A DNA stretch of 46,582 nt, from assembly GCA_947457565.1 (NCBI GenBank), contig CANGWH010000010.1, positions 1 through 46,582 on the forward strand, given 5' to 3'. Below, piece after piece: positions 1-46,582 of the stretch (its first letter is position 1; every line of letters begins with the position of its first letter). The translations under genes were made by a program, and so were the position numbers. The DNA is from Flavobacteriales bacterium (GTDB lineage: Bacteria > Bacteroidota > Bacteroidia > NS11-12g > UBA955). The notes beneath the pieces are model-generated. The model saw only the letters and a list, made by a program, of their open reading frames with translations. It did not search any database and was not told the origin of the DNA.

Positions 1-1610
1 GCAAACGTATCTTTAGTAGCCATTGTAACTACCGGAGGATCAGGGATAATCACTGTATCGCGGTAAATGGTTGGACAGTTGTCTGAGTTGTTTACCGTGT
101 GTACTATGATATATTTACCTCCCTTATAGAAAGTCATGGTATCGGTCTTCTTTGCACTGTAGAAGATTTCTTTACTACCCAAACTATCTCTAACACTCCA
201 ACGATAGGTTGGTACGCCTTTAAATGCAGCAGATACTTTAGCATTCATTCTAAATTTACCGCATTTCAAAATGGTGTATTCTCTTTCAGAAAAGGCTCTA
301 GGGTTTACTTTTACTTTAAAACCACGAATCGCAATGGATGGTTTTGGACAATGATTATCCGTTACTCGAACGGAGAATGAGTACGCCACATCCGAGGCCA
401 TTCCAATACCGGGTGTCCATTCAAAATCGGCATAGGCCAATCGCTTTTGATTCCATAAAGTTTTGTTAGCTATAGTAAATTTTGCTCCTGGTATACCTTT
501 GTTCCAATTCAATGAAGTTGTATCCGGGGTAGTTTGGTACGGTGTAAAGGTTTCGTCTTCCGTTTCTACTTTAAATTTGATTGTCTCACCTTCACAGACC
601 TTATATGAATAGGGACCAGAAACCGTTGGTGCTTTGTTATATCCGCAATCGTCTTTTACGATCAACTGCATATCTCGCCTAGTTTTACCAATAACGACCC
701 ATTTCTTTGTGGCGCTATCTTGCCGCCACTCCGTCATCTCAATAACCGCAATACCTACCTCATCGCACTTCGTTGGCGTGAAAATTATATCCCCAGTACT
801 TGTATCGAAATACAAGCCTCGGGGAGGGTTAGTTTTAATATTTGGCGAACACTTAATGGTGGTTGGAGGAATACAATAAGGAGTCATGAAATAACGAGCA
901 TCGAACGGCGATGCATAGCTTACAGAAGTACTTGGAATAGAACGGATACCTCTTACTAGAGCATAAGAAAACGAATCATAATCAACAGTATCAATCGCAC
1001 CGTTGTTAAAATAATACGCCTGGTTACAGCAAAGGAAACCAATAGGTTCATTACTCAACGATGGCGACGAATTACATTTCTTTGTAGATTTAGCGATGTT
1101 ACAAATATTAATCATACACGTTGAATTGAAATCATCGTTGGCTGGACCGGTTGTAATGGCTCCGTTCCTGCAACACTGACCAATATAAAAAGTAACTTCA
1201 CAACAACTGCTTTTATTTACAAAATTACTCAACGGTGTTTTGGTAAAATCTACGGTAACCTCGTACGTATGTTCCTCGATACCTTCTCCGGTTGAACCCG
1301 TGTTGGTGGGATTACAAGGCTTAGAGGCTGTTGAGCACCGCGGAGTTACGTCTCTGATGCCGGTTCTAGAAATACTCATGGAATAATTTCCACATCCATT
1401 TCCACCGTTGGTACCGCCAAAAACTCCAAATGTTGGGTTATTGAAAGAGATACCTCTACAATCGCGATAGATTTTTGCAATAATTTTATACTTTCCATTA
1501 CCTAAACATTGGTAAGCCATATCCGCACCCATCATGTGTGATGCATTAGACTTACTGGCAAAAAGAAAGCTAAAAAAAGCAAAAAATAAGAATCGTAATT
1601 TTCTATTCAT
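1..1610 (-). CDS. Secreted Cys-rich Bacteroidota surface protein of the 'SHxxGADMxYxCLG...YRDCRG' type; 3' end cut off by the left window edge
   Basis: Not in the ORF track because it has no stop inside the window. Reading the minus strand in the frame of 3-5 ... 1608-1610, I found no TAA/TAG/TGA. N-terminus reads as MNRKLRFLFFAFFSFLFASKSNA|SHMMGADMAYQCLGNGKYKIIAKIYRDCRGISF..., a signal peptide followed by a motif common at the mature N-terminus of large Bacteroidota secreted proteins. The start region contains poly-A/T runs, so the exact start is less certain. Confidence 0.75.
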   Translation of the reverse strand, partial: MNRKLRFLFFAFFSFLFASKSNASHMMGADMAYQCLGNGKYKIIAKIYRDCRGISFNNPTFGVFGGTNGGNGCGNYSMSISRTGIRDVTPRCSTASKPCNPTNTGSTGEGIEEHTYEVTVDFTKTPLSNFVNKSSCCEVTFYIGQCCRNGAITTGPANDDFNSTCMINICNIAKSTKKCNSSPSLSNEPIGFLCCNQAYYFNNGAIDTVDYDSFSYALVRGIRSIPSTSVSYASPFDARYFMTPYCIPPTTIKCSPNIKTNPPRGLYFDTSTGDIIFTPTKCDEVGIAVIEMTEWRQDSATKKWVVIGKTRRDMQLIVKDDCGYNKAPTVSGPYSYKVCEGETIKFKVETEDETFTPYQTTPDTTSLNWNKGIPGAKFTIANKTLWNQKRLAYADFEWTPGIGMASDVAYSFSVRVTDNHCPKPSIAIRGFKVKVNPRAFSEREYTILKCGKFRMNAKVSAAFKGVPTYRWSVRDSLGSKEIFYSAKKTDTMTFYKGGKYIIVHTVNNSDNCPTIYRDTVIIPDPPVVTMATKDTF

Positions 1611-1772
1611 ACGTTTGGTTTTGTATTATTTGACACACTAAGTGCAATTAGTGTTGCTCCAAAAATATAGTTTTTTATCAAAGATTCAAAAAACATAGCT
1701 ATTTACCTTCGTTTTTTTGACATTACAACTCAAAAATTACCGTAAAAAATTACAATTCACTAATTTTACAGC

Positions 1773-3059
1773 ATGAATAGTAAATACGCTAATCCCAATA
1801 ATAATTTATTCATAAAAAACAGAACCAAATTCTCCAATAAAATCAAGGATGGAGGTATGGCAGTTTTTCATAGCAATGATGAAGCCCCAAGGAATGGTGA
1901 CGCCTATTTCACTTTCCGACAACAATCAGACATTTACTATTTAACGGGCATCGATCAAGAGGACACCATATTGGTGCTATTTCCGAGTTCTCCCAACCCA
2001 ATGTACAGAGAAATGCTGTTTATAAAAGAGACCAGCGAGCAAATTGCGATATGGGACGGCGCAAGACTTACACCCAACCAAGCTCATGAAGTTTCAGGTG
2101 TTAGCAATGTATTTTGGTACCACGAGTTTTGGAGAACCATACATGCAGCCTTTTTATTATCGGAAACGATTTATTTAAATCTTAACGAAAATGATCGATT
2201 TACCGATAAAGTTCCCTATGCAGGCTTACGGTTTGCCCAAGAGATTATAGCCAAGTATCCTGCACATTCAACCAAACGATCAGCTCCAATCTTAGCCGAT
2301 TTGCGAATGAGAAAAGAACCGGAAGAAATCGAGCAACTCAAACAAGCAATTGCTATTACAAAAAAAGGATTTGACCGATTATTAACTTTTGTTAAGCCTG
2401 GAGTAATGGAATACGAAATAGAAGCAGAACTAATCCATGAGTTTATCAGAAACAGAAGTCGCGGATTTGCCTTCGATCCAATTATTGCTGGTGGAGCTAA
2501 TGCCTGTGTTCTGCATTACATCGACAATAACAAAATGGTTAAAGACGGAGATTTAATTTTACTTGATTTTGGCGCTGAATATGGTAACTATAATGGAGAT
2601 TTATCCCGTACAATTCCGGTAAATGGTAAATTTACTCAACGACAAAAAGATGTTTACAACGCCGTTCTTAATGTACAGCGGTTTGCGAAAACACTGCTAA
2701 AGCCAGGTATTTCCATCCCAGCCTACCACGAAGATGTATGTAAATTCATGACAGAAGAGTTATTAAAATTGAATTTATTATCGCAGGAAGAAGTGAAAGC
2801 AAACCCGAAGGCATTTATGAAATACTACATGCATGGAACTAGTCATCATTTGGGATTGGATGTACATGACGTAATGCATCGTTGGGGAAATTTAGACATT
2901 AATAATGTGGTTACTGTAGAACCGGGGATATACATTAGAGAAGAAGGTATCGGTATTCGAATAGAAAACGATGTTATAATCACCGAAACAGGAGTCATTG
3001 ATTTAATGGACGATTTCATCATCGAAACCGATGAAATAGAAGCTGCAATGGCCAAATAA
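1773..3059 (+). CDS. pepP: Xaa-Pro aminopeptidase (M24B, aminopeptidase P)
   Basis: ORF 428 aa; M24 metal ligands present: LLDFGAEYGNYNGDLSRT, HGTSHHLGLDVHD, VTVEPGIYI, GIRIENDVIIT. Confidence 0.92.
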   Translation: MNSKYANPNNNLFIKNRTKFSNKIKDGGMAVFHSNDEAPRNGDAYFTFRQQSDIYYLTGIDQEDTILVLFPSSPNPMYREMLFIKETSEQIAIWDGARLTPNQAHEVSGVSNVFWYHEFWRTIHAAFLLSETIYLNLNENDRFTDKVPYAGLRFAQEIIAKYPAHSTKRSAPILADLRMRKEPEEIEQLKQAIAITKKGFDRLLTFVKPGVMEYEIEAELIHEFIRNRSRGFAFDPIIAGGANACVLHYIDNNKMVKDGDLILLDFGAEYGNYNGDLSRTIPVNGKFTQRQKDVYNAVLNVQRFAKTLLKPGISIPAYHEDVCKFMTEELLKLNLLSQEEVKANPKAFMKYYMHGTSHHLGLDVHDVMHRWGNLDINNVVTVEPGIYIREEGIGIRIENDVIITETGVIDLMDDFIIETDEIEAAMAK

Positions 3060-3085
3060 AGACCGCAAAGCAAATTAAGATTTTT

Positions 3086-3754
3086 CTATTGCCAACCCAA
3101 TTGCCCTTTCAAGGGAACAAATTTACAATCGTTGAAAATTTCTTGCTTTACTTGCGTAGTTGACACCTTTGTAATTCTTAACATTTTTTGATCTTCCTTG
3201 GTATTTCCTACTGGAATAATCAACCTACCTCCTACTTTTAGCTGTTGAATTAATGTATCTGGTACATTAGGTGCGCCAGCGGTTACAATAATACAATCAT
3301 ACGGTGCAAAGCCTGGTATTCCCAACGAGCCATCACCGTGAAATAAAGAAATCTTTTGTTCTAACAATTGAAACAAATGAGCTGTTTGCTGCAATATTGG
3401 CAAGATAAATTCAACGCTATACACATCGGCGCCCATTGCCAACAAAATTGCTGCTTGATAACCGCTTCCAGTCCCTATTTCCAAGACTTTTTCTCCCTTA
3501 GACACACCCGATAACTGTGTTTGGTATGCTACGGTAAAGGGCTGGGAAATGGTTTGTCCATGATCTATAGGAAAAGCAGCATCCCTGTATACATACTGAT
3601 CAAAATCTTTAGGGAAAAACCACTGCCGTGGCACTGAATCTATTGCATTTAATACAACTTCAGAGGATATACCCTTGGTTCTAAGTTCTTCAACCAATCG
3701 TTTGCGTTGGCCTTTATGGATCAGAGTGTCTACTAAATCTACCTTTCTAATCAT
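3086..3754 (-). CDS. pcm: Protein-L-isoaspartate O-methyltransferase
   Basis: ORF 222 aa; KVLEIGTGSGYQAAIL SAM motif, 'DHGQTISQPF' PCMT signature region. Confidence 0.92.
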   Translation of the reverse strand: MIRKVDLVDTLIHKGQRKRLVEELRTKGISSEVVLNAIDSVPRQWFFPKDFDQYVYRDAAFPIDHGQTISQPFTVAYQTQLSGVSKGEKVLEIGTGSGYQAAILLAMGADVYSVEFILPILQQTAHLFQLLEQKISLFHGDGSLGIPGFAPYDCIIVTAGAPNVPDTLIQQLKVGGRLIIPVGNTKEDQKMLRITKVSTTQVKQEIFNDCKFVPLKGQLGWQ

Positions 3755-3821
3755 GTGTTCAAAAACCTTCCATTTCTGTTTTAATCAAATTATTTTCTTT
3801 GTAACACCGCAAAAGTAACAC

Positions 3822-4796
3822 ATGCACAATTCCATTTTAATTGGCTCAAAAAGAAAATCCGAAATTTTCGAAAATTTATTGACCAATAACGGCAATTTCA
3901 ATTTACTCGGTTTTATTGATCCTGATGACTCTACTAATTATAACTACTTAGGTGATTTTATAGTTGCAATGGAATACGCACAAAAAGCAGATGTGTTTTT
4001 TGTAGATCGTTCCGTGGACGCATTACCATTTGATTTAATCGCCAACTTAGTAAAATTTGGGAAGCATATTTTCTTTGATGGATATAGGCACTGGGAATTT
4101 GGATGTTGGGAAGCATTGCAAAAGTACAGTGCTGAATCCGGTTCGATATTACAGTTTTCCCATATTCTGCATAACAAACCATTATTTACATCGGCAGCAC
4201 AATTATTCAGGAAACCAAGATTTATAAAAATAGAAAAATATTGCGTTCCCCCAAAAAATGGAGAACTATCATCTTGGTTCTTTCAGCACCTTTTTCAAGA
4301 AATAGACTTAATTCTTAGAACGATAAATTCAAGTTTAAGAAGCATCCATGCCAGACCAATTTTTCTATTTGGCACTCAGGCAGATCTTCTAAACATCCAA
4401 TTAGAATTCAACAACGATGCAATAGCCGTAATTTCTGTGGGGAGAGCTGTTGAACCAGGTACTTTTGTGATGAATATTTATCAAAAAGACCGATTATTTT
4501 CTATTGATTTCTCTGAAAACACCATCAAAGAATTCCGTACGCCAGAAAATTCGGCTCAACTAACCTTGCATGAGGAACTATCGGCAGTTGCGACAGGGGA
4601 TAATGAAATTAAACAATTGGTGCAGATTGAGCGCTCTGTTATGCCATTTGATCCGTGGAAAATGGAAATTAGAAACTTTCAAGAAAATATCGAAAAACAC
4701 CTAACCCCCATCTCCAGTATCGATAATGGATTTGAAGTCACCTTTTTAGTAGAGCAAATTATAGAGCGTATTCAACGCAAATATCAAGAGGTTTAA
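3822..4796 (+). CDS. Gfo/Idh/MocA-like protein, apparently catalytically degenerate
   Basis: ORF 324 aa; overall layout resembles Bacteroidota Gfo/Idh/MocA oxidoreductases (Rossmann-like N-half with '...LLGFIDPDD...', C-half 'EIDLILRTINSSLRSIHARPIFLFGTQADLLNIQLEFNNDAIAVISVGRA'), but without GxGxxG or EKP. Confidence 0.6.
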   Translation: MHNSILIGSKRKSEIFENLLTNNGNFNLLGFIDPDDSTNYNYLGDFIVAMEYAQKADVFFVDRSVDALPFDLIANLVKFGKHIFFDGYRHWEFGCWEALQKYSAESGSILQFSHILHNKPLFTSAAQLFRKPRFIKIEKYCVPPKNGELSSWFFQHLFQEIDLILRTINSSLRSIHARPIFLFGTQADLLNIQLEFNNDAIAVISVGRAVEPGTFVMNIYQKDRLFSIDFSENTIKEFRTPENSAQLTLHEELSAVATGDNEIKQLVQIERSVMPFDPWKMEIRNFQENIEKHLTPISSIDNGFEVTFLVEQIIERIQRKYQEV

Positions 4797-4819
4797 TTCT
4801 ATTTCCTTATTTTCGCAAT

Positions 4820-5713
4820 GTGAATCGCCAGCCAAGCCAATTATTATTTTTTGTTCTTTTGGTTCTTGGTATTTTCGGATGTGAAAAAAAGTCCAACCAA
4901 ACCCCCTCTTTTTTAGTAGTTGATAGTGTAATAATGGATGTGCCCTCAGCGCAGGGAAATAACATTCATGAAATATCTGCATTACAAGTTTATGCTAATG
5001 GCGATTTTTTAGGATTATTTGAAATGCCTTTCAAAGTCCCGATTTTAAAATCGGGAAAAACTAAATTTCAATTCATTCCTTATGTTCGATTAAATGGCAG
5101 CAAAAACCAATGGGCGCCTCATCGCTGCTTTATTTCGAAAGATACTTTTTTAACAATAAATACATTAAGCAACACAGTCTATCTCCCTTCATTTACCTTG
5201 AAAGACAATGCTATTGTTAGGTTTGAAGAAGATTTCAATGATGGTAATTCGAAAATGAAGGCTGTACTTCTGAATAAAGGGGATTCATTATTTGTTGAAT
5301 CGAGGACCTTTGATTTAAATGGTAGATTCAGCTCTATTTCTCCGGTTTTTGTGGCTCGATTTAACGATCAAGATTCTGCAGGATTTATGGATTTTGGCAC
5401 ATTTGAATCATTTTCCGCCATGCCCAATGATGGTAAAAGCGTTCAATTTGATTTTGATATAAAAGCAGACTTGCCTGTTCAATTATCATTAATTAGAACT
5501 GTTAGCGGAAGAATACCTGAAGTTGTCCCTTATTTGTATATCAATCCAACAGATGGTAAATGGAAACGATTTTATGTTGATCTTGTTCATGAATTAAGCG
5601 GACAGACTGGCGCTGTGTCTATTCAAGTCTTATTCAGCATTAATAAACCTCCTGGAAAAATCGCTAAACGTGAAATTTGTTTGGATAATCTTCGTTTAAG
5701 TTATTTGAAATAA
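4820..5713 (+). CDS. Hypothetical lipoprotein (GTG start)
   Basis: ORF 297 aa; N-terminus MNRQPSQLLFFVLLVLGIFGCEKKSNQ with lipobox LGIFGC. Confidence 0.8.
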   Translation: MNRQPSQLLFFVLLVLGIFGCEKKSNQTPSFLVVDSVIMDVPSAQGNNIHEISALQVYANGDFLGLFEMPFKVPILKSGKTKFQFIPYVRLNGSKNQWAPHRCFISKDTFLTINTLSNTVYLPSFTLKDNAIVRFEEDFNDGNSKMKAVLLNKGDSLFVESRTFDLNGRFSSISPVFVARFNDQDSAGFMDFGTFESFSAMPNDGKSVQFDFDIKADLPVQLSLIRTVSGRIPEVVPYLYINPTDGKWKRFYVDLVHELSGQTGAVSIQVLFSINKPPGKIAKREICLDNLRLSYLK

Positions 5714-5714
5714 C

Positions 5715-7133
5715 ATGAATAAGCATAGACAGCAACTCTTGCACCTGGCAGCTGATTGGATCGCTGCTTCTTTAAGTTGGCTGGGCTTATTTTTCTTTCG
5801 TAAAAACGTAATTGAAGCAAGTAAACACGGTTATGAAATTCCAATTAATCAAGACCAGAATTTATATCTTGGATTGATATTTATCCCTATTGCTTGGATT
5901 ATTCTGTATACACTTAGTGGTTATTATCTGCATATTTTTCGAAGATCAAGATTAAAAGAATTAGAGTTTACTTTTAATCAAACTTTTATTGGAGTTACCG
6001 TAATATTTTTTGCGTTAATTCTAGACGATAGTATTAATAGTTACATCGACTATTATGAATCCGTTGGGGTTCTTTTTTTGTTGCATTTTGGCTCAACGAT
6101 TTTATTCAGACTTATAGTATCTACCCAAACTATTCATAACATTAAAAATAGAATTTGGGGATACCCAACAATAATTGTTGGTTGCGGCGAAAGGGCTATT
6201 AATTTATACAATGAACTAATTGCTCAAAAAAAATCTGAAGGGTTTTTCATACTGGGTTTTGTTAAAATATCGGAGAATTGTAGTGATAAATTCACTGGAG
6301 AATTACCCTTATTAGGTTCATGGGAGGATCTTCCTAAATTAATTAATATGCATCACATTGAGGATGTTATTTTATGTCCAGAAGCTTCAGAAAATGCCCA
6401 TATTACTGAAATCGTCGATTGCATTCAGAATGAAGAGGTACATCTTAAAATAATACCAGATCACTTTAGTTTGGTATTGGGTATGGTTAAAATGAACAAC
6501 ATTTTAGGAACAATGCTCGTAGAGGTAGATTTTGAGGTAATGCCAACTTGGCAAAAAATTGTTAAACGCGGGATTGACTTGGTAGTTTCTAGTATAGCAA
6601 TTGTTGTATTATTCCCTTTATTCTTAATTATTGGAATTGCAATTAAAATAGACAGCGAGGGTCCTGTAATATTCAAACAAGATCGCATTGGATATAAAGG
6701 AAAAGTCTTTAAAATATTGAAATTTAGGTCGATGAGAAACAATGCAGAATCCAATGGAACTCCAAGGTTAAGTCATGACCAAGACGAGCGAAGAACAAAG
6801 ATTGGGATATTCTTACGGCAAACACGATTGGATGAGTTGCCGCAGTTTTTCAATGTATTACTGGGTCAAATGAGTTTAGTTGGACCAAGACCTGAGCGAA
6901 GCTTTTTCATAGAACAAATTGTCTCTATAGCTCCCATTTACAGACGTTTGCACAGAATAAAGCCTGGTATTACATCTTGGGGGCAAATAAAATATGGGTA
7001 TGCTTCCAACGTTAATGAAATGGTAGATCGAATGAAATATGATATTCTATATTTGGAAAACATGTCGTTAAGTTTAGATTTCAAAATCATGGCTTACACT
7101 GCATTGATCATGGTTCAAGGTCGAGGAAAATAA
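5715..7133 (+). CDS. Exopolysaccharide polyprenyl glycosylphosphotransferase (priming sugar transferase, WcaJ/WbaP type)
   Basis: ORF 472 aa; multiple N-terminal TM segments, C-terminal bacterial sugar transferase domain: KRGIDLVVSSIAIVVLFPLFL...GPVIFKQDRIGYKGKVFKILKFRSM...RQTRLDELPQFFNVLLGQMSLVGPRPE. Confidence 0.93.
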   Translation: MNKHRQQLLHLAADWIAASLSWLGLFFFRKNVIEASKHGYEIPINQDQNLYLGLIFIPIAWIILYTLSGYYLHIFRRSRLKELEFTFNQTFIGVTVIFFALILDDSINSYIDYYESVGVLFLLHFGSTILFRLIVSTQTIHNIKNRIWGYPTIIVGCGERAINLYNELIAQKKSEGFFILGFVKISENCSDKFTGELPLLGSWEDLPKLINMHHIEDVILCPEASENAHITEIVDCIQNEEVHLKIIPDHFSLVLGMVKMNNILGTMLVEVDFEVMPTWQKIVKRGIDLVVSSIAIVVLFPLFLIIGIAIKIDSEGPVIFKQDRIGYKGKVFKILKFRSMRNNAESNGTPRLSHDQDERRTKIGIFLRQTRLDELPQFFNVLLGQMSLVGPRPERSFFIEQIVSIAPIYRRLHRIKPGITSWGQIKYGYASNVNEMVDRMKYDILYLENMSLSLDFKIMAYTALIMVQGRGK

Positions 7134-7149
7134 CCCCTTTGTAGAATTG

Positions 7150-7190
7150 TTTGTTATCAATAAGTGGCTTATTCCTTATTTTCGCGAGTA
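7150..7190 (+). promoter_or_regulatory. Candidate Bacteroidota promoter upstream of the ABC permease
   Basis: TTTG (7150-7153) and TATTTTCG (7177-7184), a match to TAnnTTTG with one mismatch; spacer is longer than usual. Also a direct repeat TTTCGCGA-gtag-TTTCGCGA nearby. Confidence 0.4.
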
Positions 7191-7203
7191 GTTTCGCGAA
7201 ACA

Positions 7204-8166
7204 ATGTCAAATACTCCTATTTCTTCCATTTGGCGATTAGTCCGAATTGAGAAACGAAATATTCGTTATCTTTTTATCTATGCCATTTTAGCTGGAGCAA
7301 TGAGTTTAACTATCCCATTAGGGATACAAACAATTGTTGGGATAGTGATGACGGGAAAATTAAGTTCTAGTTGGTATATTCTAGTAATCGGAATTTCCAT
7401 TTTAGTTGCATTTTCAGGAATAACCCGGTTGGCTCAGGTTACCATCTTAGATACGCTACAACGAAAATTATTTGTTCGCTATGCTATTAATTTTTCTGAG
7501 CAATTAAGCGAATTTAGAGAATCGAACGATAGTATTTCATTAGAAAAAAAATCAACCCGTTTTTTAGATATTGTAACATTACAAAAAAGTTTCTCAAAGT
7601 TAGTTTTTGACTTTTCCGGTCAAATGTTACAAATTCTTTCCGGGATTACTCTCCTATCAATTTACCATCCTAATTTTTTGATATTGGGTTTTTTCATTGT
7701 TATTATAGTCTATTTCGGACTCCAATTTACCTGGAAATCGGGATTTGAATCAGCCGGTTCTGAAAGTGCTTACAAGTTTGAAACTTCCGATACAATTAGG
7801 GATATGGCAGTTGGTGAATTAACGGAAGGAAGAATGCAAAAGTTAACCCAACAATTAATCAACAATATTGACGGGTACGTATACTACAGAAATAAACATT
7901 TTTCGATTTTACGGAAACAAATATTCTTCGCCGTGGCAGCAAAGGTTGTATTAACAGCAACCATGTTAATCATTGGTAGTAGCTTATTAATTAATCAAGA
8001 AATCACTTTGGGCCAATTTTTAGCCGCAGAAATTTTGATTATCACATTGCTAGATGGTGTAGAGAAGTTAATACTTACCGTAGAATATGTTTACGACTCG
8101 GGTATTGCAATAGAAAAACTTGAGTGTATTTCAAAACTCAAGGAAGGAGGTAAAACTCATGAATAA
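7204..8166 (+). CDS. ABC exporter transmembrane subunit (type I secretion/MsbA-like) lacking the nucleotide-binding domain
   Basis: ORF 320 aa; ABC-exporter TM domain pattern; protein stops at '...YVYDSGIAIEKLECISKLKEGGKTHE', where the linker to an NBD normally starts; no Walker A/B or LSGGQ anywhere in the ORF. Confidence 0.75.
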   Translation: MSNTPISSIWRLVRIEKRNIRYLFIYAILAGAMSLTIPLGIQTIVGIVMTGKLSSSWYILVIGISILVAFSGITRLAQVTILDTLQRKLFVRYAINFSEQLSEFRESNDSISLEKKSTRFLDIVTLQKSFSKLVFDFSGQMLQILSGITLLSIYHPNFLILGFFIVIIVYFGLQFTWKSGFESAGSESAYKFETSDTIRDMAVGELTEGRMQKLTQQLINNIDGYVYYRNKHFSILRKQIFFAVAAKVVLTATMLIIGSSLLINQEITLGQFLAAEILIITLLDGVEKLILTVEYVYDSGIAIEKLECISKLKEGGKTHE

Positions 8167-9496
8167 ATCATTACTTCAGGATAAACTTTCTGATTGGTTA
8201 TACGACAATGCTTATGTTGGAAAAGGAATTAATCGTTTTTTGACGGGTGCGCTGATATTAATAATAGTTTTTCTTTTTTTACCTTGGGTGCAAAATATCG
8301 AAACTATTGGAACTGTAAACACTTTTCTTCCCGAAGAAAGGCCTCAAGAGGTTCAAACATTTATTGCTGGAAGAATTGCAAAATGGAAAGTAAAAGAAGG
8401 TGATTATGTAAAAAAAGGTGATACAATAGCCGTTTTAGATGAAATAAATAGCGAGTATTTAAACCCAGATTTACTCAATCAAACCGAAATACAAATACAA
8501 GCCAAAGAACAGAGTGTTTTAAGTTATAATTCTAAAATTGGAGCTATCAATAAACAGATTACCCAACTTGAATCGAACAGAGATTTATCGCTTCAAAAGG
8601 CTAGAAATAAAATTGAACAAGAAGCCTTGAAGTTAAAGGCAGAACAAGCAGAATTAGTGGCCGCAGTTAAAAACGCGGAAATTGCAAAAAGACAATTTGA
8701 ACGTGACAGTATTTTAGGCCTTGACGTGCTTCGTAGTCCCGTTGAAATTGAAAATCGTAGGGTTAAATGGCAAGAGGCTATTGCAAAACAGCTAACGTTA
8801 GAAGCCAAAGTAAGAATTGCTCAAAATTCCTATGAAATGGCCAAAATCGAATTACAAAACGTACGTGCCGATTATGGTGAAAAATTAGCAAAAACGGAAA
8901 GTGAGCGATTTTCTGCAATATCCGGACAATTGGAAACCGAAGCGGAAATAAGTAAGCTAAGAAACACCTATTCTAGTTATTCAATACGCAATGGATTTTA
9001 TATTATTACCGCACCACAAACAGGCTTAATCACCCAAACTCTAATTAGAGGTTTAGGCGAAACAGTAAAAGCGGGAGATGCGATATGTACAATTGTGCCT
9101 GGTGGGGCAACATTATCTGTTGAAATGAAAGTAAAACCCGTTGATTTACCTTTATTTCAACGAGGGGAAGATGTACAATTTGTTTTTGATGGTTGGCCCA
9201 CTATCGTATTTTCTGGATGGCCGCAAGCCACCTATGGCACTTTCCCAGGAACAGTTTATGCCATCGACAATGCCATTGATGCGAAGGGTGAATATCGTGT
9301 ATTAGTGAAACCAAATTTCGATAAAAAACCTTGGCCCAAGGAGCTGCGTGTTGGCGTTGGTGCTCGTGGATATGTTATGTTAAATAGAGTACCGATGTGG
9401 TACGAAATATGGCGTAACATCAATGGATTCCCCTCCGATTTTTATAAAACAAGTACAAACCAAGATAGTAAGATTCGTAAAAAGACCTCTCCATGA
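8159..9496 (+). CDS. HlyD-family periplasmic adaptor (membrane fusion protein)
   Basis: ORF track gives 8120; preferred ATG at 8159 (MNKSLLQDKL...) overlaps the upstream stop and is preceded by AGGAGG. Contains 'GRIAKWKVKEGDYVKKGDTIAVLDE' biotinyl-lipoyl-like motif, coiled coil and 'APQTGLI' segment. Confidence 0.88.
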   Translation: MNKSLLQDKLSDWLYDNAYVGKGINRFLTGALILIIVFLFLPWVQNIETIGTVNTFLPEERPQEVQTFIAGRIAKWKVKEGDYVKKGDTIAVLDEINSEYLNPDLLNQTEIQIQAKEQSVLSYNSKIGAINKQITQLESNRDLSLQKARNKIEQEALKLKAEQAELVAAVKNAEIAKRQFERDSILGLDVLRSPVEIENRRVKWQEAIAKQLTLEAKVRIAQNSYEMAKIELQNVRADYGEKLAKTESERFSAISGQLETEAEISKLRNTYSSYSIRNGFYIITAPQTGLITQTLIRGLGETVKAGDAICTIVPGGATLSVEMKVKPVDLPLFQRGEDVQFVFDGWPTIVFSGWPQATYGTFPGTVYAIDNAIDAKGEYRVLVKPNFDKKPWPKELRVGVGARGYVMLNRVPMWYEIWRNINGFPSDFYKTSTNQDSKIRKKTSP

Positions 9497-10965
9497 GATT
9501 TTTTAACTTAATAGTATTGTTGATTTTGGGATCTCTACCTCAAAGGGATATTTTTTGTCAGATTTCCAATAATGCTGAAACCATAGAAGTTCGCTTAGTT
9601 GATTTAATTGATCGAGTAATTGAATTTCATCCCTTGGTTAAATCGGCCAATTTAGAAATTAATAAAGGTAGTGCCGAAGTTTTAAAAGCACGAGGTGCGT
9701 TTGATCCTACGATTGCATTTCAACAAAATCAAAAGAATTTCGATAATATAAATTACTACCAAGTTCAGACATTTTCATTAGAAAGTCCAACTAGATCGGG
9801 TGTAAAAGTACAATTGGGTACAGAGAATAGTACGGGTCAGTATTTAAACCCAATGGATAATACTGGAAAAGTTGGCACTCAATATACAGGGCTTAGTATT
9901 CCTATTTTAAAGGATTTGATTATCGATAAAAAACGTGCCGATTTTCAAAAATCGAAAACGCTAAAAACAATGAACTATTGGGAAAGGGAAATCATAATTA
10001 ATAATCTTTTAAATGACCTAATCCAACATTATATTGAATGGCAAATTTGGACGGAAAGCAGCAACCGAATTGAACAAATGATATTTAATGCGGAAACTCG
10101 TCAGAATGGTTTGCGGAAACTATTTAGGGCAGGTGCTTCCAACACAGTAGATACATTAGAAACCTATGTTCAGTTAGAACAATACCGGGCAAAATTGATG
10201 GAAATCCAATGGAAACAACTTAAGTCGAAAATAATGATTAATTCTTGGTTATGGGCGGAAGACAATACTCCTATCGAATTAACTCAAAATAGTATACCCA
10301 GTAGATGGGGTTTAGAGCAGTTGGATTCTTTTTGTAATTATAGTTTCAACTATTTCACCAATGGTAGTTCTTCCATTAACGCTCCGTTACCTCCGGAGCT
10401 ACGATTGCTAGAAAATACTATTAGTTTGACAAAAATCGACTTAAACTACAAAACCAATAACTTATTACCGCAATTGGATTTAAAATACCAGTATCTGCAA
10501 CCATTGAATAATTTCAACTACGCTGATTTTGGTAATTTACGAAACAATAATCGTTTTGGAATACAGTTTAGTAGCCCTTTGGTTTACAGAGAGGCGCGTG
10601 GTGAATACCAATTAGCAAAATATAAGTATCAGCAAACTGAATGGAAATTTCAATCGAAGCAACGGGAATTCTTTATTAAAATTCAAGCCAATTTCAACGA
10701 AATATCTGTTAGTCGTAATTTATATTCTAAGTGGGTAGAAATTGGAACCGAACTCACTGATTTATACAATTTAGAAATCCGCAGATTTGAAGCGGGTGAT
10801 GCAAACTTTTTCATTGTTAACACTCGTGAAATGAGAGCATTGGATGCGCAATTGAAAGCGCTAGAATACCGTAAGGAGTATTTTCAGTATTGTAACCATT
10901 TCCTAAACTACACAGGTTGGTACACCGTATTATTCAGTGAAAAAATCACTTCCGCTACAAAATAA
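9493..10965 (+). CDS. TolC-family outer membrane efflux protein
   Basis: ORF 490 aa, overlaps the HlyD stop by 4 nt; signal peptide and repeated TolC-like helical pattern. Confidence 0.85.
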   Translation: MRFFNLIVLLILGSLPQRDIFCQISNNAETIEVRLVDLIDRVIEFHPLVKSANLEINKGSAEVLKARGAFDPTIAFQQNQKNFDNINYYQVQTFSLESPTRSGVKVQLGTENSTGQYLNPMDNTGKVGTQYTGLSIPILKDLIIDKKRADFQKSKTLKTMNYWEREIIINNLLNDLIQHYIEWQIWTESSNRIEQMIFNAETRQNGLRKLFRAGASNTVDTLETYVQLEQYRAKLMEIQWKQLKSKIMINSWLWAEDNTPIELTQNSIPSRWGLEQLDSFCNYSFNYFTNGSSSINAPLPPELRLLENTISLTKIDLNYKTNNLLPQLDLKYQYLQPLNNFNYADFGNLRNNNRFGIQFSSPLVYREARGEYQLAKYKYQQTEWKFQSKQREFFIKIQANFNEISVSRNLYSKWVEIGTELTDLYNLEIRRFEAGDANFFIVNTREMRALDAQLKALEYRKEYFQYCNHFLNYTGWYTVLFSEKITSATK

Positions 10966-11110
10966 GTAAACCAGCATGTTTTCGTTGCATTTTGCACAAC
11001 AAAGCGTTCCAAAATGTATGCTTTTTCGTTAGTAATAAGTGGATAATAACATTCGCAATTTTTGCGTTTCCAACGGGTTAAATTCTATATTTACGGAATA
11101 TTAATTTTGA

Positions 11111-13075
<1,965 letters not shown>

Positions 13076-13111
13076 ATCGTTGGATATTTAACGTTTAACT
13101 TGATATTGTTT

Positions 13112-14344
13112 CTAATATTGAATGGCCCGGTTTAGGGCCATTCTTTTTATCCATTGTAATGGAATCAATGCAATTATTGTACTCAAAATTATCAAACCTG
13201 CATTTACGATGAGAACGTTTATCCAATTGAAATCAACCATTACATGTGATACAAAATAAATCGACTGGTTTAACTTAATGAACTGATAGGTTTCTTGCAG
13301 CCAACATAATACGAAAGCAATAAGATCTCCAATACCAATTCCTGCCATTATTATTAGTACTGCTTGCCATAAAAATACCCGTTGTACGGATGTTACATTG
13401 GCACCCATTGCCTGAATCAACCCAATAAATTTTATTCGTTCAAAAATCAAGATTAACAAAATTGTAGTTACGGCAATAAAACAGACTATTGCCATCATGA
13501 TCAAAATTACCCATACATTGGTATTGAGAATTGATAGCCAGTCATAAATTTGTCTGTGGAAGAATCTCGATGTATTCAATCGTAATTCTCCTCCAGGTAC
13601 TACAAATTTCAGTGCATCAAATAACCGATGTTGTTTGCCGGGTTTAGCCCAAACTTCAATTTTTGTAATGGAATTGTTATTAGGCAGAAACTCACTCACT
13701 AAATATTGATTAACATAGATTATCTGTTTGTCGATTTGATCAATACCTGTTTCAAAAATACCTGCTATTTGTAGTCGCTTTGGCTTGGGTCTTACCATTG
13801 AAAGCGAATCTACATTCTTAAAAAAAACCAAGGTTATATAACTTCCTGTATCAAGTGTTAACCGATTTGCAAGTTCTTTAGATATCCAAACCCATGTATT
13901 CGAATCGGTTAAACGATGATTTTCGTTCACTATGAATGGCTTTAAAATGGATCTTACTTGTAAAAAATCCATCCCGGTTGCCACAACCCCATCTAGGTCT
14001 TGTTCCCCCTTGATTATAGCGGCCTTTGAACATGAAACTGTCCAACTTTTTACTGCATCACTTGATTTAAGTACCTTCTCAATTTCACTGCCTTTTTCTT
14101 TAGAAAACGGTATTGGTTCTGCATTTTCTAAATTGGCCGCATTGTCAATGATAAAATCACCGTGCAACTGTATTACTTTCTGCATTATCCCCTGCTGAAA
14201 TCCGCGTACTGTAGAAATTGTAATAATCATTACACAAACACTCAATGCAACAGCGGAAATAGCTAAAATCATCATATTTTTGGAAAAGGTTTGGTTCTTA
14301 TTTTTAACCAAACGAAATGCAACCCATCTTTCCCAAGAATTCAT
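13112..14344 (-). CDS. FtsX-like ABC transporter permease (LolC/LolE type)
   Basis: ORF track extends to 14551; M70 (MNSWERWVAFRLVKNKNQTFSKNMMILAISAVALSVCVMIITISTVRGFQ) is the typical start of this family. C-terminal FtsX-type TM region. Confidence 0.85.
   Translation of the reverse strand: MNSWERWVAFRLVKNKNQTFSKNMMILAISAVALSVCVMIITISTVRGFQQGIMQKVIQLHGDFIIDNAANLENAEPIPFSKEKGSEIEKVLKSSDAVKSWTVSCSKAAIIKGEQDLDGVVATGMDFLQVRSILKPFIVNENHRLTDSNTWVWISKELANRLTLDTGSYITLVFFKNVDSLSMVRPKPKRLQIAGIFETGIDQIDKQIIYVNQYLVSEFLPNNNSITKIEVWAKPGKQHRLFDALKFVVPGGELRLNTSRFFHRQIYDWLSILNTNVWVILIMMAIVCFIAVTTILLILIFERIKFIGLIQAMGANVTSVQRVFLWQAVLIIMAGIGIGDLIAFVLCWLQETYQFIKLNQSIYFVSHVMVDFNWINVLIVNAGLIILSTIIALIPLQWIKRMALNRAIQY
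13120..13147. terminator. Bidirectional hairpin terminator between gyrB and the convergent permease gene
   Basis: GAATGGCCC-ggttta-GGGCCATTC followed by TTTTT. Confidence 0.7.
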
Positions 14345-15647
14345 GATATTCAAAGGTAAACAACAACTACAAATTCTCGTATTTACGACCCTTTTTCTTT
14401 GGCTATTTTTTGCCAATAACACCGTTTCAGGATATTGTGTATTTCCTGGAAACTCTCCTACCATAGAATCAACATCTATAAAAACAGGGGCAGAACAATT
14501 CTCCCAATACATTTGGCGATTAAAAGGCAAGCGGGTAATGATTATCGCCAATCAAACTTCCGTAGTTAATGGTGTTCATTTGGTAGATACATTGTTAAAA
14601 TTGGGAATAAATATTACCGGTGTTTTTGCACCCGAACATGGTTTTCGAGGGTCAGCAGCCAACGGTGAACATGTTTCCAACCAAACCGATGCCAAAACCG
14701 GACTACCCATTTATTCTTTATACGGTTCAAACTATAAGCCCACCAAAGCTCAATTAGAGAATTGCGACATTCTGGTATTTGATATTCAAGACGTGGGAGT
14801 ACGTTTTTACACTTATTTAACTACCATGCATTTTGCCATGCAAGCATGTAGTGAGTATCATAAAACTTTTATAGTTTTAGATCGACCCAATCCCAACGGT
14901 TATTTTATGGATGGACCAATTCTTCAAAGTGGTTTAGAGAGCATGGTAGGTGTTCATCCCATTCCTTTAGTGCATGGTATGACCTTGGGCGAGCTTTCTT
15001 ATATGATAATTGGAGAACGATGGTTGCAAATCACCATTCCGAACGCAGTAAATAAAAGTAAAAATCCAAGTAAAAATCTAACATCAATTATTAAATCGGA
15101 AATTAACGATAGCCTTAATTTAATCGTGGTTCCTTGTAAGAATTGGATGAGAAGCCAACGATATTCAGTTCCCATTCCACCGTCGCCAAATCTACCAACC
15201 GATAATAGTATATTATTATACCCTTCGTTAGGGCTGTTTGAAGGTACTATAATGAGCATGGGTAGAGGAACCAACAAACCCTTTGAATGCTTTGGAGCAC
15301 CTTGGTTAAAACAAGGGAGCTATACATTCACACCAACGGATATTCAGGGAAAAGCGATCAACCCACCCTATAAAAATCAATTGTGTAGAGGTGTACTATT
15401 AACCGATTTTGGACCATCTTATTTACATAATTTCAAACATCTTTATTTAGAATGGTTGGTAATGTTATACGATGAATGTCCAGATAGCATCAAATTTTTC
15501 AATCCGTTTTTTACAAAATTAATTGGCAATAAAGAGGTTCAAAAAATGATTGAATCTGGGAAAGATGCCAATTATATTAGAAATAGTTGGAGAAACGATA
15601 TTGAGGTGTTTGAAAATAAACGATGGAAGTACCTGCTATATCCCTAA
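14343..15647 (+). CDS. namZ: DUF1343 family exo-beta-N-acetylmuramidase (NamZ-like), secreted
   Basis: ORF track start 14280; M22 (MIFKGKQQLQILVFTTLFLWLFFANNTVSG) gives a signal peptide. VMIIANQTSVVNGVHLVDTLL, FAPEHGFRGSAANGEHV, LVFDIQDVGVRFYTYLTTM, DRPNPNGYFMDGP are DUF1343 hallmarks. Confidence 0.9.
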   Translation: MIFKGKQQLQILVFTTLFLWLFFANNTVSGYCVFPGNSPTIESTSIKTGAEQFSQYIWRLKGKRVMIIANQTSVVNGVHLVDTLLKLGINITGVFAPEHGFRGSAANGEHVSNQTDAKTGLPIYSLYGSNYKPTKAQLENCDILVFDIQDVGVRFYTYLTTMHFAMQACSEYHKTFIVLDRPNPNGYFMDGPILQSGLESMVGVHPIPLVHGMTLGELSYMIIGERWLQITIPNAVNKSKNPSKNLTSIIKSEINDSLNLIVVPCKNWMRSQRYSVPIPPSPNLPTDNSILLYPSLGLFEGTIMSMGRGTNKPFECFGAPWLKQGSYTFTPTDIQGKAINPPYKNQLCRGVLLTDFGPSYLHNFKHLYLEWLVMLYDECPDSIKFFNPFFTKLIGNKEVQKMIESGKDANYIRNSWRNDIEVFENKRWKYLLYP

Positions 15648-15667
15648 AGATTAAGCGATACTTCCAT
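15623..15667. repeat. 9-bp perfect inverted repeat spanning the namZ stop codon
   Basis: ATGGAAGTA (15623-15631) ... TACTTCCAT (15659-15667) with a 27-nt loop, between convergent namZ and accC. Confidence 0.6.
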
Positions 15668-15690
15668 GCTTGTATTTAGTTGAAATAAAA

Positions 15691-17028
15691 CTATTTAATT
15701 TCGAAGGTATTCATGAATGCCGTTGTAAAATTGCCGTTGATGAAATCTTCGTTTTCCATCAATTGCAAATGCAACGGTATAGTAGTTTTAACCCCTTCTA
15801 CAATAAATTCACCCAATGCTCTGCGCATTTTAACGATGGCTTCTTGTCTGGTTTGAGCAGAAACAATCAATTTAGCAATCATTGAATCGTAATATGGGGG
15901 AATTGTATATCCCGCATAAATATGAGTATCTACGCGAACTCCATGTCCACCAGGCCTATTTAGAGAAGTAATTTTACCGGGACAAGGTCTAAAATTATTA
16001 TAGATATCCTCGGCATTTATCCTACATTCTATAGCATGTTTTGTAGGCTCATAATCCTTACCTGAAATAGGCTGTCCCGCTGCGATTAGGATTTGCTCCT
16101 TTACGAGATCATAATTAATAACTTCTTCTGTTACGGGATGTTCTACTTGAATACGCGTATTCATTTCCATAAAGTAGAAATTCCTATGCTTATCTACCAA
16201 AAATTCTACGGTACCTACTCCTTCGTAATTAATAATTTGAGCTGCCGCTTTTGCTGCAGTTCCCATTTTGGCTCTTAACTCCGGCGTCATAAATGGCGAT
16301 GGCGTTTCTTCTAAGAGTTTTTGATGTCGACGTTGAATGCTACAATCCCGTTCACTCAAATGACAAACCTTACCGTATTGATCTCCTGCAATTTGAATCT
16401 CAATATGTCTAGGTTCTTCAATATACTTTTCCATGTACAAACCATCGTTTCCAAAAGCTGCGCCTGCTTCTTGTTTGGCACTGTTCCAATTGGGTTCTAG
16501 CTCATCCTCCTTCCAAATAATTCGCATTCCTCTACCTCCACCACCTGCTGTAGCTTTAATAATTACAGGGTATCCAATTTCTTTAGCGATTATTTTACCT
16601 TGTTCGATACTCTCCAATAAGCCTACCGACCCAGGAATGGTAGGAACACCGGCTTTTTTCATGGTATCTTTAGCATTGCTTTTATCGCCCATCGAATCAA
16701 TTTGCTCGGGTGTTGCCCCGATAAATTTAATTCCATGATCTCTGCACAGCGCGCTAAACTTGCTATTCTCGCTCAAAAAGCCATAACCTGGATGAATTGC
16801 ATCTGCGTTTGTAATTTCTGCAGCGGCAAGAATTCTAGGCATATTTAAATAGCTATCCTTACTCTGAGGGGGCCCGATACATACTGCTTCATCGGCAAAA
16901 CGCACATGAAGACTATCTCTATCACCCGTTGAGTAAACAGCAACTGTTTTTATCCCCATTTCCTTGCAAGTGCGAATTATACGCAATGCAATCTCACCGC
17001 GGTTTGCGATCAGAATTTTCTTAAACAT
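15691..17028 (-). CDS. accC: Acetyl-CoA carboxylase biotin carboxylase subunit
   Basis: ORF 445 aa; [56 protein letters not shown]. Confidence 0.96.
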
Positions 17029-17033
17029 AATAA

Positions 17034-17519
17034 TTATGCTGGTTCCACCAAGAACAATGGCTGATCATATTCTACAGGTGTAGCATTATCAACCAATACC
17101 TTAACAATTTTACCGGAAATTTCCGATTCAATTTCATTAAATAACTTCATCGCTTCGATGATACATACCACTTTACCTGGTTTCACGTCGTCGCCAACGT
17201 TCACAAAAGACGGCGAATCCGGATTGGGGGTGCGATAAAATGTACCAACCATAGGAGATTTAATGGTGATTAGGTTATCGGTTTTAGCTTCTGCAGGTGC
17301 AGAAGGTATTGTAGCTACGGGCGCAGGAGAGGCAGCAACAGGTGCGGCTACCATAGGCATTGCCGCCGGCTGAGCAATCGCAGTGTGTACGATTTGTGCT
17401 GAACCTACATTTTGGTTTTTCTTGATGGCAATTTTGAAATCTTTCTGGCTGATTTCTACTTCATCAACTCCGCTAGTAGATACGAATTTGATTAATGCTT
17501 GAATTTCTTTTAAGTCCAT
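17034..17519 (-). CDS. accB: Acetyl-CoA carboxylase biotin carboxyl carrier protein
   Basis: ORF 161 aa; AccB-type N-terminus, Ala/Pro linker, [10 protein letters not shown] biotinylation motif. Confidence 0.95.
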
Positions 17520-17579
17520 AAAGGATAAAGTTTAGTTTGGCAAAATAAGGGAAAAAACACTTAAAACAGGTAAAAAACG

Positions 17580-17611
17580 GCTTTTTTTGAGCTATTTTGA
17601 TGAAAAAAAGC
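17580..17611 (-). terminator. AT-rich hairpin between the OMP gene and accB
   Basis: GCTTTTTTT ... AAAAAAAGC 9-bp stem, with a T-run downstream on the minus strand. Confidence 0.35.
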
Positions 17612-17645
17612 TAATTTTTGTCAAAAATCAACACAATTACTAAAT

Positions 17646-18461
17646 TTAAAACTCAGGAGTACCGATTGGTTTAAATTTGCTTTTAGTGGTCTTTTTTTTA
17701 AGGGTAATGTTTATTCCTCCCTGAATGAGTGCCTTGGCGATTCCAATTTCCGTGTAATACCCCAGTCCTCCTGCAATTTTACCCGCACAACCCAACGTTA
17801 AATCACCGCCCGGAGTTGTAAATCCTAAAAAAGGTATGGTTAAATCAAAGTCAGAAAATCCCTTTACTGGATTATTAACACTACCATCAATAGAATTAAA
17901 ACGAATACCCATACTAATACCTATGTATGGATCAAACTTCTCGGAAGGAGCAAAATGTAGATTGTACCGTAAATTTACCGATTGGGTTCTGTATTTGATG
18001 GTTACTTCGGTTGGAACCAATTTTTGTAATTCGGTATTAAAAAACGAATCTGTTTTCAATGAAGCATTTACATCTACACCGGCTTGTGCGTAATTGATGG
18101 CTATCCCCGATCTGTAAGTTAACATTTTTTCAGCCTTAAAAAACACATTCCTATTTTTATTCAGCGTAAACTCGCCATATTGTTGACCAAAATCTAAGAG
18201 CCAGTACATAGTATTGGCAGTTCCTAAACCCGCTGAAAATCTGTAATTCCAAACAGGCACTGGCTTTTCCTTTTTGTCATTGGCAATTACTTGAAAGTAC
18301 TCAAAATTACGATTGTTAACACTTATAATTTCCAGTGTTGGAGTGTAGCTAGCCTGTGTTGAGTCAATTGGGCTTGACCACAACCGAGAAGCATAAAATA
18401 CAATTAGAATAAAAGTTACCCTAGTTCTCACTCCAGAATTACTATAACGGAATATTACCAT
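17646..18461 (-). CDS. Predicted outer-membrane beta-barrel protein
   Basis: ORF track start 18506; preferred M16 ([30 protein letters not shown]) gives a signal-like N-terminus; alternating amphipathic strands, '[26 protein letters not shown]', ends in F. Confidence 0.6.
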
Positions 18462-19986
18462 GCTTTCTTTTAGGAGCATTTTTAACTTTATTCTGTAGCA
18501 TGTCAAATGCAGCGATTAATCGTTCTCTGGTTTCCTCGGGCAAGATTACTTCATCAATAAATCCTCTAGCTGCAGCGCGGTATGGATTAGCAAACAAATC
18601 TCCGTACTCCTTCTCTTTTTCTTTCCATGCCACGTCTCTATTTTCAGCAGAATCTATTTGTCTTTTGAAAATAATTTCCGCAGCCCCTTTTGCTCCCATA
18701 ACCGCAATTTCTGCTGAAGGCCAAGCAAAATTCATGTCAGCACCAATGTGTTTACTATTCATCACATCGTAAGCACCGCCATAAGCTTTGCGCGTAATAA
18801 CAGTAATTCTTGGCACTGTAGCTTCGCTAAAAGCATATAATAATTTAGCTCCATTTGTAATGATAGCGTTCCATTCTTGATCGGTTCCTGGCAGAAATCC
18901 CGGCACATCTTCGAATACTAACAATGGGATATTAAAAGCATCACAAAAACGAACAAATCTAGCTCCTTTCTGGCTACTATGCACATCCAACACCCCAGCT
19001 AAAAAAGCGGGTTGATTGGCAACAATACCGATAGACCTGCCGGCCAAACGTGCAAAACCTACTACAATATTTTCAGCAAAATTCTTGTGTACTTCAAAAA
19101 ATGAATGCTCATCTACAACGTTTTCTACAACTTCTTTGATGTCGTAAGGTTGATTGGGATTATCTGGTATTATATTGATCAAACTAGATCTAGATTCATC
19201 ACCGGTGGAATTGTAAGGAAGTCTTGGTGCTCGCTCCTCACAATTTTGAGGCATATAACTAATTAACTTTCGAATAGATTGAATACAAGCAACTTCATTA
19301 GCTGAGGTAAAATGAGCAACGCCACTTTTGCTACCATGAACAGATGCACCACCCAAATCTTCGCTACTTACATCTTCATTTGTTACTGTTTTTACAACAT
19401 TTGGACCCGTTACAAACATATAACTGGTATTTTCAACCATATGTATAAAATCTGTTAATGCTGGAGAATAAACAGCTCCACCTGCACAAGGTCCCATGAT
19501 TGCAGAAATCTGCGGGATTACTCCACTGCTCTGAACATTGCGATAAAAGATATCTGCATACCCGCCTAACGAAACAACTCCTTCCTGAATCCTAGCCCCT
19601 CCGGAATCATTTAAGCCAATAATTGGAGCCCCATTTTGGGTAGCCATATCCATTACTTTACAGATTTTTTCCGCATGGGTTTCGCTCAATGACCCACCAA
19701 ATACTGTAAAGTCTTGAGAGAACACATAAACTAATCTACCATCGATTTTGCCATATCCAGTAACTACGCCATCGCCAAGAAATTGTTGTTTCTCCATACC
19801 AAAATCATTGGATCTGTGGGTTACAAACGCATCAATTTCATGAAAGCTGCCTTCATCCAATAATAGTGATAATCTCTCTCTCGAGGTTAATTTACCCTTC
19901 TTATGTTGAGCATCAATGCGATCTTGGCCACCGCCTAAATTCGATTCCGCTCTTTTTTGCAATAACAAGTCTCTTCGATTATTCAT
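18442..19986 (-). CDS. Acyl-CoA carboxylase (propionyl-CoA/methylmalonyl type) carboxyltransferase beta subunit
   Basis: ORF 514 aa; [100 protein letters not shown]. Confidence 0.94.
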
Positions 19987-19999
19987 CGTAGCAAATTTA
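19987..19999 (-). promoter_or_regulatory. -7 box TAAATTTG of the carboxyltransferase gene, 5 nt from ATG
   Basis: Minus strand ...TAAATTTG-CTACG-ATG; match to Bacteroidota TAnnTTTG. Confidence 0.5.
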
Positions 20000-20028
20000 A
20001 TATGATTGACTAAAAGTAAATGAAAGAT

Positions 20029-21252
20029 TTATTTATCCGATAGAGCTCCTAAATCAAACAAGAAAGAAAATCTCATTTGATTTTGAAGAGGGTGTCTGCG
20101 GATAAATGGCACTAAGTACGCTGCATCAATGGTAATTGTTTGGTATTTAATTCCAAAGCCCAATGTTCCATATTGTCTACCGCCTTTTTCACGAGCTTCA
20201 TAAAACACGCCGCCTCTAATGGTAAACTGATCGTTGTAAGTATATTCCATCCCCCCCGATAACATGTATTCGTTAAGTTCCTCTTTCAAACCACCTGGAG
20301 CATCATTAAATGATTGAACCATACCCTGAACCACGTTTACATTAGGATCTCTGCCAGCCAACAGAATTCTTTCACCTGTGGAGGATACAGAATCACCACC
20401 GTCCCATTTTTGCACATAATACGGTCTTGTTGGAACCAATAATTTATTAATATCGGCGTAGATACTAATCTTATTATATTCATCGATGTCTGTAGTATAT
20501 CCTACTCCTAATTTCAAATTCGTTGGAAGAAAATCTAATTTTTCTCTGGAAGAATACGTCATTTTTGAACCAATATTTTGAATATTGATACCTGCTTTGA
20601 GCTTGTCGTATTTATTTCCATTTTTAATTTCTGTCTTGTAGGTAAAATTAATATCTCCGGCACCACCCAATGCGGCTTTATAGTCAATTCCACCGATTGC
20701 TCTGTTACCGGTTAAATTGGAGTAGATAAATCTCAAATTCACGCCCCAAGCAAAATTTTTATTCAACTTAATAGCAACACCTCCATCCAATGAAAATTCG
20801 TTTGGATTAAAGTTACCGGTGGCATTACCATCAATATCGGTAAACTGAATATTGCCTAATGAAAAATATCTAAATGATCCACCGATGGCAACGTTGTCAC
20901 CCATTTTACTATAACCAGACAAATAACTAAATCCTACATCATCCACAATCTGCCTCAACCATGGTGCATACGACAAAGAAAATCCTGTACTTTGATTGGC
21001 AAAGACTAGATTCGACATATTCCACGAAACGCTATTAGCATCGGGTCTAAATAATGCAACGCCCACATCGCCCATTGCCGCTGATCTGCTATCTGGCGTA
21101 ATAGTCAAGAATGGAACCATCGTAGTGATAGCATTCAATTCGTTGGCTAACTTTCCTGTAAGTTCCTTGGTACCAATTTGAGCATTACTATTAGGAACCC
21201 ATGCACCTAAGGCCACTGCACTTAAAACTATATATTTACCTAAAGAATTCAT
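20029..21252 (-). CDS. porV: Type IX secretion outer membrane channel/shuttle protein PorV
   Basis: ORF track start 21318; preferred M23 (MNSLGKYIVLSAVALGAWVPNSNAQ) gives a signal peptide with promoter TATTTTTG 12 nt upstream. 'TVPFLTITPDSRSAAMGDVGVA' is a PorV hallmark; gene adjacent to porU. Confidence 0.92.
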   Translation of the reverse strand: MNSLGKYIVLSAVALGAWVPNSNAQIGTKELTGKLANELNAITTMVPFLTITPDSRSAAMGDVGVALFRPDANSVSWNMSNLVFANQSTGFSLSYAPWLRQIVDDVGFSYLSGYSKMGDNVAIGGSFRYFSLGNIQFTDIDGNATGNFNPNEFSLDGGVAIKLNKNFAWGVNLRFIYSNLTGNRAIGGIDYKAALGGAGDINFTYKTEIKNGNKYDKLKAGINIQNIGSKMTYSSREKLDFLPTNLKLGVGYTTDIDEYNKISIYADINKLLVPTRPYYVQKWDGGDSVSSTGERILLAGRDPNVNVVQGMVQSFNDAPGGLKEELNEYMLSGGMEYTYNDQFTIRGGVFYEAREKGGRQYGTLGFGIKYQTITIDAAYLVPFIRRHPLQNQMRFSFLFDLGALSDK

Positions 21253-21264
21253 TGTCAACTTTGG

Positions 21265-21272
21265 CAAAAATA
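21265..21272 (-). promoter_or_regulatory. -7 promoter box TATTTTTG of porV
   Basis: Exact TAnnTTTG on the minus strand, 12 nt before ATG. Confidence 0.5.
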
Positions 21273-21341
21273 TAGGTTTGAAGTCAAGCATCCTAATACT
21301 AGTGTTTATTATTCTCATTGTAAATAAATTAAAATTGATGT

Positions 21342-24300
21342 TTAATGATTGGGGTAATAAATCAACTTACCACCAATTGTTGCTTGCAATCCATCGGTAG
21401 TAGTAATATGAATCTTATAAAAATAAAGTCCTTGTGAAAGGGAATCACCTTCAAACGATAAATTATTTGAATTTATGGGTATTAATCCTTCAAGTTGAAT
21501 AATTGGGCTAGAATAAGCAGCTTCAATGAGAAGGTTTCCTTTGCTTACGACCTGCCCCGATACTGCATTAATTTGCCAGTCAACTTTTAAATCTTCACCT
21601 GGTAATGAATGACTAAACCACAATTTACTATTTTCCGAAATTGGGTTGGGATATACACCGTAATCATTAATTTTCAGTTGTCTACCTGGTGTTACAATAC
21701 CCTCGGTAACTCCGCTACCAAAGTTGTTAAAAATATCCCAAACTTTACATCGAAAGGTATGTTTACCTGGCGATAATTCAAACAGCGGAACTACCAATGT
21801 GCCTTTCGTAAAGGAGTTAACATCGTATTGAAAATATTGGTTAACAACTAAGTTTTGCTCAAATTCGGTACCTTCATCTATGACTAAAACTATATCACGA
21901 CCAATACCTGAACCCGTTGCATTAATACCGTTATCATCATAAATACGCGCTACGAAATCAACATTTTTAGAAACGCTAGATCCAGCTATAAATGAGGTGT
22001 CTTGCAGGTAAGCCAAGACTTCAGGCCCAACGGTATCAACTTTAGATAATTTAAGACTTGAACCAAGCATAAAATTCCAGCCGCCGGTTGCATCCGTGAT
22101 ATTGTTGTGTGCGTAAAATATTGCCTTACCAATACCCACCTGGTATGATATATCCTTAGGTACCACAAAAATCAAGGTAAATAGTCCTTTATCTACGGTT
22201 ACCTGACCATTAAAAATAACTGAGTTTTGTTCATCAAAATTAATTCTACTACCGTTATTATCATTATCTAAAGTAAACTGACTGTTGGGTTTATCGAAAA
22301 TTGTAACCCATAAATTCCCGTTAAATTCATCCATTAAGCCTTTACCTCGTTCTTGTATATGCCCTTTTATCGTTACAATTTCGAAGGCTTTTAATGTATC
22401 ATTAAAGGAACTGAAATTTTTACCTTGAACCGAATCCACTAAAATCAAATGCTCCGGAAATGCTAATTTCATACTAGCATCGCCAAGTAAAGCAAACTTT
22501 TTATCGTCATCGGTTTTATTGGGTCGATTTTTTAATTTTTGAAAAACGTCTCCTACAGACGGAATTGGATCATTGGGACCTGGAAAACCATATTGAGTCC
22601 AAAAAGCCCTATTGATTGCTGAATTTGAAGGCACATAAACTAATCGCGTAGTTGTTAACGATGCTATCGCTCCCCCCAAAGGATTAAGAACTGCTAATTC
22701 ACCGGCACTTTGAAAATTAGGATCATCATACTTTGTAAACTCGCATGTTGCAGTAAATAGAACAGGCATGCGGTATTCATTTCTCCAACTTTTAATAGTT
22801 GGTATATCCAATAAGGATTCTTGACCTAATCCCTTTTCTCCGCCATGACCTTGATAATTAATAAATAAACTACCTTCCGAAATTCTATTGTTAAAGGTAG
22901 TTGTAAAGTCGGGATAACGTTCACTGTTACCATTTACAATTTGAGTGAATGCATCAGCGTATACTTTACGAATTCTAACGCTGGGATTATTGTTATTGAT
23001 ATATTTAGCATATTCCTCGCTTTGAACCACAAATTCCGTTTCCCAGACTTGGTCTGCATCGTCACTAGTAAAAACAATATTGTTACGCCATGGGCCCAAC
23101 GACTTTTTACTATCGTATCGAATCAATTTTTCTACAAACCCGTTGGCTTCTTCCAAGGTTCGTGCTGGAATTCTGCCCACAGATACTCCTAGTTTATCAC
23201 TACGGGAGATTTCAGGATCTCCTTGTCTTGGTTCCGTATATACAATGTACTCATCTAAACAGAATATCACCGCCGGTGAGTGTCCAAACGATTGATAAAT
23301 TGGAACCCTATTCGTATTATTTGAGATTCGATCCAACATATCATAGCTAGCGGCTCCCATTAATGTCACATACTTGAAATTACCAGCCGTTTTGTCAGAA
23401 ACATCTTTTAACCAACGAATACAACGTCGAAGTGCTATTAAATCAGCCTGTCCGCCCGTAAATTCATCATAAATCTGTTGAGGGGTTACTACTTTAACAA
23501 TTTTCGACTGGCTCCTTCTTAAATCGGCTAATTTATTCGCGGCCGACAACAATGATTCGTGCGAAATAATTAGAAGATCCGGGATTTCGGCAACATTAAA
23601 CATCGATTTACTCGCAATTCCTCCTAAATACGTTGGGCTATTTAATGTGGATTCATCAAATGCAACAAATTGTGATTTCATTTCATCGAAAGGAATAATT
23701 ATTCGACTTTCATTTCCATTTTGTTCCACTTTCCATTCTCTTGGATTTTGCATATCCGAGACATTCCAAAATCGTAATGATTTACCGGTTGAATTTGATA
23801 CGTTAAACTGAATCGTTTGGTTAAGATTAAGCCACTGATTATCAATTAGAATAAGTGGCACGCCCAAAAATTCTATTTTTCTTTTGCCTAATATTCTAAT
23901 AAAGTCCAAATAAACAGATGTTTTAGTGTTGGGCCTAACCAATCGAAGATTGATATCTAAACGCTGATTACTTACCGATGTAGTGTAATTCCTAGAATTG
24001 TATTTGTATTTATCATAACTACCAATGTTTAACGGCGACAATGAAAGTGTATCGCGAATTGCATTTACTGAAGTAAATAATGTAGCCGATGATTCCTCAA
24101 CCGCGGCTGCCGATGTTACTTGAACTTCCACTGAATCAACTCCATTTGGTATCGGTATAGAAAAGTTCCGAACTAGGGTTTCATTTCCAAGTCGCTCACC
24201 TAACCAAACTCTACCCATATTATTTAGGTTTACTACATCTGAATCATGAACATAAGTCCAAACGGATTGGTCAACAATCCTTTCAGGTATTAGAGCAGAT

Positions 24301-24758
24301 TGCAATTGTTTAATTCTGTTCCCAGACTTAGTGTTGTACCCGAAGATTGCTTGTGTATTTTGCGTATAAATATTTTTGTAATGTTGAATACCTTTTGAAT
24401 TTGCAGTAAAACCGCGGCTGCCCGAAATGTAGAAAAGAAAATAATCCCCAGGTCCCCATTTATTATCGGTTCCTCTAACAACCATCATTGAGACTTCTTC
24501 TGTTTGGGGAATAATTGTATCAGGATTCGATGACGGCAAAATATTTCCTTGAATACAGAGCAAATGAAAATTATCATCTGGGTTTTGTGATGGATTCAAC
24601 CCCCATGCTTCAGTATTTTCATAGGTTATTTTATAAATTCCCGTTTGATTAAAATTGAGTTTAATCCACTTACCTTCATCAAACCAACGGGTTTGCGCAT
24701 TTACTGTTGAATTCGCAAAAAAAACAATCAATAATAAAGCTACTATAAGGTTTCGCAT
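21342..24758 (-). CDS. porU: Type IX secretion system sortase PorU (peptidase C25 family) with C-terminal T9SS-like tail
   Basis: ORF 1138 aa; gingipain-like 'FINYQGHGGEKGLGQES' (His) and 'VLFTATCEFTKYDD' (Cys); C-terminus 'INDYGVYPNPISENSKLWF...LSQGLYFYKIHITTTDGLQATIGGKLIYY' resembles a Por secretion tail. Confidence 0.93.
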   Translation of the reverse strand: MRNLIVALLLIVFFANSTVNAQTRWFDEGKWIKLNFNQTGIYKITYENTEAWGLNPSQNPDDNFHLLCIQGNILPSSNPDTIIPQTEEVSMMVVRGTDNKWGPGDYFLFYISGSRGFTANSKGIQHYKNIYTQNTQAIFGYNTKSGNRIKQLQSALIPERIVDQSVWTYVHDSDVVNLNNMGRVWLGERLGNETLVRNFSIPIPNGVDSVEVQVTSAAAVEESSATLFTSVNAIRDTLSLSPLNIGSYDKYKYNSRNYTTSVSNQRLDINLRLVRPNTKTSVYLDFIRILGKRKIEFLGVPLILIDNQWLNLNQTIQFNVSNSTGKSLRFWNVSDMQNPREWKVEQNGNESRIIIPFDEMKSQFVAFDESTLNSPTYLGGIASKSMFNVAEIPDLLIISHESLLSAANKLADLRRSQSKIVKVVTPQQIYDEFTGGQADLIALRRCIRWLKDVSDKTAGNFKYVTLMGAASYDMLDRISNNTNRVPIYQSFGHSPAVIFCLDEYIVYTEPRQGDPEISRSDKLGVSVGRIPARTLEEANGFVEKLIRYDSKKSLGPWRNNIVFTSDDADQVWETEFVVQSEEYAKYINNNNPSVRIRKVYADAFTQIVNGNSERYPDFTTTFNNRISEGSLFINYQGHGGEKGLGQESLLDIPTIKSWRNEYRMPVLFTATCEFTKYDDPNFQSAGELAVLNPLGGAIASLTTTRLVYVPSNSAINRAFWTQYGFPGPNDPIPSVGDVFQKLKNRPNKTDDDKKFALLGDASMKLAFPEHLILVDSVQGKNFSSFNDTLKAFEIVTIKGHIQERGKGLMDEFNGNLWVTIFDKPNSQFTLDNDNNGSRINFDEQNSVIFNGQVTVDKGLFTLIFVVPKDISYQVGIGKAIFYAHNNITDATGGWNFMLGSSLKLSKVDTVGPEVLAYLQDTSFIAGSSVSKNVDFVARIYDDNGINATGSGIGRDIVLVIDEGTEFEQNLVVNQYFQYDVNSFTKGTLVVPLFELSPGKHTFRCKVWDIFNNFGSGVTEGIVTPGRQLKINDYGVYPNPISENSKLWFSHSLPGEDLKVDWQINAVSGQVVSKGNLLIEAAYSSPIIQLEGLIPINSNNLSFEGDSLSQGLYFYKIHITTTDGLQATIGGKLIYYPNH

Positions 24759-24910
24759 AACGGACTATAAAATTACGAAAATTCCAAAGATTTATTGCCT
24801 ACATGACGTTACTATGACAAAATTCTCAAACTTTTTTTGAAAAATTGCAATTATTCAATATTTCTTATGATAAATCGTTTTTATTTGTACTTTTGTTAGT
24901 TGTCAATAAT

Positions 24911-25915
24911 ATGAACAGAACTTTACGTGCACTTGGATTGGGTTTTGCTGCTGCCATTTCGTTGCAGTTACAGGCGCAAGATCCTGAATTGTCACAATTT
25001 TATGCTTCACCGGTTTACACAAACCCTGCGTTAGCAGGTTCAGCGGTTTGTAGTTATGGTGCGGCGGGTAGAATTGCTTTAAACTACCGTAATCAGTGGC
25101 CTAACCTACCCGGTACATTTCGTTCATTTGCTGCATCTTGGGATCAACACATCCCCGCAGTTGGTGGAGGTTTAGGCGCCATGGTATTCCATGATATTGC
25201 AGGAACGGGTTTATTGAGCACTACCAGTGTTAGTGGGGTTTATTCCTACTTACTACAATTAGACCGCAGACAAAGAATGTTTATGCGCTTTGGTCTTCAA
25301 GGCTCCTTAGTAAACAAGTCATTGGATTGGAGTAAGTTAAGATTCTCCGATCAAATTGATCCAACGCAGGGATTTGTGAATGCGACAGGAGAACAACCTC
25401 CAAGTCTAACGAAAACATATTCAAACTTCAACGCTGGTTGGATTATGTATACGCAGAAATTCTATATCGGATTTGCAGCACATAACATTACCGAACCTGG
25501 TTGGAGCTTTTTTGAAAATCCCGATGAAGTTCATCCTAGACGTTTTACTGTGCACACCGGCGGTGTAATTCCGTTGTCTAGAAGCCGATTTGAACAGAAT
25601 AACTTTTCTCCCAATATGTTGTTTATGAAGCAACGTAATTTCACACAGATGAATATTGGTTTTTATGCGAATAAAGGCCCATTGGTTACAGGATTATGGT
25701 TTAGACAAACCTTTGGACAACAAAAGAATCCAGATGCCATCATCATGTTGGTTGGCTTTAGAAAAGATCGATTCAAATTTGGTTACAGTTATGATTTTAC
25801 AGTAAGTGATGGTAGAACTGCAATTCCTTCGAGTCATGAAATCAGCGCAACTATTGATTGGTGCGTACCTCCAGGAAGACATCCATTTAAACCTTTACGC
25901 TGTCCAGAATTTTAA
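24911..25915 (+). CDS. Type IX secretion system membrane protein PorP/SprF family
   Basis: ORF track start 24845; M23 (MNRTLRALGLGFAAAISLQLQAQ|DPELSQFYASPVYTNPALAGS) is the PorP/SprF signature. Confidence 0.92.
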   Translation: MNRTLRALGLGFAAAISLQLQAQDPELSQFYASPVYTNPALAGSAVCSYGAAGRIALNYRNQWPNLPGTFRSFAASWDQHIPAVGGGLGAMVFHDIAGTGLLSTTSVSGVYSYLLQLDRRQRMFMRFGLQGSLVNKSLDWSKLRFSDQIDPTQGFVNATGEQPPSLTKTYSNFNAGWIMYTQKFYIGFAAHNITEPGWSFFENPDEVHPRRFTVHTGGVIPLSRSRFEQNNFSPNMLFMKQRNFTQMNIGFYANKGPLVTGLWFRQTFGQQKNPDAIIMLVGFRKDRFKFGYSYDFTVSDGRTAIPSSHEISATIDWCVPPGRHPFKPLRCPEF

Positions 25916-25936
25916 ACTATTCCTAATGACAATTAT

Positions 25937-25964
25937 AAAAACCCGAGTCACTTCGGGTTTTTTT
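25937..25964 (+). terminator. Rho-independent terminator after porP/sprF
   Basis: AAAACCCGAgtcacTTCGGGTTTTTTT. Confidence 0.8.
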
Positions 25965-26043
25965 CTGCAAAAAATGGAAAAAAACATTACATTTGCCAAT
26001 AATACAGACTATCTGTCGTTATAATAAACAAATAATTCACACC

Positions 26044-27561
26044 GTGTTACAGAAAAACAATGCATGGATGATGGCCGCGGCAGCGATGATTGGATTCGCT
26101 GGATGCGCACGCCAACCGGTAAGTAAGACTACGGGTCAGACTTACAATGATCCCAAATGGGGCGGATTTTACAACCCCAAGTACAAAGGTCAAGAAACAG
26201 GCCCGGGTTTAGTTTTGGTTGAAGGTGGTTCATTTACAATGGGCTCAACCGAATTTGACCTACAACACAACAATGACAACACCGAAAGAACGGTAACAGT
26301 AAATTCTTTTTACATGGATGAAGCTGAAATCAGCAATCAACAGTACAAAGATTACGTTTACTGGTTAGGTAGAACGTTTGTTTCTTATCCGGAAGTTTAC
26401 CAAAAAGCCCTCCCCGATTCTTTGTGTTGGAGAAGACAATTAGGTTTTAACGAGCCTTTTGTTGAATATTATTTCCGTCACCCCTCCTACAAGGATTATC
26501 CAGTGGTTGGTGTAAGTTGGAAACAAGCTTCTGAATTCGCTCAATGGCGTACTGATCGCGTTAATGAATATATTCTTGATCGTGAAGGTATCGTTCTTTT
26601 CAAAATTGAGACTGATGCGGTTGATGATAACAACTTCAATACTCGTGCTTATTTAGCGAATCAGTTCGACTTTGTTTCTAAAAACAAGAAGTCCCCATTA
26701 AAAGACTACAGCAAGAAGAAAAACAAAGACCAGCGGAGACAGAAAGCTATTATGGAAGATGGTATTCTATTGCCTGAATATCGTTTACCAACAGAATCTG
26801 AATGGGAATATGCATCTCAAAACAACATTGGTGAAGTTAACTTTACCAATATTGACCAGAAAAAAATATACGGTTGGACGGACTACACTGTTAGAATAAA
26901 GGATCAAAAAGAAAATGATAGAGGTAAAATCCGTTTAAATGCTATGGTTGGCAAGGGTGATATGGGTGGTATTGCAGGCGGATTGAATGATGCCGGTTTT
27001 GTTCCTACTACTGTTTATAGTTATTGGCCGAATTCTTATGGTCTATATAACATGGAAGGTAACGTAGCCGAATGGACCATGGATGTTTATCGTCCTTTGT
27101 CTTTAGAAGACTTCGATGAGTTTATGCCTTTCCGCGGTAACGTATTCAAGACGTTGGTTTTGGATCAGTATGGTGCAATTGTAGACAAGGATAGCCTTGG
27201 ACGTTTAACTTATCGCGACGTTACAGAAGCTGAAAACGTAAATCGTAGAAACTACAAAAAAGCCGATAATATGGGCTTCAAAGATGAATTAAACTACAAC
27301 TCAGGTGAAATGACTTATGACTACGGTGTAACTTCATTGATCAATAACAAAGCCAGAGTTTACAAAGGTGCTTCGTGGAGCGATCGTCTATACTACGCAT
27401 CTCCAGGTACTCGTCGTTTCTTAGAAGAAAACTTAAGTCAATCTAATTTAGGCTTCCGTTGTGCAATGGTTCGAATTGGTGCACCAACTGGAAATGCCAA
27501 GAAAAAATACAATCGCTTGCCATCATCTGGTATTGATAAAAAGACAAAACAACGTAAGTAA
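26044..27561 (+). CDS. gldJ: Gliding motility / T9SS lipoprotein GldJ
   Basis: ORF track start 25993; likely starts at GTG 26044 or at a downstream ATG before the lipobox AMIGFAGC. 'QETGPGLVLVEGGSFTMGS', 'ALPDSLCWRRQLGFNEPFVEYYFRHPSYKDYPVVGVSWKQASEFAQWRTDRVNE', 'NLGFRCAM'; SUMF1-like fold. Confidence 0.87.
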   Translation: MLQKNNAWMMAAAAMIGFAGCARQPVSKTTGQTYNDPKWGGFYNPKYKGQETGPGLVLVEGGSFTMGSTEFDLQHNNDNTERTVTVNSFYMDEAEISNQQYKDYVYWLGRTFVSYPEVYQKALPDSLCWRRQLGFNEPFVEYYFRHPSYKDYPVVGVSWKQASEFAQWRTDRVNEYILDREGIVLFKIETDAVDDNNFNTRAYLANQFDFVSKNKKSPLKDYSKKKNKDQRRQKAIMEDGILLPEYRLPTESEWEYASQNNIGEVNFTNIDQKKIYGWTDYTVRIKDQKENDRGKIRLNAMVGKGDMGGIAGGLNDAGFVPTTVYSYWPNSYGLYNMEGNVAEWTMDVYRPLSLEDFDEFMPFRGNVFKTLVLDQYGAIVDKDSLGRLTYRDVTEAENVNRRNYKKADNMGFKDELNYNSGEMTYDYGVTSLINNKARVYKGASWSDRLYYASPGTRRFLEENLSQSNLGFRCAMVRIGAPTGNAKKKYNRLPSSGIDKKTKQRK

Positions 27562-27580
27562 TTATAAATACTTCACCATT

Positions 27581-27619
27581 AAAAAAGACGCATCTTCAAC
27601 GATGCGTCTTTTTTTTTTA
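27581..27619 (+). terminator. Rho-independent terminator after gldJ
   Basis: AAAAAAGACGCATC-ttcaac-GATGCGTCTTTTTTTTTT. Confidence 0.88.
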
Positions 27620-27730
27620 GGTTATATGTTTAATAACTCTCAAACTCTACGCTGTTTAAATAATTTCTATAGTTAAATTGGATTTAAAACCAAAGAGGGA
27701 CATCACCAATAATAGAGTTGCATATAATAG

Positions 27731-27755
27731 AAAAGCCCCGTTTCCGGGGCTTTAA
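27731..27755 (-). terminator. Terminator downstream of tRNA-Gly
   Basis: AAAGCCCCG-tttc-CGGGGCTTT. Confidence 0.75.
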
Positions 27756-27767
27756 TTTGCTCTTTGA

Positions 27768-27839
27768 GCGAGAAACGAGACTCGAACTCGCGACCCCAAC
27801 CTTGGCAAGGTTGTGCTCTACCAACTGAGCTATTCTCGC
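27768..27839 (-). tRNA. tRNA-Gly (anticodon GCC)
   Basis: GCGAGAATAGCTCAGTTGGTAGAGCACAACCTTGCCAAGGTTGGGGTCGCGAGTTCGAGTCTCGTTTCTCGC; cloverleaf pairs, acceptor GCGAGAA/TTCTCGC, loop TTGCCAA. Confidence 0.95.
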
Positions 27840-27943
27840 TTATCAGAGTAAGAAAGCATTTATCATGTTTTCCTCTCAAACGTGGTGCAAAAATACAAAA
27901 TTTATACACTCATGTCAAGGCAATATTAAGTTTTTTTTCAAAA

Positions 27944-28309
27944 AGGCAGTCCTATAAGCCGGGTTCTGTACCATTGCTGGTCTCTATCATTAATCTGCGA
28001 CAAGGTTCGCACCTTGCCTGTATCGATCTACCCTCCTGGCATGCAATGCATTAGGGCGAGTAACCCTTCGATCCAGGTTTATTTGATCTTTCAACCCGTA
28101 AGGTTTGTCGGACAATGTATCACTACACTGTCAGTGGGCTCTTACCCCGCTTTTTCACCCTTACCTTGTAAACAAGGCGGTATATTTTCTGTGACACTTT
28201 CTGTAGCAAGCCCTTTACAAGACTTGCCCCTTCCTGTTAGGAAGTACGGTACCCTACGTTGCCCGGACTTTCCTACCCAAATTAATGGATCGATAGAGCG
28301 GACTGCCGC
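27944..28309 (-). ncRNA. rnpB: RNase P RNA (bacterial class A)
   Basis: Minus strand: 5' GCGGCAGTCCGCTC..., conserved GGTAGGAAAGTCCGGGCAACGTAGGGTACC, and 3' GGTACAGAACCCGGCTTATAGGACTGCC; ends pair as GGCAGTCC/GGACTGCC (P1). Confidence 0.93.
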
Positions 28310-28363
28310 ATCAAAGTTACAATCAAAAATCGATTTATATCGCTTGATAATAAAGTAGGTTAT

Positions 28364-28371
28364 TATCTTTG
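28364..28371 (+). promoter_or_regulatory. -7 promoter box TATCTTTG of gatB, 5 nt before ATG 28377
   Basis: Exact TAnnTTTG. Confidence 0.5.
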
Positions 28372-28376
28372 TGGAA

Positions 28377-29831
28377 ATGATCCCTGAAAGCAAATACGAA
28401 GCCGTAATAGGTTTGGAGATTCACGTACAATTACAGACGCTTAGTAAGGCGTTTAGTTCAGACAGTATTGAATACGGTGCATTACCGAATACTCAGGTTT
28501 CACCAATTAGCTTAGGCCATCCAGGTACACTGCCCATGCATAACACTGCGGCGGTGCACAAAGCGATCATGATTGGGCTTGCGCTAAACTCCGAAATCAC
28601 ACGATTTAATCGATATGCTAGAAAGAACTATTTCTATGCAGATTTACCAAAAGGCTATCAAATCACGCAATTCGATACTCCATTATGCGTAGGTGGAAAC
28701 GTAGATATTAAATTATCGAATGGTGAAGAAAAATCGATTCGATTAACTCGAATTCACATGGAAGAAGATACGGGGAAAAGTATGCATGATCAAGATATGT
28801 ACGATACTTTGGTTGATTACAACCGTGCCGGAACTGCGTTGATTGAAATTGTGAGTGAACCCGATATTAGGACCGGTGATGAAGCGTATGCCTTTGTTTC
28901 TGAGATACGACGATTAGTGCGTTATTTGGACATTTGTGACGGTAATATGGAAGAAGGAAGTTTGCGATGTGATGCGAACGTTTCTATTCGACCCATTGGA
29001 AGTAAAACCTTCGGAACCAAAGTGGAAGTAAAAAACATGAACTCGATTTCCAATGTTAAACGAGCCATTGATTTTGAAATTCGCAGACAAGCAGAAATAC
29101 TCGATAGTGCTGGATTAGTTATTGGAGAAACTCGAGGTTTTAACGGCTTAGCAGGTACAACTTTCAGCTTGAGAAAAAAAGAAGGTGTAACGGATTACCG
29201 GTACTTCCCAGAACCCGATTTACCGCCAACAGTGATAACCGACGAAATGCTAGTAAGTGTTCGTGCATCGATGCCAGAATTGCCACGAGTGATGTTTTCA
29301 CGATTTACCGCCAATTATGGTCTTTCTGATTACGATGCTTCGGTATTAATTGACGATAAACATAGCGCTCAATATTTCGAAAAAATCGTTTCTCATACTC
29401 AACAATACAAGCAAGCTGCTAACTGGGTAACAGGGCCTATCCGAGGATATCTGAATGAAAATGCATTAGGAATTGAAGAATTTGTATTAACTCCTACACA
29501 AATTGCTGATATTTTGTCATTAATCGAAGAAGGTATAATCAACCATACATCGGCCACCCAACAACTCTTTCCGAAATTATTGGATACTCCCAATAAAATG
29601 CCAAGAGAGTTGGTAGATGAATTAGGTCTTACCACGGTTAAGGATTCAAGCTTTATTGAAGATTTAATCCGAGATGTACTTGGGAATTTCCCTGACAAAG
29701 TTCAAGAGTATAAAAATGGAAAGGTAGGTTTAATTGGTTTATTTGTGGGTGAGGTAATGAAAAAATCCCAGGGCAAAGCCGATCCTAAATCAACCAACGA
29801 ATTGGTTAGAAAAATATTAGACGAAGCATAA
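28377..29831 (+). CDS. gatB: Asp-tRNA(Asn)/Glu-tRNA(Gln) amidotransferase subunit B
   Basis: ORF track starts at GTG 28371; ATG 28377 gives MIPESKYEAVIGLEIHVQLQT; 'RKNYFYADLPKGYQITQ', 'EEDTGKSMHD', 'DYNRAGTALIEIVSEPD', 'GSLRCDANVSIRP'. Confidence 0.96.
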   Translation: MIPESKYEAVIGLEIHVQLQTLSKAFSSDSIEYGALPNTQVSPISLGHPGTLPMHNTAAVHKAIMIGLALNSEITRFNRYARKNYFYADLPKGYQITQFDTPLCVGGNVDIKLSNGEEKSIRLTRIHMEEDTGKSMHDQDMYDTLVDYNRAGTALIEIVSEPDIRTGDEAYAFVSEIRRLVRYLDICDGNMEEGSLRCDANVSIRPIGSKTFGTKVEVKNMNSISNVKRAIDFEIRRQAEILDSAGLVIGETRGFNGLAGTTFSLRKKEGVTDYRYFPEPDLPPTVITDEMLVSVRASMPELPRVMFSRFTANYGLSDYDASVLIDDKHSAQYFEKIVSHTQQYKQAANWVTGPIRGYLNENALGIEEFVLTPTQIADILSLIEEGIINHTSATQQLFPKLLDTPNKMPRELVDELGLTTVKDSSFIEDLIRDVLGNFPDKVQEYKNGKVGLIGLFVGEVMKKSQGKADPKSTNELVRKILDEA

Positions 29832-29841
29832 TATAAGTGCA

Positions 29842-31674
29842 TTGATTCGTTATTGGGCACCTATATTATTCTTTTTTGGATTATTGGTTGGGAAAGAAAC
29901 TTCCGGACAGTCCAAGCAATATCCGTTTATTGATACAATAGCTTCTGTATTTCAATTCAGTGGTTCTTATTCGGTAAATCAACTTTACCAACAATGGCAA
30001 AATCGATTTACGCAAAAATTTGTAGTTATAGAATTGGGTAATGAGGAAGTAATTACACAACAACAATTGAGTTTATCTTGGTTGCAGAAAATGCAAATTT
30101 CGCCCGGCATTTTTTTTCCGTCCTCGTTCCTAGGTATAAATCATCCAAGTATATTTCCCAATACCCACACTGGAAATTGGATATACTCAACAACGGCTGA
30201 GAATTTCCCATTGATTAAGCCAGGCATTTGCGGGTATACAGCAAAATGTGAAGATGCAGCATCATCGTCGCTTACCATTGAGATTCCAGAAGAATTAAGA
30301 AAAACAACCAATAAAATACGCATTTACTGTGATAGAAACGAAGCATCGTTTGATGTGCTATTAATCACATCCAGTGGGATTAAGAAAACCATAACTGTTT
30401 ATCAAAATAAATCAGACTTGCTTGTTCCCTACATCGAATTTACATTTTCCTTTGGCCAGGAATGGATTAAGATTCAACCTCTTAAATCTCAATCCAAACA
30501 AAAGAGTTTCACATTGCATGGGGTGTCCCTGGAACACTCTGACTATGCCGTATGGCACGCGATTGGAATACGTGGCATTTCACTTCAACGGTTACAATCG
30601 ATAGACGGTTATTTTTTACAAATGCAAAAACTTAGCCCGTCTGTGGTAGTATTTGATGCTTTGCAACAAGATTTTTTCAGAAATAAACCCGCTACTGACA
30701 TTCAACTTTCGTTAAAAAGTTATTACCAAAGTCTAAAGCGCTATTTACCTAAAACTGGATTTGTACTTTGTCTACCTCAGGAAATTAACAGGAATCAAGA
30801 ACCGTTGGCCGAGAATTATAAGTTTATTTCCCAATTTAGAACTGAATTTATATCAAACAGTTATCCCGATTGGGTAATTTGGGATTGGCATCGAGTTTCT
30901 GGTGGGATTTATTCATCGTATTATTGGATGGATTCGGGCTTATTGAAATCCAATGGATTTCAGTTATCGGAAAACGGTATGAGAATAAAAAGTTATAGTT
31001 TAAACCGTGCTTTCCAACAGCTGTTATCTGGAATACCTGTAAAATCAAGAATTTTACCCTTAATTGATAGTACTCAACAATTAAAAAAACCAATAAAAGA
31101 CACTGCTGTTAGTAAACCTATAATCCGAGAAACATGGTTGTATCATACTGTAAAATATGGGGAAACAGCCTACAGAATTTCTTCCAAATATTCTATTTCG
31201 CCCAACGACCTAAAAAACTGGAATAATTTACGCGGTTATTATATTTACCCTGGACAAAAATTAAAAGTTGGAAAAGTCACGGAAGTCATTCAGCCCATTA
31301 TCCAAACACCGTTGAACAATAACGTTGATAGTTTTAAAATCATTGAACGGATAGAGACGACTAAGAATTTGGACATTTCTAATCCAACAAATGGTGCAAA
31401 CAATAGGTCTATTTTGGTTAATCCCATTTATCCAAAACAAGATAACACACAGAATTCTCAAGCTATTCCATCAGGCCAAATACCCGCAACTGATAAAATT
31501 ACAACACCTAAAGGTGCGAGTGCAACCAATTCTCCCAAATACCATCGTGTACAGGCAAGTGAGACATTATACTCAATCGCTAAGCAACATGGGGTTAGTG
31601 TAGATCAGATAAAACGACTCAATAGGCTTCCAAATAATACAATTTCTGTTGGAAGAGTATTACGCGTATGGTAA
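29842..31674 (+). CDS. Secreted protein with a degenerate SGNH-esterase-like region and two C-terminal LysM domains (TTG start)
   Basis: ORF 610 aa; LysM 1 'YHTVKYGETAYRISSKYSISPNDLKNWNNLRGYYIYPGQKLKVG', LysM 2 'YHRVQASETLYSIAKQHGVSVDQIKRLNRLPNNTISVGRVLRVW'; N-terminal region aligns by eye to Bacteroidota SGNH/GDSL esterases (see findings). Confidence 0.8.
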   Translation: MIRYWAPILFFFGLLVGKETSGQSKQYPFIDTIASVFQFSGSYSVNQLYQQWQNRFTQKFVVIELGNEEVITQQQLSLSWLQKMQISPGIFFPSSFLGINHPSIFPNTHTGNWIYSTTAENFPLIKPGICGYTAKCEDAASSSLTIEIPEELRKTTNKIRIYCDRNEASFDVLLITSSGIKKTITVYQNKSDLLVPYIEFTFSFGQEWIKIQPLKSQSKQKSFTLHGVSLEHSDYAVWHAIGIRGISLQRLQSIDGYFLQMQKLSPSVVVFDALQQDFFRNKPATDIQLSLKSYYQSLKRYLPKTGFVLCLPQEINRNQEPLAENYKFISQFRTEFISNSYPDWVIWDWHRVSGGIYSSYYWMDSGLLKSNGFQLSENGMRIKSYSLNRAFQQLLSGIPVKSRILPLIDSTQQLKKPIKDTAVSKPIIRETWLYHTVKYGETAYRISSKYSISPNDLKNWNNLRGYYIYPGQKLKVGKVTEVIQPIIQTPLNNNVDSFKIIERIETTKNLDISNPTNGANNRSILVNPIYPKQDNTQNSQAIPSGQIPATDKITTPKGASATNSPKYHRVQASETLYSIAKQHGVSVDQIKRLNRLPNNTISVGRVLRVW

Positions 31675-31799
31675 ATAATATCCGCGATACTTTGTACTTA
31701 ATGTAATTCAACCGCCCTAATTCAAAGAATTAAGGATAATTTACATTCAGCTCACCTACCCTTTTCACTGGGTCCTGTTTCGGATTATTTGTTTAACAA

Positions 31800-32555
31800 T
31801 CAGGCTTTACCGGTTAATTTATAGGCTAAATATCCAACCCATTCGTGAATTAACGCATCCCATTTTGAAATTGTTCCAGCGGAAGGTATCAGTATCGCAT
31901 CCCAAGAATACTTTCGGTCTAAATGGGATTGATAATTTACTGAATAAGGAATAAACGCTACACCTACTTTTTTAAAACAGCCCATACTTCTACGCATATG
32001 ACCTGCGGAAGTAACCAATAAAACCGGTTCATTTACCTTTAAACTATCCAAAATCTTTTTGGTTTCCACGGCATTTTCCCAAGTATTCCTTGATTTATCA
32101 TCAATCAATATTTGCGAATCTGCTATACCAAAATCAAGAGCAAATTTTTTAGCCGCAGAACTTTCAAAATAATCACGATTAAATACATTGCCAGAACCTC
32201 CCGTTAATATCAGTCGTTGAGTTTTACCAGTACTTAACATCTGCAATGGGAATACAAATCGTTCTGCAGCCTCATTAAATCCCATGCGCTTTCTTCCTTT
32301 ATCGTATGAAGTATAACCTCCCAAAACAATCACTGTTTTTGTAGGTTGGGTTTTACTTGGTGAAATTTCCCATGCTATTAAAATTTCATTTAATAGTACA
32401 TGATTTCCAAAAAACCATATAAGTACCAAAGAACCTATTCGAAGTCGGCGAGAAAATCTTGCAAACTTCGGCACCAAGGATAAAACGAATAATAATAAAA
32501 TATAAAAGAATGGCTTTAATAAAAATGAAACCATTTTTGATAATACAAAAAACAT
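31800..32555 (-). CDS. YdcF/ElyC/SanA family (DUF218) envelope protein
   Basis: ORF 251 aa; N-terminal TM segments, 'KTVIVLGGYTSYDK', 'LILTGGSG', 'SRNTWENAVETKKIL', 'LLVTSAGHMRRSMGCFKKVG'. Confidence 0.88.
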   Translation of the reverse strand: MFFVLSKMVSFLLKPFFYILLLFVLSLVPKFARFSRRLRIGSLVLIWFFGNHVLLNEILIAWEISPSKTQPTKTVIVLGGYTSYDKGRKRMGFNEAAERFVFPLQMLSTGKTQRLILTGGSGNVFNRDYFESSAAKKFALDFGIADSQILIDDKSRNTWENAVETKKILDSLKVNEPVLLVTSAGHMRRSMGCFKKVGVAFIPYSVNYQSHLDRKYSWDAILIPSAGTISKWDALIHEWVGYLAYKLTGKA

Positions 32556-32690
32556 ATTTACATGAATTAAATTCGAAGTTAATCAAATATTTACTGACGA
32601 ATTTAAAACAAATTGATTTAAACGCTTATTTATCTAAATATGTCTAAGAAGCGAGCGGGTTACCTCAAAATTGTAGACATTTGCATTTTT

Positions 32691-35600
32691 ATGTTTTTAT
32701 CTCGAAAATTATTTTATTATAAATCGATTATTTTATTATTCGGTATTTTTCTGCTTAATATTTCTAAGGCTCAACCCAACCAAAGTGTTACCCTTAGTTA
32801 TTCGTTTACAATACCTGTTTATTTGGAAGGTAGTGTTCCAACAATCGAATCTATTAAAATAATTAATTTAAAATCAACGAGCAGCACAGCTGTAAGTCCA
32901 AGTTGGTTTACCGATGATGATTCTTCCCTTCGTTGGCAATTACTTGAAATTTCTGGCGACCAGCTTACCCCAAATGGAAAATTACAAGATACTTCCTTTT
33001 TCTTGTGGAATGCAACCCGAGACCTGTTAATTGGTGGAAACCCGATGGCAACCGATTTACGGAACGCTATGCGCTCCGGTGATGCAAAATTATTTCAGCG
33101 GGCCATCGAGATTTCAGGATCAAACTTTACAACATATCGAGGTTGGATTACGTTATTTCCCCAATTTCAACGATCCGAAACTGGTATGAAGATTAATATT
33201 CGGATAAATTCCATAGAACTACAACCAGTTGCCACAAAAATGTCGGCGGTAGAAATACGGACACAAGCCTTTAAAATCAAAGGCGATACAACTGAAATGG
33301 ATGCTACAAAGTTTAAAACTAATCCGGATGCTAGTGCCGAAGATTTGGTTTCTAAAATGCCAGGCATCAGTTCAAGTGGCGGTCAAGTGCAAGCCCAAGG
33401 TGAACAAGTAAAAAAAGTATTGGTGGATGGTAAACCTTTTTTTGGGGAAGACCCCAATGCAGCATTGAAAAATTTACCTGCTGAAGTAATTTCCAAAATA
33501 CAAGTTTTCGATGGCAAAAGCGATCAATCCATGTTTACTGGTATCGATGATGGAAACACCTCAAAAACAATTAATATTATTACTAAATCGCAATTTAGAA
33601 ACGGAAAATTTGGTCGATTTTACGGTGGAATAGGCAATAATTTAGGAGGTTCTGGCGATGTTACAAAATACAAAAGTGGTTTAACCTACAATACGTTTAA
33701 GCAATCTCGCCGGTTAACATTGTTGTACCAAGCCAACAATATCAACGAGCAGAATTTTTCTTTTGAAGACATAGTTGGTGCCATGGGCGGAGGGGGTCGC
33801 GGTGGAATGCGCGGCGGTATGGGTGGAATGATGGGTGGTAGAATGATGGGAGGTAGTGATTTTTTTGTTGGAAATCAACAAGGGATCAATACTACAATGG
33901 CTTGGGGAATTAATTATTCAAATTTTTGGGGTCCAAAAGAACGTTGGGAATTAAGTGGTAGTTATTTCACAAATATTACCAAGAATAATAACGAAAGTTA
34001 TACGTTTCGCCAATATATAACAGGTCAAATCGATGGTATGTTGTATGAAGAGAATAATCCTAACTCTTCAAAGAATACTAATCACAGGTTCAATGCGCGG
34101 TTAACGTGGAATCCTGATTCTACCAATAGAATTTTAATTACTCCTCGATTAACTCTTCAAAGCAATAATAAAACCAACCCTATCCTTTCTACCACCAGTG
34201 CAGGAGATATACAGGATTTGCTATCAACCCTTTCCAATACAACCAACACAAAAAACTTAGGCATTAATGGGGGTTTAGGTATTAATTATCGACATTCATT
34301 TGTAAAAAAAGGTAGAACCATTGCTGTAAATGTTAATCCAGGAATCAACAAGCAATTGGGCTCTACCCTAATGAATAGCGTAAACACCAAGTATTTGCCA
34401 TTGATAGAAATTACTAAATTCAACCAAAATACAGAAAACACACGCTTGAATAATAGCTTTTCTAGCTCTATTACCTTTACCGAAGCATTGGACAGTAATA
34501 ATAGCCTAGCGATCAATTACCAAAACAATTTCAATGAAAACAACAACGATCGGCTTACTTATCTTCAAGACTTGGTAACAAGCGGTTTATATAATGTTTT
34601 GGACACCAATTTATCCAGCAGATTTGTTAATGGCTATTCGAATCACCGAATCGGTTTTGATCACGTATTTCAAACCTATAAATTTAGTATTACTACCGGG
34701 ATAAGAGGTCAGCTTGCTCAATTGGATGGAAACCAGCAATTCCCTTTCAATTCTCCAATTAATCGAACTTTCACCTCATTGCTACCGTCAATTCAGGGAA
34801 CCTATAAATTAGGATTAAAGAGAAATGTTCGTTTTAATTACAACACATCCAATAATGCACCCTCTGTTGACCAATTACAGCCCGTATTAAACAACACTAA
34901 TCCATTGCAATTAAGCATAGGTAATACTGCACTAAAACAAGATTTTAACCATTCTTTATTTGTTCGATATTTTTCAGTTAAACCCGAGAAAAACAGAAAC
35001 TTTTTTGCATTGATTAGTGGAAGTTCAACCAACAATTACCTAAGTTATAAGACTATATTTAGCGGTAGAGGCGATAATGAGATAGCGTTGGCAGAAGGTG
35101 ATTTTGGCAGCCTGGATAGTATAACACTTGCCCCTGGGGGTCAATTATCAATTCCAATAAATATTAACGGGTATTCCAGTTTACGAGGTTTTATTTCTTG
35201 GGGTCGGAGTTTTAATAAAATCAATTTCAATACAAATTTAGGCGCAACGGTAAGTAGAACCCCTAGTTTAATCCAATATGGTAATGGACCAGCATTATTA
35301 AACACAGCCATAAACCCTGTTTATACCGTGGGTCTAGTGCTTTCTAGTAATTTATCTGAAAAATTAGATTTCACCGTTAGTAGCAATTCTAGTTATAGCA
35401 AGGTGTCCAACTCGTTACAAGCCGGCTTAAATCAAACATATATCAACCAAAATAGCCGATTTGCAATTAACTACATGCCTTCGAAAAAACTGGTGATCAA
35501 TACGGATGTTTCTCACCAGTTGTATACAGGGTTTTCTACTGGTTTTAACCAACAATTCTTTTTATGGAATGCGGGTTTGGGCTATAAATTCTTAAAAAAG

Positions 35601-35852
35601 AATGCGGGTGAATTTCGATTAACAGCATACGATATATTGAATCAAAACCGGGCTATCCAACGCAATGTTACCCAAGCCTATTTCGAGGATGTTAGGACAA
35701 CCGTATTAACGCGATACATTTTGCTTACCTTTACTTATAAATTAAGTCAATTTGGCGGAAGCAAAGGCGGTCAAACCCCTGGGAACCCTTCCGGTTTCCC
35801 AATGCCCCCGGGTGGTATGCCATTCATGCCGCACGGAATGCCGGGTAGGTAA
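32691..35852 (+). CDS. TonB-dependent-receptor-like outer membrane beta-barrel protein with Gly/Met-rich loop and tail
   Basis: ORF track start 32640; preferred MFLSRKLFYYKSIILLFGIFLLNISKAQ. Plug motif 'DATKFKTNPDASAEDLVSKMPGISSSGGQVQAQGEQVKKVLVDGKPFFGEDP'; barrel C-half. Confidence 0.85.
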   Translation: MFLSRKLFYYKSIILLFGIFLLNISKAQPNQSVTLSYSFTIPVYLEGSVPTIESIKIINLKSTSSTAVSPSWFTDDDSSLRWQLLEISGDQLTPNGKLQDTSFFLWNATRDLLIGGNPMATDLRNAMRSGDAKLFQRAIEISGSNFTTYRGWITLFPQFQRSETGMKINIRINSIELQPVATKMSAVEIRTQAFKIKGDTTEMDATKFKTNPDASAEDLVSKMPGISSSGGQVQAQGEQVKKVLVDGKPFFGEDPNAALKNLPAEVISKIQVFDGKSDQSMFTGIDDGNTSKTINIITKSQFRNGKFGRFYGGIGNNLGGSGDVTKYKSGLTYNTFKQSRRLTLLYQANNINEQNFSFEDIVGAMGGGGRGGMRGGMGGMMGGRMMGGSDFFVGNQQGINTTMAWGINYSNFWGPKERWELSGSYFTNITKNNNESYTFRQYITGQIDGMLYEENNPNSSKNTNHRFNARLTWNPDSTNRILITPRLTLQSNNKTNPILSTTSAGDIQDLLSTLSNTTNTKNLGINGGLGINYRHSFVKKGRTIAVNVNPGINKQLGSTLMNSVNTKYLPLIEITKFNQNTENTRLNNSFSSSITFTEALDSNNSLAINYQNNFNENNNDRLTYLQDLVTSGLYNVLDTNLSSRFVNGYSNHRIGFDHVFQTYKFSITTGIRGQLAQLDGNQQFPFNSPINRTFTSLLPSIQGTYKLGLKRNVRFNYNTSNNAPSVDQLQPVLNNTNPLQLSIGNTALKQDFNHSLFVRYFSVKPEKNRNFFALISGSSTNNYLSYKTIFSGRGDNEIALAEGDFGSLDSITLAPGGQLSIPININGYSSLRGFISWGRSFNKINFNTNLGATVSRTPSLIQYGNGPALLNTAINPVYTVGLVLSSNLSEKLDFTVSSNSSYSKVSNSLQAGLNQTYINQNSRFAINYMPSKKLVINTDVSHQLYTGFSTGFNQQFFLWNAGLGYKFLKKNAGEFRLTAYDILNQNRAIQRNVTQAYFEDVRTTVLTRYILLTFTYKLSQFGGSKGGQTPGNPSGFPMPPGGMPFMPHGMPGR

Positions 35853-35968
35853 TGATTTTTTTTCAACTTGGTAGATAAAATCGTTTAAGTAAATAAAGAT
35901 TGATTTACCCTTTTACCTTTTAGGTAGAAATATAAATATTCTATAAGCTGCGGTAAGTAGATACTGAA

Positions 35969-36769
35969 TTAACGTTTTTCTTTAGTAATTCTAGAAATAT
36001 CAGTCATTGGATAAACGAAAACAGAACCATCCTTGGTTTGAATTTTAAGATTTTCGTTAGGCACTTGTTCTATAATTGAACCTACGATAATACTGCCATT
36101 CTTTAAATAAACAACATCCATTAAAGTAGAACTGTTTTTTTCATTATCGTTTGATTTATTATCATTCGAATCTTTATCACGGTTTTTTCCTTTACCCGAA
36201 CTCATAACAAATATGGCCACGAAGAACAAGATTAGTCCTAATAACATAGAAATGTTCCAAGCGAACCAAAGTGCTACGATTAATAATAAAATACCCAACA
36301 AAATATTAGAACCACGACTGGCATTATTCGCTTGAAGCTGGGATTGAATCCCCGGTTTAAATTCTTCAATTTTATGCACACCTACTTGATTAAAACCATT
36401 GGCATTGGATGATTTTAATGCTTGAAAAATAAATCCCCCTTTATTTTCATCTATATCAGACATGGTAACCTTCCCAATTTCGGAAAGTTTAAACGTCTTT
36501 GAATCGCCCATTGATTTAGAATCTTCGATGGCTTCTATTTCTAGTGCAGCGAAATCATCGGTACTCTTATTCTTGATTACTTTGGTTGTTTTGGGTGAAA
36601 TTGATGCCGAATTTGAAGAACGTGTTGATTCTCCTTTCGTGAATTTATCCGACCACGAAACAGAAAACCCACTGCTGTGGTACCGTTTCTCAACCGAACA
36701 CGATTGAACCATTAATGCTGTTATTGCAAGGATTAGGGTACCTAATTTAAAATTCTTCCACTGAGTCAT
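35969..36769 (-). CDS. Hypothetical Bacteroidota lipoprotein ('CSVEKRYHSSGFSVSW' N-terminus, TM segment, C-terminal 'VYLKNGSIIVGSIIEQVPNENLKIQTKDGSVFVYPMTDISRITKE' module)
   Basis: ORF 266 aa; lipobox VQSC; C-terminal motif recurs in Bacteroidota proteins. Confidence 0.7.
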   Translation of the reverse strand: MTQWKNFKLGTLILAITALMVQSCSVEKRYHSSGFSVSWSDKFTKGESTRSSNSASISPKTTKVIKNKSTDDFAALEIEAIEDSKSMGDSKTFKLSEIGKVTMSDIDENKGGFIFQALKSSNANGFNQVGVHKIEEFKPGIQSQLQANNASRGSNILLGILLLIVALWFAWNISMLLGLILFFVAIFVMSSGKGKNRDKDSNDNKSNDNEKNSSTLMDVVYLKNGSIIVGSIIEQVPNENLKIQTKDGSVFVYPMTDISRITKEKR

Positions 36770-37000
36770 ACTACAAAATAATAGAATTTAGGCTTCCAAA
36801 ATCTACATCGTGAGAAAATCTTAGATAAAATTCGATGAAATAAAAAGGTGCTAGTCACAAACAGCTAAAAATAGCTACAATCTACCGGAAACACTCTAAC
36901 CGCAGTGAACGATCACCATGGTAATCCATGAAGAATAAACTAAACAATAATTGAAATTGGAAAATCTTTGGATACGTCTTAAGTAACGATTTTAAAAAAG

Positions 37001-37031
37001 AAAAAACCTCCAGTTTCCTGAAGGCTTTCTA
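37001..37031 (-). terminator. Terminator downstream of tRNA-Lys
   Basis: Minus strand GCCTTCAG-GAAA-CTGGAGGTTTTTT hairpin plus T-run. Confidence 0.7.
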
Positions 37032-37039
37032 ATTTTTGT

Positions 37040-37111
37040 GATTCCGCTGGGACTCGAACCCAGGACCCATACATTAAAAGTGTATTGCTCTACCAACTGA
37101 GCTACGAAATC
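37040..37111 (-). tRNA. tRNA-Lys (anticodon UUU)
   Basis: GATTTCGTAGCTCAGTTGGTAGAGCAATACACTTTTAATGTATGGGTCCTGGGTTCGAGTCCCAGCGGAATC; anticodon loop CTTTTAA. Confidence 0.94.
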
Positions 37112-37155
37112 ATCCCGTAATGGGAGTGCAAAAATAGCAATTCCCATTAAAAATA

Positions 37156-38301
37156 CTAATACTTACTTGATTTTTTTTTCAAAAAAGTATGATGCGTTTT
37201 AGTCTTGTATGCACCCAACGATTGTAACATACTGATCATCTTTGGATTAAAGTCGCCAATCCACGAAAGCTCCATACTATCCACGCGATTCAATGCACGC
37301 AATCCCTGATGAAATTTAATAATCATTCCTGTTTCTATACCCAAATTATGGTGAGATGGAATAATTCCAAATACAATTCCTTTGGCTTTTCGGATTGAAT
37401 TTCGCTGCAGCATAAATAAAATTTTCTGCCACAACCCTAATTTACCTTTGAACGACTTAAACAAGAGGTTTAATTCCAAAATACTTATAAACAAACCTAT
37501 TGGCTCCCCTTGATCGTAAGCAAAAACCGCGAATTCCTTCGGCATAGCTGGTTTAATTGATTTAAATCGTTTCAGTAATGCTTCGTTGGTTAACGGTTCA
37601 AAATCCTCGTGAAACGACCATGCTTTGTTATAAATAGTAACAAAATCCGTGGTGAATTTTTCCAGCTGGTTATAATCTAAGAATTCAAAGGTGTATTTTC
37701 CAGTTGCTGTAACACGTTCGGCTATTTTACTAAATCGCTCAAAATTGAATTTTTCTTCGATAATGTCGTAGGTGAATTGTTCAATTTCTACCTCGTATCC
37801 CCTACTTAAAAACCACTGTCGGTAATAGGCAGGGTGATAATTTTCGCGGTAAGAGGGTGCGGTGGTACCTTCTATTCTCAACCCCCAAAAACTATCTCTA
37901 TCGCCGAAATTAATGGGTGCTTGAATATCCCCAACTCCTTTTTGATAAAGCCAATTTTCTGCTGTATCAAATAATTGTGCCGCGATAATATCGTCTTGAA
38001 CACAATCGAAAAAACCTATCCCACCTTTGTCGGCAATTATAGCATTACCCATCGAATCCTTTTCTACAATTCTACAAAATGCGGCTATTCTGCCCACGGG
38101 TTCACTTCCCTTTTTCGCCACCCAACGTTGCACCTGCCAACCCTTGTTAAACAATTTGTTTTTCTCTGGGGAAAATACATCTTCCACATCGTTTTCTATA
38201 TAATGAACAAAAACGGGATCTTTCGCATAAACTACATCCAAAACCCGATGAAAATCTCGGATATCGGCACTGTTGTTAACAGGTTGTATGGTAGAATTCA
38301 T
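37156..38301 (-). CDS. GNAT-like N-acyltransferase family protein
   Basis: ORF 381 aa; 'VGRIAAFCRIVEKD', 'GGIGFFDCVQDD', 'QAPINFGDRDSFWGLRIEG', resembles the YghO-type acyltransferases. Confidence 0.65.
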   Translation of the reverse strand: MNSTIQPVNNSADIRDFHRVLDVVYAKDPVFVHYIENDVEDVFSPEKNKLFNKGWQVQRWVAKKGSEPVGRIAAFCRIVEKDSMGNAIIADKGGIGFFDCVQDDIIAAQLFDTAENWLYQKGVGDIQAPINFGDRDSFWGLRIEGTTAPSYRENYHPAYYRQWFLSRGYEVEIEQFTYDIIEEKFNFERFSKIAERVTATGKYTFEFLDYNQLEKFTTDFVTIYNKAWSFHEDFEPLTNEALLKRFKSIKPAMPKEFAVFAYDQGEPIGLFISILELNLLFKSFKGKLGLWQKILFMLQRNSIRKAKGIVFGIIPSHHNLGIETGMIIKFHQGLRALNRVDSMELSWIGDFNPKMISMLQSLGAYKTKTHHTFLKKKSSKY

Positions 38302-38318
38302 GATGGACTTATTAAATC

Positions 38319-39767
38319 TTATTTCGACTCCAAATTTAGGGCTTCATCGCCTTTTTGGTAAGGTATATAGGTGATAATAAATTGAAACATTTCGTCTGAC
38401 GCTCGCATAGAGTTCCCACCATCCTCCCATCGCTCTGAAACCTGCTTAGGTGGCTTGTTAGGATTGAAGGGATTATTGTTGGTATTATCAAACTTGGCAA
38501 TGGCGGTAATTGTTGACCCTGCAGGCAGAACCTGCGCCGTTTTAAAGGTATAAAAGTACTGCCAACGAAAATTCCACTTGGGAATTGAAATCAACTGTAC
38601 TGTATCGCCATTGGGCTTAAGAGCAAAGGCAGTAAACGACTTGCCCAATAAATGCAAATGTGGATTTATTGTAAGTATTGTTATGGGCTTTTCAATGGTG
38701 TAGGAAACAGAATGTTGGGTGATTTGATTGGGAGGAATAACTAATGGCGGCGTTATTTTACCCACCCCGTCTGTGCCTAGATTAATTTCATAGGTAGGTC
38801 TTGAAGGTTTGCTTTTACGAAAAAATACATTCACAACACTGCTGTCAGTTGTATTTCGATCCGATGGTCCAAAATGTAAGTCAACCAAGGCCAAGGAAAA
38901 TTCTTTGGGCACTGCAATTCCTCCAATATCATTGGGATACCTAACTCCAACTACCCCAGGAAGATAGTTCACGGCCGAATGAATTCGTTCGGGAATGCTG
39001 TTATCATCGTTCAACAGTCCCAATTGCTTAAAATCTTCGGCATACTGTCCAGGGGTTATGTTAACCGTTTTATTTTCAAGATGTTTACTCGATTTTTTCC
39101 CATTGGGGTACAAAATTAAATGCCCATTAGCATGGTGAACCAAATCTTTATTTCCCGGCACAAACTCCATGGCCGCGATTACAGCATTTTCGGGTAATTT
39201 AATATGTGTTTTGGTTAAATAAAATCGATCAATTCCGTCCCCTTTAATGGCAATGGGAGCAATTGAAATCACCAAATCAGGCTTACCGATAGCCGATTTA
39301 TAGGCGGCTACTTGTAACTGATTATTTTCAGCAAAGAAAGCCGAAGATTTTTTCGCATAGCTTCCCTCTTGTGTCCCATTTATAACCCAATTTTGAATGG
39401 TTTTGATTTCTGCGTTTGAAAGTAAATTCTCGCCGATAAAATGCGAATAATTTGGATCTGCCGGCCAAGGTGGCATAATTCTAGCGGCGGTTACCTTTGC
39501 AATGGTCTTGGCTTTTTTTCTTGCCAACGCGTAAGAATTTAATGAAAATGGGGCTATGCCTTGCGGTCGATGACAACCCAAACAATGCTTACTCAATATG
39601 GGAGCAATATGCTCAACAAAGGTTGGGTTTTCGATCGGTTCTTGAGCTAATTCTTCCAATTTAGATACATTGGTTTCCCCCGGCACACACTGCGATAGTC
39701 CAACTACAACAACCGATACCCATATGGGTATTAACCGTTTATTCAATATAGCAACCAACAGCCTCAT
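38319..39767 (-). CDS. Lipoprotein with c-type haem motif and copper type II monooxygenase-like domain
   Basis: ORF 482 aa; lipobox-like VGLSQC; 'HIAPILSKHCLGCHRPQGIAPFSL' (CxxCH); 'DLVHHANGHLILY' and 'INPHLHLLGKSFTAF' resemble PHM-type Cu-binding HH and HxH motifs. Confidence 0.75.
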   Translation of the reverse strand: MRLLVAILNKRLIPIWVSVVVVGLSQCVPGETNVSKLEELAQEPIENPTFVEHIAPILSKHCLGCHRPQGIAPFSLNSYALARKKAKTIAKVTAARIMPPWPADPNYSHFIGENLLSNAEIKTIQNWVINGTQEGSYAKKSSAFFAENNQLQVAAYKSAIGKPDLVISIAPIAIKGDGIDRFYLTKTHIKLPENAVIAAMEFVPGNKDLVHHANGHLILYPNGKKSSKHLENKTVNITPGQYAEDFKQLGLLNDDNSIPERIHSAVNYLPGVVGVRYPNDIGGIAVPKEFSLALVDLHFGPSDRNTTDSSVVNVFFRKSKPSRPTYEINLGTDGVGKITPPLVIPPNQITQHSVSYTIEKPITILTINPHLHLLGKSFTAFALKPNGDTVQLISIPKWNFRWQYFYTFKTAQVLPAGSTITAIAKFDNTNNNPFNPNKPPKQVSERWEDGGNSMRASDEMFQFIITYIPYQKGDEALNLESK

Positions 39768-40374
39768 GGGAAGAATAATAAGTATTTCTATTGCGATGGC
39801 AATTTAGCCATTGATTCCAAATATAGCTACTATCGTAAGTCCGATTTGTTATGGATTTTTCTCCAATATTGGCGGCTTTATTGTTAAGTTTTCCCGAATA
39901 GCGGACCATTCCGTTTTTAACAATTTTCAGTTCTGGGTATACTCTAAATCCAAACTTTTTAGCATTTACAAAGCCCGAATCCAGTAAAATGTACGGTTTT
40001 AACCATTGGTATTGCCTGGGTAGCGGTTGCTCAACAAAAACCAACAGATGGTTAAATACGTTTTGTTTACCCATCGAGTCTATCCAACGCACAATGCGTT
40101 TAAGTTCGCTCACATTGCCAAGGCAAATCGGACATTCGGGACTGTAGGTAACCAAAAAAAATGCTTGATTTTGAGCATACAGAGGATTACTCTGCCTTGA
40201 CATTCTTTCGGTTGAATTCAAGTTATAAACCTCCAATAAATCAGCAAAACTCATTGAATCGCTTTTTTCAAATGAATCTAATTTAAACGAAGGTATATCC
40301 GTTACATTTCCTTGGTTTTTCCCACAACCCAACACTATTACCCATAGAATGTAAAACCAAAATATAACCTTCAT
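39739..40374 (-). CDS. Thioredoxin-like lipoprotein
   Basis: ORF 211 aa; lipobox IVLGC; 'FFLVTYSPECPICLGNVSEL' with CPIC. Confidence 0.72.
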   Translation of the reverse strand: MKVIFWFYILWVIVLGCGKNQGNVTDIPSFKLDSFEKSDSMSFADLLEVYNLNSTERMSRQSNPLYAQNQAFFLVTYSPECPICLGNVSELKRIVRWIDSMGKQNVFNHLLVFVEQPLPRQYQWLKPYILLDSGFVNAKKFGFRVYPELKIVKNGMVRYSGKLNNKAANIGEKSITNRTYDSSYIWNQWLNCHRNRNTYYSSHEAVGCYIE

Positions 40375-40384
40375 TTCTTCATGA

Positions 40385-40924
40385 TTACTCGTTAGTGTAG
40401 GGATTACTGGCTTTATTGTGTTGTTTGGCGTATTCCCATAATATCATACCACACGTAACAGAGACATTAAACGAGTGCTTACTACCAAATTGGGGTATTT
40501 CGATGCACATATCACAGTGTTGCAAAACATCTTCTGCAACACCGTCTACTTCATTTCCAAACACAAAGGCGATAGGTCTGTCTGAGTAAAAATCAATGTC
40601 TGAAAGCGACTTAGATGTGTATGTTTGTTCAATGGCGATAACAAAAAAACCTTGATCTTTTAATGCTGCAATGGCCTCCATAGTATTGGAGAAGTATTTC
40701 CAATCTATGGTATTTTCAGCTCCTAAAGCGGTTTTCATTAAATCTTTATGGGGCGGCCGAACGGTTATGCCACATAAATACATGCTGGAACAACGAAATG
40801 CATCCGAGGTACGCATCATCGAACCCACATTGTATATGGATCGAACATTATCTAAGACAACCACATACGGCCACTTGGGAGCTTGCTTGAATTCCTCCAC
40901 CGTTAAACGGTTTAGGTCGTCCAT
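40385..40924 (-). CDS. TrmH/SpoU-family RNA 2'-O-methyltransferase
   Basis: ORF track start 40954; preferred MDDLNRLTVEEFKQ. 'VVLDNVRSIYNVGSMMRTSDAF', 'FVFGNEVDGV', 'CIEIPQFGSKHSFNVSVT'. Confidence 0.92.
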   Translation of the reverse strand: MDDLNRLTVEEFKQAPKWPYVVVLDNVRSIYNVGSMMRTSDAFRCSSMYLCGITVRPPHKDLMKTALGAENTIDWKYFSNTMEAIAALKDQGFFVIAIEQTYTSKSLSDIDFYSDRPIAFVFGNEVDGVAEDVLQHCDMCIEIPQFGSKHSFNVSVTCGMILWEYAKQHNKASNPYTNE

Positions 40925-41043
40925 GGATTTCTTTTGCACACTACAAAAATACAATTTGGTATCGGGTTTTGCGAAAATTGCAACTATTGGATGGTGGTTA
41001 AATGTTAATTTTTTCGTATATTATAATTGTAAATTGCATCCCT

Positions 41044-43653
41044 ATGGCAGCAGGAAAATCCGAAAAGGAAACGCCGTTAATGAAACAATACTATAGCATT
41101 AAAGCCCAATACCCCGGTGCGATATTGTTATTTAGGGTTGGCGATTTTTATGAGACTTTCAATGAAGATGCCCGAACAGCGTCGGCGGTTTTAGGAATAG
41201 TTTTAACCAAACGTGCCAACGGTGCGGCTTCGGAAATGGATTTGGCCGGATTCCCCCACCATTCCCTTGACAACTACCTGCCGAAATTGGTAAAAGCTGG
41301 GTATCGAGTGGCTATTTGCGACCAATTAGAAGATCCTAAGGCTACCAAAACAATCGTTAAACGTGGCGTAACGGAATTAGTTACTCCAGGGGTAAGTTAC
41401 AACGACAAGGTACTAAACAATAAACAAAACAATTATTTATGTTCCCTTTACGAACAGGGAAATCGTTGGGGTGTGGCATTTTTAGATATTTCCACGGGCG
41501 AGTTTTTATGTTCCGAAAGTGGTTGGTTTGCCATCAAGAAATTGTTAGACTCTCTAAAACCGGCTGAAATTCTATTACCAAAAAATCAACAGGAATTAGT
41601 TTTTTCTCACTTCGGAAAGCCCAGCTCATTTCAGGTTTTAGATTCATGGGTATACGAGTTTACAACGGCTACAGAAACCCTAACTCAGCATTTTCAAACA
41701 CAAACCTTAAAAGGCTTCGGAATTGAAGGTCAAGATTCGGCCATAGCTGCTGCGGCTGGCTGTTTGCACTATTTACAGCAAACACAACATCACCATGTAG
41801 CCCATATTCGGTCTATTCGACGAATTGACGAACAGGATCATGTTTGGATAGATGGTTTTACGCAGAGAAATTTAGAATTACTTAGACCGATATATTCCGG
41901 TGGAACAGCATTTATTGATGTTATAGACCAAACCTGCACGCCCATGGGTGCCAGATTATTACGTCAATGGGTAGTATTTCCGCTATTAGATATAATTCAA
42001 ATTCAGGGCAGGTTAAATACCGTAGATGCGTTTTTATCCACTAACTCCCTGCGAGAACAATTGCGTAGCTTACTTAAACAAATTGGAGATCAACAACGAT
42101 TGGTTTCAAAAGTTGCGTTGCGAAAAATCAGTCCGCGAGAAGCCGTACAATTGGGAAATAGTTTACGCAAACTTTCCGCGATAAAGGAACTCTTAGCAAA
42201 AAGTTCCATTGCTTTACTCAATGAATCGGCGGCAAACATCAATACCCTTCCCGAACTTGCCGATTGGATCCAACATGCTTTATTGGAAGATGCACCTGCA
42301 GTGGCTGCTAAAGGTGGAATTTTCCAATCTTCCGTACACGAAGAATTGTTGGAACTTAGAGAACTTACCACAAAGGGTAAAGACAAGCTCATTGAAATCC
42401 AACACAATGAAAGTCAACGTACCGGCATTCCATCCTTGAAAATCGGCTACAATAATGTATTTGGTTATTACTTAGAAGTCACAAACGCCCACAAAGACAA
42501 GGCTCCAGAAGACTGGATTCGCAAGCAGACGTTGGCCAATGCGGAGCGTTATATAACCCCGGAATTAAAAATTTACGAAGAGAAAATACTAACGGCAGAG
42601 GATCGTATTAATGCCTTGGAAATGGATTTATGGGAACAGGCATTAACCAAAATGGCTGAATATATTCCTGTTTTACAAGCCCAAGCCTCCTTATTGGCTG
42701 AAATAGATGTGCTTAGCGGTTTTTCTGAATTGGCGTATCAACGTAAATACAACAAACCTCAATTGCACGAAGGATTTGGATTAAATTTAACCGATTGCAG
42801 GCATCCGGTAATTGAATATCAACTTCCTCCGGGGGAAAGTTATATTCCTAACTCCTTGAAACTCGAGAAAGAAGGTCAACGTGTTATTATCTTAACGGGC
42901 CCAAACATGAGCGGTAAAAGTGCTATTTTAAGACAAACAGCATTAACCGTAATTATGGCTCAGATCGGTTGCTACGTACCCTGTAAGGAAGCCCAAATAG
43001 GATTAATCGATAAAATTTATACGCGGGTTGGCGCATCGGATAATATAAGCGTTGGCGAATCTACATTTATGGTTGAAATGACAGAAACGGCATCCATTCT
43101 AAATAATTTAAGTGAGCGATCATTGGTATTATTGGATGAAATTGGTAGAGGGACCAGTACTTACGATGGGGTTTCATTGGCATGGAGTATTGCGGAGTTT
43201 ATTCAGAGTCATCCCACGAAACCGGTTACCTTATTTGCTACCCATTATCACGAATTGAACGAATTGGAAGGAAAATCCGAAGGGATTTGCAATTATCATA
43301 TCGCCATCAAAGAGCAAGGATCTCAGATAATATTTCTAAGGAAACTACAACAAGGCGGAAGTGAGCATAGTTTTGGTATTCACGTGGCACAATTGGCAGG
43401 TATTCCCAACGCTGTATTGCTTCGAGCCAACGAAATTTTAAATAAATTAGAAACGGATAGAGCCCAATTATCTCCGCAAAAAACACTGCGCAAAACCGAT
43501 AGCAAAGCAGTTTACCAAATGAATTTATTCGCAACTGAAGACCCCAGAATGGTACAGTTAAAGAAATTAATAGCTACTACGGATATCAATGCGGTAACGC
43601 CCATTGAGGCATTACTAAAATTGCAAAGCATTAAAGAAATACTTGAGCGATAA
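41044..43653 (+). CDS. mutS: DNA mismatch repair protein MutS
   Basis: ORF track start 41002; preferred MAAGKSEKETPLMKQYYSIKAQYPGAILLFRVGDFYETF. 'ILTGPNMSGKSAILRQ', 'LVLLDEIGRGTSTYDGVSLAW', 'FATHYHEL'. Confidence 0.96.
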   Translation: MAAGKSEKETPLMKQYYSIKAQYPGAILLFRVGDFYETFNEDARTASAVLGIVLTKRANGAASEMDLAGFPHHSLDNYLPKLVKAGYRVAICDQLEDPKATKTIVKRGVTELVTPGVSYNDKVLNNKQNNYLCSLYEQGNRWGVAFLDISTGEFLCSESGWFAIKKLLDSLKPAEILLPKNQQELVFSHFGKPSSFQVLDSWVYEFTTATETLTQHFQTQTLKGFGIEGQDSAIAAAAGCLHYLQQTQHHHVAHIRSIRRIDEQDHVWIDGFTQRNLELLRPIYSGGTAFIDVIDQTCTPMGARLLRQWVVFPLLDIIQIQGRLNTVDAFLSTNSLREQLRSLLKQIGDQQRLVSKVALRKISPREAVQLGNSLRKLSAIKELLAKSSIALLNESAANINTLPELADWIQHALLEDAPAVAAKGGIFQSSVHEELLELRELTTKGKDKLIEIQHNESQRTGIPSLKIGYNNVFGYYLEVTNAHKDKAPEDWIRKQTLANAERYITPELKIYEEKILTAEDRINALEMDLWEQALTKMAEYIPVLQAQASLLAEIDVLSGFSELAYQRKYNKPQLHEGFGLNLTDCRHPVIEYQLPPGESYIPNSLKLEKEGQRVIILTGPNMSGKSAILRQTALTVIMAQIGCYVPCKEAQIGLIDKIYTRVGASDNISVGESTFMVEMTETASILNNLSERSLVLLDEIGRGTSTYDGVSLAWSIAEFIQSHPTKPVTLFATHYHELNELEGKSEGICNYHIAIKEQGSQIIFLRKLQQGGSEHSFGIHVAQLAGIPNAVLLRANEILNKLETDRAQLSPQKTLRKTDSKAVYQMNLFATEDPRMVQLKKLIATTDINAVTPIEALLKLQSIKEILER

Positions 43654-43742
43654 AAATAGATCCCATTCCTGAATTTATCGATACCAGCAAATTTCACTTG
43701 ATATAGCTACGCCTCCTTTTCTCCGAAATTGGCGTTCAATCG

Positions 43743-46091
43743 TTAAAAGGTATAATTACACCCTAAAGCGGGCAAAATTGGCAATTGATCCACCCGAGTT
43801 CTCCTAATACGATCATAATAGAAAATATTGGGTCTATTGTAAACATTGGTTAAACTAAAAATGAGGTTGAAGTCTCGACCATTTTCCAATTTCCAATTCC
43901 GTTTAGCCGAAAAATCCAAGCGATGATAATACGGCAATCTGCCTCCGTTTAATCGAGCGTAAAAGACACCTAAATCGCCATTAGCACCCACATAATCAGT
44001 ACTTATCCCATTGGAAAAGGTTTGTTTTTCGTAATACCCTTGGGTTTGAGTAAACGGAAATCCGGATCCAATGTTCCAACGCAAAGAAATTTCGGTAGGA
44101 TTTTTCTTATCAAACTCGTAGCTAATCATGGCATTGGCATTATGTCTACGATCAAAATTGGGCTGATACTCTTGAACACCGTCAAACCTATTAACATACG
44201 TTAAGGAATAAACTAGCCATAAATACAAGCCTTTATGGGTGTATTTGTAGGATACATCACCACCATAAGCATTTCCATTCTCAATGATAAAATCTTGACG
44301 CAATCGAGCCGGTTTATCTAGGTTTTGTTGGTTATCGTCGAACAATTTATCTCGGTTAATATTGGTAATTTGATCAAATACCTTAATGAAGGTCTCGGCA
44401 TTGAAGGTATGCTTTCGGCCAATTTTAAAATCAAATCCACCAACAGCATGCCTGGCCTTCTGTAATCGATGCGTTACAGGTTCACCGTTAAAGGTCTCTG
44501 GAATATTATCGGGTCCACTTAAAAATCCATAGAAAAGATTAACTACATCTCTATCGCTCATGGCCGATAAAAAGTTCTGAGAGTACAATCCCGCCGCGAA
44601 TTTTATACCCAAGGTTTTGTAAGGGTTGTATCGCAATTGGAATCGAGGTTCAAGGGAAGAATTGGCCAACGACGCATAATATTGAGCTCTCAATCCAAAG
44701 TTTGCAATAACTTTCTTTGTTACCAGCCTATAATTAGCAAAACTGTTTATTTCTGTGGTACTTTCTAGCTGTTTAATCAGTCGATTATTGGCATTCGTAA
44801 GCTGAAAATTGGTTTGGAACCCGTTTAACTCAAGTCCCCATCTAAAATCGTCGCGCTTAAAATTGTAATTGAAATTCATCCCCATGTTAAATCCACCTAT
44901 AGAACTTTCACGGGGTTTTGCATCCGATTCAATTTGTTGAATTCGGTAATCGCTGTATAAAAAGTACCCATCTACTCGGGTTTTCGCTTGCTCGGGTACC
45001 ACTAAAAACTTTCCACCCACGCCGTTTGCGGCCCATCGATATTGGGTTGAACCGGGGAATCTAACATTATCAGAAAAATGGAAGCCATACAATCTGGAGT
45101 ACCCACCGTTGGCAGAATTGAAGTTTAATTTCAGAAAGAAATCACCAAAATTATAGGGTAACTTACCGGCATCGATGTAGGGATAAATTAACCCTGCCGA
45201 TTGTTTTAAGAAGGAATTCCGATAACTAAAAGCGTAAGAGCTATTATTCTTGCCTTTTTTATATTTTCGGATAGGGCCTTCTTGTAAAATTTTAGAAGTA
45301 AAGGTGGTTAATCCTAGCTTAGTTTTATGTTCTTTTCTATTTCCGTCCCGGGTTTTAATATCTACTACTGCCGAAATTCTACCACCGTATTCAGCGCCAA
45401 AACCGGCAGAATATACATCAGCACTTTGAATTAAATCGGTTTCAAAGACCGAAAACAAACCAATGGAATGGAAGGGATTATAGATAGTTAAGCCATCCAT
45501 CATAACCTTGTTCATTACGGGAGATCCACCACGAATGTATAATTGTCCTCCTTGGTCCCCACTAAAAACTACGCCTGGCAATACCTGCAAATACTGTAAA
45601 ATATCGGGTTCGGCGCCAATAGCGGGCATTCTATAAATTGATTTCCCTTCAATGGTTGTAACGGCTACTTTGGTTTCTTTGGGTTTGGATTTAGCCTCAA
45701 TCTCAATGACTTCCATTTTTTCAATGCGCGACAAATAGGCATCAAAACGGGCATTAGAACCATTTTTTACCGTAATTTCATTCAACAGAGTATCAAATCC
45801 AGGAAAAGAAACTTGCACTATATAAACGGATTCATCCAGCCCCGTTAAGGCATAATAGGCTTCTGCATCGGCATAAACCGATCTAATATAATCTAAATCC
45901 TTGGGACCATTATTGGTTGAGGCTTTCACTTTAAATACCGAAACCGAAGCACCGTTCAATCGATCACCGTTACTACCATTATAGACAAATCCACGAATAT
46001 CGCCTTTACTATTAGCGCTGTTTTGTGAAATACAAGGGGTAAAAAATGATAACGAAGCAATAATACAAGCAATAATTCCGCGAATATTCAT
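43743..46091 (-). CDS. TonB-dependent receptor with carboxypeptidase-regulatory-like N-terminus
   Basis: ORF track start 46103; MNIRGIIACIIASLSFFTPCISQ signal; 'GDIRGFVYNGSNGDRLNGASVSVFK', plug 'GAEPDILQYLQVLPGVVFSGDQGGQLYIRGGSPVMNKVMMDGLTIYNPFH', terminal aromatic F. Confidence 0.92.
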   Translation of the reverse strand: MNIRGIIACIIASLSFFTPCISQNSANSKGDIRGFVYNGSNGDRLNGASVSVFKVKASTNNGPKDLDYIRSVYADAEAYYALTGLDESVYIVQVSFPGFDTLLNEITVKNGSNARFDAYLSRIEKMEVIEIEAKSKPKETKVAVTTIEGKSIYRMPAIGAEPDILQYLQVLPGVVFSGDQGGQLYIRGGSPVMNKVMMDGLTIYNPFHSIGLFSVFETDLIQSADVYSAGFGAEYGGRISAVVDIKTRDGNRKEHKTKLGLTTFTSKILQEGPIRKYKKGKNNSSYAFSYRNSFLKQSAGLIYPYIDAGKLPYNFGDFFLKLNFNSANGGYSRLYGFHFSDNVRFPGSTQYRWAANGVGGKFLVVPEQAKTRVDGYFLYSDYRIQQIESDAKPRESSIGGFNMGMNFNYNFKRDDFRWGLELNGFQTNFQLTNANNRLIKQLESTTEINSFANYRLVTKKVIANFGLRAQYYASLANSSLEPRFQLRYNPYKTLGIKFAAGLYSQNFLSAMSDRDVVNLFYGFLSGPDNIPETFNGEPVTHRLQKARHAVGGFDFKIGRKHTFNAETFIKVFDQITNINRDKLFDDNQQNLDKPARLRQDFIIENGNAYGGDVSYKYTHKGLYLWLVYSLTYVNRFDGVQEYQPNFDRRHNANAMISYEFDKKNPTEISLRWNIGSGFPFTQTQGYYEKQTFSNGISTDYVGANGDLGVFYARLNGGRLPYYHRLDFSAKRNWKLENGRDFNLIFSLTNVYNRPNIFYYDRIRRTRVDQLPILPALGCNYTF

Positions 46092-46140
46092 GATGGTAGC
46101 CACAAAAATAACTATCTCTACCCTATTTTTGCCATGTACT

Positions 46141-46582
46141 ATGATTTATCGTTTTAAGGTTTGGTTTGAAGATCAAGAGGATATCATCCGTTGGATCGAT
46201 GTTAAACCAGCACACACGCTATTGCAATTTCACCAGATTATCCAAGAATCTATTGGATTTGATGGCAAAGAATTGGCCAGTTTCTTTGTGAGTGACGATC
46301 GTTGGCGTAGGTTAAAAGAAGTTCAGTTGGATGCATCGGCCAATGCCGTAAATAGCGGTGATGTGGTGTATAAAAGCCAAATGATTGGCGAACACAAGCC
46401 AGTATTGATGGAGACGATTAAAATTCGAGAGTTAGTTAACGATCCTCACCAAAGATTTGTTTATGTTTCCGATTACAATGCATTGTGGACACTCTATTGC
46501 GAATTAGTGACCATTGCTGAAACCGATGCAAAAAAAACCTATCCCAGTATCTATCGTTCGGAGGGAAAAGCACCCAGACAAA
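46141..46582 (+). CDS. Plasmid pRiA4b ORF-3-like family protein, truncated at the right window edge
   Basis: Open to the window end: MIYRFKVWFEDQEDIIRWIDVKPAHTLLQFHQIIQESIGFDGKELASFFVSDDRWRRLKEVQL...; -7 box TATTTTTG at 46124-46131. Confidence 0.6.
   Translation, partial: MIYRFKVWFEDQEDIIRWIDVKPAHTLLQFHQIIQESIGFDGKELASFFVSDDRWRRLKEVQLDASANAVNSGDVVYKSQMIGEHKPVLMETIKIRELVNDPHQRFVYVSDYNALWTLYCELVTIAETDAKKTYPSIYRSEGKAPRQ

Follow-up and report, generated by a model that had tools for sequence, protein, structure and literature searches.

What kind of protein is encoded by a reading frame that follows the layout of an SGNH/GDSL esterase with every catalytic block altered, and how has such a gene come to stand in its present place? 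The window, by which we mean the whole stretch of 46,582 nucleotides analysed here, belongs to a genome (G000) of 2.37 Mb in 144 contigs, 93% complete, from an uncultured bacterium that is probably freshwater; most of its named relatives are MAGs of Bacteroidota, several of them from lakes such as Baikal. The gene in question, here called pseudo-Ape1, starts with TTG 10 nt 3' of gatB. The locus comprises the following features.

28371..29831, + strand: gatB (Pfam GatB_N, E=2.7e-115), conserved on the upstream side of both intact and dead copies
29842..31674, + strand: pseudo-Ape1 ORF, 610 aa, an SGNH domain of Ape1 type, its catalytic blocks degenerate, and two LysM domains
29842..29907, + strand: putative signal peptide at the N-terminus, a hydrophobic stretch ending near residue 22
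30034..30051, + strand: block I, residues 65-70, L-G-N-E-E-V, with Glu68 in place of the catalytic Ser (intact relatives read GDSHV)
30160..30543, + strand: beta-sandwich insert between the SGNH halves, about residues 107-234, placed from AlphaFold2 secondary structure, the Ape1 match and conservation
30565..30576, + strand: GIRG, residues 242-245 (GING in intact relatives)
30655..30672, + strand: block III, residues 272-277, D-A-L-Q-Q-D, with Gln276 in place of the oxyanion Asn
30949..30966, + strand: block V, residues 370-375, S-N-G-F-Q-L, Asp replaced by Asn371 and His by Gln374
31144..31269, + strand: LysM domain 1, residues 435-476, from Pfam; solved LysM structures also match
31540..31665, + strand: LysM domain 2, about residues 567-608, from Pfam and solved LysM structures
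31800..32555, - strand: DUF218 / ElyC-like gene (Pfam DUF218, E=1.3e-27), convergent, the downstream neighbour in many copies

The putative signal peptide suggests export to the periplasm. The DUF218 gene matches the model of ElyC, an envelope factor, at E=4.6e-19, a score below the model cut-off. On the other side of gatB lie two RNA genes, in the gap between gldK and gatB, and beyond them the type IX secretion genes, grouped at window 20029-27561, with no gldLMN identified adjoining that group. An ORF at 28014-28358 (+ strand) is probably not a gene, since the RNase P RNA of the opposite strand extends into it.

20029-21318, - strand: PorV-like
21342-24758, - strand: C25 peptidase of PorU size
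24845-25915, + strand: PorP/SprF-like
25993-27561, + strand: GldK-like FGE-sulfatase protein
27766-27839, - strand: tRNA-Gly
27939-28309, - strand: RNase P RNA (class A)

The two LysM domains proposed by the sequence-only reading are readily recovered by Pfam (E=2.8e-29, 101 bits against a cut-off of 20.9) and are separated by a low-complexity linker, and the Pfam search returned no match for the SGNH part of about 380 residues. The relation of that part to SGNH proteins was missed by single-sequence searches, phmmer with the pseudo-Ape1 sequence reaching E=0.3 at best against the Neisseria meningitidis Ape1 structure 4K3U and a scan of the genome contigs retrieving nothing, so that alignments were needed. 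A profile built from ten dead relatives alone (A3) finds 4K3U at E=1.2e-18 and Campylobacter jejuni Ape1 at E 4e-10 to 6e-10, while a profile of intact relatives (A2) reaches 4K3U at E=8e-49, and the two profiles match one another at E=6.7e-74. The AlphaFold2 model of residues 24-400 has a mean pLDDT of 91.2; its input alignment contained intact relatives, of which the dead-only profile is independent. A Foldseek search of the PDB with this model places Ape1 structures alone in the top five (4k3u of N. meningitidis; 8gkd/8gld of C. jejuni), at E 3e-21 to 1e-20, and these crystal structures are the sole full-length matches, with TM 0.72-0.80. The next rank falls to E 2e-7 and TM 0.35 or less, CE2 enzymes being among the lower-ranked matches, and an intact syntenic relative yields the identical five Ape1 structures. 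Like Ape1, the model has an SGNH alpha/beta domain with an inserted beta-sandwich, and the insert, the counterpart of the Ape1 inserted domain, keeps the invariant G111, W113 and E120. The SGNH layout first discerned in the reading frame is thus borne out by a full-length structural match, and the match is specifically to Ape1. On the profile and model evidence pseudo-Ape1 is, by descent and predicted fold, a member of the Ape1 family.

The catalytic positions are another matter. In profile-profile and multiple alignment GDS is matched by GNE, the G(A/T)ND block by DALQQD and D-x-x-HL by SNGFQL, exactly the three alterations originally claimed (there given as changes of GDS, GTNE and DxxH), with a fourth in addition, such that the nucleophilic Ser is replaced by Glu68, the oxyanion Asn by Gln276, Asp by Asn371 and His by Gln374. 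The corresponding columns hold S, N, D and H in all 14 intact syntenic homologues. Of the motifs that define Ape1, GDS(H/F) with its nucleophilic Ser is represented by GNEE, the oxyanion Asn of block III by Gln276 and Dx(V/T)H by NGFQ, and for this reason the name Ape1 esterase is unsuitable for pseudo-Ape1. The earlier suggestion of a pseudoenzyme could have been overturned by an intact triad elsewhere in the protein. Among the residues invariant in the dead clade to which it belongs (clade I, below) are a single His (H239) and a single Ser (S233), from which no replacement Ser-His-Asp set is evident at the sequence level, nor does the profile alignment reveal one; the proposal of a pseudoenzyme on an SGNH/GDSL frame therefore stands. 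A limited literature search found no description of dead Ape1/SGNH-LysM proteins.

Whether the substitutions are conserved depends on the clade. Dead clade I (n=16) comprises the window copy, that of a second species of its genus (G001) and 14 copies reading 'GDE'; dead clade II comprises those reading 'GDY/GDI'. The Ser to Glu change holds throughout clade I, in which Glu68 and Arg244 are invariant (16/16) at positions occupied by Ser and by Asn (the latter in 14/14) in intact copies. The other changes are not so general, Asp and His being kept in the 14 GDE copies and both gone from the window and G001 copies, while clade II has lost all four of Ser, Asn, Asp and His and carries Tyr, Ile or Phe in the Ser position. 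One explanation of the invariant Glu68 is an enzyme of altered chemistry, with this residue acting as general base or covalent residue, for which the retention of Asp and His in the GDE subclade could also speak. Such an enzyme is very unlikely in view of the absence of Asp, His and the oxyanion Asn from the window and G001 copies and of the residues found in clade II, and we know of no SGNH hydrolase with a Glu nucleophile.

The same residues bear on a different idea, namely that the former active-site groove, and not the LysM domains alone, is now a specific non-catalytic site that reads glycan, with Glu68 and Arg244 contacting the ligand or closing the pocket. The invariant Glu of clade I, together with the Asp and His kept in one subclade, does suggest that the old pocket may do something specific, and W113, W349, W362 and a GG...W motif are invariant across dead and intact copies. 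A precedent is provided by CtCE2, a CE2 esterase in whose active site cellulose is also bound non-catalytically (PMC2661963). A binding function can thus reside in the active site of an SGNH protein, but CtCE2 belongs to another family and retains both its Ser-His dyad and its activity. Moreover, the residues of clade II indicate that Glu is no general requirement, and the further loss of Asp and His from the window and G001 copies that conservation does not extend to the entire pocket. We regard a glycan-reading groove of this kind as rather doubtful.

How the catalytic residues came to be lost is best seen from the surroundings of the gene. In 17 genomes of the family the site between gatB and the DUF218 gene is occupied by an acylation operon, and SGNH2, the counterpart of pseudo-Ape1, is intact in all 17. 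Sixteen of these operons, as far as their contigs reach, consist of a DltA-like ligase (LIG), GNAT, an 80-aa carrier (ACP), SGNH1, SGNH2/LysM and MBOAT; the remaining one (G002) is a PatA/AlgX-type variant with MBOAT, a DHHW/AlgX-type protein and SGNH-LysM. A full Dlt-like operon between the two flanking genes can be inspected at L073:982-7932 (G024), with equivalents in genera g4, g7, g8 and g12. The ligase is nearest DltA (E=2.4e-69) and the MBOAT nearest DltB, both scoring below the curated cut-offs, and the carrier, with a DSL motif, lies near the PP-binding cut-off; ligase, carrier, MBOAT and SGNH kinds co-occur in most operon-linked relatives. The carrier is found in the operons whose contig spans that stretch and in both of the intermediates described below, and at no bare orphan locus. 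In the loci examined, the MBOATs adjoining SGNH-LysM genes end in FXYXXF, bar two cut by contig ends; in PatA and DltX this tail is the acyl-shuttle motif (PMC12148441).

In 25 further genomes the operon is lost or eroding, and in every one SGNH2 is without its Ser. These genomes have SGNH2 without SGNH1 (the upstream flank being unseen in G033), and MBOAT is absent from all 22 in which the downstream flank is on the contig (it is cut in G072, G081 and G086). At the window locus, likewise, no MBOAT (pat) gene adjoins pseudo-Ape1. Loss of catalysis at this locus goes with loss of the adjacent acylation genes. We reject the stronger proposition that an orphan copy is bound to die: SGNH-LysM genes standing alone elsewhere (L159, L168, L190, L196 and one on contig C35 of the window genome) have intact triads, so that loss of an adjacent MBOAT does not always end catalysis.

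The order of events can be read within one genus (g4), whose members range from the intact operon through two half-eroded intermediates to the dead gene standing alone. The full operon with intact SGNH2 is present in G024, G004, G082-G085 and G088. G086 retains gatB-LIG-GNAT-ACP-SGNH2 with Ser replaced by Phe (HVGDFH), and G089 gatB-LIG-ACP-SGNH2 with Ser replaced by Ile (HIGDIH) and a carrier reading WNSV instead of WDSL; in G016, G029, G090 and G091 gatB is followed by SGNH2 alone, with Tyr for Ser (HLGDYQ). SGNH1 and the Ser are thus lost early, and the ligase and carrier linger. The SGNH tree separates the dead copies into two groups, of which one is sister to the intact g4 copies, and does not reject a single origin of inactivation (AU p=0.21); the gatB tree requires three changes, one origin having p=0.025 with all rows and 0.13 without two long branches. 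Because a single origin is not rejected on the SGNH tree, we claim only that catalysis was probably lost independently at least twice (two to three times on the trees).

Could the dead copies simply be remnants? A functionless pseudogene in decay, as yet unbroken, would be consistent with the missing catalytic residues, with faster evolution than gatB (G000 and G001 share 38-40% identity in this gene and 76% in gatB) and with the loss of one LysM from the G001 copy. Among ten dead pairs, some of them with saturated dS, dN/dS (Nei-Gojobori) is 0.05-0.22 over the entire gene and lower, 0.02-0.13, in LysM, compared with 0.03-0.09 in intact pairs and 0.01-0.08 for gatB from the matching pairs. Constraint on dead copies is looser than on intact ones, yet clear. 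These values apply to the dead clades, the window lineage being represented by one other species (G001), which at 39% identity is too distant for dN/dS. In addition, practically every one of the 25 dead copies has a full-length ORF (contig ends cut the copies of G080 and G086), and new invariant residues have appeared. Given the dN/dS values in the dead clades and the intact ORFs, the dead copies are not pseudogenes; we reject that explanation as most improbable.

The cell has not been left without enzymes of this type by the loss of catalysis at the window locus, since contig C23 of its genome carries an intact MBOAT/SGNH-LysM operon and C35 the lone intact SGNH-LysM gene, both outside the clade of pseudo-Ape1 on the tree. 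The lone gene (L068:3401-5419) has a counterpart in G001 (L070:4205-6052, contig C191); each has an intact triad and no adjoining MBOAT, and the nearest tree relatives of this pair, which covers both species of the window genus, are SGNH-LysM genes mostly from MBOAT/AlgX-type operons. In G001 the C23-type SGNH-LysM (L106, contig C26:1184-1843, - strand) is truncated, with four in-frame stops in the homologous stretch, beside an MBOAT neighbour that looks intact. The C23 system raises the prospect that pseudo-Ape1 is a decoy or regulator of the remaining acylation machinery, competing with its intact SGNH-LysM for wall sites, and a C23-type operon is also kept by several other dead-copy genomes. 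This role is unlikely: pseudo-Ape1 and the C23 operon are unlinked, and G014 has a dead copy and no C23-type SGNH-LysM was found in that genome, which is 70% complete.

Since catalysis disappeared along with the adjacent genes for adding acyl groups, pseudo-Ape1 seems now to be a non-enzymatic wall binder. We consider it likely, judging from sequence and model, that it is a catalytically dead Ape1-type esterase kept as a peptidoglycan-binding scaffold or glycan reader. The ancestor would have been an esterase-like SGNH2-LysM protein of an acylation operon between gatB and the DUF218 gene; the acyl-transfer genes would have been lost and the catalytic blocks would then have decayed, with the fold, the insert and the LysM anchors subsequently held by purifying selection. 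The periplasmic product would bind peptidoglycan, as its LysM domains and Ape1 homology suggest, without cleaving esters, and may by analogy serve other wall enzymes as scaffold, reader or sensor. Neisseria Ape1 and the lytic transglycosylase LtgA bind and stimulate each other (PMC7083599), and this complex is a precedent for a scaffold as CtCE2 is for a reader.

In this context the known systems provide a measure of how far pseudo-Ape1 has departed from its relatives. With Ape1 (4K3U, 8GKD/8GLD) it shares profile homology and the full-length fold including the beta-sandwich insert; it differs in the replacement of all four catalytic and oxyanion residues, in the two added LysM domains and in having no adjoining pat. 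Bacteroidota clusters of the form ape1b-ape1c-pat, and O-acetylated peptidoglycan in B. fragilis and B. thetaiotaomicron, were described by Weadge et al. 2005 (PMC1199599). The SGNH1-SGNH2-MBOAT genes of the intact relatives stand in matching order, but add an upstream DltA-like ligase, GNAT and carrier, as well as LysM on SGNH2, whereas at the window locus all partner genes are gone. The ancestral operon, with its DltA-like ligase, DltB-like FXYXXF MBOAT, DSL carrier and SGNH protein, also resembles the Dlt (DltA, DltB, DltC, DltD) and PatAB systems (PMC12148441), from which it differs in its Gram-negative host and in DltA/DltB scores below the curated cut-offs; here too all the genes are absent from the window locus.

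The analysis also brings to light, in Bacteroidota, a Dlt-like operon of ligase, carrier, MBOAT and SGNH genes. Although dead enzymes are common, the route to one is rarely visible, and here it is seen within a single genus. A bolder, tentative reading, which may well prove wrong, is that cell-wall acylation operons erode repeatedly at one chromosomal site, every erosion leaving behind the Ape1-type LysM esterase as a non-enzyme whose active site has been remodelled (with Glu68 and Arg244 in clade I) into a new site for binding glycan or a partner. If this were true, the body of the Ape1 protein would have an important non-enzymatic role in peptidoglycan organisation. A question arising from the work on Neisseria Ape1, whether peptidoglycan esterases play any structural part distinct from their catalysis, becomes testable with these copies.
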